From contig NZ_LWEX01000079.1 in NCBI RefSeq assembly GCF_001634885.1, positions 396-64,395 of the forward strand: a stretch of DNA of 64,000 nt, written 5' to 3'. The position numbers were made by a program, and so were the translations under genes. Below are positions 1 through 64,000 of this stretch, one piece after another. Position 1 is the first letter of the stretch, and each line of letters begins with the position of its first letter. Source of the stretch: Sulfitobacter sp. HI0040 (GTDB lineage Bacteria; Pseudomonadota; Alphaproteobacteria; Rhodobacterales; Rhodobacteraceae). A model generated the notes under the pieces. That model did not search any database, was not told where the DNA came from, and worked only from the letters and a program-made list of their open reading frames with translations.

Positions 1-1
1 G

Positions 2-958
2 ACGACGATCGACGCCGGCGGCTATTCCAATGCCTCCGATTTCTTCTTTCAGTTGATGTTCTGCGCCACGACCGCCTCCATCGTTTCCGGCACCATGGCC
101 GAACGCGTGAAGCTCTGGCCCTTCCTGATCTTCGTGCTGGTGCTGACCGGGTTCATCTATCCGATCGAAGCATCCTGGCAGTGGGGTGCGGGCTTCCTGA
201 GCCAGATGGGTTTCTCGGACTTCGCGGGCTCCACACTCGTCCATGCGACAGGCGGTTTCGCGGCATTGGCCGGGGCCATCGTGCTGGGGCCGCGCCTTGG
301 CAAGTTCGCCAAGGATGGTCGCGTCGTGCCGATGCCCGGCTCGAACCTCGCGCTGGCCACACTGGGAACGTTCATCCTGTGGCTCGGCTGGTTCGGCTTC
401 AACGGGGCGTCCCAGCTGGCGATGGGAACGATCGAAGACGTGGATGCCGTGGCGCAGATCTTCGCCAACACCAACATGGCCGCCGCAGCGGGTGCCGTTG
501 CCGCACTGGTGCTGACACAGGTCATGTACCGCAAGGTCGACCTGACCATGGTGCTGAACGGTGCACTCGCCGGTCTGGTTTCCATCACCGCCGGACCGCT
601 TGACCCGACCCTCTTCGGGGCGCTCTGGATCGGCGCCGTGGGCGGTGTGATCGTCGTATTCACCGTGCCGTTCCTCGACAAGCTGAAGATCGACGATGTC
701 GTCGGCGCAATCCCCGTGCACCTGCTAGCCGGGTTCTGGGGCACGCTCGTGGTACCCGTCTACACGGCAGGCACGTCCTTCGTGACACAGATCATCGGGT
801 TCGCGGTGATCGGGGCCTTCGTCTTCGGTGTATCGCTGGTGGTCTGGCTGATCCTCAAGGCGACCATGGGTATCCGCGTCGACGAGGAAGCGGAAATCAC
901 CGGCCTCGACATGAGCGAGCTGGGCATGGAAGCCTATCCGGAGTTCGCCCGCGGCTGA
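2..958 (+). CDS. amt: Ammonium transporter (Amt family), 5' end outside window
   Basis: Integral inner-membrane channel for ammonium uptake. The reading frame is open from the left edge, so the N-terminal part is missing; 318 residues remain. Visible family signatures include an ATTASIVSGTMAER segment, followed by repeated hydrophobic helices and Gly-rich turns such as HATGGFAALAGA, LWLGWFGFNG and NTNMAAAAGA, all typical of Amt pore helices. The C-terminal tail after the last helix (GIRVDEEAEITGLDMSELGMEAYP) has the conserved form contacted by PII proteins. A hairpin terminator follows directly. In Rhodobacterales a glnK gene usually sits upstream, which is outside this window. The family call is sure. 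Confidence 0.95.
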   Translation, partial: TTIDAGGYSNASDFFFQLMFCATTASIVSGTMAERVKLWPFLIFVLVLTGFIYPIEASWQWGAGFLSQMGFSDFAGSTLVHATGGFAALAGAIVLGPRLGKFAKDGRVVPMPGSNLALATLGTFILWLGWFGFNGASQLAMGTIEDVDAVAQIFANTNMAAAAGAVAALVLTQVMYRKVDLTMVLNGALAGLVSITAGPLDPTLFGALWIGAVGGVIVVFTVPFLDKLKIDDVVGAIPVHLLAGFWGTLVVPVYTAGTSFVTQIIGFAVIGAFVFGVSLVVWLILKATMGIRVDEEAEITGLDMSELGMEAYPEFARG

Positions 959-984
959 TCCATCCAGTCCGTCCAAGAAAAGAG

Positions 985-1012
985 AAAACCCGCGCCGTCG
1001 AGCGCGGGTTTT
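985..1012 (+). terminator. Rho-independent terminator of amt
   Basis: Perfect 11-bp stem (AAAACCCGCGC paired with GCGCGGGTTTT) around a 6-nt loop, starting 27 nt after the amt stop. The flanking A and T runs make it usable on both strands, so it may also stop transcription arriving from the convergent aminotransferase gene. Confidence 0.85.
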
Positions 1013-1022
1013 CCGTTTGGAT

Positions 1023-1058
1023 GCCTCCGGCGGAAGTATTTTCGATCATGAGAAGGGG
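1023..1058 (+). repeat. Dispersed intergenic repeat, copy A
   Basis: Begins GCCTCCGGCGGAAGTATTTT and ends GAGAAGGGG. It matches four other intergenic elements in this window (near 8.1, 28.4, 33.7 and 53.45 kb). It lies between the convergent amt and aminotransferase genes, immediately past the amt terminator. Function unknown; see findings. Confidence 0.6.
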
Positions 1059-1062
1059 AGCG

Positions 1063-2247
1063 TCAGATACCCACCTCGACGATTGCCCGCGCAAGGATCG
1101 GTACGGTCTGGCTGTTGAGGCCCGCAATGTTCATGCGACTGTCGCCGACCATGTAAATCCCGTGCTTTGCCCTGAGCTCCTCCACCTTGTCGGGGGTGGT
1201 GCCGAGCCGGGAAAACATGCCCCGATGCTGCGCCAGAAATCCGAAGCGGTCCGACCCGGACAGATCGCGCAGCGTATCGGCAAGCTGGCGGCGCAGCCCC
1301 AGCATCGTGTTGCGCACCTCTTCCAGTTCTGCCTTCCAACCGGCCCGCAGCGCCTCGTCCTGCAGGATCATGGTCACCACGCGCGCCCCGTGATCGGGCG
1401 GAAAGCTAAAATTCTGCCGATTGAGGAAAGCCAGCGTTCCCTGATTCAGGCCACGCGCCGCGGGTTCCGCGGAAATGGCCATGAGCAGCCCGGTGCGTTC
1501 GCGGTAGATGCCGAAATTCTTCGAACAGCTCGCCGCGATCAGGCATTCGGGCACCGCCGCCGCGATTTTCCGCGTGGCGGCGGCATCCGCATCCAATCCG
1601 TCACCGAAACCCTGATAGGCGATGTCGATCATCGGCAGGGCGCCCGTTTCGCGGAGGATTTCGATCACCGTGTCCCATTCCGCATCCGTCGGATTGGCGC
1701 CGGTTGGATTGTGGCAGCAGCCATGCAGCAGCACCACGTCGCCCGCGCGCGCCTTACGCAGATCGGCGCACATGCCGTCGAAATCGACGCCGCGCGTTTC
1801 CTCATCGAAATACCGGTAAGGCACGACTTCCATCCCGAGGTAGGACAGGATGGACAAATGGTTTGGCCATGTCGGGTCTGACACGAAAACGCGCGCCTCG
1901 GGCCGTGCCATCCGGATCAGTTCGAACGCCTGACGCACTGCCCCGGTCCCCCCGGGCGTCGCAGCCGCGGCGACAGTCTCCCGCGGCACTGCATCGCTTA
2001 GGATCAGCCCGATCATCGCATCGGCGAAAGCCGGGTCCCCGGCAAGGCCGGTATAGACCTTGGTATCCTGAGCCTCCCAGAGCCGGTGCTCCGCGGTTTT
2101 CACGGCGCGCATGACCGGGGTCAGCCCGTTCGCATCCTTGTAGACGCCCACGCCCAGATCGATCTTGGTCTCACGCGGGTCATCCCGATAGGCCTGAACG
2201 AGGGCGAGTATCTTGTCAGCAGGCTGCGCCTTGAGCGTTTCAAACAT
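1063..2247 (-). CDS. tyrB: Aromatic amino acid / aspartate aminotransferase (class I, PLP)
   Basis: Cytosolic PLP enzyme exchanging amino groups between aromatic amino acids or aspartate and 2-oxoglutarate. 394 residues, the usual length for the AspC/TyrB subfamily. Visible motifs are the N-terminal IDLGVGVYKD, the HNPTGANPT substrate/cofactor segment, and SCSKNFGIYRERTG, whose lysine (about residue 246) carries PLP. The start is the ATG overlapping the stop of the sulfurtransferase gene (TAATG), which implies translational coupling. A longer in-frame extension upstream has no family similarity. Aromatic versus aspartate preference cannot be decided from sequence alone; the tyrB symbol is the commoner annotation for this subfamily in roseobacters. 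Confidence 0.9.
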   Translation of the reverse strand: MFETLKAQPADKILALVQAYRDDPRETKIDLGVGVYKDANGLTPVMRAVKTAEHRLWEAQDTKVYTGLAGDPAFADAMIGLILSDAVPRETVAAAATPGGTGAVRQAFELIRMARPEARVFVSDPTWPNHLSILSYLGMEVVPYRYFDEETRGVDFDGMCADLRKARAGDVVLLHGCCHNPTGANPTDAEWDTVIEILRETGALPMIDIAYQGFGDGLDADAAATRKIAAAVPECLIAASCSKNFGIYRERTGLLMAISAEPAARGLNQGTLAFLNRQNFSFPPDHGARVVTMILQDEALRAGWKAELEEVRNTMLGLRRQLADTLRDLSGSDRFGFLAQHRGMFSRLGTTPDKVEELRAKHGIYMVGDSRMNIAGLNSQTVPILARAIVEVGI

Positions 2248-3104
2248 TACGAAGCCTCCCCCTTGGCGATGGGCATGGTGGGCGCCATGCCCCATTCCGC
2301 CCAGGACCCGTCATAAAGCGACCAATCCCGATGGCCCAATCGCTCAAGCCCGAGGGCGAGGATCGCGGCGGTGATGCCGGACCCGCACGAGGTGATGACT
2401 GGGCGCGACAGGTCCACGCCTGCGGCCTCGAACGCCGCGCGCAATTCATCGCCGTCCTTCATGGTCTGATCATCGTTCAGAAGCTCGGTGTAGGGCAGGT
2501 TGCGCGCGCTGGGAATATGCCCCGCCCGCAATCCCGCGCGCGGCTCGGGCGCATCGCCCCGGAACCGTGACGGTGATCGCGCATCGACGATCTGTGGATT
2601 GCCCAGCTTGGCCGCCTGCGCGACTTGGGTGACGTCCCGCACCAGTTGGTTCTGCAGACGCACTGTCATGTGCCTGTCACGCGGAATGGGCGGCATGTCC
2701 TCGGTCGGATGCCCTTCGGCCACCCACTTGGGCAGCCCCCCGTCGAGAACGGCGACATTTTCCTGCCCCATGAGCTTGAAGAGCCACCAGACCCGCGCCG
2801 CCGACAAGAGCCCGGCCCCATCGTAGACCACGACCTGATGCCCGTCGCCCACGCCCATGGCGCGCATCCGCGACATGAACTTTTCGACCGGTGGCGCCAT
2901 ATGCGGCAGGTCGGAGCGACCGTCGGAAATATCGTCGATATCGAAAAAGCGCGCGCCGGGGATATGGGCAGCCTCGTATTCGGCTTTCGGATTGCGCCCC
3001 GCGTCGGGCAGGTACCATGACGCATCCAAAAGGCGCAGATCAGGGTCCTTGAGGTGTTTGGCAAGCCAGTCCGTCGAGACCAGCGTCTTGGGATCGTCAG
3101 GCAT
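2247..3104 (-). CDS. sseA: 3-mercaptopyruvate / thiosulfate sulfurtransferase
   Basis: Two-rhodanese-domain enzyme that moves sulfane sulfur from 3-mercaptopyruvate (or thiosulfate) to an acceptor such as cyanide or thiols. 285 residues. The N-terminal inactive domain carries the AHIPGARFFDIDDISD segment. The C-terminal domain has the persulfide-forming cysteine at about residue 240 in CGSGITAA, the loop typical of mercaptopyruvate sulfurtransferases rather than of thiosulfate-specific rhodaneses. It is the first gene of a two-gene unit with the aminotransferase (TAATG overlap). The pairing suggests cysteine turnover, in which an aminotransferase makes mercaptopyruvate and SseA consumes it; that link is inference. 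Confidence 0.93.
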   Translation of the reverse strand: MPDDPKTLVSTDWLAKHLKDPDLRLLDASWYLPDAGRNPKAEYEAAHIPGARFFDIDDISDGRSDLPHMAPPVEKFMSRMRAMGVGDGHQVVVYDGAGLLSAARVWWLFKLMGQENVAVLDGGLPKWVAEGHPTEDMPPIPRDRHMTVRLQNQLVRDVTQVAQAAKLGNPQIVDARSPSRFRGDAPEPRAGLRAGHIPSARNLPYTELLNDDQTMKDGDELRAAFEAAGVDLSRPVITSCGSGITAAILALGLERLGHRDWSLYDGSWAEWGMAPTMPIAKGEAS

Positions 3105-3184
3105 GGGCAGCCCCCCTTGCAGCGGATGTGCCTCTGCCTACCGCCGCGCGCTGCCCCTGACAAGAGCGCCCGCCCCGCCCTTGT

Positions 3185-3673
3185 TCAACCGTGATCCTTG
3201 AGCAGGCGGGCCTTCTGCCGCGCCCAGTCGCGCTTGGCCGAGGTTTCTCGTTTGTCGTGGTTCTTCTTGCCCTTGGCGATGCCCAGCTTGATCTTGGCCA
3301 TTCCCCGGTGGTTGAAATACATCACCAGAGGAACGAGCGTCATGCCCTTGCGCTGGGTCGCATTCCAGAGGTTCGCCATTTCCTTGCGGGACACCAGAAG
3401 CTTTCGCCGGCGTCGTTCGTCATGGCCGAAGGTCTTTGCCTGCTTGTAGGGGGCGATATAGCTGTTGACGAGCCACAGCTCGCCATCTTCCACCGCCGCA
3501 TAGCTTTCCGCGATATTGGAGCCGCCCATGCGCAGGGATTTGACCTCGGACCCTTCCAGCACGATGCCACATTCGATGTCGTCCTCGATGGCATAATCGT
3601 AGCGGGCGCGGCGGTTTTCCGCGATCACCTTGTAGTTCGGATCGGATTTCGAAGATGATTTTACCTGCGCCAT
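3185..3673 (-). CDS. smpB: SsrA-binding protein SmpB
   Basis: Partner of tmRNA in trans-translation, which rescues stalled ribosomes. 162 residues, normal for the family. The OB-fold core is visible ([15 protein letters not shown], then [20 protein letters not shown]), followed by RKLLVSRKE and the basic C-terminal tail [20 protein letters not shown] that enters the ribosomal A site. The start was set at MAQVKSS, where homology begins; an upstream in-frame start adds 12 unrelated residues. The ssrA gene itself is not in this window. It stands alone on its strand, about 80 nt from sseA. Confidence 0.97.
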
Positions 3674-3852
3674 GCCCCCCGATGTAGGGCGATGACAGGA
3701 AGGACGCAAGCGCGCGCCGCTCCGAGCGGAGGACGCATTGGCCAGCGCACCTCCTTACCCGTATCTTTCCCGAAGGGGAGCATAGATTCGCCATCTTTGC
3801 GGCCTTTAGTCGTCACCTCCTGCACTGCTGAAACATAGCCAAGGATACCGAC

Positions 3853-4551
3853 ATGCCCAACGTGCTCAGACACCTCGCACTATTGCTGACACTGACCTTT
3901 GTACTGGTTTCCTGTTCGGAACGGGTGGGGAGCGAGAAAGGCGCCCGGATCATCACACTTGGAGATTCGCTGCTCGCCTCGAACGTGGGGGAAAAACGCT
4001 CCGTCTCCAACATGTTAGAGGCTGAACTCGGCGTTCCCGTGCTCGACCGCTCCGTCGTGGGAGCGCAGATGCATTATATGCTGCCCATTTCCGGCGCGCT
4101 CGGCATGAGCATCCCCAAACAGTTCGTGCCCGGCCCGTGGGAATGGGTGATCCTGAACGGCGGCGGCAATGACCTGTGGCTGGGCTGCGGTTGCCTGCTT
4201 TGCACCGGCACCATGGAACGGCTGATCTCTGCAGACGGCAAGAAAGGCGAGATCCCGAAATTGGTACGCCGGATCAGGGCGACCAATGCCCGGGTCATTT
4301 ACGTGGGCTACCTGCGCAGCCCGGGCTTCGGTTCGCCCATCGATCACTGCAAGTCGCTGGGCGACCGGATGGAGGCGCGGATCGCGCAGATGGCTTCGGC
4401 GGATGAAGGCGTCACCTTCCTGTCCCTGGAGGACCTGGTGCCTTATGGGGACAAATCCTATCATTCGGCCGACCGCATCCATCCTTCCGTCAAGGGCAGC
4501 GCCGCTGTCGGCCGGCGGGTCGCTGACATCATTCGGAAAGGCGGGCTTTAA
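3853..4551 (+). CDS. SGNH/GDSL-family hydrolase, putative lipoprotein
   Basis: Predicted exported esterase/lipase-like hydrolase of unknown substrate. 232 residues. The N-terminus is a hydrophobic signal ending in LVSC, a plausible lipobox with the lipidated cysteine near residue 21. SGNH block I is TLGDSLLAS, with the nucleophile serine. Block III is NGGGNDLWLG, and the C-terminal DRIHPSVKG provides the Asp-x-x-His pair. A cysteine cluster (GCGCLLC) follows block III and is unusual. The RBS AAGGATACC lies just before the ATG. The stop codon overlaps the stop of the convergent DedA gene (4548-4551), so the two transcripts must cross. Similar genes are annotated only as SGNH hydrolases. Confidence 0.82.
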   Translation: MPNVLRHLALLLTLTFVLVSCSERVGSEKGARIITLGDSLLASNVGEKRSVSNMLEAELGVPVLDRSVVGAQMHYMLPISGALGMSIPKQFVPGPWEWVILNGGGNDLWLGCGCLLCTGTMERLISADGKKGEIPKLVRRIRATNARVIYVGYLRSPGFGSPIDHCKSLGDRMEARIAQMASADEGVTFLSLEDLVPYGDKSYHSADRIHPSVKGSAAVGRRVADIIRKGGL

Positions 4552-5111
4552 CCCCCTTTGCGCGACCGGACATAACGGATCAGTAGCGGCAGAAGCCCGG
4601 CGGCGGCCAGCGTCCCGGCAATGACGATGACCTCCCGCTGCTCCAATTCGCCGTAAAGCCGCGCTAGAAGGATCGCGAACGCCTGCCCCAGCGTGGCATA
4701 GAAAAGCGCCCAGAGCGACGACGCGACAAGCGTGATGGCCGCATAGGATGTGTAGGAAACCCGCGTATGCGCCAGCGCCAAGGGCGCGAGGATGCGCATG
4801 CCGGGAATGAAGCGGAACAGGGCCGTCACCACGTAAGGATGATCGCCCACATGGCGCAAAATCCGGCCCAGCATCCGTTTCTGCGACAGTTTGATGACCC
4901 GGGGATGGGTGCGATAGCGGTGGCCTGCGTAAAATATCAGGTTGTCCGCAGTCCATGCACCCGCCGCGATGGCGATGACCACCTGCCAAAGCGGCAGGAA
5001 GCCCCCGTGCGCCAGCACGCCGCCCGTGATGGCCGCCGACTCCCCCTCGAGGAAGCACCCCAGAAACAGGGCAATAAGCCCGAACTGGGCAATCAGGGCA
5101 TTCAAATCCAT
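4548..5111 (-). CDS. DedA-family inner membrane protein
   Basis: Polytopic membrane protein of the DedA/VTT (SNARE-associated) family. Family members act as undecaprenyl-phosphate or phospholipid flippases and affect envelope integrity and proton-motive force. 187 residues. Family marks are the N-terminal re-entrant region with ALFLGCFLEGESAAITGG (the Glu corresponds to a functionally essential acidic residue in the family), RFIPGMRILAPLALA (the conserved F-x-R-x-x-P-x-x-R type motif), and three to four further hydrophobic stretches. It ends in a basic RYVRSRKGG tail. The gene converges on the SGNH gene with a 4-nt stop overlap. Confidence 0.88.
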   Translation of the reverse strand: MDLNALIAQFGLIALFLGCFLEGESAAITGGVLAHGGFLPLWQVVIAIAAGAWTADNLIFYAGHRYRTHPRVIKLSQKRMLGRILRHVGDHPYVVTALFRFIPGMRILAPLALAHTRVSYTSYAAITLVASSLWALFYATLGQAFAILLARLYGELEQREVIVIAGTLAAAGLLPLLIRYVRSRKGG

Positions 5112-5150
5112 CAGGGCCTGACCTTGACAGGAATGTGAAGAAAGGCGGGG

Positions 5151-5969
5151 TCAGTCACCCAGCTTGGCATGCACTTCAGCGAGGTCGATCTCACCCACTG
5201 GCATCTTGTTCGACGGGTTGTCGAAGTCGTATTTGAACAGGTCGAAATCTCGCTTGTAGATCTCCCGCACGAGGTGCATCGAAAGATCGTCGAAATAATC
5301 CTCGACAGGATGCGCACGCTTGGGGCCGTGCCCTTCGGATTCGTTGAAGCGCGGTATCTGGGCAAGGTCCACGGGATGCGGGGTTTCGACTGCGTCCAGC
5401 ACGCTTTGCATGCCGCCGTTGAAATCCTCCGTCCAGATGATCTTGTCGTAGGTCCCGCCATTGGCAATGAACGTGCTGACATGCCCTGATTCCGCCGACC
5501 AGTGGATATCCGGATCCATCGGGCGCCGCCACCGAATGGTGTCCCGCGCGAACAGCAGGAAACGGCGGAAACTGGCGATCTGGTCGAACTCCTGCTTGCC
5601 GTCGCCGCCGCCCACTTCGATCCCGTACTTCTGGACCAGCAGCGGCACCAGCTTGCCCCGATAGCGCTTTCCGTTGCGCTGAATGCCGCAGATCTTGTCG
5701 AAAAAAGAACTGAGCACCCGGGTGTAGGGGTTGCGCACGCAGGTGAAGGCAAAGGATTTATGTCGGGTCACATTCTCCACGATCGGACCCTGCGACGCAT
5801 CGAGCGCCCATTTGTGCAGCCCTGCCTTCGCGTCGTGGATATCGCCGTCGAAAAACGCGCCGTGATCCGAATAGAACATGATCTGACCGATGGTGGAACA
5901 AGCGCATTTGGGCACCACGCGGTACACCATGCTTTCGCTTTCCGTCATCCACGTTCCGGGAAAACCCAT
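5151..5969 (-). CDS. Sulfotransferase family protein
   Basis: Likely PAPS-dependent sulfotransferase acting on a carbohydrate or other cell-surface acceptor. 272 residues from the chosen start. The 5'-phosphosulfate loop appears as VVPKCACSTIGQ near the N-terminus, and the 3'-phosphate loop as FAFTCVRNPYTRVLSSFFDK about 80 residues later. This arrangement fits the Sulfotransfer_2-like family common in roseobacters. The start at 5969 was preferred because GGAAGG lies 12 nt upstream; an alternative ATG at 6026 adds 19 residues without a good RBS. The gene is divergent from a surface glycosyltransferase and shares its 145-nt AT-rich promoter region. The substrate is unknown. Confidence 0.8.
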   Translation of the reverse strand: MGFPGTWMTESESMVYRVVPKCACSTIGQIMFYSDHGAFFDGDIHDAKAGLHKWALDASQGPIVENVTRHKSFAFTCVRNPYTRVLSSFFDKICGIQRNGKRYRGKLVPLLVQKYGIEVGGGDGKQEFDQIASFRRFLLFARDTIRWRRPMDPDIHWSAESGHVSTFIANGGTYDKIIWTEDFNGGMQSVLDAVETPHPVDLAQIPRFNESEGHGPKRAHPVEDYFDDLSMHLVREIYKRDFDLFKYDFDNPSNKMPVGEIDLAEVHAKLGD

Positions 5970-6114
5970 AGCACCACTCGCCTTCCACCTTGCGTCTGTT
6001 TTATGGCAACAGATCGTGACCCGCATAAAAAAGCAAAGAAATGCGGTTTATTCAATCGGTCTTCACGATTATCTAGTTCAACAAAAGCACCACTGAGGGC
6101 AGTTCGTTTCGCGC
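5970..6114. promoter_or_regulatory. Divergent promoter region, sulfotransferase / glycosyltransferase
   Basis: 145-nt intergenic stretch, distinctly more AT-rich than its surroundings, containing A6 and several TTTATT/ATTATC-type stretches. It must hold the start signals of both divergent genes. No single -35/-10 pair is convincing enough to place. Confidence 0.4.
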
Positions 6115-7692
6115 ATGGCAAAAATTGCCTATATCCTGCTGTGCCACAAGGACCCCGTCGCCATCATCAGGCAGGCGGAACGCCTGACCGCCGTGGGGGA
6201 CTATATGTCCATCCACTTTGACGCGAGCGCTGATCCCAAGCATTTCGCGCAGATCCAGAAGGCGCTGGCGGACAATCCCAACGTTACCTTCGCCAGGAAA
6301 CGCATCCGCTGCGGCTGGGGCGAATGGTCGCTGGTGCAGGCAACGCTTTACGCTGTGCAATCGGCGGTCGAAACCTTCCCCCGCGCGACCCATTTCTACA
6401 TGCTGTCGGGGGACTGCATGGCGATCAAGTCGGCCGAATACACCCACCAGTTTCTCGACGACAACGATTGCGACTTCATCGAAAGCTTCGACTACTTCGC
6501 CAGCGACTGGATCAAGACAGGCTGGCGCGAGGAACGGCTGATCTACCGGCACTGGTTCAACGAACGAACACAGAAAAAGCGCTTCTACACGATGTTCGCC
6601 CTTCAGAAACGGCTGGGCCTGACCCGCCCGATCCCGGAAGACATCCAGGTCCAGATCGGCAGCCAGTGGTGGTGCCTGCGGCGCCGCACGATCGAGGCAC
6701 TGCTGGATTTCCTGAAGGAACGGCGCGATGTCACGCGCTTTTTTCGCACCACATGGATCCCGGATGAAACCTTCTTTCAAACCCTCGTGCGCCATCTCGT
6801 GCCGGATACCGAAATTCGTTCGCGCACGCTGACGTTCCTGATGTTCACCGACTACGGCATGCCAACAACCTTCTATGACGATCACTACGATCTGCTGCTG
6901 AGTCAGGATTACCTCTTCGCCCGCAAGATCAGCCCCGAGGCGCAGGACCTGAAACGTCGCCTCGGTCTGCTCTACGCGGCCGAAGGCGTGCCTTTTGAGA
7001 TCAGCAACGAAGGCCGGTCGCTCTTCAAATTCCTGACGGGCCGGGGGCGCATCGGGCGGCGTTTCGTGACCCGCTTCTGGGAAACCGAAAGCACGCTGGG
7101 GCGGGAACGCGAACTGCTGATCGTGGTCTGCAAGAAATGGCACGTGGCCAAACGCGTGCTGGACCGTATTCGCCAACTGACGAACCTGCCCGCCATCGAA
7201 TACCTCTTCAACGAAGAGCACACCCCCCTGCCCGACCTCGGCGGGCTGGAAAACACGCTCGAAAAGCGCACCCGCCACCGCCGGGCCCTGATGCGCATGC
7301 TGTTCGACTACTACCAGACCGACCGGCTGATCGTCTGTATGGACCCGGGCAACCTCGACCTGCTGAACGATTTCGCCTCCGACCGCTCGATCACCCGGAT
7401 CCTCGAAATCGAATGCCAGTTCTCAGATGACTACCTGACCGGCCACGCCATGCGTGTCGGCCTCGCGGGGGAACGGACATCGCAGGACACCTTGAACCGG
7501 CTGCTGCCGACGATCCGCAACGACATGGTTCATGAATCCGACCGCATTCGCGATTCACAGTTCGAAAACCACGACCGGATGCGCGAAAGCGCCTCGTTGG
7601 AGGAAAACGCCGTCTCCCTTGGCCGCTTCCTGAACATTCCCCATGAAAAGGCGCTACAGATCGCCGAAACCGACTACCTGTTTGCAGATTGA
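6115..7692 (+). CDS. GT14-like beta-1,6-N-acetylglucosaminyltransferase / xylosyltransferase-like protein
   Basis: Putative surface-glycan glycosyltransferase. 525 residues. The first ~290 residues resemble core-2/I-branching enzymes and peptide O-xylosyltransferases (GT14): IAYILLCHKDP at the N-terminus, YMSIHFDASAD, a GWGEWSLVQATL segment, THFYMLSGDCMAI (the SGxD-type region) and IPDETFFQTLV. The rest (about 300-525) is an extra domain of unknown function, matching what I recall of the DUF5927/DUF5928 regions fused to this family in roseobacters. No signal peptide. It is divergent from the sulfotransferase, so the two may build and decorate the same polysaccharide; that is inference. The HIT gene follows 8 nt later. 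Confidence 0.78.
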   Translation: MAKIAYILLCHKDPVAIIRQAERLTAVGDYMSIHFDASADPKHFAQIQKALADNPNVTFARKRIRCGWGEWSLVQATLYAVQSAVETFPRATHFYMLSGDCMAIKSAEYTHQFLDDNDCDFIESFDYFASDWIKTGWREERLIYRHWFNERTQKKRFYTMFALQKRLGLTRPIPEDIQVQIGSQWWCLRRRTIEALLDFLKERRDVTRFFRTTWIPDETFFQTLVRHLVPDTEIRSRTLTFLMFTDYGMPTTFYDDHYDLLLSQDYLFARKISPEAQDLKRRLGLLYAAEGVPFEISNEGRSLFKFLTGRGRIGRRFVTRFWETESTLGRERELLIVVCKKWHVAKRVLDRIRQLTNLPAIEYLFNEEHTPLPDLGGLENTLEKRTRHRRALMRMLFDYYQTDRLIVCMDPGNLDLLNDFASDRSITRILEIECQFSDDYLTGHAMRVGLAGERTSQDTLNRLLPTIRNDMVHESDRIRDSQFENHDRMRESASLEENAVSLGRFLNIPHEKALQIAETDYLFAD

Positions 7693-7700
7693 GGACCCCG

Positions 7701-8081
7701 ATGGGCTACAATTACGACGACCAGAACATTTTCGCGAAGATCCTGCGGAAAGAAATTCCGAACGACACGGTTCATGAAACCGAACACAGCCTCGCCTTCC
7801 GCGATATCGAACCGCAGGCGCCGGTGCATGTGCTGGTAATCCCCAAGGGTGCCTACGTCAGCTACGATCACTTCGCGGCAGAGGCCTCCGAGGCTGAGAT
7901 CATCGACTATACCCGCGCCATTTCTGAAGTCTGCCGAAAGGAAGGCGTCGCCCTCGATCAGGGGGAAGGGTTTCGCATGATCGCCAATGCGGGCAAGCAC
8001 GGGGTTCAGGACGTACCGCACCTGCACGTGCACATCCTCGGCGGTCGCCGCATGGGCCGCATGGTCGCACGCGAAGGTTAA
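7701..8081 (+). CDS. HIT-family (histidine triad) nucleotide-binding protein, HINT type
   Basis: Small purine-nucleotide phosphoramidase-like protein of the HINT branch. 126 residues. The signature HLHVHILGG near the C-terminus supplies the three histidines; the N-terminal IFAKILRKEIP and FRDIEPQAPVHVLVIPK are typical HINT segments. The ATG at 7701 has GAGG six nucleotides upstream; a TTG 12 nt earlier is not preferred. The gene follows the glycosyltransferase by 8 nt and may be co-transcribed, with no obvious functional link. An intergenic repeat follows. Confidence 0.93.
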   Translation: MGYNYDDQNIFAKILRKEIPNDTVHETEHSLAFRDIEPQAPVHVLVIPKGAYVSYDHFAAEASEAEIIDYTRAISEVCRKEGVALDQGEGFRMIANAGKHGVQDVPHLHVHILGGRRMGRMVAREG

Positions 8082-8090
8082 ATCGGCCGC

Positions 8091-8125
8091 CCCTTCACCC
8101 TTTTCCAAATACTCCCGCCGGAGGC
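8091..8125 (-). repeat. Dispersed intergenic repeat, copy B
   Basis: On the minus strand it reads GCCTCCGGCGGGAGTATTTG followed by GAAAAGGGTGAAGGG. It is the cleanest copy in the window. It lies between the convergent HIT and DUF1523 genes, 9 nt after the HIT stop codon. Confidence 0.7.
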
Positions 8126-8179
8126 TCCGACAGCACCGCGAAAAGCCCTCGGGGGTCAGTTTCAGGTGCCCCCGGAGCA

Positions 8180-8809
8180 TCACCTGTCTTTGCGACGGTC
8201 GCGCCACCATGCGGCCAGCCGCCCCTGCCGGGCCGACAGGTCTTCCTCCATCCGCTCCAATGCCGGGTTCACACGGGCGTCGCGGAACCGCCGCCAGCGT
8301 ACCCAGACAGCGTAGACCAACGCCAGAAACAGGGTCAGCACGATGATGCTGACAAAGGGAATGCCCTTCGAGGCATTCGGCCCATCCACGACGCGCAAGG
8401 AGACGGCGTTCGGATAGATCGAGAACAGCTCGTTACGCCAGCCGTAGTGCTTCAGCGCCACATAGACAGGTGCCCCCGATACGGACCGCAGGTCAGCCGC
8501 TTCCGCTTGCAGATTCGCGGTATCGAACTTGAAATAAGGCGGCCAGCCCCAGCCGGTATCCTCGTTGCGGTAAACCATCACATCGCCGTCCGCGCGGCGT
8601 GTCTGGATAAAGAATACATCCCGGTTCTGCATCGAACCGTCCGCCCCCGCGTCAGCCTGGGCCCAGAACAAGGAGTTCGCGCCGAAATCTATCCGCTTTT
8701 CATAGGTATCGGTAATGCGGACGATATCCGTCTGCGGCAGGGTATAATGGAAAAACGCGGCGACAAGCGCCCACAGGGAAATCCAGAACACCCATTTTGC
8801 GATCTTCAT
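8180..8809 (-). CDS. DUF1523 family membrane-anchored protein
   Basis: Conserved protein of unknown function found mainly in Rhodobacterales. 209 residues. One transmembrane helix at residues ~5-25 (WVFWISLWALVAAFF), an extracytoplasmic domain with the family segments TDIVRITDTYEKRIDFG and NEDTGWGWPPYFKFDTANLQAEA, a second helix near residues 150-170 (FVSIIVLTLFLALVYAVWVRW), and a basic cytoplasmic tail. The gene stands alone, convergent with the HIT gene. Confidence 0.85.
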   Translation of the reverse strand: MKIAKWVFWISLWALVAAFFHYTLPQTDIVRITDTYEKRIDFGANSLFWAQADAGADGSMQNRDVFFIQTRRADGDVMVYRNEDTGWGWPPYFKFDTANLQAEAADLRSVSGAPVYVALKHYGWRNELFSIYPNAVSLRVVDGPNASKGIPFVSIIVLTLFLALVYAVWVRWRRFRDARVNPALERMEEDLSARQGRLAAWWRDRRKDR

Positions 8810-8929
8810 CTCGGTTCCTTCCGGCGGTGACCTATCCGTGCCGGTCTATCGGCTGCGACAACCAAGATATAGGAAGTTTCGCGCGTTTTGCGACGGTGGG
8901 ACCGGCCATCGGGGCCGGTCCCTGCCCGT

Positions 8930-10141
8930 TCAGCCCACGACGTTGAACTCCGGCCCATAGGGATAGCCGGTGATGTTCTCGTTGCCTTCGTCGGTAATGA
9001 CGAGGATATCGTGCTCGCGGTAGCCGCCCGCCCCGGGCTGGCCTTCGCCGAGGGTGAGCATGGGTTCCATGGAAATGACCATGCCCGGTTCCAGCACGGT
9101 ATCGATATCCTCGCGCAGTTCCAGGCCAGCTTCACGTCCGTAATAATGGCTCAATACCCCGAAGGAATGGCCGTAGCCGAAGGTACGGTATTGCAAAAGG
9201 TCACGTTCTTGCAGGAAATCGTTGATCTGCCGGGTGACCTCCGAACAGCTCGCACCGGGCTTCAGCAGGCTCATCCCGAACTCATGCGCGGCAACGTTCG
9301 CTTCCCAGATCTTCAGGCTGGCCGGGTCGACCTCTCCGGCGAACATCGTGCGTTCGAGCGCCGTATAATAGGCCGATACCATCGGGAAAGTATTGAGCGA
9401 CAGGATATCGCCGCGCTCGATCTGCCGGGCCGTAACGGGGTTGTGCGCCCCATCGGTATTGATGCCCGATTGAAACCAAACCCAGGTATCGCGGTACTCG
9501 GCGTCCGGAAAGCGTTTGGCGATCTCCAGTTCCATCGCATCGCGCCCGGCCATGGCGACGTCGATCTCTCGCGTGCCGATCCGGACGGCATCGCGGATCG
9601 CGTAGCCGCCCACGTCCGCTATGGCGGCACACTGCCGGATGAGCGCGATCTCCGCTTCGGACTTGTGCATGCGCTGGCGCATCGTCGTCTCGAAAAGGTC
9701 CACCATGGTGAGCGGTTGCAGGAAATCCTCCAGCTTGTCGCGTTGCATCAGCGTCAGATGATCGCTCTCATATCCAATCACCCCGCCGGTCCCGGTGACG
9801 GAGGCCACTGCGCGCCAGAAATTGTCGCGCTGCCAGTCGGTATAGGTGATGTTGTCGGCAAAGCTGCGCCGCCACGGCTGGCCGGCGTCGATGCCCGCGC
9901 TGATCGTCACGCATTCGGTTGCGGTGACGACGAGGCCATAGGGGCGCCCGAACGCGCAATAGAGAAAGCCGGAGTAGTAGGCGATGTTGTGCATCGAGGT
10001 GAAGACAGCAGCAGTCGCGCCGACGTTGTCCATCCGCTCGCGCAACTCATCGAGACGATCTTCGTATTCAGCCGCATCAAAAGGCAGCGGCGATTTTTCT
10101 CCGTTATGGAAACGGTACATGTCAGGACGTGGGGTGGTCAT
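8930..10141 (-). CDS. Creatinase (creatine amidinohydrolase)
   Basis: Hydrolyses creatine to sarcosine and urea in the cytosol. 403 residues, matching Pseudomonas creatinase in length and along its whole sequence as I recall it. Shared blocks are HNIAYYSGFLYCAFGRPYGL, AGIDAGQPWRRSF, TWVWFQSGINTDGAHNPVTA (with the catalytic His of HNPVT), FGYGHSFGVLSHYYGREAGL and EPGMVISMEPM. The pita-bread fold is shared with methionine aminopeptidase and prolidase, but the metal ligands of those enzymes are not retained in this block pattern, which separates it from Xaa-Pro peptidases. It probably forms a unit with the upstream hydrolase gene (117-nt gap). No sarcosine oxidase or urease is in the window. Confidence 0.88.
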   Translation of the reverse strand: MTTPRPDMYRFHNGEKSPLPFDAAEYEDRLDELRERMDNVGATAAVFTSMHNIAYYSGFLYCAFGRPYGLVVTATECVTISAGIDAGQPWRRSFADNITYTDWQRDNFWRAVASVTGTGGVIGYESDHLTLMQRDKLEDFLQPLTMVDLFETTMRQRMHKSEAEIALIRQCAAIADVGGYAIRDAVRIGTREIDVAMAGRDAMELEIAKRFPDAEYRDTWVWFQSGINTDGAHNPVTARQIERGDILSLNTFPMVSAYYTALERTMFAGEVDPASLKIWEANVAAHEFGMSLLKPGASCSEVTRQINDFLQERDLLQYRTFGYGHSFGVLSHYYGREAGLELREDIDTVLEPGMVISMEPMLTLGEGQPGAGGYREHDILVITDEGNENITGYPYGPEFNVVG

Positions 10142-10258
10142 ATCAGACCCTCCTTTTCAGAAAGGTCCCGGCGTTCAGGACGCATCGGCCCGCGAGGGGG
10201 CGACGCCATCGCCCCGGCCTATGTTTGATTGGCGTATTCCGCAGCCCCGATCAAGCCT

Positions 10259-11050
10259 CTATTTCAACCCGAGCAGATCCCGCACCATCGCGCTGTCCGG
10301 CTCGGTCAGTGCATCGATCACGTCGAAATGGTGCCGCCCTTCGACGACGTGATGCCTTGCCCCCCAGGCTTGCGCGAAATTTTCGGCCTGTTCGAGAAAG
10401 ACGGGCCGTTCTTCCGCGCCCACCCAGATAGAAACATGCACCCCATGCGGCGGCGGCATGTTGACCGGGCTTTCCGCGCGGGCCTCAACCATATCCAGCC
10501 GCAAAACCTCGTTCATGGAGGTTTCGAGCAGCGGTTCGAGGTCCGCCACCGGCGAGATCGGCAAGATACGGGTGATCCTGTCGCGTATATCCCCCGGCAG
10601 GACGACCGGATCCATCATGCGGGAAACCAGTTGCCCCCCTGCCGAATGACCCGCCAGCACGATGTCTCCTTGGGTACGCTTCGCCACCTCCATCACGGCG
10701 CGGGCGATCTGCCCGGTGATCTGAGCGATGCGTACATCGGGGCAAAGATCGTAGGAGGGCATCGCCACCGCCCATCCCCGCGCCACCGCGCCCTGCGCCA
10801 GATGGGACCAGTATGAACGATCGAACGCCTTCCAGTAGCCCCCGTGGACAAAGATGACCGTCCCCCGGGACACGCCCTCGGGTTCGAAAAAATCGAAGGC
10901 CTCCCGCTCGGTCGGGCCGTAGGACACCCCAAGCTGTGCGCGGAAACCCAGCTTTTTCCGAAAGGTCGCGGCCTCTTGCTGCCAGCGTGGCGGATAATCC
11001 TCCGCGCCCTCTATATGGGCCGCGTTGGCATAGGCGTCATCCAGTCTCAT
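10259..11050 (-). CDS. Alpha/beta hydrolase, arylformamidase (KynB-like) / esterase type
   Basis: Serine hydrolase of the hormone-sensitive-lipase-like family. 263 residues. The oxyanion-hole motif HGGYWKAFD, nucleophile GHSAGG, and the C-terminal RHHFDVID with the catalytic His are visible. The HGGYW-x-x-x-D form is that of bacterial and eukaryotic kynurenine formamidases, so N-formylkynurenine or another small ester/amide is a reasonable substrate, but no other tryptophan catabolism gene is nearby. It sits upstream of the creatinase gene on the same strand. Specific substrate undetermined. Confidence 0.78.
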   Translation of the reverse strand: MRLDDAYANAAHIEGAEDYPPRWQQEAATFRKKLGFRAQLGVSYGPTEREAFDFFEPEGVSRGTVIFVHGGYWKAFDRSYWSHLAQGAVARGWAVAMPSYDLCPDVRIAQITGQIARAVMEVAKRTQGDIVLAGHSAGGQLVSRMMDPVVLPGDIRDRITRILPISPVADLEPLLETSMNEVLRLDMVEARAESPVNMPPPHGVHVSIWVGAEERPVFLEQAENFAQAWGARHHVVEGRHHFDVIDALTEPDSAMVRDLLGLK

Positions 11051-11145
11051 TCATGGCTCCCCCGGCACGTTCCATCGCAAAGTGGAACTGGACAATCATA
11101 GCCAATGTTGCTTTGGGTACCACAGACAAAAGCGGAGAGATTGCC

Positions 11146-12621
11146 ATGACCGACGCGAAGACCGACCTCAAATCCATGCTCAAGGACCCCTCCCTGCTGG
11201 AGACGCGGGCCTATGTGAATGGCGAATGGATCGACGGTGACGACGGAACATTCGATGTGACGAATCCGGCCCGCGGCGACGTGATCGCCAAGGTTGCCAA
11301 CCTGTCCCGCGCTCAGGTGGGCAAAGCCATCGCGGCCGCCGAAAAAGCGCAGAAAGACTGGGCCAAGCAGACCGGCAAGGAACGTGCCGCGATCCTGCGC
11401 AAGTGGTTCGACCTGATGATGGAAAACCAGGACGATCTGGGCACCATCCTGACCGCCGAACAGGGCAAGCCGCTGGCCGAAGCGAAGGGCGAGATCGGCT
11501 ATGGCGCATCCTTCATCGAATTCTTCGGTGAAGAGGCCAAGCGCATCTACGGCGAAACCATTCCCGGCCATCAGCGCGACAAGCGTATCATGGTCATCAA
11601 GCAGCCCATCGGCGTTGCCGCATCCATCACGCCGTGGAACTTCCCCAACGCCATGATCACGCGCAAGGCCGCGCCCGCGCTTGCGGCGGGATGTTCCTTC
11701 GTGGCGCGCCCGGCGGCGGAAACGCCCCTGTCCGCCATCGTCATGGGCGTACTGGCAGAGCGTGCAGGTATCCCGGCAGGCGTGTTCAACGTGGTGCCGT
11801 CCTCTTCCTCCTCCGAAGTGGGCAAGGAATTCTGCGAGAATCCTGCTGTCCGCAAGCTGACGTTCACAGGCTCGACCGAAGTGGGTCGTATCCTGCTGAA
11901 ACAGGCTGCCGATCAGGTGATGAAATGCTCCATGGAGCTGGGCGGCAACGCCCCGTTCATCGTGTTCGACGACGCGGATCTGGATGCCGCGGTCGAAGGC
12001 GCGATCCTGTGCAAGTTCCGCAACAACGGCCAGACCTGCGTCTGCGCGAACCGCATCTACGTTCAGGCCGGTGTCTATGACGCTTTTGCCGAAAAGCTGA
12101 AGGCGCGGGTCGAAAAGATGAAGGTCGGCGACGGCTTCGAGGATGGCGTAGACCTTGGCCCGCTAATCAACGGCGACGCCAGCGAGAAGGTCAAGGAACA
12201 TATCGAGGATGCGCTTTCGAAGGGCGCTGAGATCATCCTCGGTTCCAAGGAAGAGAAGATGGAAGGCAACTTCCTTGCACCCACCATCGTCAAGGGCGTC
12301 ACCCAGGACATGCAGGTCGCCACCGAGGAAACCTTCGGCCCGCTCGCACCGCTCTTCAAGTTCGATGACGAAGATGACGTGATCCGGATGGCCAACGATA
12401 CGATCTTCGGCCTCGCTTCCTATTTCTACGCCAACGATCTCAGCCGCGTCTACAAGGTGGCCGAGGCGCTGGAATACGGGATTGTCGGGGTGAACACCGG
12501 CATCATCTCGACCGAGGTCGCGCCCTTTGGCGGCGTCAAGCAGTCCGGCCTTGGCCGCGAAGGCAGCCACCACGGGATCGAGGATTACCTTGAGATGAAA
12601 TACATCTGCATGAGTGTCTGA
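11146..12621 (+). CDS. gabD: NAD(P)+-dependent succinate-semialdehyde dehydrogenase
   Basis: Oxidises succinic semialdehyde to succinate in GABA and related catabolism. 491 residues, standard ALDH length. The cofactor region [31 protein letters not shown], the catalytic glutamate in [20 protein letters not shown] and the catalytic cysteine in [15 protein letters not shown] are all present. The double-cysteine form TCVCANR is typical of Gab[14 protein letters not shown] departs from the usual K-P-A segment. The start is ATG at 11146 with GGAGAG upstream; the longer upstream extension has no homology. A strong terminator follows. Confidence 0.92.
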
Positions 12622-12648
12622 TCATCGACAGTCGCGATGTCGGAAAAG

Positions 12649-12678
12649 AAGAAGGCAGCGGATTCCGCTGCCTTCTTT
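12649..12678 (+). terminator. Rho-independent terminator of gabD
   Basis: Perfect 13-bp stem (AAGAAGGCAGCGG with CCGCTGCCTTCTT) around a 3-nt ATT loop, beginning 27 nt after the gabD stop and followed by a T-rich run. It could also serve the convergent gene at 12716. Confidence 0.9.
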
Positions 12679-12715
12679 GTTTCTTGGAACGCGGCAGGAG
12701 CGCGTCGAGCCACTC

Positions 12716-13288
12716 TTAGTTTAGGCCGACGCCCGCAGACCCGAACTGGGAAAGGGAGGAGCCGAAGCGCGCGTCGCTCATCCCGAGGTTCAGGCGGTTG
12801 TCCGCATCCAACGTCGTCCGGCTGCGCAGGATCACGCGCGGTGTCGCGGTGGCGAACCGGTCATCCAGCGCGACGGAATACCGCAGCGTCCCGTCTTCGC
12901 GCTGTTCGACCCGGTCAATCGTGCCCACGACCGTGCCGTCGGAGGAAACGGCCACGGCTGAACCGCTGTCGATCACTGCATTCATGCGGTCGAATTCAGC
13001 GGTTTCAAGCGGCCCTGTCACACGCGGGGTTGTGACGGTGGTATCCGTTTCGAGGTTCGTAGTCGCCAGATTGCTGGTGCCGATGTTGCTGGTATCCACG
13101 TCTGCATCGACGTTGAGATCCAGATCGGCAGCAGTCTCGGCCACGTCGGTCGCGGCAATCACACCTGTGCCGGCTCCTGCGGCAACACTGGTATCTTCGG
13201 AAAGCGTCTGCGCTGCGAGCGGAAGGGCTGTCAGCCCGGCCAGTGCTGTGGTGAGGGTCAGCGTTCGAACGGTATCGCGATAGGTCAT
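12716..13288 (-). CDS. Secreted Thr/Asp-rich protein of unknown function
   Basis: 190 residues with a clear Sec signal (TLTLTTALAGLTALPLAAQ) cleaved near residue 26. The mature N-terminal half is low-complexity, rich in Thr, Asp, Ala and Asn, with a loose repeat of the TSNIGTSNLATTNLETDT type. The C-terminal half (about 100-165) reads like a small beta domain, with SDGTVVGTIDRVEQREDGTLRYSVALDD faintly resembling PRC-barrel sequences. No catalytic motif is seen. A good RBS (GGAACATC context) precedes the ATG. It is likely periplasmic or surface-exposed. Function unknown. Confidence 0.72.
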   Translation of the reverse strand: MTYRDTVRTLTLTTALAGLTALPLAAQTLSEDTSVAAGAGTGVIAATDVAETAADLDLNVDADVDTSNIGTSNLATTNLETDTTVTTPRVTGPLETAEFDRMNAVIDSGSAVAVSSDGTVVGTIDRVEQREDGTLRYSVALDDRFATATPRVILRSRTTLDADNRLNLGMSDARFGSSLSQFGSAGVGLN

Positions 13289-13416
13289 TTGATGTTCCTT
13301 TCGTCTTCGTTGCTTTGTCTCGGACAGGCACGCAGCCTGTTATCTACAAAACGCATCGCCCCCCGGGCGGGTTGCGAGAACCTTCGAAACTCCGCGGATT
13401 TCCGCGCGCCGCATGC

Positions 13417-13444
13417 AAAAAGGCCCGAGGCGATGCCCCGGGCC
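13417..13444 (-). terminator. Rho-independent terminator of hsp20
   Basis: Read on the minus strand: GGCCCGGGGC, loop ATC, GCCTCGGGCC (10 bp with one G-T wobble), then TTTTTGC. It begins 26 nt after the hsp20 stop codon. A textbook intrinsic terminator. Confidence 0.92.
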
Positions 13445-13469
13445 AGTGACAGGAGTGGTCTTTATCCGA

Positions 13470-13940
13470 TCAGTTGACGGATTTCGCGTCCACAACATCC
13501 TTCTCGATCGCCTTGCGGTCCGATGCGATCTCGATCTGACGCGGCTTCAGCGATTCGGGCACCTGACGCACGAGGTCGATGTGCAGCATGCCATCGGCAT
13601 GGGCGGCGCCGGTCACCTGAACGTGATCCGCCAGTGCGAAACGGCGTTCGAACGCACGGGTGGCGATACCACGGTGCAGATAGGTCTTCTCTTCCTGTTC
13701 ATCGGCCTTGCGGGCAGACACGATCAGAGATTTCTCACGCACCTCGACGCTCAGATCAGCTTCGGAGAAGCCGGCCACGGCGATGGTGATGCGGTAAGAA
13801 TCGTCATCCAGCTTTTCGATGTTATAGGGCGGGTAGCTGGAGGTCGTGCCGTCGTTGGACAGGACGCGGTCCATCATGTTGGCGATCTGGTCGAAGCCAA
13901 CGCTGGACCGGTAGAGCGGTGCAAAATCATATGTACGCAT
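13470..13940 (-). CDS. Small heat-shock protein, Hsp20 family
   Basis: ATP-independent holdase chaperone of the alpha-crystallin family. 156 residues. The alpha-crystallin domain spans about residues 35-140: YPPYNIEKLDDDSYRITIAVAGFSEADLSV, an E-K-S-L-I-V-S core, then the RAFERRFALADHVQV and ADGMLHIDLVRQVPE segments. The N-terminus MRTYDFAPLYRSSVGFDQI is that of proteobacterial IbpA-like class A Hsp20s. SD AGGA lies 6 nt before the ATG. Upstream are a sigma-32-like promoter and a structured leader that buries this SD (see separate entries), so both transcription and translation should respond to heat. A strong terminator follows. Confidence 0.95.
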   Translation of the reverse strand: MRTYDFAPLYRSSVGFDQIANMMDRVLSNDGTTSSYPPYNIEKLDDDSYRITIAVAGFSEADLSVEVREKSLIVSARKADEQEEKTYLHRGIATRAFERRFALADHVQVTGAAHADGMLHIDLVRQVPESLKPRQIEIASDRKAIEKDVVDAKSVN

Positions 13941-14033
13941 GTTTCATCCTCATGTTTGAGCGATTTTACGCATGGGCCTTCCATCATTGGACAGACCCGT
14001 TTCGGTTATGCCGAAGCCCTTTGAGGCACCCCG
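13941..14033 (-). promoter_or_regulatory. Candidate ROSE-type RNA thermometer in the hsp20 leader
   Basis: 5' leader of about 90 nt. The last hairpin pairs AUCGCUC (13964 to 13958) with GAGGAU (13951 to 13946), leaving the central G unpaired opposite the Shine-Dalgarno. UCGCU fits the UYGCU anti-SD hallmark of ROSE elements, and the loop is AAACAU. Upstream hairpins can form at 14015-14001 (UUCGG/CCGAA) and 13998-13974 (GGG/CCC with UCC/GGA). ROSE elements are known to control rhizobial small heat-shock genes; assignment here is by motif and position, not by covariance search. Confidence 0.65.
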
Positions 14034-14040
14034 GCACCCG

Positions 14041-14071
14041 CCATGTGGGAATGATTCAGAAGCGTTTCAAG
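14041..14071 (-). promoter_or_regulatory. Candidate RpoH (sigma-32) promoter of hsp20
   Basis: On the minus strand, CTTGAAA at 14071-14065 and CCCACATGG at 14049-14041 are separated by 15 nt. This fits the heat-shock consensus CTTGAAA N13-15 CCCATnT well. It lies about 100 nt upstream of the hsp20 ATG, giving a leader of about 93 nt that contains the candidate thermometer. Confidence 0.65.
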
Positions 14072-14086
14072 ACCCCCGCCCAAAGG

Positions 14087-14911
14087 TCAGGGGCGTACGA
14101 ATTTCGCCCCGGTGTCCCGGTTGGGCTGGCCCACGCGGATGCGGCGGCTGCCCGGTCCTTCATGCTGAAAGACACCTTTACCCGCGACCAGTTCGGCCTG
14201 CAAAAGGGCGAGCGGCGCGCCGAGCGCAGTCCCCAGCGAAACATTGGCGCCCTCGACCTCCGCCTTGGCGGAGACGACCGATACGATATGGGGGGCACCG
14301 TCCTGAAATACGAATATCGGCGCACCGCTCGATCCGAAATCGACAGAGCATGAGGTAACGAGAACCCCCTCCTGCCGGGCGAGAACGGTGCAAACCTCCT
14401 GCAGGGAGGGGGCCTCGGACCGGTCGCGCGCATAGCTCACCACGCCGACGCTGTCGCCGGGCCGGGGGCGGGCGCCGGTGCCGAAAGGCTGGATCGTGGT
14501 GTTGTTGATCGGGCGTTCCAGTTCCAGCAGGGCCACGTCGTTGCGCACCCGGTCGGACGATACATCGCCGTCAAACACATATTCAGGATGCACCACGGCC
14601 CGGCGGATGCCGCGGTAAGCCCCGGCGCGGCCATTGCGCCATCCGGCAAGGAACTGCACCGCGCCGTGATCGATCTGCTGTTTGGTGCGGCTGTCGAACA
14701 GGCAATGCGCCGCAGTCAGGACGAGCCTGGGCGCGATCAGCGCGCCGGTGCAGAAACCCACGCCCCCGATATCGAGCCGCCCGACCGCTTCCCAGTCGCG
14801 CCCTTCGACACCGCTGTCCAACTGGCGCAGTTGCGCATCCTGTGCCAGCGCACCCTGCGCCGCGAAAAGCAGAATAGTCGCGAATACCTTCAATACACGC
14901 AATTCAATCAC
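14087..14911 (-). CDS. Secreted trypsin-like serine protease (S1 family)
   Basis: Exported chymotrypsin-fold peptidase. 274 residues. Signal peptide FATILLFAAQGALAQ cleaved near residue 23. The catalytic triad is visible: His in LTAAHCLF (about 68), Asp in RNDVALLELERP (about 125) and Ser in DFGSSGAPIFVF (about 194). The GSSGAP nucleophile form resembles bacterial S1 peptidases rather than HtrA (GNSGGP). The start may be GTG at 14911 or TTG at 14902; the latter has AGGGG at better spacing. It lies 54 nt downstream of glcF on the same strand, probably coincidentally. The C-terminal extension after the domain is Arg-rich. Confidence 0.87.
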   Translation of the reverse strand: MIELRVLKVFATILLFAAQGALAQDAQLRQLDSGVEGRDWEAVGRLDIGGVGFCTGALIAPRLVLTAAHCLFDSRTKQQIDHGAVQFLAGWRNGRAGAYRGIRRAVVHPEYVFDGDVSSDRVRNDVALLELERPINNTTIQPFGTGARPRPGDSVGVVSYARDRSEAPSLQEVCTVLARQEGVLVTSCSVDFGSSGAPIFVFQDGAPHIVSVVSAKAEVEGANVSLGTALGAPLALLQAELVAGKGVFQHEGPGSRRIRVGQPNRDTGAKFVRP

Positions 14912-14965
14912 CCCTGGTCACCCGGTATCCGGATACCCACCAGATGGGGCGAAAATAGGGCCGGA

Positions 14966-16360
14966 TCAGCGCAACCGGGGGATTTCCGGGGCGCGCTGCG
15001 ATCCATCGCGGTCCAGCGCCGGGGGTTTGGGCCCGCCCGTGGCCCAGTCCAACAGTTCCACGGTATGGACAACCGGAATACCGGTGCCCGAGCCGATCTG
15101 CATCATGCAACCGATATTTCCCGCCGCGATGATGTCCGGGCGTTTGGCTTCCAGCGTCCTCACCTTGCGCGCCTTCAACTGGCCGGAGATCTCCGGCTGC
15201 ATCAGGTTATACGTACCCGCCGAACCACAACACAGATGCGGATCCGCAGGCTCCACCACCGTGAAGCCCGCCTTCTTCAGCAGATCTTTCGGGGCGGTCT
15301 TGATCTGCTGGCCATGCTGAAGCGAGCAGGCAGCGTGATAAGCGACCACGAGCCCTTCGTGCGCGGGTGATACCGGCGCGGGAGCATCTATTCCGGCGAT
15401 GTCGTCGCGGGCCGGTCGTGGCGCTTCCTTGCCTTTTTCCGTGTCCAGAAGATCGACAAGAAGCTCGCTCACGTCACAGGCGATGGCTGACACACGCGCG
15501 GCATCTTCGGCCAGCGGTTCATTGCGGAACATATGGCCGTAGTCCTTAACCGTCGTTCCGCAGCCCGAGGTGTTGATCACGATGGCGTCCAGCCCCTTTC
15601 CGTCCATCTCCGCCGTCCAGGCGCGGATGTTGCGGGCAGCACTTGCGTGGCTCTCATCAGTCTTGCCCATATGATGGGTAAGGGCGCCGCAGCAACCTGC
15701 CCCCTCCGCCACCACGACTTCGCAGCCAAGCCGGGTCAGCAGGCGAATGGTCGCATCGTTGATATCCGTGTTGAGCGCCTTTTGGGCGCAGCCGGTCATC
15801 AGCGTCACGCGTTTGCGCGCTGTGCCTTCCGCGGCAAAAGTCTGGGGATCGTCGTTGCGGCTGACCGGGGGGATATGGCGCGGCGCCATCTCCAACATCG
15901 CCCGCAGCCGGACATCGGGCATCAGCCGTGCGAAGGGCCGGCCGATCTTCGCCCCCAGCAGGGCGAGCCGGAAGCGCGTCGGATAGGGCAGGATCCGCGC
16001 CAGCATCCAGCGCAGCGCACGATCCGACCACGGTCTTTTGTAACGACGTTCTATGTAATCGCGCGCGTGATCGACGAGGTGCATGTAATGCACGCCCGAA
16101 GGACAGGTCGTCATACAGGCGAGGCAGGACAGGCAACGGTCGATATGCTTGACGGTCTTCGCATCCGGGTCGCGGTCGTTCTCCAGCATGTCCTTGATCA
16201 GGTAGATACGGCCCCTCGGACTGTCGAGTTCATCCCCCAGCACCTGATAGGTCGGGCAGGTTGCCGTGCAGAAGCCACAATGCACGCAGGCACGCAGGAT
16301 TTCATTGCTGCGTGCGATCTGCGGATCGGAAAGCTGGCTATCCGTGAAAGTCGTCTGCAT
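14966..16360 (-). CDS. glcF: Glycolate oxidase iron-sulfur subunit GlcF
   Basis: Electron-transfer subunit of membrane-associated glycolate dehydrogenase (glycolate to glyoxylate). 464 residues. Two 4Fe-4S ferredoxin motifs lie near the N-terminus: CVHCGFCTATCP and CLSCLACMTTCP. Two CCG-type cysteine-rich domains follow, GCCGALTHHMG and LCCGSAGTYN, as in the GlpC/HdrB fold. It is the last gene of glcDEF, 27 nt after glcE. Phytoplankton release glycolate, so this fits a marine heterotroph. Confidence 0.95.
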   Translation of the reverse strand: MQTTFTDSQLSDPQIARSNEILRACVHCGFCTATCPTYQVLGDELDSPRGRIYLIKDMLENDRDPDAKTVKHIDRCLSCLACMTTCPSGVHYMHLVDHARDYIERRYKRPWSDRALRWMLARILPYPTRFRLALLGAKIGRPFARLMPDVRLRAMLEMAPRHIPPVSRNDDPQTFAAEGTARKRVTLMTGCAQKALNTDINDATIRLLTRLGCEVVVAEGAGCCGALTHHMGKTDESHASAARNIRAWTAEMDGKGLDAIVINTSGCGTTVKDYGHMFRNEPLAEDAARVSAIACDVSELLVDLLDTEKGKEAPRPARDDIAGIDAPAPVSPAHEGLVVAYHAACSLQHGQQIKTAPKDLLKKAGFTVVEPADPHLCCGSAGTYNLMQPEISGQLKARKVRTLEAKRPDIIAAGNIGCMMQIGSGTGIPVVHTVELLDWATGGPKPPALDRDGSQRAPEIPRLR

Positions 16361-16387
16361 CGAGCGCTCCGGCTGAAAGAGGTGGAA

Positions 16388-17542
16388 TCAAGTAGCTCGC
16401 GCCATCAATCCGGGATTGAGGCGGGAATGAGGGTCGAACCTGTGCCGCAAAGCGGCGGCCAGTTGTGCGACGCCGGGGGCTTCGGGGTGGAACCGACCGA
16501 GTCGATCGAAGGTATCGGCACCAGCGCGAACAAGGGTGGCGTGCCCAGCAAATACGCCCACCGCAGCCCGCACGTCATGGCCGGCAGAGGCAAGGCACCA
16601 GAGCCGTCCGCCGCCCCAGTCATAAAGCACCGACTGCGCGCCGCTCCGCTCTGCGATGGCAGGCGCATCGGAAGGTTTGCACGACAGCGACCAGACGTCC
16701 CCCTTCCGCCCGGCAAAGGGGGTCACGTCGCGCAGGGTGCGCCAGGTTTCGGCGGATGCCTCCGCCTCTTCAATCTCGGCTTCGCCTGCCTTTTCGGCCA
16801 GCAAATCGCGCAACCGCCCACCGCGATAACTTACCGACTGTTCGAACCCTTCGATCCGCAGGTACGTTTTGCTGCTGGCCGGGTCGTGGGCCGCACCGGT
16901 CACCTCGAACGGGCTTCCCATCGCTTGGGCCATCGCCTGTATCGCTTCGGCATCTGACAACCCGTTCAACACCAGCGTCGCCTCGGTTTCGGGGCGCGGC
17001 AGCACCTTGAGCGAAACTTCCGTCAGAACGCCGAGCGTACCGAAAGACCCCGCCATCAGCTTCACGAGGTCATAGCCCGTCACGTTCTTCATGACCCGGC
17101 CGCCGTTCTTCACGACATCGCCCTTGCCATCCACGAAGCGGACCCCCAGCAGGAAATCCCGCGCCGCGCCGACAGTCATGCGCCGGGGCCCGGAGACATT
17201 GGCCGCGAAGACCCCGCCAATGGTGGGCGTTCCGGAAGTACCCAGCAACTGGCGGTGATCCATGGGCTCAAACGCGAGGCGCTGGTTATCCTGCGCCAGC
17301 GTCTCCTCGATCTCCGACACCGGCGTTCCGGCCCGTGCCACGAGCGTCAGCGCCCCGGGCTCATAGAGCGTAACCCCGGCCATCGCCGCGGTAGAAAGAG
17401 TTTTTGCATTGCATCGCACGCCGCGGGTGTTGCCGCCCTGTACGGCCCATGCGTCGCCTCCGCCGCGCAGAAGCTCGGCCAGTTCCGCCTCGGTATCCGG
17501 TGACACGCCGCTTTGCGGGGGGAGTGTTTCTGAAACGCTCAT
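16388..17542 (-). CDS. glcE: Glycolate oxidase FAD-binding subunit GlcE
   Basis: Second flavoprotein-like subunit of glycolate dehydrogenase. 384 residues. The PCMH-type FAD domain shows VQGGNTRGVRCN, the LGTSGTPTIGGVFAANVSGPRR flavin-binding region and VKNGGRVMKNVTGYDLVKLM, characteristic of GlcE. The C-terminal half (about 250-384) contains the substrate-domain remnant of the family. The start codon overlaps the glcD stop (ATGA), so translation is coupled. It requires GlcD and GlcF for activity in studied bacteria. Confidence 0.95.
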   Translation of the reverse strand: MSVSETLPPQSGVSPDTEAELAELLRGGGDAWAVQGGNTRGVRCNAKTLSTAAMAGVTLYEPGALTLVARAGTPVSEIEETLAQDNQRLAFEPMDHRQLLGTSGTPTIGGVFAANVSGPRRMTVGAARDFLLGVRFVDGKGDVVKNGGRVMKNVTGYDLVKLMAGSFGTLGVLTEVSLKVLPRPETEATLVLNGLSDAEAIQAMAQAMGSPFEVTGAAHDPASSKTYLRIEGFEQSVSYRGGRLRDLLAEKAGEAEIEEAEASAETWRTLRDVTPFAGRKGDVWSLSCKPSDAPAIAERSGAQSVLYDWGGGRLWCLASAGHDVRAAVGVFAGHATLVRAGADTFDRLGRFHPEAPGVAQLAAALRHRFDPHSRLNPGLMARAT

Positions 17543-18987
17543 TCCGCTGCCAGAGCCTTTTCGCGGCGGGTGGCCGAAGCATCCAGCGGGAACACCTTCG
17601 CAGGGTTAAGCAGCCACGCCGGATCGAAAACGTCTTTCACCGCCATCTGCGCCTCCAGATCGGCAGCATCGTATTGTACGTGCATGAGGTCCCTCTTCTC
17701 GATCCCGACCCCATGTTCCCCGGTGAGGCACCCGCCCGCTTCGACACAGAGCTTCAATATCTCTGACCCGAATTCTTCGCACAGCTCCAGATCGCCGGGC
17801 TTGTTCGCATCGAACAGGATCAGGGGATGCATGTTCCCGTCGCCCGCGTGGAAAACGTTGCCCACCTTCAGGCCATAGCTTTTCGACATCTCGCCGATCC
17901 TCCGCAGCACCATGGGCAGCGCCGAAACCGGGATCGTCCCATCGAGGCACATGTAATCGTTGATCTGCCCCATGGCGCCGAAAGCGGACTTTCGGCCAAG
18001 CCAGATCTTGGCGCTTTCCTCCGCCGAGGTGCTTTCCCGCAACTCGACCGGATTGTGGCCCCGGGCAATCTCAGTGATCAGGGAAAGCTGGTGATCGATC
18101 TCGGCATCCGATCCCTCCACCTCCACGATGAGCAGCGCCTCGCACATGGGATAGCCTGCATGGGCGAAGGCTTCGGTGGCTTCGATGCAGGGGCGATCCA
18201 TGAACTCGATTGCGACGGGCAGAACCCCCGCGCGGATGATGTCGCTGACGCAGGCACCCGCAACTTCGTTATCGTCGAAACCAATCAGTACCGGGCGCGC
18301 GCCTTCAGGCTTCGGCAGGATGCGCAGGGTTGCCTCCGTCACGATGCCCAACTGCCCTTCGGACCCGCAGACAAGCCCCAGCAGGTCGAGACCGCCGGCA
18401 TCCATGTAAGGGCCGCCGATATCGATAATCTCGCCGTCCATCAGCACCATCCGAACCCCGAGCAGGTTATTGGTGGTGACACCGTATTTCAGGCAATGCG
18501 CCCCGCCCGAATTCATCGCGATATTACCCGCGATGGCGCAGGCCAACTGGCTTGAGGGGTCGGGCGCGTAGAAGAAGCCTTCTTCCTCCACCGCGCCGGT
18601 CACCGACAGGTTGGTTCGCCCGGTCTGCACCCGCACGAATCGGTTGTCGTAATCGGTTTCGAGCACTTCGTTCATGCGCGAAACACCGAGGATCACGCAA
18701 TCGGCCGTGGGAAGCGCGCCACCGGCCAGCGAGGTCCCTGAACCGCGCGGAACCACCGGAACGCCCTCTTCCGAGCAGATGCGCAGGACGTCGGAAACCT
18801 CTTCCGTGGTGGCGGGCAAGACCGCCAGCATGGGCGGGCACTTATAGGCGGTGAGCGCGTCGCATTCGTAGGCCTTGGTTTCGCGGGGGTCTTCGATGAC
18901 GGCATCGGCGGGCAGAACCTTGCGCAGCCGGTCGGCCACGCGCGCCTTGCGCGCCAGCACGCCAGCGTCGGGTACGGGCATTTCCAT
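17539..18987 (-). CDS. glcD: Glycolate oxidase subunit GlcD
   Basis: Catalytic FAD subunit of glycolate dehydrogenase. 482 residues. FAD-binding motifs are VVPRGSGTSLAGGALP, ACAIAGNIAMNSGGAHCLKYG and EGQLGIVTEATL. In the C-terminal half, HAGDGNMHPLILFD and the Glu-His pair in CLTGEHGVGIEKRD belong to the metal and active-site region of the FAD-oxidase C family. It is the first gene of glcDEF. SD GGAGG is 6 nt from the ATG. A palindromic operator-like site lies directly upstream. Confidence 0.95.
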   Translation of the reverse strand: MEMPVPDAGVLARKARVADRLRKVLPADAVIEDPRETKAYECDALTAYKCPPMLAVLPATTEEVSDVLRICSEEGVPVVPRGSGTSLAGGALPTADCVILGVSRMNEVLETDYDNRFVRVQTGRTNLSVTGAVEEEGFFYAPDPSSQLACAIAGNIAMNSGGAHCLKYGVTTNNLLGVRMVLMDGEIIDIGGPYMDAGGLDLLGLVCGSEGQLGIVTEATLRILPKPEGARPVLIGFDDNEVAGACVSDIIRAGVLPVAIEFMDRPCIEATEAFAHAGYPMCEALLIVEVEGSDAEIDHQLSLITEIARGHNPVELRESTSAEESAKIWLGRKSAFGAMGQINDYMCLDGTIPVSALPMVLRRIGEMSKSYGLKVGNVFHAGDGNMHPLILFDANKPGDLELCEEFGSEILKLCVEAGGCLTGEHGVGIEKRDLMHVQYDAADLEAQMAVKDVFDPAWLLNPAKVFPLDASATRREKALAAE

Positions 18988-19000
18988 GAGCGCCTCCTGT

Positions 19001-19021
19001 TTGGTAAAGTAATATTACCAA
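19001..19021. promoter_or_regulatory. Candidate operator of glcDEF (TTGGTAA-N7-TTACCAA)
   Basis: Perfect 7-bp inverted repeat with a 7-nt spacer, ending 14 nt upstream of the glcD ATG and adjoining the SD. TTGGT...ACCAA sites are typical of FadR-type GntR regulators such as GlcC, LldR and PdhR. No regulator gene of that type is in the window, so the assignment is by resemblance. Confidence 0.5.
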
Positions 19022-19129
19022 TTCACCCATTTGGCAAGAGTGAGGACGTATCGACACAGGTGGCGACGGCTGGGTGGAACCCTATTGGAATGCTCTGGGT
19101 TGAACTTATATACCCTTTGCGTAACCAAG

Positions 19130-19498
19130 ATGGTGATCCCAGTGTACAGATTCATCGCAGCCTTGCTGATCACTTTCTCAGCCTTCCCCGCTCTCGCGGA
19201 CGAACCCGTGATCGAGCAAGTCACCGTTTCCCGTGACGGGGACTTGTGGACATTCGATGTGACCATCAGCCACCCTGATTCCGGATGGGATCATTATGCC
19301 GATGCCTGGCGGATCCTGGATGAAAACGGGCGGTCCTTTGGCCAGCGCGATCTTGCCCATCCGCATATCGAGGAACAGCCGTTCACACGATCCCTGTCAG
19401 GCGTAACCATCCCGTCCGAGGTCAGAAGCGTGATCATTCAGGCGCATGACACCGTATCCGGATGGTCCGGCGCCGCCCGGCGGATAGACCTGAAATAA
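19130..19498 (+). CDS. Small secreted protein of unknown function
   Basis: 122 residues starting at ATG 19130. Sec signal YRFIAALLITFSAFPALA, cleaved before DEPVIEQ. The mature part alternates beta-strand-like segments (VTVSRDGDLWTFDVTISHPDSGWDHYADAWRILDENG) and ends VRSVIIQAHDTVSGWSG, suggesting a single beta-sandwich domain exported to the periplasm. Similar short proteins occur in roseobacters without assigned function. It stops 1 nt before the convergent rlmH stop. Confidence 0.75.
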   Translation: MVIPVYRFIAALLITFSAFPALADEPVIEQVTVSRDGDLWTFDVTISHPDSGWDHYADAWRILDENGRSFGQRDLAHPHIEEQPFTRSLSGVTIPSEVRSVIIQAHDTVSGWSGAARRIDLK

Positions 19499-19499
19499 C

Positions 19500-19967
19500 T
19501 CAGACCCTGTGATAAGGGCCGCCCGAGAGGATCGAGGCGGCCCGATACAACTGCTCCGCCAGCATGACGCGGGCCAGTACATGCGGCCAGACCATTTTAC
19601 CGAATGAAAGCAGATGGTCGGCACCTGCGCGAAATGACGGCTCCAGCCCGTCAGCACCCCCGATGACGAAAACAAGATCGCCCTGTGCGGCATCGCGCCA
19701 CCGGCCCAACCGGTCGGCGAAAGCGGGCGAGGTTTCGACCTTGCCCCGCTCATCAAGTGCGCAGATCACGGCACCGTTGGGGAGGGCTTTTTGCAGCAGA
19801 GCAGCCTCTTCGGCCATTCCGCCCTTCTTGGCTTCCACTTCGATGACATTGACAGGCCCCAGACCTACCCCACGCCCGGTCCTGTCGAACCGGGCCAGGT
19901 AGTCGTCAATGAGTGTCTTTTCGGGTCCGCGGCGGATCCGTCCCACCGCAAGCAGGTGCACACGCAA
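19500..19967 (-). CDS. rlmH: 23S rRNA pseudouridine-1915 N3-methyltransferase RlmH
   Basis: SPOUT-class methyltransferase acting on the 70S ribosome at helix 69. 155 residues, exactly the family length when translation begins at TTG 19967 (LRVHLLAVGRI...). The knotted SAM site shows FVIGGADGL and the C-terminal LSFGKMVWPHVLARVMLAEQLYRAASI, with terminal GPYHRV. Longer in-frame starts add an unrelated Arg/Cys-rich stretch. It lies 10 nt after rsfS, the usual rsfS-rlmH pair. Confidence 0.95.
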   Translation of the reverse strand: MRVHLLAVGRIRRGPEKTLIDDYLARFDRTGRGVGLGPVNVIEVEAKKGGMAEEAALLQKALPNGAVICALDERGKVETSPAFADRLGRWRDAAQGDLVFVIGGADGLEPSFRAGADHLLSFGKMVWPHVLARVMLAEQLYRAASILSGGPYHRV

Positions 19968-19977
19968 GGTTGAAACG

Positions 19978-20346
19978 TCAGCCCTGCAGCGCCGCCGGGT
20001 CCCCGTTGGACTGCCACATCTTTTCCAACTGGTAGAATTCGCGCACTTCGGGGCGGAACACATGGACGATCACATCGCCCGTGTCGATCAGCACCCAATC
20101 GCCGATGTCCTTGCCTTCCATACGGGCTGTGCGGCCGAACTCGTCCTTCACCTTCTGAACGAGCTTTTCGGCGATGGAGGCCACCTGCCGGGACGAACGG
20201 CCCGAGCAGATCACCATATGATCGCCAATAGCCGTCTTGCCGCGCAGATCGATCTGCACGATGTCTTCGGCTTTGTCTTCATCGAGGGATTTGAGGATAG
20301 CGGCCAGCAGAGCATCGCTCGCGGCCTGATCGCCAGCGGTCGCCAT
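19978..20346 (-). CDS. rsfS: Ribosome silencing factor RsfS
   Basis: Binds ribosomal protein uL14 and blocks subunit joining when nutrients are scarce. 122 residues. Core motifs are AEDIVQIDLRGKTAIGDHMVICSGRSSRQV, EGKDIGDWVLIDTGDVIVHVF and PEVREFYQLEKMW at the C-terminus. The ATG at 20346 has no good SD of its own, but it overlaps the stop of an 18-codon leader reading frame that has a strong SD (TGATG junction), suggesting translational coupling. Downstream partner is rlmH. Confidence 0.95.
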   Translation of the reverse strand: MATAGDQAASDALLAAILKSLDEDKAEDIVQIDLRGKTAIGDHMVICSGRSSRQVASIAEKLVQKVKDEFGRTARMEGKDIGDWVLIDTGDVIVHVFRPEVREFYQLEKMWQSNGDPAALQG

Positions 20347-20402
20347 CAGCGCCGCACCGGGTTTCGCAGGCTGGCCTGCGACAGCTTGGATTGACAGGAC
20401 AT
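20346..20402 (-). CDS. Possible 18-residue leader peptide overlapping rsfS
   Basis: Short frame MSCQSKLSQASLRNPVRR preceded by AAAAAGGAGG three nucleotides from its ATG, the best SD in this neighbourhood. Its TGA overlaps the rsfS ATG (TGATG), so ribosomes finishing it could reinitiate on rsfS, which lacks a clear SD. The alternative is that the SD belongs to a misread start and the peptide is meaningless. No homology is recognised; this is inferred from signals only. Confidence 0.4.
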   Translation of the reverse strand: MSCQSKLSQASLRNPVRR

Positions 20403-20501
20403 CGTCCTCCTTTTTGCGCGCCGCCAGATCCCCGGCGCTGGGATCACAACCAAGTTAGCAACGGCCGGGGGGCATTTCAATGACGCGCAGCGGCAATCTG
20501 C

Positions 20502-21176
20502 CTACCACCCTTCTTCCGTTATGATATTGTCCGCTTCCGCACCAAGCGCTTTCAGACTGTCGCGCACATCGTCGACGAACCCCTCGGGCCCGCAGATGTA
20601 GAAAATCTTACCCTCGAAATCCTGGACGTGCTTCTGCAGAAACTTACGGTCGATCCGACCTTGCGCAAAATCGCTGCTCTCTTCATCGGTGACGGTGAAG
20701 ACCGGGTTCAATCCATCCATCCGCTCCCATTCTTCCTTCAGAATGATATCGGCCTCGGTCTTGTTGGAATAGAGCAGCCGGCTCCCGCTCAGGGCATCGT
20801 CCCGGGACCGACGGCGCAGGATGGAGATGAACGGCGTCACCCCCGCACCCGCCGCGATGAATACCCCCGGCCCGTGGTCGGTGATCGCGCCGAAAGGGTC
20901 AGTCATCAGCATATGATCGCCTTCGGACAGATCGGGCAGCCGCTTGGTGACACCGTCGTGGTCCGGATAGCTCTTGATCACGAACTCGAGGATCGTGTCC
21001 TCGGGCTGGGAAGTGAAGGTAAAGGGCCGGTCTTCGTCGCGCCAGCCTTCCCGGTCCAGCATGAGCGCCGCCGCCTGCCCCGGCTCGAAGTCAATCCCCT
21101 CCGGCCGGTCGAAGACGTAGTGGTTCGTGTCATGGGTAACCGGCGCAAGCGCCTTGAGGGTGAGCTTATGGGGCAT
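20502..21176 (-). CDS. Flavodoxin/ferredoxin reductase-like FAD-NAD(P) oxidoreductase
   Basis: Ferredoxin-NADP reductase-fold protein without a fused ferredoxin domain. 224 residues. The FAD-binding beta-barrel occupies residues ~1-95, with DRPFTFTSQPEDTILEFVIKSYP (the R-x-Y/F-T/S motif that holds flavin). The NAD(P) domain follows, with IAAGAGVTPFISILRR and the C-terminal FYICGPEGFVDDV (the CGP motif). It probably passes electrons between NAD(P)H and a flavodoxin or ferredoxin; the partner is unknown. It is followed on the same strand by rsfS after about 155 nt. Confidence 0.85.
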   Translation of the reverse strand: MPHKLTLKALAPVTHDTNHYVFDRPEGIDFEPGQAAALMLDREGWRDEDRPFTFTSQPEDTILEFVIKSYPDHDGVTKRLPDLSEGDHMLMTDPFGAITDHGPGVFIAAGAGVTPFISILRRRSRDDALSGSRLLYSNKTEADIILKEEWERMDGLNPVFTVTDEESSDFAQGRIDRKFLQKHVQDFEGKIFYICGPEGFVDDVRDSLKALGAEADNIITEEGW

Positions 21177-21197
21177 TTATCAGGTCTCCTTTGCCAC

Positions 21198-22604
21198 TCA
21201 ACCTGTAGAAGAGCCCCCGGTTCCGGCTACTGGGCCCTCCTCCGGGGCTTGCCGATCCCCGGAATCGCCGCGGCGACCGCGTGACAGCGCGAGCTTGCTG
21301 TCCTCCAGCATCAGCACTTCGCGCTGCGGGAAGGGGATGGAGATGCCGTTTTCCTTGAAGGTGTCCCAAAGCGCCAGATAGACGTTGCCGCGAATGTTGG
21401 TCAGACCCCCCGTGGGGTCCCTGATCCAGAACCGCAGGATGTAGTCGACGCTGCTGTCGCCGAAGCCGACGATATGGCAGACCGGCGCCTTGAAGCTGAG
21501 CACCCGGTCCACCCCCTTCGCCGCGTCGATGGCGAGTTGGCGCACCTTGTGCGGATCGTCCGAATAGGCGGTGCCGAAATATATGTCCAACCGGACGAAT
21601 TCGTTCGAGTGGGACCAGTTGACCACCTGCCCGGTGATCAGATCTTCGTTCGGGATGAGGTATTCCTTCCCGTCACGGGTGACCACGCTGGCATAGCGCG
21701 CGCCCAGCGTTTGTATCCAGCCGAAGGTCTCGCCGAGGCTGATGACATCCCCGGGCTTGATCGACTTGTCGAGCAGGATGATGACCCCGGAAACAAGGTT
21801 CGATACGACCTTCTGCAGGCCGAAACCGAGACCGACACCGATGGCGCCCGACAGCACGGCGAGCCCCGTCAGGTCGATACCGACAGCCCGCACCCCCATG
21901 AAGAACGCGAATCCGTAGAGGAAGATCTGCAATCCCTTGACCGCGAGAACCTGCATCGAGGGGCTGATGTCCTGGTTTTTGCGGATGCTGGTGGCCGTTG
22001 CGGTGCTGATGACCCGCGCGAGGGTGAAGAGCACCCCGATCACCACAAGCGCCACGATCAGGTCGAGCACCGAAAAGCGGAAATCACCGATCGAAAGCGC
22101 CAGCCGGTCCAGAAATGCAGAAACCTCGTCGGCCACCGACAGCAGGTAGAGCGTGGCGTAGATCCACAGGCTCCATGTGACGACCCTGCGCAGCGGCGGA
22201 TTGCGCACCAGCCGGGCCGCGAAGGCGATGCTGACATAGACGGTCGCCAAGGTCGCCGCGATCCCCACGAGGTAGGAGCGCGACGGCCATGTGACGTTCT
22301 GCATCACGACATAGACAGCCCATGCCATAAGCGCGAAACAGATCAGCCCGAGGCGGCGCTTGATCTGGACGATGACCCGGAGTTTCCACCGCTCCCACCC
22401 CTCGCGGGACTGGACGTAGCGGCGCAGGACGTTGCCCAGAACCCGGTGCATGAGCCATGCCAAGGCAACCAGCACCACAAGGATGAGGATCTGGTTCTGT
22501 CGCCAGCCGGGCGTCAGAAGTCCTTCGGAGAAGTTGATCGTGGTATCGAAGATGCCGCGGAATGCATCCAGAAATTCCGCGAAAGGATCGCCCTGCTGGT
22601 CCAT
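21198..22604 (-). CDS. MscS-family mechanosensitive ion channel
   Basis: Inner-membrane channel that releases solutes on hypo-osmotic shock. 468 residues from ATG 22604 (SD AAGGAC upstream). Six or so hydrophobic helices precede the MscS pore helix and the signature GVGLGFGLQKVVSNLVSGVIILLDKSIKPGDVISLGETFGW around residues 270-310. The cytoplasmic vestibule domain follows (IPNEDLITGQVVNWSHSN...). The long N-terminus with extra helices places it in the larger MscS-like group rather than the minimal 286-residue MscS type. The tail is Arg/Gly/Ser-rich. Confidence 0.92.
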   Translation of the reverse strand: MDQQGDPFAEFLDAFRGIFDTTINFSEGLLTPGWRQNQILILVVLVALAWLMHRVLGNVLRRYVQSREGWERWKLRVIVQIKRRLGLICFALMAWAVYVVMQNVTWPSRSYLVGIAATLATVYVSIAFAARLVRNPPLRRVVTWSLWIYATLYLLSVADEVSAFLDRLALSIGDFRFSVLDLIVALVVIGVLFTLARVISTATATSIRKNQDISPSMQVLAVKGLQIFLYGFAFFMGVRAVGIDLTGLAVLSGAIGVGLGFGLQKVVSNLVSGVIILLDKSIKPGDVISLGETFGWIQTLGARYASVVTRDGKEYLIPNEDLITGQVVNWSHSNEFVRLDIYFGTAYSDDPHKVRQLAIDAAKGVDRVLSFKAPVCHIVGFGDSSVDYILRFWIRDPTGGLTNIRGNVYLALWDTFKENGISIPFPQREVLMLEDSKLALSRGRRGDSGDRQAPEEGPVAGTGGSSTG

Positions 22605-22699
22605 CGCCCGTCCTTTTCGTTGGAAAATGCCATGCCGCACAGGGCACCGCAACCCTAACGGCCTTGCAGGAACGTCCGCCAAAGGGTAATTCAGCGACC

Positions 22700-22786
22700 A
22701 TGACACTCGTGTTCGATCTGGACGACCGCGCGCGCCTGCGTGAACGCTTCTTTGGCGCGCGCCACGCCGTGCGGGCACAGGGCTGA
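22700..22786 (+). CDS. Possible 28-residue ORF upstream of leuC
   Basis: Frame MTLVFDLDDRARLRERFFGA... ending 56 nt before leuC. It has no clear SD and no recognised homologue. The amphipathic Arg-rich pattern looks protein-like, but the low coding evidence means it may be chance. It is recorded because it fills the leader region of the leu cluster. Confidence 0.2.
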   Translation: MTLVFDLDDRARLRERFFGARHAVRAQG

Positions 22787-22842
22787 GCCGCTTCGCACAT
22801 CCGACGCACACCTGAACCCTATTCATGACCGGGAGAGGACCG

Positions 22843-24245
<1,403 letters not shown>

Positions 24246-24246
<1 letters not shown>

Positions 24247-24851
24247 TGGAAAAGTTCGACACGCTGACAGGCATCGCCGCACCGATGCCGATGATCAACA
24301 TCGACACCGACATGATCATCCCCAAGCAGTTCCTGAAGACCATCAAGCGCGAAGGGCTTGGGGTGAACCTCTTCGACGAAATGCGCTATGACGACAACGG
24401 AAACGAGATCCCGGACTTCGTCCTGAACAAGCCGCAGTACCGGGATGCCGAGATACTCGTGGCCGGGGACAACTTCGGCTGCGGATCGTCACGCGAACAC
24501 GCGCCATGGGCGATCAAGGATTTCGGCATCCGCTGCGTCATCGCGCCCAGCTTTGCGGACATTTTCTACAACAACTGCTTCAAGAACGGCATCCTGCCCA
24601 TCGCGCTGCCGCAGGAGCAGGTCGATGTGCTGATGAAAGACGCCGAAAAAGGCGCCAACGCCCGGATGACGATCGACCTCGAAGCGCAGACGGTCACCAC
24701 CTCGGACGGTGAGACGTTTTCGTTCGAGATCGATTCGTTCAAGAAGCACTGCCTGATGAATGGCTTGGACGATATCGGCCTGACGATGGAAAAGGCGGCA
24801 TCGATCGAAAGCTTCGAGGCCTCCGCCTCCCAGTCCCGTCCCTGGGTCTGA
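24246..24851 (+). CDS. leuD: 3-isopropylmalate dehydratase small subunit
   Basis: Swivelling domain partner of LeuC. 201 residues, normal for the proteobacterial form. Visible motifs are [16 protein letters not shown] near the N-terminus and [42 protein letters not shown], which closes the active site over the cluster. Translation is coupled to leuC by TAATG overlap. After the stop, 282 nt separate it from the next gene. Confidence 0.97.
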
Positions 24852-24877
24852 TCAAGGCACTGCCGTTAAGAAATAAC

Positions 24878-24904
24878 TTGTGGGTGCCGGTGACGGCCCC
24901 ACAA
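24878..24904 (+). other. Hairpin after leuD
   Basis: TTGTGGG pairs with CCCACAA, with an inner CCG/CGG helix and GTGA loop, 27 nt after the leuD stop. There is no T run, so termination is uncertain; it could be a processing or stability element. The rest of 24905-25133 shows no gene or clear signal beyond the RBS-like GGGTGGA at its end. Confidence 0.35.
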
Positions 24905-25133
24905 AATGTTGCGACCCCGCAACCACCCCTCCCCGAATAGATGCAAGAACGCCGCACCGAGGCATGCAAATCGCCCCGCTGCATGGCATCGGCCGCCCAA
25001 CGTCTTGAGACATGGGGGAAATGAAGGCACAATTTGGGCAATAATGAGGCAAGCTCCTATACCAATGGGAGCATCAAGTTGGAACAAGACTGCGGCAAAG
25101 TACCGTGGCTGGCCAGTTTGAAAGGGTGGAACT

Positions 25134-25970
25134 TTGATCGGACGAATGACAGGCGCTGCGACGCGCGGTTTCCTTGTGGCGTTGCTCATCGCAACCCCTG
25201 CACTATTGCTTCCCGGCGTAGCGGCGGACAGCAGCCAGATCACGGTCCTCGTGGCGCTGCTCGCCTTTTCGCTGACTTTTGTCGAGTACAACTCGAATTT
25301 CCCCAGCATCGTAGAATTCCGCGATGCTGCGCCGTTCAACCGGCTGCGGTTCCTGACGCTGTTCTTCACGGTCTTTCTGCTGGCAGTGCTGCAAAAGGGG
25401 CTGAGCGAACCGACCCTGCTGACCGCTGGGCTGACCTCACTGGGAACGATCCTCGGCAATACGCTCGATTTTCCGTATTCCCCCGTGCGCCTCATCGTTC
25501 TGATGCTGCCTGAAGACGCGGATGCCGATCTGGTCGCCCTGATTCGCACCTCCGCCGGTTTTGCCTATCTCATCTCGCTTCTGGCGATGGGGGTCTTCGT
25601 CGTGCTGGTACGGTTCCTTGGCTGGCCGGTGCGCAACGGCGCCTTCAACGTCTGGGTCAACCTGCCGCTTTTCGACCCCACCGCGGGCGGTGACGTGATG
25701 CACAGGCTGCAAAGGGATGCCCGGATCAACATCGCCCTTGGGTTCCTGCTGCCCTTCGTGATCCCCGCCGTAGTCAAGGGCACCTCTGATCTGATAATAC
25801 CGATCACGCTGCAGACACCGCAGACCCTGATCTGGACGATAAGCGCATGGGCCTTTCTTCCCGCCAGCATGATCATGCGCGGCATTGCCCTGAACCGGGT
25901 GGCAGAACTCATCCAGGACAAGCGCCGGCGCGCCTATGCAGACGCGCAGGATACCTTGCAGGCCGCCTGA
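25134..25970 (+). CDS. Multispanning membrane protein of unknown function in the leu cluster
   Basis: 278 residues from TTG 25134 (GGGTGGA three nucleotides upstream); ATG 25146 is an alternative. About six hydrophobic segments are visible, among them FLVALLIATPALLLPG, LLAFSLTFVEYNS, FLTLFFTVFLLAVL, GFAYLISLLAMGVFVVLVRFLGW and FLLPFVIPAVV. Between helices lie charged loops with an FNVWVNLPLFDPTAGGDV segment. I recognise no named family. It overlaps the downstream hydrolase gene by 4 nt (CTGA), so the two are translationally coupled and probably act together. Its place between leuD and leuB gives no obvious leucine-related role. Confidence 0.75.
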   Translation: MIGRMTGAATRGFLVALLIATPALLLPGVAADSSQITVLVALLAFSLTFVEYNSNFPSIVEFRDAAPFNRLRFLTLFFTVFLLAVLQKGLSEPTLLTAGLTSLGTILGNTLDFPYSPVRLIVLMLPEDADADLVALIRTSAGFAYLISLLAMGVFVVLVRFLGWPVRNGAFNVWVNLPLFDPTAGGDVMHRLQRDARINIALGFLLPFVIPAVVKGTSDLIIPITLQTPQTLIWTISAWAFLPASMIMRGIALNRVAELIQDKRRRAYADAQDTLQAA

Positions 25971-26962
25971 CGGTCGCCCTTGCGACGCTCTGGTTATGGG
26001 CGGCACTGCCCGCTGCGGCGGAACCGCTTCGAATCGCCACCTACAATACCGAGCTTTCGCGCGCGGGCCCCGGGCTTTTGCTGCGCGACATCCAGCGGGG
26101 CGGTGATGCTCAAGTAGATGCTGCCATCGGGGTCATCGCCGCCGCCGCGCCGGATGTGCTGGTTCTTCAGGGCATCGACTATGATTTGGAGCGTGCCGCA
26201 TTGCACGCGCTCGCCGAGGCGATTGTCAAAGGGGGCGGGCCTGATTACCCACACCGCTTCGCCCTCCCCTCGAACGCGGGCCTTGCCACGGATTTCGACC
26301 TCGACGGAGATGGAAGGAAAGGCGGCCCGGGCGATGCGCAGGGCTACGGTGAATTTTTCGGGGCGGACGCGATGGCGATCCTTTCGCGCCATCCGGTGAT
26401 TGCGGAACAGCTGCGGGACTTCTCCGCGCTTCGCTGGGTGGACCTGCCGGGGGGAATCCCGCCAAAGGTCGACGGCACCCCCTTCCCCTCCACCGCAGCG
26501 CTCGACATACAGCGACTTTCCTCTCGCGGACATTGGGTGGTACCGATCGAGGTGCCACACTTCGGGCGGATCGACCTGCTGACCTTCCATGCAGCGCCCC
26601 CCGTTTTCGACGGGCCGGAAGACCGCAACGGACGCCGGAACCATGATGAAATCCGATTCTGGAACCTGCTTCTGGATGGTGAATTCGGCCCGCCACCCCA
26701 TGAACGCTTCATCCTGCTTGGGGATGCAAACCTCGATCCGCACCGCGGAGCGGGCCGCCGGGCCGCCATCGCGGCGCTTCTTGCCCATCCGGCCATGCAG
26801 GACCCGATGTCAGATATCCCGACCGTTACATGGGACCAGACCGGCCCCATGCGCGTGGACTACCTGTTGCCTTCCAAGGCGCTCACCGTGCTGCGGACAG
26901 GCCAGAAATCGAACACCGCAGCGAGCCGCCACGCCCTGATCTGGGCGGACCTGACCCGCTAG
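25967..26962 (+). CDS. Secreted endonuclease/exonuclease/phosphatase-family protein
   Basis: Exported DNase-I-fold hydrolase. 331 residues if translation starts at CTG 25967, which overlaps the upstream stop as CTGA and gives a clean signal peptide ([20 protein letters not shown]). The only ATG in frame, 25847, would place a 40-residue hydrophilic peptide in front and bury the signal. EEP motifs are [39 protein letters not shown] and the final [10 protein letters not shown] with the catalytic His. The Q in VLQGID replaces the usual Glu of L-Q-E. Substrate (phosphodiester or phosphate ester) unknown. It precedes leuB by 64 nt. Confidence 0.82.
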
Positions 26963-27026
26963 CGTTCTTGACCCTCTCGGGCGCGCGCGATACGCCGCTA
27001 TCGACATCAGATCAGGAGAGAATTCG

Positions 27027-28133
27027 ATGGCCACCCCCAAGCTGCTCATCCTCGCCGGCGACGGCATCGGCCCCGAAGTCATGGGACAGGTCACCCGGAT
27101 CATCGACTGGTTCGGCGCGAACCGCGATCTCGCCTTCGACGTGGAGCACGACCTTGTCGGCGGTGCGGCCTATGACAAGCACGGCACCCCCCTGCACGAC
27201 GACACGATGGCCAAGGCGCTCGCCGCCGATGCCGTTCTGCTAGGCGCCGTCGGCGGGCCGAAGTACGACGATCTGGATTTCTCGGTAAAGCCCGAACGCG
27301 GCCTGCTGCGCCTGCGCAAGGAAATGGACCTTTTTTCTAACCTGCGCCCTGCCCAGTGCTTCGATGCGCTGGCCGATTTCTCATCGCTCAAGAAAGACGT
27401 GGTCGCTGGGCTCGACATCATGATCGTGCGCGAACTGACCTCAGGCGTCTATTTCGGTGAACCGCGCGGTATTTTCGAAGAAGGCAACGAGCGCGTCGGC
27501 ATCAATACCCAGCGCTACACGGAAAGCGAGATCGAGCGCGTTGCCCGCTCCGCCTTCGAACTCGCGCGGCGGCGGTCGAACAAGGTCTGTTCCATGGAAA
27601 AGGCCAACGTCATGGAAAGCGGTATCCTGTGGCGCGAAGTCGTCCAGCGCGTCCATGATGCCGATTATCCCGATGTTGAGCTGACCCATATGTATGCGGA
27701 CAACGGCGCGATGCAGCTCGTCCGCGCACCCAAGCAGTTTGACGTGATCGTGACGGATAACCTTTTCGGTGACATCCTTTCCGACTGTGCGGCAATGCTG
27801 ACCGGCTCGCTCGGCATGCTGCCCTCCGCTTCACTGGGCGCACCGAATGCCGATGGCCGCCCGAAGGCGCTCTACGAACCCGTTCACGGTTCCGCACCCG
27901 ACATCGCCGGACAGGGCAAGGCGAATCCGATCGCCTGCATCCTCAGCTTTGCCATGGCGCTACGCTATTCCTTCGACAAGGGCGATGAAGCGGCGCGGCT
28001 GGAAAACGCGATCGAAGCCGTGTTGGCCAAAGGCGCGCGCACAGCGGACCTGATGGGCGAAGAAGGTGGCAGCCCGATCTCCACTTCTGAGATGGGCGAT
28101 GCCATCCTCGAAGCGCTCGACGCGAGCCTCTGA
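27027..28133 (+). CDS. leuB: 3-isopropylmalate dehydrogenase
   Basis: NAD-dependent oxidative decarboxylation of 3-isopropylmalate, the third step specific to leucine. 368 residues. [11 protein letters not shown] at the N-terminus, [18 protein letters not shown] and [16 protein letters not shown] for substrate binding, then [29 protein letters not shown], and [20 protein letters not shown] in the NAD-binding region. RBS AGGAGAG precedes the ATG. The distance from leuCD (two intervening genes) suggests an internal promoter at 26963-27026. Confidence 0.97.
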
Positions 28134-28249
28134 TAATTCTTCCGGGGCAGGCCGCGACGGTCTGCCCCGCGAAACACCTCCCTATCCGCCCCAGCCGCCG
28201 CATTTCGCTTGCCATTCGGGCACTGAACGCCTATGCGCTGCTGCACGGT

Positions 28250-28326
28250 CGGGCTGTAGCGCAGCCTGGTAGCGCACCTGCTTCGGGAGCAGGGGGTCGG
28301 AGGTTCGAATCCTCTCAGCCCGACCA
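28250..28326 (+). tRNA. tRNA-Pro (anticodon CGG)
   Basis: 77-nt cloverleaf with encoded CCA. Acceptor CGGGCTG/CAGCCCG, D-arm AGCGCAGCCTGGTAGCGC, anticodon stem CCTGC/GCAGG with loop TTCGGGA (anticodon CGG), and T-arm GGAGGTTCGAATCCTCT. No mismatches. Confidence 0.97.
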
Positions 28327-28368
28327 ATTTCACCATGTCCCTCTTCACCGGCGTCGTCTTTAGGCGAA

Positions 28369-28415
28369 GCGTCGCGCCGTGAGTATTTGTGAAAGGGTGA
28401 AGGAGCGAGGCGCGG
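28369..28415 (+). repeat. Dispersed intergenic repeat, copy D
   Basis: Contains GAGTATTTGTGAAAGGGTGA followed by AGGAG. It shares the core of the other copies but has diverged at the 5' GC-rich end (GTCGCGCCGT). It lies between the convergent tRNA-Pro and tRNA-Arg genes. Confidence 0.55.
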
Positions 28416-28442
28416 CCCTGTCCCACCGAGTGCGGAGCGGCA

Positions 28443-28519
28443 TGGTGACCCTGGCAGGATTCGAACCTGCAACCTGCCCCTTAGGAGGGGGCTGCTCTAT
28501 CCAGTTGAGCCACAGGGCC
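28443..28519 (-). tRNA. tRNA-Arg (anticodon CCT)
   Basis: 77-nt cloverleaf on the minus strand with encoded CCA. Acceptor GGCCCTG/CAGGGTC (one G-T pair), anticodon stem GCCCC/GGGGC with loop CTCCTAA (anticodon CCT), and T-arm GCAGGTTCGAATCCTGC. It reads AGG, a rare arginine codon in GC-rich genomes. Confidence 0.97.
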
Positions 28520-28661
28520 TTGGGCGCCTGTCTAGCCCAGGCGGGGCGACCGCGCCACTCATTCGGTAAAGAAATTTGGGGCTGCCGCACCCGTGCACCC
28601 CGCTTGCGCAAAGTCGGCCAGATGCAGTAGCTTCAAATGAACAAGCAGCAGGATCATCCCT

Positions 28662-29696
28662 TTGACAGAAGCCAACAAACGCCCGCTTACCCTGCGCGAC
28701 GTATCCGATGCGTGCGGCGTGTCGGAAATGACGGTCAGCCGCGTCCTGCGCAAGCAGGGCGATGTGTCCGAAGCAACCCGCAGCCGGGTGCTCGCCGCGG
28801 CAAAGGCGCTCGGCTACGTTCCGAACCAGATCGCGGGCTCGCTGGCGTCCCAGCGGGTGAACCTCGTGGCGGTGATCATCCCGTCGCTGTCGAACATGGT
28901 CTTCCCCGAGGTGCTGAACGGCATCAATCAGGTGCTTGAGGAGACACCCCTGCAGCCGGTCGTGGGGGTCAGCGACTACCTTCCCGAAAAGGAGGAGCGC
29001 GTTCTTTACGAAATGCTTTCTTGGCGCCCCTCGGGCGTGATCATCGCCGGGCTCGAACATACCGATGCGACCCGTGCCATGCTGGGCAATGCCGGCATAC
29101 CGGTGGTGGAGATCATGGATGTGGATGGCAGACCGGTCGATGCCGTGGTCGGCATTTCGCATCGCCGCGCGGGCCGGGAAATGGCGAAAGCGATCCTCAA
29201 GGAAGGATACGAGCGGATCGGCTTCATGGGCACCAAGATGCCGCTGGACCACCGCGCCCGAAAACGGTTCGAAGGCTTCACCGAAGGGCTGGCGAAGGCG
29301 GGGATCGAGATAGAGGACCGCGCCTTCTACTCCGGCGGCTCCGCGCTCGCCAAGGGGCGCGAGATGACGCAAGAGATGCTGGAACGCTCCCCCGATCTGG
29401 ATTTTCTCTATTACTCCAATGACATGATCGGAGCGGGGGGGCTGCTTTACCTGCTCGATCAGGGCATCGACATTCCGGGCCAGATCGGCCTCGCCGGGTT
29501 CAATGGGGTCGAGCTGCTGCAAGGTCTGCCGCGCCAGCTTGCCACGATGGATGCCTGCCGGAACGAGATCGGGCAGGCGGCCGCCCGCATCGTGCTCAAC
29601 AGCACCAGCGACACGCCCGATCCCGACATCGCGACGCAAGTAACGCTGACCCCCACCCTGTCCTTCGGAGATACGCTGCGCCGTCGCCGCGGATGA
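28662..29696 (+). CDS. LacI-family transcriptional regulator
   Basis: DNA-binding regulator, likely sensing a sugar or sugar acid. 344 residues. N-terminal HTH: LTLRDVSDACGVSEMTVSRVLR, followed by the hinge helix NQIAGSLASQRVNLVAVIIPSLSNMVF. The remainder is a periplasmic-binding-protein-like effector domain (GVIIAGLEHTDATRAML, ERIGFMGTKMP, SNDMIGAGGLLYLLDQGIDIPG). It resembles gluconate-type LacI regulators. The start is TTG 28662 with AGGA upstream. It overlaps the next gene by ATGA, so it does not neighbour its expected metabolic targets, which are not evident here. Confidence 0.92.
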   Translation: MTEANKRPLTLRDVSDACGVSEMTVSRVLRKQGDVSEATRSRVLAAAKALGYVPNQIAGSLASQRVNLVAVIIPSLSNMVFPEVLNGINQVLEETPLQPVVGVSDYLPEKEERVLYEMLSWRPSGVIIAGLEHTDATRAMLGNAGIPVVEIMDVDGRPVDAVVGISHRRAGREMAKAILKEGYERIGFMGTKMPLDHRARKRFEGFTEGLAKAGIEIEDRAFYSGGSALAKGREMTQEMLERSPDLDFLYYSNDMIGAGGLLYLLDQGIDIPGQIGLAGFNGVELLQGLPRQLATMDACRNEIGQAAARIVLNSTSDTPDPDIATQVTLTPTLSFGDTLRRRRG

Positions 29697-30919
29697 GCCT
29701 GCCGCGGCTGGACAATAGCACCGCGCGGCGGCTTTTCCTTGACAAGCATCGGCTACTCGAACGCCCGCAGGGTCCCGCATCCAGCGCCGAGTTGCTGGCG
29801 CTGATCGACACGCTCGGCTTCGTGCAACTCGACAGTATCAATACCGTGGCCCGTGCCCATGACCTGATCCTGTTTTCCCGGCGTCCACGCTACCGCCCCG
29901 CCGCGCTCAAGCGACTTTATGAAAAGGACCGCGCGCTTTTCGAACATTGGACCCATGACGCCGCCGTCATACCGATAGCCTATTATCCCTATTGGCGCCT
30001 GCGGCGCGAACGGGATGCCGCGCGGCTTCGACGAAACTGGCGTGACTGGCGGCGCGACGGGTTCGAGGCGCGGTTTCAACCCGTGCTCGACCAGATCCGC
30101 GCGGAAGGCCCTGTTTCATCCTCCGATGTTGGACGGGGCGAAAAACGCGGCTCCGGCGGCTGGTGGGACTGGCACCCCTCCAAGACGGCGCTCGAATACC
30201 TCTGGCGCTGCGGCGCGTTGAGCGTTGTGGGGCGCGATGGCTTCCGCAAGGTCTACGACCTGACCGAAAGGGTCATTCCCGAAGATGTCCGTGCACCTGA
30301 GAACCCGCCGAACGACAGCGAAATCATCGATTGGTGCTGCGCGGGTGCCCTACAACGCCTCGGATTCGCAACCCATGGCGAAATCGCGGCCTTCTGGGCA
30401 CATGTCACCCCGGCGGAAGCGCGCGACTGGTGCAGTGCTGCCCATGCCGCAGGCCGCATAACTCAGATCGAGGTGGAGGACGCCGGCGGCCTGCCGCGCC
30501 GCGCCTATGCCTTTCCCGAAGAGGTAGAGGCCGCCCTGGCCCTGCCCTCCGCCCCCGGGCGTCTTCGCATCCTCAGCCCCTTCGACCCCGCCCTGCGGGA
30601 CCGGCGTCGCGCGCTCAGACTCTTTGGTTTCGACTACCGGATCGAGGTTTTCGTTCCCGCCGCGAAAAGGGCGTATGGATACTACGTGTTCCCGATCCTT
30701 CAGGGTGAGCGACTTGTGGGCAGGATCGACATGAAGGCGCTACGGGATACCGATGAGCTTTGTGTCTCGGCGCTCTGGACCGAACAAGGGGTCATCTGGG
30801 GCAGCGGGCGGCAGCGCCAGTTGGAGGCCGAATTACAGCGGCTGACGGCCCTCGCCGGGGTGAGCCGCGTCACCTTTGCCGCCGGCTGGCGCCGTGGATC
30901 AGCGCAGCACCAGTTCTGA
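29693..30919 (+). CDS. YcaQ-like winged-helix DNA glycosylase family protein (HTH_42)
   Basis: Homologue of E. coli YcaQ (AlkX) and Streptomyces AlkZ, which unhook DNA interstrand crosslinks and remove alkylated purines. 408 residues. The N-terminal GFVQLDSINTVARAHDLILFSR carries the Q-x-D catalytic motif of the YcaQ branch. FEHWTHDAAVIPIAYYPYW and the C-terminal LRILSPFDPALRDRRR and YGYYVFPILQGERLVGRIDMK are family segments. Its start overlaps the LacI stop (ATGA), and its 3' end overlaps the convergent IclR gene by 21 nt. The family call is firm; activity on a particular lesion is inferred. Confidence 0.88.
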   Translation: MSLPRLDNSTARRLFLDKHRLLERPQGPASSAELLALIDTLGFVQLDSINTVARAHDLILFSRRPRYRPAALKRLYEKDRALFEHWTHDAAVIPIAYYPYWRLRRERDAARLRRNWRDWRRDGFEARFQPVLDQIRAEGPVSSSDVGRGEKRGSGGWWDWHPSKTALEYLWRCGALSVVGRDGFRKVYDLTERVIPEDVRAPENPPNDSEIIDWCCAGALQRLGFATHGEIAAFWAHVTPAEARDWCSAAHAAGRITQIEVEDAGGLPRRAYAFPEEVEAALALPSAPGRLRILSPFDPALRDRRRALRLFGFDYRIEVFVPAAKRAYGYYVFPILQGERLVGRIDMKALRDTDELCVSALWTEQGVIWGSGRQRQLEAELQRLTALAGVSRVTFAAGWRRGSAQHQF

Positions 30920-31672
30920 CAGGTCCTTTGACGCTGCCTGCAACCGACCGAGATGTTCCTTCAGGGCTTCCTTGTCGCCGCGCTGAATCGGCGCATGGAT
31001 CGACAAGGTCGACATCAACCGCCCGATATCATCCAGCACGGGAACGGCGATCGCTACCATACCTTCCATGAACTCTTCGTCGTCGATCGAATATCCCTGT
31101 TCCCGAATGGCCTTTATCTCTTCCAGCAAGGCGGCGGGATCGGTCAGCGTCTTGGGCGTATGACGTTCGAGCTTTGCGGATTCGGCGAATTTCTGCACCA
31201 TGCGCGGGGCAAGCGTGGAAAGGTACATCTTGCCGCTCGCAGTACAGTGGAACGGCACGATCGAACCAATCTGCATCTGGATGCGCAGCGGCCATTTCGT
31301 TTCCACCCGGTCGAGATACATCATCCCGTCCCGGTCGGGCGTGGCAACGTTACAGGTTTCGCCCACGTCCCGGGCGACGGCGTTAAGGACCGACAACCGC
31401 ATGCTGCGCACCCTTGCGGATGACAGCACGTTGACGGCCATTTTCCGCAACCGCTGACCGGGGTGATAGGACCGCCCGTCAATGTCGCGCTGCAGGAAGC
31501 CTTCTTCTTCCAGCCGATGGAAAAGCCGGTGGATCGTCGGCTTCGGCAGGCCGAGTACTTCGTTGGCGGCCGTAGGTGTCATGGGTTCGCCGATCTGCGC
31601 GATCTCTTCCAGTAGCAACAACAACCGAAGGTTGGTCGGGATTGTCTTATCGCTATTGCTCGCATCAGGCAT
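30899..31672 (-). CDS. IclR-family transcriptional regulator
   Basis: 257 residues starting at MPDASNSDK; a longer frame to 31744 adds non-homologous residues. Winged-helix N-terminus with TPTAANEVLGLPKPTIHRLFHRLEEEGFLQRD, then the IclR effector domain: IGSIVPFHCTASGKMYLSTL, GYSIDDEEFMEGMVAIAVPVLDD and LSIHAPIQR. It is divergent from a GMC oxidoreductase gene across 353 nt and is the obvious candidate to regulate it. The effector is unknown. Confidence 0.92.
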   Translation of the reverse strand: MPDASNSDKTIPTNLRLLLLLEEIAQIGEPMTPTAANEVLGLPKPTIHRLFHRLEEEGFLQRDIDGRSYHPGQRLRKMAVNVLSSARVRSMRLSVLNAVARDVGETCNVATPDRDGMMYLDRVETKWPLRIQMQIGSIVPFHCTASGKMYLSTLAPRMVQKFAESAKLERHTPKTLTDPAALLEEIKAIREQGYSIDDEEFMEGMVAIAVPVLDDIGRLMSTLSIHAPIQRGDKEALKEHLGRLQAASKDLSELVLR

Positions 31673-32025
31673 GGGCCGGTCCGTTTCTTGTGGCGCGGCC
31701 AGTTCAAACGGTGTCGGAACCCGGCGGGCCACGGTTCCGGGCACGGGTGAATGCCGCAGATTATGGGACTATATATTTTAAAAAGTGCATCGTGGGAATA
31801 GCATTCGCCGTTAAGGGAATGTTAACACTTCTTCCTGAGCGCCAGCGTGGCAAAATTGATGCACGTTTTGCGGGCAATCCAGCGCCACGGGTAAGCGCGG
31901 CGCTAAACGCAACTGCAGGCCGCTACAAAACGATACGCGACCGCATTTAAGTCAGCTTGCATTCCCCAGCCCCGTCTATAATGTCTGTTATTGAGACCCG
32001 TAATTTCAATAGATGATTGATTGGT
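31673..32025. promoter_or_regulatory. Divergent control region, iclR-type gene / GMC oxidoreductase
   Basis: 353-nt non-coding region. Its left half is AT-rich (TATATATTTTAAAAAG near 31771). Its right half holds a perfect TATAAT at 31977-31982 reading toward the oxidoreductase, with an imperfect inverted repeat ATTGA-N11-TCAAT at 31990-32010 just past the expected start point. That arrangement suits repressor binding. No matching -35 is convincing. No open frame with coding character is seen. Confidence 0.45.
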
Positions 32026-33654
32026 ATGATGACGAGTACAGACGCGGACTATATCATCGTCGGCGCCGGCTCCGCAGGCTGCGTGCTTGCAAACCGTTTG
32101 AGTGCCGATCCCCGCAATCGGGTCATCCTGCTGGAAGCCGGTGGTCGCGACTGGAGCCCCTGGATCCATATCCCTGTCGGATACTTCAAGACCATTCACA
32201 ACCCCAAGTTGGACTGGTGCTACAGAACCGAGCCGGAGCCAGGGCTCAACGGGCGATCCATCCGCTGGCCCCGGGGCAAGGTGCTGGGCGGGTCATCTTC
32301 TCTCAACGGCCTCCTTTATGTGCGGGGCCAGCCGCAGGACTACGATCGCTGGAGGCAGATGGGCAACCAAGGCTGGGGGTGGGACGATGTCCTGCCCCTG
32401 TTCAAGCGAGCTGAGGGAAACGAACGGGGGGCAGACGCCTATCACGGCGCTGAGGGGCCGCTGACAGTCAGTGACATGCGTCTCGAAAGACCGATTACCA
32501 ATGCCTGGGTCGCAGCCGCCCAAGCTGCAGGCCACCGCTTCAACCCGGACTACAACGGCGCTTCACAGGAAGGCGTCGGATACTTCCAACTGACCGCCAA
32601 AGGAGGCCTCAGGTGCAGCGCCGCCACCGCCTACCTCGATCCCATCCGCTCCAGGGGCAACCTTCGGATCATCACGCATGCCCACGCCAGCCATGTCCTT
32701 TTTGACGGGCAGCGCGCCACGGGGGTGGCCTACCTTGACCGGAGCGGTAAGGAGCAACACCTGCATGCCGGGGGGGAGGTCATCCTCTCGGGCGGCACAA
32801 TCAACTCGCCCCAGTTGCTCATGCTGTCCGGCATCGGCGATGCGGAGGAACTTGGAGAACACGGTATCACCGTACGGCAACACCTACCCGCAGTGGGGCA
32901 AAACCTGCAGGATCACCTTCAGGCGCGGCTGGTCTACAAATGTCACGAGGCTACGCTGAACGACGAAGTGTCGACGCTTCTCGGGCGGCTGAAAATCGCC
33001 GCGCATTATGCTTTCAACCGGCGCGGGCCAATGGCGATGGCAGCGAGCCTCGCCACCGGCTTCCTCAGAACGAGGCCAGAGCTTGAAACGCCAGATATCC
33101 AGCTGCACGTTCAACCGCTTTCCGCAGAAAACCCCGGCATGGGCGCGGATCACTTTTCGGCCTTCACGACCTCCGTCTGCCAGTTGCGTCCCGAAAGCCG
33201 GGGCCGGATAAGCCTTCGCAGTCCGGACCCGCGCGCCCACCCCAAAATCGTCGCGAACTACCTGTCGACACCGAACGACCGTCACACGCTCGTCGAAGGG
33301 ATCAACATCGCACGCCGCATTGCGCGACACGCCCCCCTGGCCAACAGGATATCGGAAGAATTCCGCCCCCATCCCGATCTCGACCCGGAAGACCGCGAAG
33401 CAACCCTTGACTGGGCGCGGGATAATACCGCCTCTATCTATCATCCGGTGGGGACCTGTCGCATGGGCAGCGGAACCAATGCCGTAGTGGACGATGCATT
33501 GCGGGTCCGGGGCATAGTGGGTCTCAGGGTGGCGGATGCGTCCATCATGCCGGACATCGTGTCGGGCAACACCAACGCCCCCACGATCATGATCGGTGAA
33601 AAGGCCAGTGACCTGATCCTGAAAGACCGCGATAGGGCAGCAGCAAGGGCCTGA
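32026..33654 (+). CDS. GMC-family oxidoreductase (choline/alcohol dehydrogenase-like)
   Basis: FAD-dependent alcohol oxidoreductase. 542 residues. Dinucleotide-binding YIIVGAGSAGCVLANRLS at the N-terminus, GMC signature 1 in RGKVLGGSSSLNGLLYVRG, signature 2 in GGTINSPQLLMLSGIG, and the C-terminal catalytic region HPVGTCRMG with NTNAPTIMIGEKASDLI. Several ATGs compete (32026, 32029), and a TTG at 32017 is possible. BetA-like proteins of this length act on choline, PEG or other alcohols; no betaine aldehyde dehydrogenase is adjacent, so choline is not favoured. It is probably controlled by the divergent IclR regulator. Confidence 0.88.
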   Translation: MMTSTDADYIIVGAGSAGCVLANRLSADPRNRVILLEAGGRDWSPWIHIPVGYFKTIHNPKLDWCYRTEPEPGLNGRSIRWPRGKVLGGSSSLNGLLYVRGQPQDYDRWRQMGNQGWGWDDVLPLFKRAEGNERGADAYHGAEGPLTVSDMRLERPITNAWVAAAQAAGHRFNPDYNGASQEGVGYFQLTAKGGLRCSAATAYLDPIRSRGNLRIITHAHASHVLFDGQRATGVAYLDRSGKEQHLHAGGEVILSGGTINSPQLLMLSGIGDAEELGEHGITVRQHLPAVGQNLQDHLQARLVYKCHEATLNDEVSTLLGRLKIAAHYAFNRRGPMAMAASLATGFLRTRPELETPDIQLHVQPLSAENPGMGADHFSAFTTSVCQLRPESRGRISLRSPDPRAHPKIVANYLSTPNDRHTLVEGINIARRIARHAPLANRISEEFRPHPDLDPEDREATLDWARDNTASIYHPVGTCRMGSGTNAVVDDALRVRGIVGLRVADASIMPDIVSGNTNAPTIMIGEKASDLILKDRDRAAARA

Positions 33655-33703
33655 CCCCTTCACCCTTTCGCAAATACTCGCGGGGTTCGGGGGCGCGCCC
33701 CCG
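33655..33703 (-). repeat. Dispersed intergenic repeat, copy C, with GC hairpin
   Basis: On the minus strand it reads GAGTATTTGCGAAAGGGTGA then AGGGG, matching copy D closely. On its plus-strand right side is CGGGGGCGCGCCCCCG, a perfect GC palindrome that could act as a hairpin. The element begins at the stop of the oxidoreductase gene. The remaining 33704-33877 shows no gene or clear signal. Confidence 0.6.
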
Positions 33704-33877
33704 ATCAACGGTCAACGGAACCACCCCACGCTCTGCCGAAGGAGCGGGGCGAAGATTTATCCCGTCTCACGCCGTTGACGCCGCCGCAGACTGTGTTTGA
33801 ATGCGGCCAAAGGAGTCACCCCATGTCATTCCGCCCAGACGCGGCTCGATCCTTCCCCGCTTCGCGGAGCATTCCGC

Positions 33878-34615
33878 ATGAGTGACTGGCCTGTCATTCG
33901 CAGGGTCGGGCTTTCGGGTCTTCTTGTCACCTTCGCCGCAAGGATGAGCGAGCCTGCCAACCGGGCCGCGCTCGCGCTTCGTGCGGCGATTGACGCGGAA
34001 GGTTGGGAAGGGGTCACCGAAACCAGCACCTCGCTCGTTTCCACCTTTATCGGGGTCGATCTGGCCGCGAAGGGTCCCGAAGAGCTGACCCGCAAGCTAG
34101 AAAAGCTGCTAAGCGCGCAAGACTGGTACGCGGCCCCCCTGCCCTCCGGTCGCAAATTGTGGCGCGTCCCGACTGTATACGGCACCGACCTTGCCCCCCA
34201 ACTCGCCGAAGCAGCCGAGGCAGCCGGAATGGAAGCGGAGGAGGCCGTGAAGCAGTTGTCGCAGGCCCGCGTCCGGGTTCTGACGATCGGGTTCGCCCCG
34301 GGGCAACCCTATCTCGGCGAACTGGGAGAGGCCTGGGACATTCCGCGCCAGCAGGGGCTGACCGATACCGTCCCCGCCGGTGCGCTGATCGTGGCGATCC
34401 GCCAGCTCGTGCTCTTTACCAATGCCTCGCCTACCGGGTGGCGGCATATCGGGCAGACGGCTTTCCGCACATTCCGTCCCGAGGCCGAGACCCCGTTTGC
34501 CCTCTCTCCGGGTGACGAGATGATGTTCCCCGCCATAGAACGCGATGCCTATGAGGACATCCTCGCGTCAAATGCCGATGGAAACGGCGGCGCCACGCAG
34601 GAGGTGATTGAATGA
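33878..34615 (+). CDS. pxpB: 5-oxoprolinase subunit PxpB
   Basis: Part of the ATP-dependent 5-oxoprolinase PxpABC that converts pyroglutamate to glutamate. 245 residues from ATG 33878; the upstream extension is not homologous. KipI-like domain: RRVGLSGLLVTFAARMSEPANRAALALRAAI, a TSLVSTF segment near residue 50, and FAPGQPYLGELGEAWDIPRQ with TVPAGALIVAIRQLVLFTNASPTGWRHIGQT at the C-terminus. It overlaps pxpC by ATGA. Confidence 0.95.
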   Translation: MSDWPVIRRVGLSGLLVTFAARMSEPANRAALALRAAIDAEGWEGVTETSTSLVSTFIGVDLAAKGPEELTRKLEKLLSAQDWYAAPLPSGRKLWRVPTVYGTDLAPQLAEAAEAAGMEAEEAVKQLSQARVRVLTIGFAPGQPYLGELGEAWDIPRQQGLTDTVPAGALIVAIRQLVLFTNASPTGWRHIGQTAFRTFRPEAETPFALSPGDEMMFPAIERDAYEDILASNADGNGGATQEVIE

Positions 34616-35646
34616 ACGCGCAACTCGACGTTCTTCACGCCGGGCCGGGCATGACGGTGCAGGATCGGGGCCGCCGGGGCTTCCGGGCGCAAGGCCTGAC
34701 CGCAGGCGGTGCCGCCGACAGGATGGCCTTGGCCGAAGGTGCAGCACTGCTCGATCAGTCGGGCGATCTTGCGGCGATCGAAATGGCAGGCGCGGGGGGA
34801 AGCTTTCGTTGCACCAGTGATCTGCGCATCGCCCTGACCGGGGCAGATATGGGCGCCTCCGCAGATGGCGCCCCGCTGGCGTGGAACGCCTGTCATTTGC
34901 TGCCTGCCGGAACGACGCTCACCCTCGGGGGCGCGAAGGACGGTTCTTACGGCTATCTCCATGTGGGTGGTGGAATTGCCACCGAACCGGTCATGGGGGC
35001 CCGCGCCGGGCATCTTGCCGCCGGTCTGGGCGAGGCAATCGCGGCGGGCGACAGCCTCCCCCTCGGGCCTGACAAGGGGGGGCCGACGGGGCGGATACTC
35101 GAACGCGGCGACAGGTTCGGGGGCGGCACCGTCCATATCGTCGCCAGCATGCAGACCGCGAACTTCGCCGCGGAGACGCTCGACCGGTTCGTGGATACCG
35201 AATTTCGGCGCGATACGCGGGCCAACCGGGTGGGGGTTCGCATGACCCATGATGGCGAAGGTTTCTTCGCCGAAGGTCAGCTCAGCATCGTTTCGGAAGT
35301 GATTGTACCGGGCGACATCCAGATCACGGGCGACGGTGCCCCCTATGTGTTGATGGGCGAATGCCAGACGACAGGCGGTTACCCGAGAATCGGCACGGTG
35401 CTTCCCTCCGATCTGCCTCGCGTGGCACAGGCCCGTGCCGGCGATCCCATACGCTTTCGCCTGATCGAGACGGAGGAGGCCATCACGCTGGAGCGCCGCG
35501 CGCGCGACTGGCTGGCCGGTATCGCAGGTCGGATCGCACCCCTCACCCGGAACCCACATGAAATGCGCGATCTGCTGTCCTACCAACTGGTCGGGGGCGC
35601 GGTCTCCGCCACGGCGGATCCATTCGAGGAAGAGGATAGGAAATGA
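34612..35646 (+). CDS. pxpC: 5-oxoprolinase subunit PxpC (KipA-like)
   Basis: Biotin-dependent-carboxyltransferase-fold subunit of 5-oxoprolinase. 344 residues. Family marks are VLHAGPGMTVQDRGRRGFRAQGLTAGGAADRMA at the N-terminus, the GSYGYLHVGGGIATEPVMG loop, and RVGVRMTHDGEGF followed by GDGAPYVLMGECQTTGGYPRIGTVLPSDLPRVAQ. It is coupled to both neighbours by ATGA overlaps. The three subunits are generally encoded together, as here. Confidence 0.95.
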   Translation: MNAQLDVLHAGPGMTVQDRGRRGFRAQGLTAGGAADRMALAEGAALLDQSGDLAAIEMAGAGGSFRCTSDLRIALTGADMGASADGAPLAWNACHLLPAGTTLTLGGAKDGSYGYLHVGGGIATEPVMGARAGHLAAGLGEAIAAGDSLPLGPDKGGPTGRILERGDRFGGGTVHIVASMQTANFAAETLDRFVDTEFRRDTRANRVGVRMTHDGEGFFAEGQLSIVSEVIVPGDIQITGDGAPYVLMGECQTTGGYPRIGTVLPSDLPRVAQARAGDPIRFRLIETEEAITLERRARDWLAGIAGRIAPLTRNPHEMRDLLSYQLVGGAVSATADPFEEEDRK

Positions 35647-36410
35647 CACAGGTCGATCTCAACGCCGACATGGGCGAAAGCTTCGGTTCTTGGAAAATGG
35701 GCAACGATCCCGCCCTGCTGGAAATCGTCACCTCGGCGAATATCGCCTGCGGGGGCCATGCCGGTGACCCGGACGTGATGGCGCGCACGATGTCGCTCGC
35801 GGCCAGCAACGGTGTGGGCATCGGTGCCCATCCGGGCTTCATGGATATTTCGGGCTTCGGGCGATTTCGAATGTCCGTCCCCCGCGCCACCCTTCAAAAC
35901 CAAATCCGGTATCAGGTTGCCGCAAGCATCGGGATGGCCCGAAGCCTCGGGGCGCAGGTCCGGCACCTCAAATTGCACGGCGCCGTGGCTAATATGGCGT
36001 CGGAGGACGAGACGCTGGCGCGCGACCTTTTCGAGGCGGCGCTGTCGGTGGCCCCTGATCTCATCGTCATGGTCCTGTCCGAAACCGCGCAGCAAAAGGC
36101 AGCGGAGGGGCTCGGTTGCCGCTGGGCGGGCGAGATTTTTGCCGACCGCGCCTATAACGACGATGCAACGCTGGTGGACCGATCACTGCCCGGTGCGGTG
36201 ATCCACGATGCCGAAGCCGCCGGCAAGCGCATGGCGCAAATGGTGACCGAAGGGGCCATCATCACCGAAAGCGGCAAACGCATCCCCGCGGCCATCGATA
36301 CGATCTGCCTGCACGGCGACACGCCCGAAGCTGTCGATATCGCGAAATCCGTGCGCGCGGCGCTGCAAGACGCCGACATCACGTTGCGCACCTTCGACGG
36401 GCGGGGTTGA
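35643..36410 (+). CDS. pxpA: 5-oxoprolinase subunit PxpA (LamB/YcsF family)
   Basis: Third 5-oxoprolinase subunit, with a metal-site-like TIM-barrel fold. 255 residues. The N-terminal VDLNADMGESFG is diagnostic; then SANIACGGHAGDPDVMARTM, GIGAHPGF and KLHGAVANMASED supply conserved Asp/His residues, with GEIFADRAYNDDATLVDR toward the C-terminus. It ends the pxpBCA unit, followed by a tRNA-Lys gene on the opposite strand. Confidence 0.96.
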   Translation: MTQVDLNADMGESFGSWKMGNDPALLEIVTSANIACGGHAGDPDVMARTMSLAASNGVGIGAHPGFMDISGFGRFRMSVPRATLQNQIRYQVAASIGMARSLGAQVRHLKLHGAVANMASEDETLARDLFEAALSVAPDLIVMVLSETAQQKAAEGLGCRWAGEIFADRAYNDDATLVDRSLPGAVIHDAEAAGKRMAQMVTEGAIITESGKRIPAAIDTICLHGDTPEAVDIAKSVRAALQDADITLRTFDGRG

Positions 36411-36429
36411 TCCTGAAGGAAGATTTCAG

Positions 36430-36505
36430 TGGTGAGCCGTGCAGGATTCGAACCTGCGACCCACTGATTAAAAGTCAGTTGCTCTACCAACTGAGCTAAC
36501 GGCCC
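36430..36505 (-). tRNA. tRNA-Lys (anticodon TTT)
   Basis: 76-nt cloverleaf on the minus strand with encoded CCA. Acceptor GGGCCGT/ACGGCTC, D-arm AGCTCAGTTGGTAGAGC, anticodon stem CTGA/TCAG with loop centred on CTTTTAA (anticodon TTT), and T-arm GCAGGTTCGAATCCTGC. Confidence 0.97.
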
Positions 36506-36601
36506 ACTAGGCGGAGTACCTAGAAAGTTGCGCCGGGGGGGTCAAGCCCGAAACGTCGGAAATTCCGCGGCCCGCTGGATATATGCAGCAGGCGGGAGTA
36601 T

Positions 36602-37447
36602 ATGCGCCGGATGAGCACCGGATTCCCAAATGGCCTGCCCTTCATGAAGATGCATGGGCTGGGTAACGACTTCGTCGTCGTCGACGCGCGGCAGGGTCAA
36701 AACCCTGTCACCGATGCGCTCGCGTGTGGCATTGCGGACCGGCATCGCGGCGTCGGCTTCGACCAACTGGCGGTGATCGGAAAGCCCGATGATGGCGCTG
36801 TCAGGCTCACCTTTTACAATGCGGACGGATCGCTTTCCGCGGCTTGCGGCAACGCGACCCGCTGCATTGCCCGCTACCTGATGGACGAAAGCGGCGATGC
36901 GGCAATCACGCTGAAGACTGAACGTGGCCTGCTGGAGGCGCGGGATGCGGGCCGGGGGCTGACCTCGGTCAATATGCTGCACCCTCAGCTAGACTGGCAG
37001 GAAATCCCGCTCGTGCGAGAAATGGACACTCTGGTTCTGCCGATCGAGGGCGAGCCGACGGCGACGGGCATGGGCAACCCTCATTGCAGCTTTTTCGTCG
37101 CGGATGCCGAGGCGGCCGACCTTGAGGATATCGGCGCACGGATGGAGCATCACCCCCTCTTCCCCCAGCGCACCAATGTACAGCTGGCCCAGATCGTCGG
37201 GACCGACCACATCCGGATGCGGGTCTGGGAACGGGGCGTCGGAGTTACACTGGCCTCCGGTTCCTCCAGCTGCGCGGTGGCCGTGGCGGCGGCGCGCAGG
37301 GGGCTTACCGGACGGTCGGTCAAGATCGATCTGGACGGCGGCACGCTCGATATTGACTGGCGTGAAGACGGCGTTTGGATGACCGGACCAACGATGCACG
37401 TCTTCAGCGGGGCGCTCAGCCCTGCGTTTCTGGAGTCCCTGGCATGA
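36602..37447 (+). CDS. dapF: Diaminopimelate epimerase
   Basis: Interconverts LL- and meso-diaminopimelate for lysine and peptidoglycan synthesis. 281 residues. FMKMHGLGNDFVVVDAR at the N-terminus is the family start. The two catalytic cysteines lie in ACGNATRC and in ASGSSSCAVAVAA; the usual G-x-G-A-C motif is changed to GSSSC but the Cys is kept. MGNPHCSFFV is also diagnostic. ATG 36602 has GGGAG close by; ATG 36611 is equally possible. ATGA overlap couples it to mtaB. Confidence 0.96.
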   Translation: MRRMSTGFPNGLPFMKMHGLGNDFVVVDARQGQNPVTDALACGIADRHRGVGFDQLAVIGKPDDGAVRLTFYNADGSLSAACGNATRCIARYLMDESGDAAITLKTERGLLEARDAGRGLTSVNMLHPQLDWQEIPLVREMDTLVLPIEGEPTATGMGNPHCSFFVADAEAADLEDIGARMEHHPLFPQRTNVQLAQIVGTDHIRMRVWERGVGVTLASGSSSCAVAVAAARRGLTGRSVKIDLDGGTLDIDWREDGVWMTGPTMHVFSGALSPAFLESLA

Positions 37448-38697
37448 GCGCGCCTGTCTTCCGCACCATGGGGTGCCGGTTGAACGCCTATGAAACAGAG
37501 GCGATGAAGGACCTCGCCGCGCAGGCGGGGTTAGAAAACGCGGTTGTGGTCAATACCTGCGCTGTCACGGCGGAAGCCGTGCGCAAAGCGCGGCAGGATA
37601 TCCGCCGCCTGCGCCGGGAACATCCCGATGCCCGGCTGATCGTCACCGGCTGCGCCGCGCAGACCGAGCCCGAGACATTCTCCGCCATGGAGGAGGTCGA
37701 CGCCGTTATCGGCAATACAGAAAAGATGGCCCCGGAGACATGGCAGGGCATGGCAGCCGATTTCATCGGTGAGACAGAGGCCCTGCAGGTGGATGACATC
37801 ATGTCCATCACCGAAACAGCAGGTCATCTGATCGACGGTTTCGGTACCCGCAGCCGCGCCTACGTTCAGGTGCAGAACGGCTGCGACCACCGTTGCACCT
37901 TCTGCATCATTCCTTTCGGGCGCGGAAACTCACGGTCCGTGCCTGCCGGGGTCGTGGTGGACCAGATCAAGCGGCTGGTTCAGAAAGGCTTCAACGAAGT
38001 TGTACTGACCGGCGTGGACCTCACAAGCTGGGGGGCCGATCTGCCCGCCAGCCCCAAGCTCGGCGATCTGGTCATGCGGATCCTGCGGCTGGTGCCCGAC
38101 CTTCGGCGGCTGCGCATTTCCTCCATCGACTCGATCGAGGTGGACGAGAACCTGATGCAGGCCATCGCGACGGAACCGCGCCTGATGCCCCACCTGCATC
38201 TCAGCCTGCAGCATGGCGACGACATGATCCTGAAGCGCATGAAGCGCCGCCACCTGCGCGACGATGCGATCCGCTTCACCGAAGAGGCACGCCGCCTGCG
38301 GCCCGAAATGACCTTCGGCGCGGACATAATCGCGGGTTTCCCGACAGAGACCGACGCGATGTTCGAAAACTCTTTGAAGCTGGTGGATGACTGCGCGCTG
38401 ACTTGGCTTCACGTCTTCCCTTATTCCGCCCGACCGGGCACGCCGGCGGCCCGGATGCCAGCAGTAGACGGCGCCACGATCAAGGAACGTGCCGCCCGCC
38501 TGCGCGCCGCAGGCGCCGACCGTGTCTCCCTCCACCTGCAGGAGCAGGTCGGACGCCCCCACAGTGTTCTCATGGAAAGCCCGCATATGGGCCGGACAGA
38601 GCAGTTCACCGAAGTACGTTTCAAAGTGGCACAGCAGGAAGGCGCGGTGGTTGACGCTGTTATTGAGGGCCGATCCGCCGACCATCTGCTGGCATAA
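37444..38697 (+). CDS. mtaB: tRNA t6A37 methylthiotransferase MtaB
   Basis: Radical-SAM enzyme converting t6A37 to ms2t6A37 in tRNAs reading ANN codons. 417 residues. The N-terminal UPF0004 domain has the three cluster cysteines (TMGCRLNAYETEAM, VNTCAVTAEA, VTGCAAQ). The radical-SAM motif is NGCDHRCTFCIIPFGRGNSRS, and a TRAM-like domain closes the C-terminus. The start at 37444 overlaps the dapF stop. MtaB is separated from MiaB-type enzymes by its N-terminus and the spacing of its cysteines. Confidence 0.94.
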   Translation: MSAPVFRTMGCRLNAYETEAMKDLAAQAGLENAVVVNTCAVTAEAVRKARQDIRRLRREHPDARLIVTGCAAQTEPETFSAMEEVDAVIGNTEKMAPETWQGMAADFIGETEALQVDDIMSITETAGHLIDGFGTRSRAYVQVQNGCDHRCTFCIIPFGRGNSRSVPAGVVVDQIKRLVQKGFNEVVLTGVDLTSWGADLPASPKLGDLVMRILRLVPDLRRLRISSIDSIEVDENLMQAIATEPRLMPHLHLSLQHGDDMILKRMKRRHLRDDAIRFTEEARRLRPEMTFGADIIAGFPTETDAMFENSLKLVDDCALTWLHVFPYSARPGTPAARMPAVDGATIKERAARLRAAGADRVSLHLQEQVGRPHSVLMESPHMGRTEQFTEVRFKVAQQEGAVVDAVIEGRSADHLLA

Positions 38698-39044
38698 GCT
38701 TCGGCGGTTGCAAAGATTTCCGCGACACATGTGAACCGGGTCACTGACAGCCCATCGCCCGAGAGGCACATTCACCAATGTAGAGAGCGTCAGCCCGCGA
38801 TTGCCCCGGCCAAATATTCGCGGTCGCCGCGTGTTGGCATTTTCAGCCCTGCCGGGGGAGGGCTCGATCGCGCGCTGTTTGCTGTGCCGATCGCAAGGGT
38901 CATGGCCAGTGTTCTCCCGGTATTTATTGACGGATGGCGTGCAAAGGTCCGATAGCTTCCCCCATTGGTCCAAACGTCAAAGACCCTTCCGAATTGTCCC
39001 GTTCGGAAGGGTCTTTTTTAGCTCTCAGGTCTGACTGGGAAAAG
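38698..39044. other. Non-coding region between mtaB and petC
   Basis: 347 nt without a believable gene. It contains a strong intrinsic terminator (38979-39019). The 280 nt before it have small frames on both strands, none with an SD or coding pattern. A TTGACG at 38927-38932 could be a -35 element, but the matching -10 is weak. A small RNA ending at the terminator is possible. Confidence 0.4.
38979..39019 (+). terminator. Strong intrinsic terminator between mtaB and petC
   Basis: Perfect 15-bp stem (AAAGACCCTTCCGAA with TTCGGAAGGGTCTTT) around an 8-nt loop, then TTTTTT-type run on the plus strand. On the minus strand the hairpin is followed only by TTTGACG, so plus-strand termination is favoured, though it also sits 26 nt past the petC stop and may serve the pet operon. 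Confidence 0.9.
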
Positions 39045-40313
39045 TCAGCTTTCCTTGTGCTTGTGACGGGCCCAGAGGCGTTTGTTCGTCAGGTAAAGCA
39101 GCACAGACAGCAGGGTCAGGAAAATCACGCCCGCGAAACCGGCTTGCTTGCGACCGGCGAGTTTCGGTTCGGCCGTCCACATCAGGAAGGCGGAGACGTC
39201 CTCCGACAGATGCTGCAGATCGTTGGCATGTTCATCCACAAACTCGACCTGACCGTCGCCCAAGGGCGGAGCCATGGCGATCCAGCCGCCGGGGAAGACC
39301 GAGTTTCCATAAAGCACTGTGCCTGCCTGTTCCTTCTCTTCACCGGTATAGCTGGTCAGCAGGGCGGTGATATACTCCGGCCCGCCGATACCCTTGAAGA
39401 ACTGGTTGATGCCAAGGCCATAGGGGCCGTGGAAGGCGGCACGCTTCTTCGCCATCAGCGAAAGGTCAGGCGCATTGGCGAGGTTCGACTGCGGGAAGTG
39501 ATCCACCGGGGTCGCCGGGCGCGTGTCGTCGAGTTCCGAATCGTAGACATCGAACTGCTTGGCGTATTCGATCACCTGCGCTTCGGGCAGGTTGGGGCCG
39601 GTTTCGTCACCCAGCGTACGCATCGCCACATATTCCAACCCGTGGCAGGCGGCGCAGACTTCGGTGTAGATCTGCAGACCACGCTGAAGCTGGTTCACGT
39701 CATAGGCGCCGAAGGGACCATCGAAGGAAAAATCGATGTTCTCGATATACGGTGTTCCATGGCCATCGTCGTCGCCGTGATCGTCCTCGGCGGCGGCATG
39801 GTCGTCTTCTTTCTGACCGTGGTCATCGTCATCCATGACGCCGACTTCGGTATCTTCGCCATGGGCCTGACCGCTCACATCATCCTCTGCGATGACCTCG
39901 GTCTGGCTTTCTTCGACCGCATCGGGCTGATCCTCGGCGACTTCCTCGGCTGCTTCGGCGGCCTCGTCCTGAACGACGTCCTCGTTCACGCCGACATCTT
40001 CACGCGCGGCATCCGCGCCTTCGGCGGAGGGCAGTGCGTCGTCAGAGGCGGCTTCGACGTTCGTGTCGTCGCTGGCATCGGTTGCCTGTGCGGCAACCGA
40101 ACCCGTTTCTTCAGTCGTAACGGCATCACCCTGAACGGTCGTCGTGACCTGTTCGCGGGTCTCCGTGTCCTCCTGCGTTTGCACCTGCGGGGAGGTGACG
40201 CGCTGGCCGGTGGCCGGCGCCTCGGTCGTTTCCTGCGCCAGCACGGTGGAGGCGGCTCCGACGAAACCGGCAGCGACCACGGCGGTTAGGATGTTGGTCT
40301 TCATCATAGTCAT
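39045..40313 (-). CDS. petC: Cytochrome c1 with long acidic N-terminal extension
   Basis: Heme-c subunit of the bc1 complex, membrane-anchored and facing the periplasm. 422 residues, far longer than the ~260-280 of most alphaproteobacteria. Signal peptide at 1-26 (ending TVLAQ). Residues ~27-186 form a low-complexity Glu/Asp/Ala-rich stretch ending in clusters such as [13 protein letters not shown]. The normal domain follows: [20 protein letters not shown], heme site CAACH at 220-224, and the C-terminal anchor [23 protein letters not shown]. Paracoccus cytochrome c1 is known to carry a comparable acidic domain. The start could also be ATG 40307; AAGGA suits it better. Confidence 0.95.
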
Positions 40314-40318
40314 GGTCC

Positions 40319-41662
40319 TTACTCTGCCGGCTTGACCAGCGTTTTGGTGCCGCCGGCCTTGGGCGCGAAATGAGCGTCGAAGTCTTCTTCGATGGTCGCA
40401 GGCGGGATCAGCGGTTTCTCGATCACGCCGAGCAGCGGCAGGATCACCAGGAAGTAGGCGAACCAATAGGCCGAGGCGATCAGCGAGAAGGTTGCATAAG
40501 GCTCTTCCGCGGGCATGGCACCCAGCCACATCAGCGCGAAGAAATCAATCACCAGCAGGGCGAACCACCATTTGAACATCGGACGATAACGGCCCGACCG
40601 TACGCTGGAGGTATCGAGCCACGGTACCAGCGCCATGACCGCGATTGCACCGAACATCGCCAGCACGCCGAAGAACTTGGCGTCGATGATGCCACCCGTC
40701 ACGAAGGACGCGATCTGAACGACCCAGACTTCGGAAGTGAACGCCCGCAGGATCGCGTAGAAGGGCAGGAAGTACCATTCGGGCACGATATGCGCAGGCG
40801 TCGCCAGCGGGTTCGCCTCGATATAGTTGTCCGGATGGCCGAGGTAGTTCGGCATGAAGCCCACGACCGCGAAGAACACCACCAGGATGACTGCGAGCGC
40901 GAAGAGGTCCTTGATCACGAAGTAGGGCCAGAAGGGCAGCGTGTCCTTCTCGGCTTCTTCCTTGGAACCGCGGCGCACCTCGACCCCGGTGGGGTTGTTG
41001 TTACCCGTGGTGTGGAACGCCCAGACATGCACGATCACCAGACCGGCAATCACGAAGGGTAGCAGGTAGTGCAGGCTGAAGAAACGGTTCAGCGTCGCAT
41101 TGTCCACGGCAGGGCCGCCCAGCAGCAGTGTCTGCAGAGATTCACCCACGAAGGGGATTGCCCCGAAGAGACCGGTGATCACGGTCGCGCCCCAGAAGGA
41201 CATCTGACCCCAGGGCAGCACGTAGCCCATGAAACCGGTAGCCATCATCAGAAGGTAAATCAGCATCCCGATGATCCACGTGACCTCACGCGGGGCCTTG
41301 TAGGAGCCGTAGTAGAGACCGCGGAAGATATGGGCATAGACCGCGACGAAGAACAACGACGCGCCGTTCATGTGCAGATACCGCAGCATGTAGCCGCCGT
41401 TCACGTTGCGCATGATATGTTCGACCGATGCGAAGGCGAGGTCCACGTGCGGGGTGTAGTGCATCACCAGAACGATACCGGTGACGATCTGCAGCAGAAG
41501 ACAGAAAACGAGGACGATGCCCCATATCCACATCCAGTTAAGGTTCTTGGGTGTGGGGATCATCAATGTGTCGTACAGCAACCCAACGATGGGGAGCCGG
41601 CGGTGAAGCCACTTTTCGCCGCCCGTGGTCGGCTCGTAATGGTCGTGCGGAATTCCAGCCAT
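40319..41662 (-). CDS. petB: Cytochrome b of the bc1 complex
   Basis: Di-heme membrane subunit with the quinol and quinone sites. 447 residues, eight helices. Heme-ligand segments are [23 protein letters not shown] (helix B) and [24 protein letters not shown] (helix D). The PEWY motif ([14 protein letters not shown]) of the Qo site is present. It lies 14 nt after petA and 5 nt before petC in the petABC operon. The C-terminal tail (LVKPAE) is polar. Confidence 0.98.
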
Positions 41663-41676
41663 TTGCGTGTGCTCCC

Positions 41677-42237
41677 TTAACCCAGCTTCAACGTGGATTC
41701 GTCAAGAAATTCGGCGACCGGCACCAGCAGGTTCAGGGGCGCGGGTCCTTTGCGGATCCGTCCCGCCGTGTCGTAGTGCGACCCGTGACACGGGCAGAAC
41801 CAGCCCCCGAAATCGCCCGCGTCACCCAGCGGAACACATCCCAGATGCGTGCAGACGCCGATCTGGACCAGCCATTCGCCGGTGTCGTCCAGCGCGCGGT
41901 TCTCGTCGGTTGCGAGCACATCGCCCGAAAGGTTCTCGTTCTGGGCAGTCGGGTCGGGCAGGTCGCTGATATCGACGGAACGCGCCTCGACGATCTCTTC
42001 CTCGGTACGGCGGCGAATGAACACCGGCTTGCCCAGCCATTTCACGGTCAGCTGCGAGCCACGCTCAAGCCCGGAGACATCCACGCGGATCGACGAAAGC
42101 GCCTTTACGTCCGCCGAAGGGTTCATCTGGTTCACAAGTGGCCAGACCGCCGCACCGACCGCGACGGCCCCGGTGCCTGCGGTCGCGTAATAGAGGAAGT
42201 CCCTCCGGTTACCTGCGTGTTCTTCAGCTTGGGACAC
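41677..42237 (-). CDS. petA: Ubiquinol-cytochrome c reductase Rieske iron-sulfur subunit
   Basis: 2Fe-2S protein carrying electrons from quinol to cytochrome c1. 186 residues from GTG 42237, which has GGAG 7 nt upstream. Twin-arginine-type N-terminus [30 protein letters not shown], used as signal and membrane anchor. Cluster ligands CTHLGC and CPCHGSHYD are intact. It is first in petABC; a promoter should lie in 42238-42416, where nothing specific could be placed. Confidence 0.97.
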
Positions 42238-42416
42238 GGGTTTTCTCCAATTTTCTGGCCAAAGCACGGCCGTCAGACATGGCGACCGCCTGCGGACAGG
42301 CGATCTTGCTTCAGGGGGTATCTACCGGGCCATCGCGCGCCCGTCCAGATGGCAATGGCGCGCAAACCGTCGCAGGTGGCCTGCGCGGGACGGAAAAGCT
42401 TGCGATTGTGGCAATA

Positions 42417-43028
42417 CTACCCGGCCGGGGGCGCCGTCGCCCGCATCGATGCGCGCGAATCGAACTCTTCGAACCATGCGGCGAGCGCCGGGTTGCCATT
42501 GCGCCAGCCCCGCGCGCCATGGCGAAACTCAACATATCCCAGCGCGCAGCCCACGGCGATCTGCCCCATGTCGAGCGGGCCGGACAGATGGCTGATCCAA
42601 CGGCTCTCCAGCGCCGAACAGGCCCGGGCAATCTTCCCCCACTGACCTTCGACCCAGCTTTCCAATCGCTTGTCTTCGGGACGCAGCCGGTTTTCGTAGA
42701 TCATCAGCAGGGCGGCATCGAGCATGCCGTCCGCCGTGGCCTCCAGCGTCAGGGTTTCCCAGCGTGCCGGACCGCTCGGATAGAGCCGGGCCGTCGCCCT
42801 GTCATCCAGATAGGCGCAAATGACACGGCTGTCATAAAGCGTCGGCCCGTCGTCCCGCTCCAGCGCGGGAACCTTGGTCAGCGGATTGCTGGCTTCCAGC
42901 CCTTCCGCCGGGTTCAACGGCGTCCCGGAGGCTTCGTGCAACGTGACATCCGCGATCTGGCCGGTTTCGTGCAGCAGGACCATGACCTTGCGCACATAGG
43001 GCGAGGTCGGAGAATAATGGAGTTTCAT
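42417..43028 (-). CDS. Glutathione S-transferase family protein
   Basis: 203 residues. N-terminal thioredoxin-fold domain with YSPTSPYVRKVMVLLHETG and the cis-Pro/SNAIL-like stretch NPLTKVPALERDDGPTLYDSRVICAYLD, followed by an all-helical C-terminal domain. The SPYVRK start is typical of a large alphaproteobacterial GST subgroup in which serine replaces the classical catalytic residue. The substrate is unknown. It lies upstream of petABC on the same strand, 179 nt away. Confidence 0.9.
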   Translation of the reverse strand: MKLHYSPTSPYVRKVMVLLHETGQIADVTLHEASGTPLNPAEGLEASNPLTKVPALERDDGPTLYDSRVICAYLDDRATARLYPSGPARWETLTLEATADGMLDAALLMIYENRLRPEDKRLESWVEGQWGKIARACSALESRWISHLSGPLDMGQIAVGCALGYVEFRHGARGWRNGNPALAAWFEEFDSRASMRATAPPAG

Positions 43029-43124
43029 GCGCTGTTCCTCATGATGATCCGCGCAGTCTTTACCGAACGGCGACCCAACACAATGGGTCAGAGGTTCGTC
43101 GCGTCATCGGGGGGTCTCCGCCCT

Positions 43125-43739
43125 TCAGCCATCCCGCATCAACCGGGCCATCACGCCCGGGTCGGTGCCGAACCCGTGGGACTGCATTTCGGACGCGGCG
43201 GAAAGCCGGGCGGGCTCGTCCTTGTTTTGGCCCAGCTTCCATGTGCCATCGACCTCATGCACGTTCAGCCGGTAGGGCAGGATCATCCGCATCAACCGGC
43301 TGCGCGCTTCCTCCGTCATCTTGTCCATGGTCCACGCCCGCTTCGGGGCAAGACGGCTCTCGAAGAACGCGGATTGCCGGGCCAGAAGCGGCTCCAACTC
43401 TGCCAGCGGCAGGGGTTCGAGTTCTCCTATCAGGTGAACGGCCACGTAGTTCCACGTCGGCACCTGATCCTCGATCCCGTACCAGTCGGGGGAAACATAG
43501 CTGTGCGGCCCCGATACCGCGAGCCGTACCTGCAAAGGCTCCCTGCCCAGCCGGGCGATGGGATTGGAACGGACCAGATGCAACTCGGCGCTCGTGCCCT
43601 CTTCGTCCAGCACGAATGGCACATGAGACATCAGCGGCCCATCGGGACCCGCGACAGCCATGATGCCGAAGGCGGCATCACGGGCGAAGGCGACATTGCG
43701 TTCACGCGGAGTGGTGCGAAAGACGGGATTGGGATGCAT
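43125..43739 (-). CDS. PaiB-like FMN-binding negative transcriptional regulator
   Basis: Flavin-reductase-like split-barrel protein of the PaiB family. 204 residues. Typical segments are the short N-terminus MHPNPVFR, an SHVPFVLDEEG loop, ELHLVRSNPIARL, SGPHSYVSPDWYG with PTWNYVAVHLIGELE, and the C-terminal WKLGQNK followed by an Arg-rich helix. In Bacillus PaiB represses sporulation and protease genes; the biochemical role in proteobacteria is unclear. It is divergent from the FMN riboswitch-ribH2 unit, which is a suggestive flavin context. Confidence 0.87.
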   Translation of the reverse strand: MHPNPVFRTTPRERNVAFARDAAFGIMAVAGPDGPLMSHVPFVLDEEGTSAELHLVRSNPIARLGREPLQVRLAVSGPHSYVSPDWYGIEDQVPTWNYVAVHLIGELEPLPLAELEPLLARQSAFFESRLAPKRAWTMDKMTEEARSRLMRMILPYRLNVHEVDGTWKLGQNKDEPARLSAASEMQSHGFGTDPGVMARLMRDG

Positions 43740-43803
43740 CAGGCGGTCTCCGTGTCTGGCGTATTTCTATTGCGCCCGTGCCGGGCCTTTGGCAACCTGT
43801 CTG

Positions 43804-43940
43804 CATTCTCAGGGCGGGGTGAAATTCCCCACCGGCGGTATGTGGCCTGCGCCACGAGCCCGCGAGCGGCCCTTCCGGGGGTGTCAGCAGATCCGGTGAG
43901 ATGCCGGAGCCGACGGTCATAGTCCGGATGAAAGAGAATG
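43804..43940 (+). promoter_or_regulatory. FMN riboswitch (RFN element)
   Basis: Canonical RFN sequence: ATTCTCAGGGCGGGGTGAAA at the 5' side, CCCCACCGGCGGTA, AGCCCGCGAGCG, GATCCGGTGAGATGCCGGAG, CCGACGGTCATAGTCCGGAT and closing GAAAGAGAAT, which pairs with ATTCTC. Followed 75 nt later by ribH2. No terminator with a T run is seen before the ATG, so translation control through the AGAGGAGA ribosome-binding site is more likely. Confidence 0.96.
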
Positions 43941-44015
43941 TGATCGGAAGGGCGCGGTGCGCTCTGCCGGTCCCGTGATCGCCTTGGGTGGATAGTGTGC
44001 CGACCAGAGGAGATC

Positions 44016-44459
44016 ATGATGTCACACGATACTTCCGCCCGCTTCGCCTTCGTACGTGCCCGCTGGCACGCAGAGATCGTGGATCGGGCCCTGACGGGCT
44101 TTGCCGAAATCATCCCGGCTTCGGCCACGGAGGTTTTCGACGTGCCCGGTGCCTTCGAACTACCGTTGATGGCACAGAAGCTCGCCCGAAGCGGGCGGTA
44201 TGACGCCATCGCCTGCGCCGCGCTGGTGGTGGACGGGGGCATATACCGCCATGATTTCGTGGCACAGGCCGTCGTGGACGGGCTGATGCGCGTGGGCCTC
44301 GATACCGGGATACCCGTGCTTTCCGTCTCGCTGACGCCGCATCAGTTTCAGGACACCGCGCACCACCGGGCGATCTATGCCGAACATTTCGTGGAAAAGG
44401 GCCGCGAAGCCGCGCATGCGGCGCTCGGTATTATCGGCGCGGGCCGGAAAGCCGCCTGA
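44016..44459 (+). CDS. ribH: 6,7-dimethyl-8-ribityllumazine synthase, type II (RibH2)
   Basis: Penultimate step of riboflavin synthesis. 147 residues from ATG 44016 (AGAGGAGA upstream; ATG 44019 also possible). The sequence follows the type II lumazine synthase of Brucella and Mesorhizobium rather than type I: FVRARWHAEIVD, FDVPGAFELPLMAQ, the active-site VVDGGIYRHDFVA (type I has the E-T-x-H-x-D pattern), and PVLSVSLTPHQF. It stands alone, away from ribD/ribE/ribBA, directly under an FMN riboswitch, as ribH2 does in Brucella. Confidence 0.92.
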   Translation: MMSHDTSARFAFVRARWHAEIVDRALTGFAEIIPASATEVFDVPGAFELPLMAQKLARSGRYDAIACAALVVDGGIYRHDFVAQAVVDGLMRVGLDTGIPVLSVSLTPHQFQDTAHHRAIYAEHFVEKGREAAHAALGIIGAGRKAA

Positions 44460-45152
44460 TCATCCCAGGTAGACCCGCAGGGCGGGCGGCGGATCGTTCA
44501 GCAGATCCGCCGCCGACATCGGCGCCTCTGCCCTGCCGTCCGCCACGAAAATCGCTTCCTCCGCGATGCGGCGCACGTCTTCGGGGGAATGGGTGATCAT
44601 CAGCAACCCGGCGCCGGTTTCCGCTACCAGATTTTCGACGAGATCCAGCATCTCCGCGCGCAGTGCGGGGCCTAGTGCGGCAAAAGGTTCATCGAGCAGG
44701 ACCCAGGGCCGCGCCTGCACTAAAACCCGGGCAAGCGCGGCGCGGCTTTGCTGGCCCCCCGATAGTGCGGCAGGCAGTTTTTCCGCGTGGTCGCCAAGCT
44801 GTACCCGGGCGAGCGCCGCCGCGACCAGCTCTTCATCCTCCGCCGTCAGGCGCAGATTGGGGCGCAGGCCCAGCCCGACGTTCTGGCGCAGGGTCAGATG
44901 CGGGAAAAGGTTGTTGTCCTGAAACAGCATGGTCATCGGGCGCTGACCCGGCGGATCTGCCGTGATGTCGCGCCCTTTCACCCGGACAGAGCCGCCTGCG
45001 ACAGGAAGAAAACCGCAGATCGCGTTCAGCAACGAAGATTTCCCCGCCCCCGAGGGGCCGATGACGGCGTAGCGCCTGCCCTCTCTCAGGGCCATGGTCG
45101 CCCGCAATTCGAACGTGCCGAGGCGGATCAGCAACTCTTCAAGTTCCAGCAT
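44460..45152 (-). CDS. thiQ: Thiamine ABC transporter ATP-binding protein
   Basis: ATPase of the thiamine/TPP importer. 230 residues. Walker A GPSGAGKSSLL (about 33-43), Q-loop MLFQDNNLFPHLT, signature LSGGQQSRAALARVLV, Walker B WVLLDEPFAALGP and the switch His in LLMITHSPEDV. It is the last gene of thiBPQ, overlapping thiP by 14 nt. The thiamine assignment comes from the operon and the upstream TPP riboswitch. Confidence 0.94.
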   Translation of the reverse strand: MLELEELLIRLGTFELRATMALREGRRYAVIGPSGAGKSSLLNAICGFLPVAGGSVRVKGRDITADPPGQRPMTMLFQDNNLFPHLTLRQNVGLGLRPNLRLTAEDEELVAAALARVQLGDHAEKLPAALSGGQQSRAALARVLVQARPWVLLDEPFAALGPALRAEMLDLVENLVAETGAGLLMITHSPEDVRRIAEEAIFVADGRAEAPMSAADLLNDPPPALRVYLG

Positions 45153-46698
45153 GATGCCAGCGCCCTCCCCTGTCGAAGACCCAGAATACCAGCAGCGCGA
45201 GGCTGAGCAGGATCAGCGCCGCCCCCGCGGCGGCCTCCATCCGGTAGGCTCCCATCAGGCGATACATCTGCAAGGGCAAAGTGGCGCGATCCGGGTCGGC
45301 AAAGAGGGCGATGACGCCAAGATCGCCTACCGACAACGCCGCGGCAAGCCCCGCCGCGAATCCGAGCCGGGGGCGCAGGCGGGGCAGGATCAGCCAACGC
45401 CAGAGCGCCCAACCGCTGAGCCCGAGCGTTGCCGCAAGTCGACCATAGTCCCGCAGGACATCACGTATCCCCGGAACGAGGCTGCGCAGGGCGAAGGGCA
45501 ACGCCATCATGGCGTTGACCAGCGCGGTCACGGGAAGCGCCAAAGCCTGTGGATCGGCCCATGGATTGATCAGGATGAACCAGCCGGTGCCGATCATCAG
45601 GGGCGATGCCGAAAGACCCAGCAGCCCGATCGCTTCGACCCGGCCACGCCCGCGCCCCGCGATCCAGCCCGCCATGGGCAAGGCCAACGCCATCAGCAAT
45701 GCAACGCTGAGCATGGCAACCCAGAGCGATGTGGCCGCCGCCTGCCAGACAGACGCCGGAACCTGCGCCAGCCCGGCGACGCCGCGCAGCACCACGGCAA
45801 GGATCGGCCCGAGCAGGAACAGCAAGGCGAGCAGGATCGAGACACCGTCCGCGAACCTTTGCGTTCCGCCGCGCGCATCCCACCGCTGTAGGGGCCTGTC
45901 CAGCCCCGCGTCGGGCGAGACGGAAGGCAGCAACCCCAGTGCAAGCACCGCCGCACCGCCCGCCAGAACAAGCTGCAGTAGGCTAAGCATCGCGGCGCGG
46001 CCCAGATCGAAATCGAAGCGGAACGCCTGATAAATAGCCAGTTCGATCGTCGTGGCGCGCGGACCGCCACCCAACGTCAGCGCAACCGCGAAACTGGTGA
46101 GGCAGATGACGAAAATGAGTGCGAAAACGCCGGGCACGACCTGTTTCAAAAGCGGCCATTCGACAGCACGGAACAGCGCACGCGGCGCAAGATCCAGTTG
46201 CGCAACAAGGCGGAACCGTTCCGACGGTACGGATTGCCAGGCTTGCAGCAGCAAGCGCGTCGCAAGCGGCAGGTTAAAGAAGACGTGGGCCAGCACCACC
46301 CCGTGCAACCCGTAGATCGACAGGCCCGGCAACCCGAGCAGGTCGAGCCCCGCATTGACCCATCCCGACCTTCCGAACACCACGAGCAACCCCAACACCG
46401 CCACGATCACCGGCAAGATGAAGGGTGCGCCCAGCAGGGTCACGACCAGCCCGCGACCGGGAAACCGCCGCCGGGCCAACGCGCGCGCCACCGGCACCGC
46501 CAGAACGACCGAGATTGCCGCCGACAGCAAAGCCTGAAGTATCGTGAAACGGATCGCGGCCCAATCGCTCGTTGACAGCCCGCCTGCTATTTCCGCCCGG
46601 CTGAGGACACCGGCAAACGCCGCCAGTATGGCCGCGACGACAAGCGCCGCCGCGGCCATACCCGATCTGGGGCTTATCGGGACAGCGCCGCAAGCCAT
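45139..46698 (-). CDS. thiP: Thiamine ABC transporter permease
   Basis: Fused two-module permease of 519 residues with about twelve helices. Each half has an EAA-type loop: QLDLAPRALFRAVEWPLLKQVVPG in the first, and AATLGLSGWALWRWLILPRLRPRLG in the second. This duplicated layout is that of ThiP and the iron/2-aminoethylphosphonate-type permeases. It overlaps thiB by 25 nt and thiQ by 14 nt, so expression is tightly coupled. Confidence 0.93.
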   Translation of the reverse strand: MACGAVPISPRSGMAAAALVVAAILAAFAGVLSRAEIAGGLSTSDWAAIRFTILQALLSAAISVVLAVPVARALARRRFPGRGLVVTLLGAPFILPVIVAVLGLLVVFGRSGWVNAGLDLLGLPGLSIYGLHGVVLAHVFFNLPLATRLLLQAWQSVPSERFRLVAQLDLAPRALFRAVEWPLLKQVVPGVFALIFVICLTSFAVALTLGGGPRATTIELAIYQAFRFDFDLGRAAMLSLLQLVLAGGAAVLALGLLPSVSPDAGLDRPLQRWDARGGTQRFADGVSILLALLFLLGPILAVVLRGVAGLAQVPASVWQAAATSLWVAMLSVALLMALALPMAGWIAGRGRGRVEAIGLLGLSASPLMIGTGWFILINPWADPQALALPVTALVNAMMALPFALRSLVPGIRDVLRDYGRLAATLGLSGWALWRWLILPRLRPRLGFAAGLAAALSVGDLGVIALFADPDRATLPLQMYRLMGAYRMEAAAGAALILLSLALLVFWVFDRGGRWHHAGT

Positions 46699-47651
46699 TC
46701 CTGCAACGCTTCGTCACGCAGGGTCGGCACGGCCTCCGTTTGGATCAACAGCGCCTTTTCGGGTTCGACCAGCGTTTCGAAACCCTCCGGCAAGCCGCCT
46801 TCGGGCATCACGGCGGGATACATCCAGTTGGTCGTGGGAAGGATGGACTGCGCCGCGTCGGAAACCATGAACCGCAGGAATTGCTCTGCGAGGTCCGGCC
46901 TATCGCTTGCTGCCAGTCGGCCAGCGACCTCGATCTGCATGTAATGCCCTTCGTCGAAGACGGCGGCCGCCTTGCTCGAATCCTCCTCGGCAATGAGGTG
47001 ATAGGCGGGAGAGGTCGTGTAGCTCAGCACCATGTCGGCCTCGCCTTCGAGGAAGAGGCCATAAGCCTCCGACCAGCCTTTGGTTACGGTGACGATATTG
47101 TCGGCCAGCCCTTCCCAGATCGCGGGCGCCTCATCCCCGTAAGCCTGCTTCACCCACATCAGCAGCCCCAGCCCCGGAGTAGAGGAGCGCGGATCCTGAA
47201 TGACGATCTTCAGGTCGCTGTCGGCCAGCGCGCGGAAGTTCGCGGGGGCATCGAGCGTATCTTCGTGGACAAAGGCGAAATAACCCCAGTCATAGGGCAC
47301 GAAAACCTCGTCGTCCCAGGCTATCGGCAGATCGTACTGGGCGCTGACATCGCTTTCCTGGAAAAGCCCCGTCTCTTTCGCGGCAGCAATCAGGCTGGTG
47401 TCCAGCCCCAGGACGACATCGGCATCCGTGCGGGCGCCTTCCAGCTTCAGGCGGGCCAGAAGCGCTGCACCGTCCCCCATGCCGACGAAATTCAGATCGC
47501 AGCCGCATTCTTCTTCGAAGGCTTTCTCGATCGCGGGGCCGGGGCCCCAGTCCGCCACAAAACTGTCGTATGTATAGACCGTGAGTTCAGGTGCCTGGGC
47601 GTAGGCCGCCGAGGCTCCAGCAAGGCCCGCTGCAAGTGCAAGATACTTCAT
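46674..47651 (-). CDS. thiB: Thiamine-binding periplasmic protein
   Basis: Solute-binding component of the thiamine importer. 325 residues. Signal peptide YLALAAGLAGASAAYAQ. The mature start PELTVYTYDSFVADWGPGPAIEKAFE is the typical ThiB opening, with further family segments LGLDTSLIAAA, VPYDWGYFAFVHEDTLDAP, DPRSSTPGLGLLMWVKQAYG and SYTTSPAYHLI. SD AAAAGGAGG sits before the ATG and can pair with an upstream CCUUU, part of the riboswitch expression platform. Confidence 0.95.
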   Translation of the reverse strand: MKYLALAAGLAGASAAYAQAPELTVYTYDSFVADWGPGPAIEKAFEEECGCDLNFVGMGDGAALLARLKLEGARTDADVVLGLDTSLIAAAKETGLFQESDVSAQYDLPIAWDDEVFVPYDWGYFAFVHEDTLDAPANFRALADSDLKIVIQDPRSSTPGLGLLMWVKQAYGDEAPAIWEGLADNIVTVTKGWSEAYGLFLEGEADMVLSYTTSPAYHLIAEEDSSKAAAVFDEGHYMQIEVAGRLAASDRPDLAEQFLRFMVSDAAQSILPTTNWMYPAVMPEGGLPEGFETLVEPEKALLIQTEAVPTLRDEALQEWLAALSR

Positions 47652-47700
47652 CGCATCCTCCTTTTGCGGCGAAAGGGTGTAAGGTGGATGGATGTCCAGA

Positions 47701-47784
47701 CCTTCCCTCCGCCGGTGCTAACCGGTTCAGGTTCAACGGGTCCGCGCATCACGCACATCTCAGCCTTTCGGCCCCCCGAGGTAC
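47701..47784 (-). promoter_or_regulatory. TPP riboswitch (THI element) controlling thiBPQ
   Basis: On the minus strand: CTCGGGGGGCCGAAAGGCTG with AGATG, then ACCCGTTGAACCTGAACCGG, TTAGCACCGGCGGAGGGAAGG, the conserved THI-box order including CUGAGA and ACCUGA. Downstream, CCUUU (47676-47672) can pair with AAAGG (47664-47660) of the thiB SD around a 7-nt loop, supporting control at translation initiation. Confidence 0.95.
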
Positions 47785-47921
47785 TGCGAGAGGTAATATG
47801 AGTGAGACCAACAGGCAACAGTATTAATGAAACTTCGGCAGATGGGGCGAGATCGGCACCCTGCGCCCTACATGTGAATAGACAGCCCACCGTCGGGCCA
47901 ATGATTAATGAGGAACCGATT

Positions 47922-48731
47922 ATGAAAAGCCACTTCCTGTATCTTTCCACCGCCGCCCTTCTGGTTGGAACCGGCGTCAGCGCCCAGCAATTCCAGTACG
48001 ACGGCACGACCCTGGGTCTGTCTTACAGCGCCAACACCTTCGGTAGCGGAGGGGGCGAAGAGCCGCGTGTCTCCGCGCTCACCGCGGTGTCCTACGGCAA
48101 TTTCGGGGCCGAGGCCTATCTTGCCTACTCGAAAGAGAATTATCAGAACGCTGACTTTTTCGAGACCAACACAGCCGGGTTGCGCTTTCTCTACAGCTTT
48201 TCTGACGCTTTCGCCGTCGGCATCTACGGGCAGTACAACACGCGGGATCGCGAACCCTTCCTCGTGGGCTTCACCGGACCGGGCAACAACAATACCTCCC
48301 ACGGGGGGATCGAAATGCGCGGGGATTATCGCGGTTTCGATTACGTCGGATATTTCGGTGCGAGCAACGAAAAGAACACCGGCGGGGAAGACTGGTATTC
48401 CACTGGCCTGCACGTGGGTCGGGACTTCTCCAACGGTCTGAACCTCTTTGCAGAGGTGCAGTACGACAACTACCAGGAAACCACGACCACCATCGAAGAC
48501 GATGTGACGGCGGTAAAGCTCGGCATGACCTATGACATCGGCAGCGCCCTGCCTTCGATCAACCGCCCGATCTATCTGAAGACGGAAGTGGGCCGCCTGC
48601 ATTCGGACCTGCTGGACGAGACATGGACGCAAGGCAACATCACGGTCAGCATTCCGCTGGGTCGCGATGCCCCCGAGCCGCCTGCTTTCCGCGGCAAGCG
48701 TTCGCTGGCAACGGAATCGCCCAGCCTCTGA
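47922..48731 (+). CDS. Outer-membrane beta-barrel (porin-like) protein
   Basis: 269 residues from ATG 47922 with GAGGAA upstream. Signal peptide FLYLSTAALLVGTGVSAQ. The mature part is a run of alternating amphipathic strands ending in aromatic residues (GTTLGLSYSANTF, GNFGAEAYLAYSKE, AGLRFLYSFSDAFAVGIYGQYN, FDYVGYFGASNE, GLNLFAEVQYDNYQE), as in small outer-membrane barrels. The end is not the usual terminal Phe: the last strand is followed by a Pro/Arg-rich tail. It is similar in style to roseobacter porin-like proteins. Function and pore selectivity unknown. Confidence 0.72.
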   Translation: MKSHFLYLSTAALLVGTGVSAQQFQYDGTTLGLSYSANTFGSGGGEEPRVSALTAVSYGNFGAEAYLAYSKENYQNADFFETNTAGLRFLYSFSDAFAVGIYGQYNTRDREPFLVGFTGPGNNNTSHGGIEMRGDYRGFDYVGYFGASNEKNTGGEDWYSTGLHVGRDFSNGLNLFAEVQYDNYQETTTTIEDDVTAVKLGMTYDIGSALPSINRPIYLKTEVGRLHSDLLDETWTQGNITVSIPLGRDAPEPPAFRGKRSLATESPSL

Positions 48732-48809
48732 CATCGCGCCCCGCTTCCTGCGGCCCTTGGCAAGCCGGAGGCGGGGCAGTATGCCGTTCAACGAAATCGG
48801 AGAACGCGC

Positions 48810-49919
48810 ATGAGCCTCAACAGTTTCGGGCATCTTTACCGGGTCACCACGTGGGGCGAGAGCCACGGCCCGGCCATCGGGGCGACCGTGGATGGCTGCC
48901 CCCCCGGCGTGCCGATCGATGAAGGCATGATCCAGCACTGGCTGGACCGTCGCAAACCCGGGCAAAATAAGTACACCACTCAACGGCGGGAAGCCGATGC
49001 CGTGCGAATCCTGTCGGGCACGTTCGAAGGCGTCACCACCGGCACCCCCGTGCAGCTGCTGATCGAGAACACCGATCAGCGCAGCAAGGACTACGGCGAC
49101 ATCAAGGACAAGTTTCGCCCCGGCCACGCCGATATCACCTATTACCAGAAATACGGTATCCGCGATTATCGCGGCGGCGGTCGGTCTTCGGCGCGCGAAA
49201 CCGCCAGCAGGGTTGCCGCGGGCGGGCTGGCGCGCGAAGCGATCCGCGCCATGGTCCCCGACATGCAGATCACCGGCTACATGGTGCAGATGGGGCCGCA
49301 CAAGATCGACCGCGACGCCTTCGACTGGAACGAGATCGAGCGGAACCCGTTCTGGGTGCCGGACGCTGGCGCGGCCTCTGACTGGGCCGAATACCTCGAC
49401 GGCCTGCGCAAATCCGGAAGCAGTGTCGGCGCGATCATCGAAGTGGTGGCACGGGGTGTGCCCGTCGGCCTCGGCGCGCCGGTCTATGGCAAGCTGGATA
49501 CCGATCTGGCCGCCGCAATGATGAGCATCAATGCCGTCAAGGGCGTGGAAATCGGCGAAGGTATGTCTGCCGCCATGCTCACCGGCGAATCGAACGCTGA
49601 CGAGATCTCCATGGGCCCCAACGGGCCGGTCTACTCGTCGAACCACGCGGGCGGGATACTCGGCGGTATCAGCACCGGGCAGGACATTGTGTTGCGTTTC
49701 GCGGTCAAGCCCACGTCGAGCATACTGACCACCCGGAAGACGATCACCAAGACAGGCGAGGATACAGAGATCATCACCAAAGGTCGCCACGATCCTTGCG
49801 TCGGCATCCGCGCCGTTCCGGTGGGTGAGGCGATGATGGCCTGTGTTCTGCTGGACCACCTGCTGCTGCACCGCGGGCAGATCGGCCAGAATCGCGGCGT
49901 GATCGGACCGGAAGCCTGA
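48810..49919 (+). CDS. aroC: Chorismate synthase
   Basis: FMN-dependent final step of the shikimate pathway. 369 residues. Three family signatures are visible: [18 protein letters not shown] near the N-terminus, [36 protein letters not shown], and the C-terminal [37 protein letters not shown]-type signal is weak, but the ATG is fixed by homology ([20 protein letters not shown]). The DMT gene follows 16 nt later. Confidence 0.98.
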
Positions 49920-49935
49920 TGCGAAAACCCCTCCT

Positions 49936-50874
49936 GTGAAGGTAGAGGATTTCTCCGCCCGGCCCGCACTTGGCGTCGGCCTCAAGGTGCTGGCGATCTT
50001 TCTGTTCACCACCATGTCCGCGCTCATCAAGGCCACGGCGGACGATGTCCCGGCGGGCGAAGCCGTTTTCTTCCGCTCGTTCTTTGCCATCCCCGTCATT
50101 CTGATCTGGCTCATCCAGCGGGGGCAATTGTCCCACGGGTTGAAGCCGGTCAGCCCGATGGGTCACGTCTGGCGCGGCCTGTTCGGCACGACCGCGATGG
50201 GGCTTACCTTCATGGGCCTTGGCCTGCTCCCCCTGCCGGAGGTTACGGCGATCGGTTTTGCCACTCCGATTTTCACGGTCGCGCTCGCCGCCGTCCTTCT
50301 GGGAGAGAAAATCCGCCTGATCCGTGTGACGGCGGTGGGGATGGGGCTGCTGGGCGTGATGATCATCCTCTGGCCGCGTTTCACCAGCATCGGGACGATG
50401 GAACAGACCGCCACCATCGGTGCCCTGCTGATCCTCATCGCGACGATGATGCGCAGCCTCGTGCAGATCCATATCCGCCAGCTGGTGCAAACCGAACATA
50501 CCGCTGCCATCGTGTTCTACTTTTCCGTCACCGCATCCCTGCTGTCCCTGCTGACCATTCCCTTCGGCTGGGTTGTGCCGGATGCGGAAACGGTTGCCCT
50601 GCTGATCACCGCCGGGCTGATCGGCGGTGTGGCGCAGATACTCGTCACCTCGGCCTATCGCTATGGCTCCGCCTCCATGCTTGCGCCCTACGATTATACC
50701 TCGATGCTCTTCGCCATCGTCATCGGCTATGTCTTCTTCGGGGAATTGCCCACGATGGTCATGCTGGCGGGGGCATCGCTTGTGATTATCGCCGGGGCCC
50801 TCGTCATCCTGCGCGAACGTCAGCTTGGTCTGGAACGGGGCAAGGTGCGGTCGGTGACCGATCCCAAGGCCTGA
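49936..50874 (+). CDS. DMT-family (EamA) transporter
   Basis: Predicted inner-membrane exporter of small metabolites. 312 residues from GTG 49936, ten hydrophobic helices in two EamA repeats. Recognisable segments are KVLAIFLFTTMSALIKATADDVPAGEAVFFRSFFAIP, LPLPEVTAIGFATPIFTVALAAVLLGEKI at the end of repeat 1, and PYDYTSMLFAIVIGYVFFGELP in repeat 2. It follows aroC closely and could be co-transcribed, but no substrate can be inferred. Confidence 0.88.
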   Translation: MKVEDFSARPALGVGLKVLAIFLFTTMSALIKATADDVPAGEAVFFRSFFAIPVILIWLIQRGQLSHGLKPVSPMGHVWRGLFGTTAMGLTFMGLGLLPLPEVTAIGFATPIFTVALAAVLLGEKIRLIRVTAVGMGLLGVMIILWPRFTSIGTMEQTATIGALLILIATMMRSLVQIHIRQLVQTEHTAAIVFYFSVTASLLSLLTIPFGWVVPDAETVALLITAGLIGGVAQILVTSAYRYGSASMLAPYDYTSMLFAIVIGYVFFGELPTMVMLAGASLVIIAGALVILRERQLGLERGKVRSVTDPKA

Positions 50875-50932
50875 TGCTTTACCCCGGCGACAGGGGGCTT
50901 ATGGTGCCCCGGAGAAACAAGGGAGCCGCAGC

Positions 50933-51541
50933 ATGTCCGACAAGACCCAACCCGACGACCACAAACAAAAGATGCAGGAACGTCAGGCAGAACAGCGCCT
51001 CAAGGTAGCGCAGCTGGAAGACCCAGAAAAAGGCCTGGTGCTGGTTCATACCGGGGCCGGCAAGGGGAAATCCTCCAGCGCCTTCGGCGTGGTGATCCGC
51101 GCACTGGGCTGGAAACAGACCGTGGGCGTCGTGCAGTTCATCAAGGGTAAGTGGAAAACCGGCGAACGGCTGTTCTTCGAACGGGCCGGCGGGGTGACAT
51201 GGCACACCATGGGGGACGGCTTCACATGGGATACGCAGGACAAGGAACGCGACATCTCCGCCGCCAAGGCCGCTTTCGCCAAGGGGCGGGAGATGATGGA
51301 GAGCGGCGACTATGATCTGGTCGTGCTGGACGAGATCAACATCGCAATGCGCTATGACTATCTGTCTACGGAAGAAGTGATCGCCGCGCTCGACGCCCGC
51401 GACCCGCGCACCGGGGTGGTGCTGACGGGGCGGGACGCAAAGCCCGCGCTTTGCGACTACGCGGACCTCGTGACCGAAATGACAGAGGTCAAACACCCCT
51501 TCAAAGCGGGCATAAAGGCGCAAAAGGGCGTGGATTACTGA
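50933..51541 (+). CDS. cobO: Cob(I)yrinic acid a,c-diamide adenosyltransferase
   Basis: Adds the adenosyl group to cobalamin intermediates in B12 synthesis or salvage. 202 residues. P-loop variant HTGAGKGKSSSAFGVVIRALGWKQ, then VVQFIKGKWKTGER, LVVLDEINIAMRYDYL (Walker B-like) and VVLTGRDAKPAL. CobO/BtuR type rather than PduO. No other cobalamin gene is in the window. GGGAGCC lies upstream of the ATG, and the SDR gene follows after 2 nt. Confidence 0.95.
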   Translation: MSDKTQPDDHKQKMQERQAEQRLKVAQLEDPEKGLVLVHTGAGKGKSSSAFGVVIRALGWKQTVGVVQFIKGKWKTGERLFFERAGGVTWHTMGDGFTWDTQDKERDISAAKAAFAKGREMMESGDYDLVVLDEINIAMRYDYLSTEEVIAALDARDPRTGVVLTGRDAKPALCDYADLVTEMTEVKHPFKAGIKAQKGVDY

Positions 51542-51543
51542 AC

Positions 51544-52317
51544 ATGGCAGAGCCGGAAGCCGACACGCAAAAGGTTGCATTGATCACAGGTGCGGCACGG
51601 GGCATCGGGCTGGCCACGGCGAAGCTCTTTCTTGCCGAAGGCTGGCGCGTGGCGTTGCTGGACCGCGACGCGGAGGAACTGGAGACGGCCTGCGCCGAAC
51701 TCGGGCCGGACACGCTCGCGCTGGTGCGCGACATTTCCAACCCGCAGGATGCGCCCGCCGCCCTGCGCGATGTACTGGAAAGGTTCGGGCGGCTGGACAC
51801 ACTGGTGAACAATGCGGGCGTCGCCGACTTCGGACCGATCGATGAAACGGATTTCGACCGCTGGCGGCGTGTCATGGAAACCAACCTCGACGGGACCTTC
51901 CTGATGTCGCAGGCTGCCCTGCCCGCATTGAAGGAAAGCCGAGGCGCATTGGTCAATATCGCCTCCATCTCGGGGCTGCGCGCCTCCACCCTGCGGGTGG
52001 CCTATGGCACGTCGAAGGCCGCTGTCATCCAACTGACGAAACAGCAGGCTGCTGAACTAGGTGAGTTCGGCATCCGCGCGAACTGCGTCTGCCCGGGGCC
52101 GGTGCGCACCAAGCTCGCCATGGCGGTACACAGCCCCGAGATCATCGCCGCTTATCATGACGCGATTCCGCTGAACCGCTATGGCAGCGAGAGCGAGATC
52201 GCGGAAGTCATCGTCTTTCTCTGCAGCCCCCGCGCAAGCTATGTGACGGGCCAAGTCATCGCGGCGGACGGTGGTTTCGAAAGTACCGGGGTCGGCCTTC
52301 CCGCCCTGCGAAACTGA
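51544..52317 (+). CDS. SDR-family NAD(P)-dependent oxidoreductase
   Basis: Classical short-chain dehydrogenase of 257 residues. Cofactor motif ITGAARGIGLATA, NNAGVADFG, catalytic Ser in ASISGLRAS, the YGTSK Tyr/Lys pair and the C-terminal GQVIAADGGFESTG. It begins 2 nt after cobO and is probably co-transcribed with it. The substrate cannot be told from sequence. Confidence 0.93.
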   Translation: MAEPEADTQKVALITGAARGIGLATAKLFLAEGWRVALLDRDAEELETACAELGPDTLALVRDISNPQDAPAALRDVLERFGRLDTLVNNAGVADFGPIDETDFDRWRRVMETNLDGTFLMSQAALPALKESRGALVNIASISGLRASTLRVAYGTSKAAVIQLTKQQAAELGEFGIRANCVCPGPVRTKLAMAVHSPEIIAAYHDAIPLNRYGSESEIAEVIVFLCSPRASYVTGQVIAADGGFESTGVGLPALRN

Positions 52318-52385
52318 GGACCGCAAAGCGGACTGGCCAGATCGGGGAATCGTGTTAGCCTGCCCTCTCCAAGGGAGGATTTCAC

Positions 52386-53333
52386 ATGAACATTAAACCT
52401 GTTATCGCCGCCGCTTTTGTCTTGGGACTGGGCGCCGCACCTGCCTTTGCGCAGGACTGCAAGAATTCCCAATGGGGGGCCGAGGATACGATCGGATCGG
52501 CCAACCTCGTCACCCCGGAACGCACGCTTGAGGCCACAAAGCTGATCAAGCAGGGCAAATCGATGCCGTTGGGCATCGCGATCGGGCCGGATACACCCGC
52601 CTTCCCGCCCCGCTCGCTCAACCTTCAGGTGGTGCAGCCCAATCAGCAGGGGGGCCAGAAACTTTCAGGCTTCGGCTATGAAGGGAACTACAACGACGAC
52701 CTTTTGCAGACATGGATCGGCATCGGATCACAGCTCGATGGTCTGGGCCATCTGGGGGAGAACGGGCATTATTATAACTGCCTCGACGAAAAGGAAATCA
52801 GCGCCATCACCGGTCTGACAAAGCTCGGCACGCATGCGGTGCCGCCGCTGGTGGGCCGGGGCGTGATCCTCGACATGGCCGCGCAGGCGGGCGTGGAGGT
52901 CATGGAAGCAGGCCAGAGCTTCGGCTCCGAAGAGATCAAGGCCGCCGCAGAAGCGCAGAACGTCGAACTGCGCGAGGGTGACATCGTTCTGTTCTATACC
53001 GGCTGGACCGACGGCATGCTGGAAAGCAACCCGGCCCTCTGGGGCCAAGCCGAGCCGGGCCTCACCAACGAGGGAGCGGTCTACATGGCGTCGCTGAACC
53101 CGATTGCCGTCGGGGCCGATACATGGGGGCTGGACGCCGTGCCGCCGGCCGAAGGTGACAAGGTGTTCTACGGCCATGTCACGCTCCTGAAGGAAAACGG
53201 GATCTATATCCTCGAGACGATGAACGTGGGCCCGCTGCTGGAGGAAGGTGTGAACGAGTTCATGTTCGTACTGGGGCAGCCACGGATCATCGGATCGGTT
53301 CAGGCGATGATCAATCCGGTGGCCTTGTATTGA
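52386..53333 (+). CDS. Periplasmic cyclase-family (kynurenine formamidase-like) protein
   Basis: Metal-dependent hydrolase fold (PF04199, cyclase family) exported by a Sec signal (VIAAAFVLGLGAAPAFA). 315 residues. The metal-site stretch reads GSQLDGLGHLGENGHYYN; compared with the usual HGTHxDxPxH, the first His is replaced by Gln while Asp and the later His remain, a form I associate with the periplasmic, larger subgroup. VGRGVILDMAAQAG and IVLFYTGWTDGM are further family segments. The substrate is unknown. A strong terminator follows. Confidence 0.82.
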   Translation: MNIKPVIAAAFVLGLGAAPAFAQDCKNSQWGAEDTIGSANLVTPERTLEATKLIKQGKSMPLGIAIGPDTPAFPPRSLNLQVVQPNQQGGQKLSGFGYEGNYNDDLLQTWIGIGSQLDGLGHLGENGHYYNCLDEKEISAITGLTKLGTHAVPPLVGRGVILDMAAQAGVEVMEAGQSFGSEEIKAAAEAQNVELREGDIVLFYTGWTDGMLESNPALWGQAEPGLTNEGAVYMASLNPIAVGADTWGLDAVPPAEGDKVFYGHVTLLKENGIYILETMNVGPLLEEGVNEFMFVLGQPRIIGSVQAMINPVALY

Positions 53334-53355
53334 GCGACCCCGGTACTGAAGACAG

Positions 53356-53382
53356 AAGGCCGGGCGATGATCGCCCGGCCTT
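53356..53382 (+). terminator. Intrinsic terminator after cyclase-family gene
   Basis: Perfect 12-bp stem (AAGGCCGGGCGA with TCGCCCGGCCTT), loop TGA, followed by TT, beginning 23 nt after the stop codon. Confidence 0.87.
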
Positions 53383-53444
53383 TTGGTTTCTTGTCTTACC
53401 GGATTTGCCCGCCTCTGCCCTTGTTCGCAGCGGCAATCGCGGGA

Positions 53445-53474
53445 GCCTCCGGCGGGGATTTTCCGCCATTTGGA
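53445..53474 (+). repeat. Dispersed intergenic repeat, copy E (degenerate)
   Basis: GCCTCCGGCGGGGATTTTCC then GCCATTTGGA. The 5' GC block matches copies A and B, and the rest has drifted. It lies between the convergent cyclase-family and ilvE genes. Confidence 0.45.
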
Positions 53475-53476
53475 AG

Positions 53477-53498
53477 CGGGCGGCGGGATCGCCGCCCG
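53477..53498 (-). terminator. Hairpin after ilvE
   Basis: 9-bp GC stem (CGGGCGGCG with CGCCGCCCG), 4-nt loop, 11 nt past the ilvE stop on the minus strand. It lacks a T run, so it may be a weak terminator or a 3'-end stabiliser. Confidence 0.5.
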
Positions 53499-53508
53499 AG
53501 AGGTGATT

Positions 53509-54378
53509 TCAGGTGCGGACCAGCTTTTCGTAGCTTTCCGAGATGTCGCGGGTCATGGAACCCACCTCGAAGTTGTAGTCGCCGATCTGGCCCACGGGCG
53601 TAACCTCGGCGGCGGTGCCGGTCAGCCAACACTGTTCGAAACCTTCCAGTTCTTCGGGCATGATATGGCGTTCGTGTACCTTGATCTGCTTGTCCCGCAG
53701 CATGCCGATCACCGTCTGGCGGGTGATCCCATTGAGGAAGCAGTCCGGATCGGGGGTATGCACCTCGCCATCCTTGACGAAGAAGATGTTGGCGCCGGTC
53801 GCTTCGGCCACGTAGCCGCGGTAATCGAACATCATGGCATCCGAACAACCCTTTGCCTCTGCGGCGTGCTTGGACATCGTGCAGATCATGTAGAGGCCCG
53901 CGGCCTTCGCGTGGGAGGGGATCGTTTCCGGCGAGGGGCGCTTCCACTTGGAGATGTCGAGCTTGGCGCCTTTCATCTTGGCGTCGCCGTAGTATGCACC
54001 CCATTCCCAGGCGGCGATTGCCAGCCGGACCGGGTTGCGCGCCGAAGCCACGCCCATGTCCTCGCCCGCGCCGCGCCATGCGATTGCGCGCACATAGGCA
54101 TCCTGCAGGCCCGAAGCTTGCAGAACCTCGAGCTTGGCCGCCTCGATTTCGTCAACCGTGTAGGGGATTTCAAAGTCGATCATCTGGGCCGAGCGCTTGA
54201 GCCGTTCGGAATGTTCGCGGCTCTTGAAAATCTTGCCGCCATAGGCCCGTTCACCTTCGAAGACGGAAGAGGCATAGTGCAGGGCGTGGGTCAGGATATG
54301 GACGTTGGCCTCGCGCCAGTCGACCATCTTGCCATCCATCCAGATGTATCCGTCCCGATCATTATATGCGCCTGCCAT
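53509..54378 (-). CDS. ilvE: Branched-chain amino acid aminotransferase
   Basis: PLP fold-type IV transaminase for the last step of Leu, Ile and Val synthesis. 289 residues from ATG 54378 (GGAAGGAAACG upstream). LHYASSVFEGERAY at the N-terminus, the Lys in IPSHAKAAGLYMICTMSKHAA (about residue 152) for PLP, EATGANIFFVKDG, and the FLNGITRQTVIGML and TGTAAEVTPV phosphate-binding segments. It is divergent from petP across a 162-nt control region. Confidence 0.96.
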   Translation of the reverse strand: MAGAYNDRDGYIWMDGKMVDWREANVHILTHALHYASSVFEGERAYGGKIFKSREHSERLKRSAQMIDFEIPYTVDEIEAAKLEVLQASGLQDAYVRAIAWRGAGEDMGVASARNPVRLAIAAWEWGAYYGDAKMKGAKLDISKWKRPSPETIPSHAKAAGLYMICTMSKHAAEAKGCSDAMMFDYRGYVAEATGANIFFVKDGEVHTPDPDCFLNGITRQTVIGMLRDKQIKVHERHIMPEELEGFEQCWLTGTAAEVTPVGQIGDYNFEVGSMTRDISESYEKLVRT

Positions 54379-54407
54379 GTCGTTTCCTTCCCAAATTACA
54401 TGGTATG

Positions 54408-54438
54408 TATTGCAATAGTTGCGCAAAAGGGCGCGCAA
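54408..54438. promoter_or_regulatory. Palindromes in the ilvE-petP divergent region
   Basis: Two adjoining palindromic sites: TATTGCAATA at 54408-54417 (perfect) and TTGCGC-N8-GCGCAA at 54419-54438. MarR-type proteins commonly bind TTGC...GCAA palindromes and regulate their own divergent promoters, so PetP is the natural candidate ligand. Inferred from symmetry only. Confidence 0.4.
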
Positions 54439-54540
54439 ATATCATTTTATTTCCCATTTCCCCCGATTCGATAGCCTTTCGCCCTTGGAATGTCAACAAG
54501 GCTGACATAAACTGCGCCTGACTGCGACGAGAGGTGATTT

Positions 54541-55053
54541 ATGGCGGACGGGCGGGCGCTTTCCATCAACAGCGGCGAGAATCTGCTGTTTCTCACCGAC
54601 GAACAGTTGCGCCAGGGCATCGAGGCGATGTTCTTTGCCTACCGGGGTTTTACCGCCGATCCCGATCGCATTCTCGACGATCTTGCCTATGGGCGCGCGC
54701 ATCACCGGGCGATCCATTTCATCAACCGCGCCCCCGGCACGACAGTTAATAATCTGCTCAACCTGCTGGGCGTCACCAAGCAATCGCTCAACCGTGTGTT
54801 GCGCACATTGATCTCAGATGGTCTGGTGCAAAGCAGGATCGGTAAGAACGACAAGCGGGAAAGGCACCTTTATTTGACGGACAAGGGACGGGAATTGGAG
54901 CAGACCCTGTCGGACGCCCAGCGTGCGCGGATGCGCGCCGCCTACAGAGAGGCGGGGCCCGAAGCGGTAGCGGGATTCCGCACCGTACTCGAAGCGATGA
55001 TGGACAGCGAAATGCGCCGGAGCTTTCAGCGCCTCAAGGAAACCGGCGCGTGA
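54541..55053 (+). CDS. petP: MarR-family regulator, PetP-like
   Basis: Winged-helix regulator of 170 residues. HTH and wing: TTVNNLLNLLGVTKQSLNRVLRTLISDGLVQSRIGKNDKRERHLYLTDKGRELE. N-terminal helices (EAMFFAYRGFTADPDRILDDLAYGRAHHRAIHFI) form the dimer interface. GAGAGGTG precedes the ATG. It overlaps an OmpR-type response regulator gene by GTGA, reproducing the petP-petR pair of Rhodobacter capsulatus, where both are required for cytochrome bc1 expression. The petABC operon is 12 kb away in this window. Confidence 0.85.
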   Translation: MADGRALSINSGENLLFLTDEQLRQGIEAMFFAYRGFTADPDRILDDLAYGRAHHRAIHFINRAPGTTVNNLLNLLGVTKQSLNRVLRTLISDGLVQSRIGKNDKRERHLYLTDKGRELEQTLSDAQRARMRAAYREAGPEAVAGFRTVLEAMMDSEMRRSFQRLKETGA

Positions 55054-55751
55054 GCGATTTCGAATCCCACCTGCTGATCGTGGATGACGACGAACGCATT
55101 CGCACTCTGCTCAAGAAATTTCTGGTTCGGCAGGGGTTCCTCGTGACGGCGGCGCGTGATGCGGCCCATGCGCGGCGCATTCTCGCCGGGCTGGATTTCG
55201 ACCTGATCGTGCTCGACGTCATGATGCCCGGAGAGGACGGCATGGCGCTGACCTCCTCCCTCCGGCAGACGATGCAGACGCCGATCCTGCTTTTGACGGC
55301 GCGGGGAGAAACCAACAGCCGGATCGAAGGCCTCGAAGCCGGGGCGGACGACTATCTGCCGAAACCCTTCGAACCCAAGGAACTGCTGCTGAGGATCAAT
55401 GCCATCCTGCGCCGCATGCCCGATACCTTCACACAGGAAAGCGCCCCCAAGGTGCTGTCGCTTGGTCCGATCCGGTATGACCTCGAACGGGGTGAGATGT
55501 GGCAGGGCGATGAACTGGTGCGGCTCACCGCGACCGAGGTGCACCTGATGAAGATTTTCGCGGCGCAGCCGGGCGTCGCGCTCAGCCGGTCGAAGCTGGT
55601 GGAAGAACTGGGGCGGGACCGGGGGCAGGCGCAGGAACGCGCCGTCGACGTACAGATCACCCGACTGCGCCGGAAGATCGAAAACAACCCCAAACAGCCC
55701 CGCTACCTGCAGACGGTCCGCGGTGCGGGCTACATGCTCGCCCCCGACTGA
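55050..55751 (+). CDS. petR: OmpR-family response regulator, PetR-like
   Basis: 233 residues, starting at GTG 55050 inside the petP stop. Receiver domain with the acidic pocket (LLIVDDDERI), phosphoacceptor Asp in DLIVLDVMMPGEDG, Thr/Lys in LLTARGE and DYLPKPFEPKELLLRI. C-terminal winged helix: VRLTATEVHLMKIFAAQPG, RAVDVQITRLRRKIENNPKQPRYLQTVRGAGYML. No sensor kinase gene is adjacent, as in R. capsulatus, where PetR acts without an identified linked kinase. Confidence 0.9.
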   Translation: MSDFESHLLIVDDDERIRTLLKKFLVRQGFLVTAARDAAHARRILAGLDFDLIVLDVMMPGEDGMALTSSLRQTMQTPILLLTARGETNSRIEGLEAGADDYLPKPFEPKELLLRINAILRRMPDTFTQESAPKVLSLGPIRYDLERGEMWQGDELVRLTATEVHLMKIFAAQPGVALSRSKLVEELGRDRGQAQERAVDVQITRLRRKIENNPKQPRYLQTVRGAGYMLAPD

Positions 55752-55843
55752 CGTCGCATTCCTGCCCGAAACCCTGCGCCCCTCTCTGGCGGGGCGGTTC
55801 CCGACCCGTTAGAGTGCGGTCGAACCAGAGACAGGATAACAAC

Positions 55844-56086
55844 ATGTCGGACACCCCTGTAGAGGAAATGAGCTTCGAGGCCGCGATGGCCGAACTTGAA
55901 AAGGTTCTGGCGCAGCTCGAACGTGGCGAAGTGGCACTGGACGAAAGCATCGCGCTCTATGAACGCGGTGCCAAGCTGAAGGCGCGCTGCGAAAAGACGC
56001 TGAAGGACGCCGAAGAGAAGGTCGCAGCGATCACGCTCGATCAGGATGGCAACCCCAAGGGCACCACGCCGGTCGAAGGCCTTTGA
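55844..56086 (+). CDS. xseB: Exodeoxyribonuclease VII small subunit
   Basis: 80-residue helical hairpin protein that binds XseA. SFEAAMAELEKVLAQLERGEVALDESIALYERGAKLKARCEKTLKDAEEKV covers nearly the whole family domain. The ATG at 55844 is preferred over one 30 nt upstream. The stop overlaps the ispA start (TGATG). The xseB-ispA-dxs order is common in proteobacteria. Confidence 0.96.
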   Translation: MSDTPVEEMSFEAAMAELEKVLAQLERGEVALDESIALYERGAKLKARCEKTLKDAEEKVAAITLDQDGNPKGTTPVEGL

Positions 56087-56946
56087 TGCACCGCCAAGCG
56101 CTCGACGATGCCGCGACGGCGATCCAGACCTATTTCGATACTCTCTTCGACGAACTGCCCGACCAGCCGGTCACTAAGGCGATGCGCTACGCGCTCGAAG
56201 GTGGGAAGGCCATGCGGGGAACCCTTGTGCTGGAAGGGGCCCGACTGCATGGCGTCGACCGCCGGCATGCCCTGCCCGCTGCCGCCGCCATCGAAGCAAT
56301 TCACGCCTATAGTCTGATCCATGATGACCTGCCGGCCATGGACGATGATGACCTGCGCCGTGGACGCCCCACCGTACACCGCGCCTGGGACGAAGCGACA
56401 GCGATCCTCGCCGGGGATGCCCTGCAGGCATTGGGGTTCGAACTGGCGCTGCGTACAGGCCCCCCCGACGTGGCAGTTGCCTTGACAAGCGCCCTTGCCT
56501 CCGCCGCCGGAGCGCGCGGCATGGTGCTGGGGCAGGCGCTGGACATCGCCGCCGAAACCGCAGGCAGCCCCCTTTCGCTGGAGGAGATCATCGATCTGCA
56601 GCAAGGAAAAACAGGCGCGCTTATAATCTGGGCAGCTACTGCGGGGCCGATCCTTGCAGGGGCCGATCCCGAACCCCTGCGCAGATGCGGTGCGGCAATC
56701 GGGCTGGCTTTTCAGATCGCCGATGACATACTGGATGTCGAAGGTTGCGCGGACACGGCTGGCAAGCGCCTTCAGAAAGATGCGGCCGCGGGCAAGGCGA
56801 CCTTTGTTTCCCTGCTCGGGCTGGACGGCGCGAAGGCCCGGGCCGAAGCACTGGTGGACGAAGCGCTCGCCGCTCTCGCGCCATATGACGACAAGGCGGA
56901 TCCATTGCGGGCGCTGGCGCGTTTCGTTATTGCGCGCAAAAGCTGA
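56086..56946 (+). CDS. ispA: Farnesyl diphosphate synthase
   Basis: Condenses IPP with DMAPP/GPP to farnesyl diphosphate. 286 residues from ATG 56086. First Asp-rich motif HDDLPAMDDDDLRRG (DDxxxxD form), second FQIADDILDVEG, and the ALEGGKAMRGTLVL substrate segment. KATFVSLLGLDGAKARA near the C-terminus is also typical. Coupled to xseB; dxs follows 21 nt later. Confidence 0.95.
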   Translation: MHRQALDDAATAIQTYFDTLFDELPDQPVTKAMRYALEGGKAMRGTLVLEGARLHGVDRRHALPAAAAIEAIHAYSLIHDDLPAMDDDDLRRGRPTVHRAWDEATAILAGDALQALGFELALRTGPPDVAVALTSALASAAGARGMVLGQALDIAAETAGSPLSLEEIIDLQQGKTGALIIWAATAGPILAGADPEPLRRCGAAIGLAFQIADDILDVEGCADTAGKRLQKDAAAGKATFVSLLGLDGAKARAEALVDEALAALAPYDDKADPLRALARFVIARKS

Positions 56947-56967
56947 GCCGCCGACAGGAAGGCCGAG

Positions 56968-58887
56968 ATGACAGAAACACCCCTGCTGAACCGCATCCGG
57001 CGTCCTGCCGATCTGAAAGATCTATCCGATGCGCAGCTGCACCAGCTTGCGGCTGAACTACGCGCGGAAACGATTTCCGCCGTTTCGGTAACGGGCGGAC
57101 ACCTCGGAGCCGGGCTGGGTGTTGTTGAATTGACGGTGGCGCTGCATGCGGTCTTTGACACGCCCCGGGACAAGCTGATCTGGGATGTGAGCCATCAGTG
57201 CTATCCCCACAAGATCCTGACCGAACGGCGGGACCGTATTCGTACCCTGCGCATGAAGGACGGGCTGAGCGGCTTCACCAAACGCAGCGAAAGCCCTTAC
57301 GATCCCTTCGGCGCGGCCCATTCCTCCACCTCGATCAGCGCGGCGCTCGGCTTTGCCGTGGCCCGGGATCTGGGCGGCGACGTGCCCGAGGGGCTGGGGG
57401 ATGCCATCGCGGTGATCGGCGACGGCGCGATGAGCGCGGGCATGGCATACGAGGCGATGAACAACGCCGGTCATCTGGGCCGCCGCCTGATCGTCATTCT
57501 GAACGACAATGAAATGTCGATCGCGCCGCCTGTCGGGGCAATGTCCTCCTATCTCAGCCGGCTCTACGCCGAAAAACCGTTTCAGGACTTTCGCGCGGCC
57601 GCCAAAGGCGCCGTCAGCATGCTGCCCGAACCTTTCCGCCTTGGGGCGAAGCGGGCAAAAGACGTGCTGAAGGGCATGGCGGTGGGCGGTACCTTGTTCG
57701 AACAGCTTGGATTTTCCTATGTGGGCCCCATCGACGGGCATGACCTGAACCAGTTGCTGCCGGTTCTGCGCACGGTAAAGGACCGCGCCAACGGTCCCAT
57801 TCTCATCCATGTTGTGACGAAAAAGGGCAAAGGTTACGCCCCGGCTGAAGAAGCGCTGGACCGCGGTCACGCGACCGCCAAGTTCGACCTGGTGACCGGG
57901 AAGCAAAAGAAGGCCCCTTCCAACGCGCCCAGCTATACCCGCGTCTTCGCCGACAGCCTGCTGGCAGAGGCGGCGGAAGATGACCGGATCTGCGCCGTGA
58001 CCGCGGCGATGCCGGACGGCACCGGGCTCAACCTCTTTGCCGAACGCTATCCGTCGCGCTGTTTCGATGTCGGTATCGCCGAACAGCACGGCGTCACCTT
58101 TTCCGCCGGGTTGGCGGCAGGCGGGATGAAACCTTTCTGCGCCATCTATTCGACCTTCCTTCAGCGCGGCTACGATCAGGTGGTGCATGACGTGGCGATC
58201 CAGCGCCTTCCGGTCCGCTTCGCCATAGACCGCGCGGGGCTTGTGGGGGCCGACGGGGCCACCCATGCGGGGGCCTTTGATGTCGCCTTTCTGGCCAACC
58301 TGCCCGGCTTCGTCGTGATGGCGGCTGCCGATGAGGCGGAGTTGCGGCATATGGTTGCTACCGCCGCTGCCTATGACGACGGCCCCATCGCATTCCGCTT
58401 TCCCCGCGGCGAGGGCGAGGGGGTCGAGCTTCCGGCTCGCGGTGTTCCGTTGGAGATCGGCAAGGGGCGCGTGATCGAAAAGGGCGCGCGCGTGGCGATC
58501 CTGTCTTTCGGCACCCGGTTGGGGGAGGTCCGCAAGGCCGCCGAGGCACTGCGGGCCCGCGGGATCAGCCCCACGATCGCGGATGCCCGTTTTGCCAAAC
58601 CGCTCGACCGGGAGATGATCCTCGACCTTGCGGCGAAACACGAGGCGCTCATTACCGTTGAGGAAGGCGCCGTCGGTGGCTTCGGCAGCCATGTGGCTCA
58701 ATTGCTCGCGGATGAAGGCGTCTTTGACGAAGGGTTGCGCTACCGTTCCATGGTCCTGCCGGATATCTTTATCGATCAGGCCAGCCCTGCCGATATGTAT
58801 GAAGCGGCGGGCATGAATGCGGCACAGATCGAAGCGAAAGTGCTCGATGTGCTGGGGATTTCGCGCATCGATGCGCAGCGGGCCTAG
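56968..58887 (+). CDS. dxs: 1-deoxy-D-xylulose-5-phosphate synthase
   Basis: Thiamine-diphosphate enzyme starting the MEP isoprenoid pathway. 639 residues. TPP-binding [35 protein letters not shown], substrate histidine in [14 protein letters not shown], the [15 protein letters not shown] glutamate, [23 protein letters not shown] and the transketolase C-domain ending MYEAAGMNA. It ends the xseB-ispA-dxs unit; its stop overlaps the stop of the convergent exoD-like gene. Confidence 0.97.
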
Positions 58888-59465
58888 AGCAGGAACCAAA
58901 GCCCCGCCGATGCTGTGATCACCACACCTGCATAGCCCAGAAGAACATAAAGGCCGTCGCGGGTGAAAAGCCCGAAGGATAGCAGCGCGACCACCGCCGC
59001 CCCGATAGATGAAACCATCGGCAAGACCTCCAGCAGGGGCCAGCCGATGGGGATCACCGTGCAGGCAAGCAATGTCAGGCTGCGTGCCGGTCCGACGGTC
59101 AGATACCGCAACCGCGAATGGGAGTGCCGATCGACGAAGGCGCAGGGCCGCCGCATCCATTCCACCGCCTTCAGCAGGCGCTTCGATGCGATCTCCCTCC
59201 GCAAAAGGAAGCCGGGCAGCCAGAGCCTCCGCCGCCCGACCAAGGCTTGGGTGGAAAGCAGGATGATCAGCGCAGCCGCGATGGTGGGCACACCGGGGAT
59301 CCCCGACAGGGGCGAAACCAGCATCAGCGCGATCAGCAGGATGAAGGGCGTGATCGCCCGGTCACCGAATTCATGCAGCACATCGTCGACCGAAACCGTG
59401 TCCTGCCGGGCGGCGTGCTCCATCCCGTCGAGCAGATGGTTCAGGGTCCGGTCCTCATCCACCAC
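58884..59465 (-). CDS. ExoD-family membrane protein
   Basis: Homologue of Rhizobium ExoD, implicated in exopolysaccharide production and alkali tolerance. 193 residues, starting at GTG 59465 or 59462. Four hydrophobic segments: [41 protein letters not shown] in the N-terminal half, and two further pairs in the C-terminal half, separated by a basic stretch with [21 protein letters not shown], all typical of the family. Function at molecular level unknown. Confidence 0.87.
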
Positions 59466-59471
59466 GAGGGG

Positions 59472-60329
59472 TCACTCCGCCTCGCGGTCGCGCAGGGCCG
59501 CCAGCCCGCTGCGGTAATCGGGATAGGCGGGCGACCAACCGAGTTCGGCCTTGGCCCGGTCATTCCGCACCTTCTTGCTCTCGGCATAGAAACTGCGGGC
59601 CATGGGGGTCATATCGGCCTGCTCGAAGGGAATGGCGGGCGGGACGGGGCGGCCCAGCAGTTCCGCTGCATGGGCAATCACATCCTCTGGCGGGGCCGGA
59701 TCGTCGTCGCAGAGGTTATAGATCGCACCGGGGTTCGGGGCCGCGATGGAAAGCTCCAATGCCTTGGCGATATCCTCGACGTGGATGCGCGAAAAGACCT
59801 GACCTTTCTTGATGATCCTGCGCGCCGTCCCCTCGCGCACCTTGGAGAAGGGCCCCCTGCCCGGCCCGTAGATTCCCGCAAGCCGGAAAATGTGCAGGGG
59901 CAATCCCGGAATCGCCCGCCACGCGGCCTCAGCCTCCACCCGGGCCTTTCCCCGCCGCGTGGAAGGGGCAAGCGGTGTGTCCTCGTCCACCCAGTCGCCG
60001 CCGTGATCGCCATAAACGCCGGTTGTCGACAGGTAGCCGGCCCAGCGCAAATCCGGTGCCATCGCCGCGATTTCCTCGCGCAGCGCGTTCAGTACCGGGT
60101 CCCCATCAGGCCCCGGCCCGGCAGAGATGAGCAGGTGGGACGCCACCTTCAAAAGCGGCTCCACGTCCGTTCCGGGCCATAGAACGGGTTCAACGCCCGC
60201 CGCGGCAATCTCCGCCTGCCGCTCGGGCTTGCGCGTCGTCCCGAAAATACGCCAACCCTGCGGCACCAGCCGGTGCGCCAGCGCCTGCGCGCTGTAGCCA
60301 TGACCGAAGGAGAGTAACGTCTTTTCCAT
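59472..60329 (-). CDS. NAD(P)-dependent epimerase/dehydratase-like SDR
   Basis: Atypical extended SDR of the YeeZ/YbjT-like group. 285 residues. The N-terminal nucleotide loop is LLSFGHGYSAQALAHRL (G-x-G-x-x-A/G form). GYLSTTGVYGDHGGDWVDEDTP carries Ser/Tyr positions of the active site, and FRLAGIYGPGRGPF and RIHVEDIAKALELSI are family hallmarks. Many members act on nucleotide sugars, but no substrate can be assigned. It lies between exoD-like and GT4 genes on one strand, so an envelope polysaccharide role is possible. Confidence 0.83.
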   Translation of the reverse strand: MEKTLLSFGHGYSAQALAHRLVPQGWRIFGTTRKPERQAEIAAAGVEPVLWPGTDVEPLLKVASHLLISAGPGPDGDPVLNALREEIAAMAPDLRWAGYLSTTGVYGDHGGDWVDEDTPLAPSTRRGKARVEAEAAWRAIPGLPLHIFRLAGIYGPGRGPFSKVREGTARRIIKKGQVFSRIHVEDIAKALELSIAAPNPGAIYNLCDDDPAPPEDVIAHAAELLGRPVPPAIPFEQADMTPMARSFYAESKKVRNDRAKAELGWSPAYPDYRSGLAALRDREAE

Positions 60330-60379
60330 CGCCGGATGGTGGACCGCCCGCGCGCCGGTCGCAAGGGCGCAAGCTCGGC

Positions 60380-61633
60380 TCAGAGCGCGGATAAATCGAT
60401 TTTGGCGGCGTCCGGCACCAGCGCGTTGATCTGGCGCAAATGCTCGGGCAGACAGCGTGTGAGAAAATCGTAATTCTCCACAACATGCGCCCGCGCCGCC
60501 GCGCCGATACCCGCGTATTTTTCCGGAGCGGCCAAGACTTGAACGACCTGCGCCGCCACGGCTGTCGGATCGAAATAGTCAGCCAGCAGCCCTGTTTCGC
60601 CATGCCGAATGACCTCCCGAACTGGGGCCACATCGGACCCGACGACAACCGCGCCCATCGACATCGCCTCCAGCAGGGACCACGAGAGGACGAATGGCAT
60701 CGTCAGGTGAACGTGGCAGCGGCTCACCCGAAGCAGGGTGCAATAATCGTCATAGGGTACCCGCCCGAGGAAATGTACGCGGTCGTAGTCGATGCTGTCG
60801 CCCAGTTCCGCCTGCATCTCGCCACGCAGCCCCATCGGATGGCGCGATTTCGCCCCGTACGAAGTCTCGCTGCCCCCGACGATCACCACCCGGGCCTGCG
60901 GCCTTTCCCGCAGGATATCCGGCAAGGCACGCATGAACATGTGAAATCCCCGCGTCCGTTCGAGGTTTCGCGCGACGAACGTCACAACCTCGTCCCCGCG
61001 CGTGAGGGGCCGGTCCAGCCGTTTCAGCTTCAGGCTGGCTTTTGGATCGGGCCGCAACAGGTCCGTACGAATACCGTCATGACAGACATAAAGCTTTTCA
61101 TGAAAGCTCTCGGGGAACCTGTCCCTCTGCCAGTGGGTCGGGCTCACCCCCCGGTCCACGACTTCGATGTTCACCAGTGGCACGGTATTGCGCGCCTGAA
61201 GCGTGAAGGCGACATCGGGAGAGGAAGGCTCCTCAGGGTCGAACCCGACGGAGCCGCCGGTGGGCCGATAGAAATATTCGAAATACCCGATGATCGGCAC
61301 CTGCGGCCAGACCTGCCGCAGAAAGGAAAGCTCCCCCCAGCCGACATGGCCCAGTACGATGTCGGGGCGAAAACCTTCCTGCTCCAGCGCCTGCGTCGCG
61401 CGGGCGACCCCCATACCGGCGCTCGCCGCCTCTTCCCAGACGCGGGAAAGCGCATAGGACTTGGGGGAAGGCCGGTGATGCACCGCATAAACGCGCGCCT
61501 CGACGCCGGGAATGTCCGGGGGTGCCTTCCGCTGGGTGAGAAAGACGATCCGATGCTGCCCGCGCGCCCCCAGCCATTGGGCAAGTTCCTTGTACTGCCC
61601 CGGCATGTTCTGGTGGACGAAAAGGATGTTCAC
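60380..61633 (-). CDS. Glycosyltransferase family 4 protein
   Basis: GT-B fold glycosyltransferase of 417 residues from GTG 61633, where homology begins (VNILFVHQNMPGQYKELAQWL). The C-terminal donor domain shows VTFVARNLERTRGFHMFMRALP, VHFLGRVPYDDYCTLLRVSRCHVHLTMPFVLSWSLLEAMSMGAVVVGSDVAPVREVI with the E-x(7)-E type motif, and GLLADYFDPTAVA. The upstream in-frame extension to 61750 would overlap the caiD-like gene and is not homologous. The acceptor is unknown; likely capsule or exopolysaccharide. Confidence 0.85.
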   Translation of the reverse strand: MNILFVHQNMPGQYKELAQWLGARGQHRIVFLTQRKAPPDIPGVEARVYAVHHRPSPKSYALSRVWEEAASAGMGVARATQALEQEGFRPDIVLGHVGWGELSFLRQVWPQVPIIGYFEYFYRPTGGSVGFDPEEPSSPDVAFTLQARNTVPLVNIEVVDRGVSPTHWQRDRFPESFHEKLYVCHDGIRTDLLRPDPKASLKLKRLDRPLTRGDEVVTFVARNLERTRGFHMFMRALPDILRERPQARVVIVGGSETSYGAKSRHPMGLRGEMQAELGDSIDYDRVHFLGRVPYDDYCTLLRVSRCHVHLTMPFVLSWSLLEAMSMGAVVVGSDVAPVREVIRHGETGLLADYFDPTAVAAQVVQVLAAPEKYAGIGAAARAHVVENYDFLTRCLPEHLRQINALVPDAAKIDLSAL

Positions 61634-61676
61634 TCTGCCGCCACCCCCGCCAACCTGCGCATCGGGAGGAGCAGGT

Positions 61677-62456
61677 TCACTTGCCCTTCCAGACAGGGTC
61701 GCGTTTTTCAGCGAAGGCCCGCGCCCCTTCGAGCTGATCTTCCGAAGCATAGAGCTGGTCCACCGTGCGAAGCTGCCGCCGGGTGATGCGGTTCATCATG
61801 GTCTGAAATTTCGCGTCTTCAGCTTCGCGCACGATCTCCTTGATCGCGGCATAGACAAGCGGCGGGCCGGAAGCCAGCAAACGCGCCTGCTCCCACACCC
61901 GGTCCATCAGCTTTTCCGCCGGGACGATCTCGTTCACCAGCCCCCAGCCTTTGGCTTCCTCGGCATCGAACCAGCGCCCCGTCAAAAGCAGCTCCATCGC
62001 GATGTGATAGGGGATGCGCTTGGGCAGCTTGACGCTGGCGGCATCGGCCACCGTCCCCGACCGAATTTCCGGCAAGGCGAATGTCGCGTGATCGGCGGCG
62101 ATGATCATGTCGGCAGAAAGCGCCAACTCCAGCCCCCCGCCGCAGGCGATCCCGTTGACAGCGGCAATCACCGGCTTGTTGAGGTCGCGCAGCTCCTGCA
62201 GGCCGCCGAACCCTCCAACGCCATAGTCGCCATCCACCGCGTCCCCGTCGGCGGCGGCCTTCAGATCCCACCCGGGGCAAAAGAACTTGTCCCCCGCGCC
62301 TCGAATGATCGCAACGCGCAGCGCATCGTCGTCACGAAAGGCAGCAAAGACATCCCCCATCCGGCGAGAGGTCTGCAGATCGATGGCATTGGCCTTCGGC
62401 CGGTCGAGCGTAACTTCGAGGATACCGTCCTCGCTTCTGGTGGTGATCGGGTCCAA
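61677..62456 (-). CDS. caiD: Crotonase-family enzyme, carnitinyl-CoA dehydratase (CaiD)-like
   Basis: Hydratase/dehydratase acting on acyl-CoA. 259 residues. Oxyanion-hole segments FFCPGWDLKAAADGD and NGIACGGGLELALSADMIIA; the GWDLKAAA and the terminal EGARAFAEKRDPVWKG match CaiD of E. coli, which hydrates crotonobetainyl-CoA, in its most characteristic places. The start is TTG 62456 with AAGGAAGG five nucleotides upstream. It lies 1 nt after an ADP-forming acyl-CoA synthetase gene, supporting a CoA-activated substrate. Carnitine as substrate is inferred. Confidence 0.82.
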   Translation of the reverse strand: MDPITTRSEDGILEVTLDRPKANAIDLQTSRRMGDVFAAFRDDDALRVAIIRGAGDKFFCPGWDLKAAADGDAVDGDYGVGGFGGLQELRDLNKPVIAAVNGIACGGGLELALSADMIIAADHATFALPEIRSGTVADAASVKLPKRIPYHIAMELLLTGRWFDAEEAKGWGLVNEIVPAEKLMDRVWEQARLLASGPPLVYAAIKEIVREAEDAKFQTMMNRITRRQLRTVDQLYASEDQLEGARAFAEKRDPVWKGK

Positions 62457-62457
62457 A

Positions 62458-64000
62458 TCAACCTTCCTTTCTGGTTCTGCGGATCAACGCATCCACCGCA
62501 ATCGCTCCGTCCGGCCTGCAGATCAGCGGATTGATCTCAACCTCTCCGATCGATTGCGGCTGTGCAACTACATAGGCCTGCACGGCCATGACCGTATCGC
62601 AGATGGCGTCGAGATCCGCCGCAGGCTTGCCCCGATACCCGCTCAGCAGCGGCGCGGTGCGAAGTCGCGCCAATGCCGCGCGCACGCTGTCCCTGCGGAC
62701 AGGCAGCAAAAGTGAGGTCGTATCGCGCCACAGCTCGGTCAGAACGCCACCCGTCCCCAGCGTCAGGACGAAGCCATGGGCCGGGTCCCGCGTGATACCG
62801 ATGAGCAGTTCGGCCACGCCGCCCGTTGCCATCTCCTCAACGAGGTATCCGCCGGCCCCCATATCGGCGGCTGCGGATGCGATATTCTGTGCCGGGATGC
62901 CCAGCGCGACCGCGCCCGCCTCGGTCTTATGGGCAAAGCCGGTTCCCTTGACGACGAGCGGGCCGGTCAACGCAGCGGCGCGCTTGCCTGCGTCTTCCGG
63001 CGTATCGGCGGTGATCCCGCGCGGTATCCGTACCCCAAATCCCGCCAGTTCCGCCTTTGCATCGGCCTCGGAAAGGGTCGTGAGTTCGCCGTGCAACTCT
63101 GCCCATAACGGTGCCTCGTCTTCGGGGCGGGTCTGCATCGCCGCCGCTTCCGCCGCCGCGAGCGCCTCGCTCAGCCCACAAAGCGGAACGACGCCGCCCG
63201 CCAGAAGCCGCCGGGCGACATCGGGGGGCATCAGTTCGGGCAGGGTCGAAACGACAGCGACCGCCCGCCCCGTGCGCGCCCTGACAGCCAGCGCGGCCTC
63301 GGTAGCGCATTCCCAGTCCTGCGCATCGGTATGCGGATAGTCGACGATCAGCAGGGTCAGCCCGATGTGGGGGGCGGCCATGGCGGCCCAGGCCTCGGCC
63401 ATCCTGGCGGCATCGCGCCAAATATAGGTGTTGTAGTCCAACGGGTTGGAGAGCGCGACCATAGGCCCCAAGACATCCGAAAGTGTGTCACGCTGCGTAG
63501 TGGTGAGCGGCGGAAAGGTCAGCGAGCGGCCAACCGCCCCGTCCGCCGCAAGGCTTGCCTCCCCGCCGGAGCAGGAGACCGAAGAGAGTGTCGCCGAAGG
63601 CAGCCGTCCCACGGTGTGGAATATCTTCAGTGTCTCCAGCAGGGTGGGCAGATCGCGCACCCGAGGAATGGCGAGCCGCTCCAGCAAGGCCCCCGCCCCC
63701 GCGTCGCCCCCGGCCAACGATGCCGTGTGGGAGACGGTCGCCTGCCGCGCCTGATCCGAAAGCCCGACTTTCAGCGCCACAAGCGGTACGCCGCGTTCCG
63801 CTGCCTTCAACACCAGCCGATGCCAAAGAGCCGTGTCCCCGAACCCTTCTATATGCAGACCGATCGCCGTGACACGCGGGTCGTCGAGCAGAGCCTCTGC
63901 GATTTCCGCCTGACGTGTCTGCGCCATGTTTCCGCATGTCACCGCATAGGCAATCGGCAATCCCCGCCGCTGCATCGTCAGGTTTATCGCGATGTTCGAT
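62458..64000 (-). CDS. Acetate-CoA ligase family (ADP-forming) acyl-CoA synthetase, 5' end outside window
   Basis: The frame is open to the right edge (at least 513 residues). Succinyl-CoA-synthetase-alpha-like domain with SNIAINLTMQRRGLPIAYAVTCGN and a phosphohistidine-type segment TVSHTASLAGGDAGAGALLERL, then an ATP-grasp domain: LAGFGVRIPRGITADTPEDAGKRAAALTGPLVVKGTG and HKTEAGAVALGI. The C-terminal EVEINPLICRPDGAIAVDALI is the ATP-grasp end. It forms an acyl-CoA with ATP giving ADP and Pi. It pairs with the CaiD-like gene and is probably the CoA-activating partner. The CoA-binding N-terminal domain is not in the window. Confidence 0.88.
   Translation of the reverse strand, partial: SNIAINLTMQRRGLPIAYAVTCGNMAQTRQAEIAEALLDDPRVTAIGLHIEGFGDTALWHRLVLKAAERGVPLVALKVGLSDQARQATVSHTASLAGGDAGAGALLERLAIPRVRDLPTLLETLKIFHTVGRLPSATLSSVSCSGGEASLAADGAVGRSLTFPPLTTTQRDTLSDVLGPMVALSNPLDYNTYIWRDAARMAEAWAAMAAPHIGLTLLIVDYPHTDAQDWECATEAALAVRARTGRAVAVVSTLPELMPPDVARRLLAGGVVPLCGLSEALAAAEAAAMQTRPEDEAPLWAELHGELTTLSEADAKAELAGFGVRIPRGITADTPEDAGKRAAALTGPLVVKGTGFAHKTEAGAVALGIPAQNIASAAADMGAGGYLVEEMATGGVAELLIGITRDPAHGFVLTLGTGGVLTELWRDTTSLLLPVRRDSVRAALARLRTAPLLSGYRGKPAADLDAICDTVMAVQAYVVAQPQSIGEVEINPLICRPDGAIAVDALIRRTRKEG

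Follow-up and report, generated by a model that had tools for sequence, protein, structure and literature searches.

The leader of the hsp20 gene in Sulfitobacter sp. HI0040, a Rhodobacteraceae host belonging to the Roseobacter clade, is very probably an RNA thermometer of the ROSE type in the mRNA of hsp20 (ibpA), as judged by homology, from which its behavior on heating is also predicted. The gene lies in a stretch of 64,000 nucleotides, which is called the window here. Three hairpins make up the leader, and the last of them pairs a ROSE motif with the Shine-Dalgarno (SD) sequence. A preliminary description of this DNA had read the leader as a ROSE thermometer behind an RpoH promoter and had proposed that it extends the known range of such elements or represents a separate variant. 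The reading as a thermometer is strengthened by conservation, by covariation, and by cross-detection with the ibpA ROSE of E. coli; the extension of range had to be given up, and a separate variant looks unlikely, as described below. The comparison provides evidence with covariation for ROSE-type control of hsp20 across Rhodobacteraceae, and a single alignment and model now joins leaders from Alphaproteobacteria to the ROSE of E. coli, bridging the two ROSE families of Rfam.

Promoter and hairpins of the hsp20 leader

RpoH (sigma-32-type) promoters follow the consensus CTTGAAA plus a CCCAYNT-like element at heat-shock spacing. The putative hsp20 promoter fits this pattern, with 15 nt between CTTGAAA and CCCACAT, and a looser form of it was found in 54 of 58 genus leaders and 73 of 88 family leaders. 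The preliminary description had pointed out this near-consensus promoter together with a hairpin in which UCGCU pairs with the SD and a G stays unpaired, and inspection of the sequence and its folds found them as described. The two strands of this hairpin (hairpin III) are AUC-G-CUC at 13964-13958 and GAGGAU at 13951-13946, with G13961 unpaired. Two further hairpins had been proposed 5′ of it, and the comparative analysis confirmed both and set their boundaries (Table 1).

Table 1. Features of hsp20 and its leader, in window coordinates
Feature	Position	Strand	Basis
hsp20 (ibpA-type small heat shock protein), 156 aa, candidate regulated gene	13470..13940	-	ORF; Pfam HSP20 E 6.4e-19; alignment with E. 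coli IbpA
ATG of the Hsp20 ORF	13940	-
RpoH-like promoter, putative -35, CTTGAAA	14065..14071	-	Sequence; loose CTTGA..-10 pattern in homologous leaders
RpoH-like promoter, putative -10, CCCACAT	14043..14049	-	Sequence; same loose pattern
Whole probable ROSE-type leader, genus-model match	13929..14043	-	99.4 bits; own sequence in the training set of that model
Hairpin I, bulged G at 14027	14010..14035	-	Comparative boundaries, folds
Hairpin II, bulged G at 13992; counterpart of a Rfam ROSE_2 hairpin	13974..13998	-	Comparative boundaries
Hairpin III, SD-sequestering, AUC-[G]-CUC / GAGGAU	13946..13964	-	Folds and alignments
ROSE motif UCGCU (anti-SD), bulged G at 13961	13959..13963	-	Sequence
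Shine-Dalgarno core AGGA, 6 nt before ATG	13947..13950	-	Sequence
Possible outer stem, AUGCGU (13973-13968) with start-codon AUGCGU (13940-13935)	13935..13973	-	Predicted folds

A 106-nt stretch of the leader was more stable than its dinucleotide shuffles (z = -2.53; 0 of 200 shuffles folded as well). This fold started within hairpin I and split it incorrectly; a fold of a longer leader shows hairpin I. The possible stem between the start codon and the AUGCGU upstream was rejected as a general feature, since chimeric hairpins assembled within the genus folded as well as native ones (-6.44 versus -6.17 kcal/mol). Within the family, the native fold was better than the chimeric one (-7.34 versus -6.54 kcal/mol; sd 0.17, 40 shuffles, relatedness uncorrected).

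An ORF for a trypsin-like protease (14087-14911, minus strand) ends 15 nt before the -35 element of hsp20. Its last codons read like GAKFVRP and a stop, and several relatives have a similar ending in front of hsp20, so the protease/hsp20 pair may be syntenic.

Conservation, covariation and bulged guanosines

We found hsp20 in all 58 genus genomes searched (own included) and, at E ≤ 1e-40, in 141 of 149 family genomes. The 58 genus leaders, the window's own among them, were compared with 88 family leaders drawn from 139 matching genomes of other genera (the 28 best and 60 chosen down the list). The same leader architecture preceded hsp20 in every genus genome (58/58) and in every sampled family genome (88/88). 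AGGA was present throughout both sets, and UYGCU occurred in 145 of the 146 leaders (58/58 in the genus, 87/88 in the family). A genome scan agreed with this picture: among the best 80 of 495 relatives, all 80 loci matched the family model with the same end point within the gene, these loci overlapping the genomes of the other comparative samples. The first 18 of those best 80 were all Sulfitobacter, with 83-89% protein identity. The one leader of the 146 that has no UYGCU (L133) reads AUUGCC instead, and the genus model nevertheless matches it (E 8.1e-7).

Two covariance models were used. The genus model (R1) has the 58 genus leaders as its training set; its match in the window arises by construction, and the 88 family leaders lie outside it. 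The family model (R2) contains the window and the 88 family leaders, and its matches in those genomes likewise arise by construction. R1 recovered all 88 family leaders (weakest E 6.3e-6), and at E ≤ 0.1 its single match in the 64-kb window was the hsp20 leader. RNAalifold returned the identical three hairpins from separate alignments of the genus (A1) and of the family (A2, the 88 leaders aligned with MAFFT and not fitted to a model).

Covariation was assessed in an alignment of the 88 family leaders plus the window (A3), which was fitted to the model structure and leans towards it. There, 94.2% of pair cells were standard, and 22 of 27 pairs showed a double change in one sequence or more. 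The covariation score was 0.466, compared with 0.173 after shuffling (sd 0.006; 0 of 500 shuffles reached 0.466) and at most 0.115 when the structure was slid. Hairpins I and II account for nearly all of the covariation within the family. Hairpin III hardly varies there, with double changes in two of its six pairs, as expected because one strand must match 16S rRNA.

The preliminary description had named a lack of covariation at the SD hairpin as one result that would count against its reading. Hairpin III does not vary within the genus and thus shows no covariation there; once distant relatives were included, three of six pairs had changed on both sides, in an alignment (A5) that was again fitted to the model structure and leans towards it. 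That alignment holds 62 leader matches outside the family, taken from 58 loci given to R2 (43 class loci, 14 phylum loci and E. coli); these 58 exclude the three loci that lack hsp20 (L239-L241), a repeat (L255) and the loci of the family itself. Pairing in hairpin III was 99.7% complete across the 62 matches. The outer A-U was replaced by C-G or G-C in 17 of them, the third pair C-G by U-A in 4, and the loop-closing C-G by G-C, U-A or A-U in 11. UYGCU was present in 62/62, as UCGCU in 39 and as UUGCU in 23.

In each of the three hairpins, a G on the 5′ strand is left unpaired at a distance of two to four pairs from the loop. This base was present in all 58 genus leaders in each of hairpins I, II and III. 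In the family alignment (88 leaders plus the window) it was found in 88/89, 89/89 and 89/89, respectively, and among the 62 distant matches, counting those with a base at the position, in 58/58, 55/56 and 62/62 (gaps in four at hairpin I and six at hairpin II). The bulged G of hairpin III is the known thermosensor G. Rfam ROSE_2 already shows the bulge in the counterpart of hairpin II; the literature passages searched, which come from papers other than the founding ones, did not describe a bulged G in all three ROSE hairpins, and we make no claim to a first report. The function of the 5′ hairpins is described as not fully understood in a study of the Pseudomonas element, whose counterpart of the upstream hairpins is temperature-insensitive (PMC3669281). 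This acknowledged open point becomes testable at single nucleotides, namely the bulged G of each upstream hairpin.

In hairpins I and II, strong covariation of the stems goes together with a bulged G that is nearly invariant. A recognition site might look like this, and the constancy of the bulge where the stems around it vary freely suggests that something recognizes it. The leader could accordingly be mainly a binding site for Hsp20: free Hsp20 would bind the folded leader and repress its own translation, aggregates would titrate it, and melting would be secondary or additive. We regard this as possible but rather unlikely. A parallel is E. coli IbpA, which binds its own 5′ UTR and represses translation in a manner that needs R93 and an aromatic residue at Y34; the authors of that work already suggested that the self-repression is conserved in alphaproteobacteria (PMC10474464). 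When aligned with E. coli IbpA, the window Hsp20 has the equivalent residues, Y36 and R95. Both equivalents occur in 58 of 58 Rhodobacteraceae proteins (30 from the genus, own included, and 28 others), and among 28 proteins from class loci (2 of the same family) R is present in 26 and Y in 26. These two residues may also serve chaperone structure, however, and the literature passages searched held no alphaproteobacterial test of such binding. Hsp20 binding also leaves the conserved pairing of UYGCU with the SD unexplained, whereas a thermometer explains it. The two mechanisms are compatible rather than exclusive, and self-repression of the hsp20 mRNA by Hsp20 is plausible as a second layer.

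A bolder proposal, which we consider doubtful and offer as speculation, is that ROSE leaders consist of three copies of one bulged-G hairpin module, only the third of which sequesters the SD. In the first two, the nearly invariant bulged G would then be a recognition point, most likely for Hsp20/IbpA oligomers, and the leader would integrate both temperature and the aggregation of proteins in Alpha- and Gammaproteobacteria alike.

Proposed opening of the SD hairpin

As a ROSE-type thermometer, the leader would act together with its promoter. Heat would induce transcription from the RpoH-like promoter, with the transcript probably starting at about 14036. At normal temperature, hairpin III would pair UCGCU with the SD and block ribosome binding. 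On heating, this weak hairpin, destabilized by its bulged G, would open and permit translation. Hairpins I and II would remain folded and are thought to aid the formation of hairpin III.

The calculated energy of the isolated hairpin III was -6.76 kcal/mol at 25°C, -4.90 at 37°C and -4.08 at 42°C, and that of the E. coli ibpA hairpin was -6.34, -4.60 and -3.83 kcal/mol at the same temperatures. In nearest-neighbor folding, the probability that the SD is unpaired was 0.01 at 25°C, 0.04 at 42°C and 0.07 at 48°C for the window, and 0.006 at 25°C and 0.037 at 42°C for E. coli ibpA. No melting was thus predicted up to 48°C for the window hairpin, and the E. coli element behaved alike in the model. 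Because both hairpins stay closed in it, we did not accept the energy calculations as evidence of melting. Omitting the bulged G in silico made hairpin III 3.8 kcal/mol more stable at 37°C. In the ROSE-like element of oppF, deletion of the bulged G is described as notably lowering heat induction (PMC11342760). Single deletions in hairpin II of P. aeruginosa ibpA, including that of G39, a base not equated with the bulged G in the passages searched, repressed expression (PMC3669281).

A fold without predicted melting at 42°C would also suit a structured 5′ UTR of a general kind, one that shields the message or adjusts basal translation and does not sense temperature. We hold this to be very improbable: the exact ROSE motif is conserved together with its bulged G, the energy profile is almost equal to that of the E. 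coli ROSE, and the leader is homologous to that element.

Relation to known ROSE elements and detection by covariance models

ROSE elements are defined by a terminal hairpin in which U(U/C)GCU pairs with the SD around a bulged G (PMC3669281, PMC11182007). The terminal hairpin of the hsp20 leader shows this imperfect pairing, and of the two to four hairpins expected in such elements, with the SD in the 3′-proximal one, the leader has three. It lies directly 5′ of a small heat shock gene and would be transcribed as its 5′ UTR from the putative promoter. Homology ties it to an experimentally studied ROSE through the ibpA leader of E. coli K-12, one of the best-studied ROSE-like thermometers (PMC3669281). 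A FourU thermometer was considered and rejected: four U residues should pair with the SD, and the anti-SD strand is AUCGCUC.

The homology was established with the family model. In 19 kb of E. coli K-12, R2 matched two leaders, that of ibpA with 46.7 bits (E 2.6e-12) and that of ibpB with 27.1 bits (E 1.1e-6). The ibpA match spans the full length of the model, with the three hairpins in register and ibpA downstream, and the energy of hairpin III is nearly equal in the two species. In contrast, the E. coli leader scores 100.4 bits with RF01832 and the window 18.4, the sequences differ outside the conserved arms, and E. coli has a second leader match, before ibpB. The three-hairpin architecture is common to distant Alphaproteobacteria and E. 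coli ibpA, and the leader does not look like a separate variant.

Classical ROSE (RF00435) is the rhizobial type. The window leader resembles it in its place 5′ of a small heat shock gene, its several hairpins and its terminal U(U/C)GCU on the SD; it differs in that this leader and all 61 family genomes (own included) stay below the RF00435 cut-off of 45 bits. RF00435 has 15 sub-threshold matches in 14 of those 61 genomes, and 12 of the 15 are located on the hsp20 leader. The short ROSE-like element of Pseudomonas ibpA has the same UYGCU/SD hairpin behind a stable, temperature-insensitive hairpin in a sigma-32-dependent gene, and has two hairpins where the window leader has three (PMC3669281). 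ROSE-like motifs were reported in 2011 upstream of ibpA and hspD in strain R11 of the Roseobacter clade, which are like the window leader, by their description, in clade, gene type and motif class (PMC3230580). A ROSE in a Rhodobacterales Hsp20 leader therefore does not widen the known range.

Rfam at its curated thresholds did not report the hsp20 leader, which falls short of both RF01832 (65 bits) and RF00435 (45 bits). In a relaxed search of 13800-14200, the sole match was ROSE_2 (RF01832), with 18.4 bits against the cut-off of 65 and E 0.23 over 4,227 families; this sub-threshold match is in register with the start codon and ends at AUGCGUA. A better ROSE_2 score, 20 bits, was obtained elsewhere in the genome, within the span of a 414-aa ORF on the opposite strand, and Rfam scores alone were therefore rejected as proof. 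The ORF reads like mnmA. Under stricter filters, RF00435 found nothing at E ≤ 1 in the genome that holds the window. In the 289 class genomes at E ≤ 0.1, RF00435 matched 44, only one of them above its cut-off, and we therefore treated the curated score as a limit of detection and not as a defining trait. Rfam's two ROSE families thus detect few such leaders, the 44 genomes of RF00435 comparing with 105 for the family model at the same E value; R2 matches overlapped 24 of the 47 RF00435 matches.

R2 gave 115 matches in those 105 of 289 Alphaproteobacteria genomes (4 genomes of the same family) and none at E ≤ 0.1 in the other 184, counted whether or not they carry hsp20. In the best 30 loci (4 of the same family), hsp20 started in register in all, 11 nt before the end of the match. 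Of 20 matches chosen from rank 49 to 115, 17 had hsp20 in register (10 or 11 nt); the three loci without hsp20 had E values of 0.0023, 0.0068 and 0.057. Across 299 phylum genomes, 54 had a match at E ≤ 0.01, and of these 54 genomes 13 lie outside the class. From the R2 training set, the class scan included the window, and the phylum scan included the window and four other genomes (G080, G131, G132 and G176); the newly fetched phylum loci lay at hsp20 in 26 of 26 cases, four of these from those four training genomes. In three genomes outside the class (L253, L261 and L264) and in E. coli (L221), hsp20 genes stand next to each other, and every one of them has a separate leader match.

The motif alone is weak evidence, because UYGCU-N3-14-AGGA occurs six times on the two strands of the window, the hsp20 leader included. 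The leader is more than such a chance occurrence, since UYGCU is conserved in the genus and family leaders and the genus model matches the window only at hsp20. Chance resemblance, for which one could cite the three of these motifs that have an ATG nearby (that of hsp20 among them) and the Rfam match below cut-off, is refuted to near certainty by the architecture shared by every genus and family leader and by covariation that no shuffle reached.

The genome has two hsp20 genes. The leader of the second (L004:1306-1390, contig C35) was compared with 40 genus counterparts (L181-L220), chosen from 56 other genus genomes with that gene. GUC-G-CUU stands opposite an AAGGAC-like SD in 41/41 of these leaders, and an RpoH-like CTTGY..CCCATAT lies upstream in 39/41. 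One GC-rich hairpin, identified by eye, precedes the SD hairpin. R1 did not match L004 at E ≤ 0.1; R2 weakly matched six of the eight second-hsp20 leaders tried (E 3e-5 to 0.013) and missed L195 and L220. This leader looks like a ROSE-type element with a shorter, two-hairpin layout, as in Pseudomonas. Two ROSE-type leaders in one genome agree with the ibpA and hspD motifs described in strain R11, if hspD is the counterpart of the second hsp20 (PMC3230580).

The window contains other RNA features as well. An FMN riboswitch (43801-43943, plus strand) and a TPP riboswitch (47687-47788, minus strand) scored above the Rfam cut-offs, and three tRNA genes lie at 28250-28323, 28446-28519 and 36433-36505.
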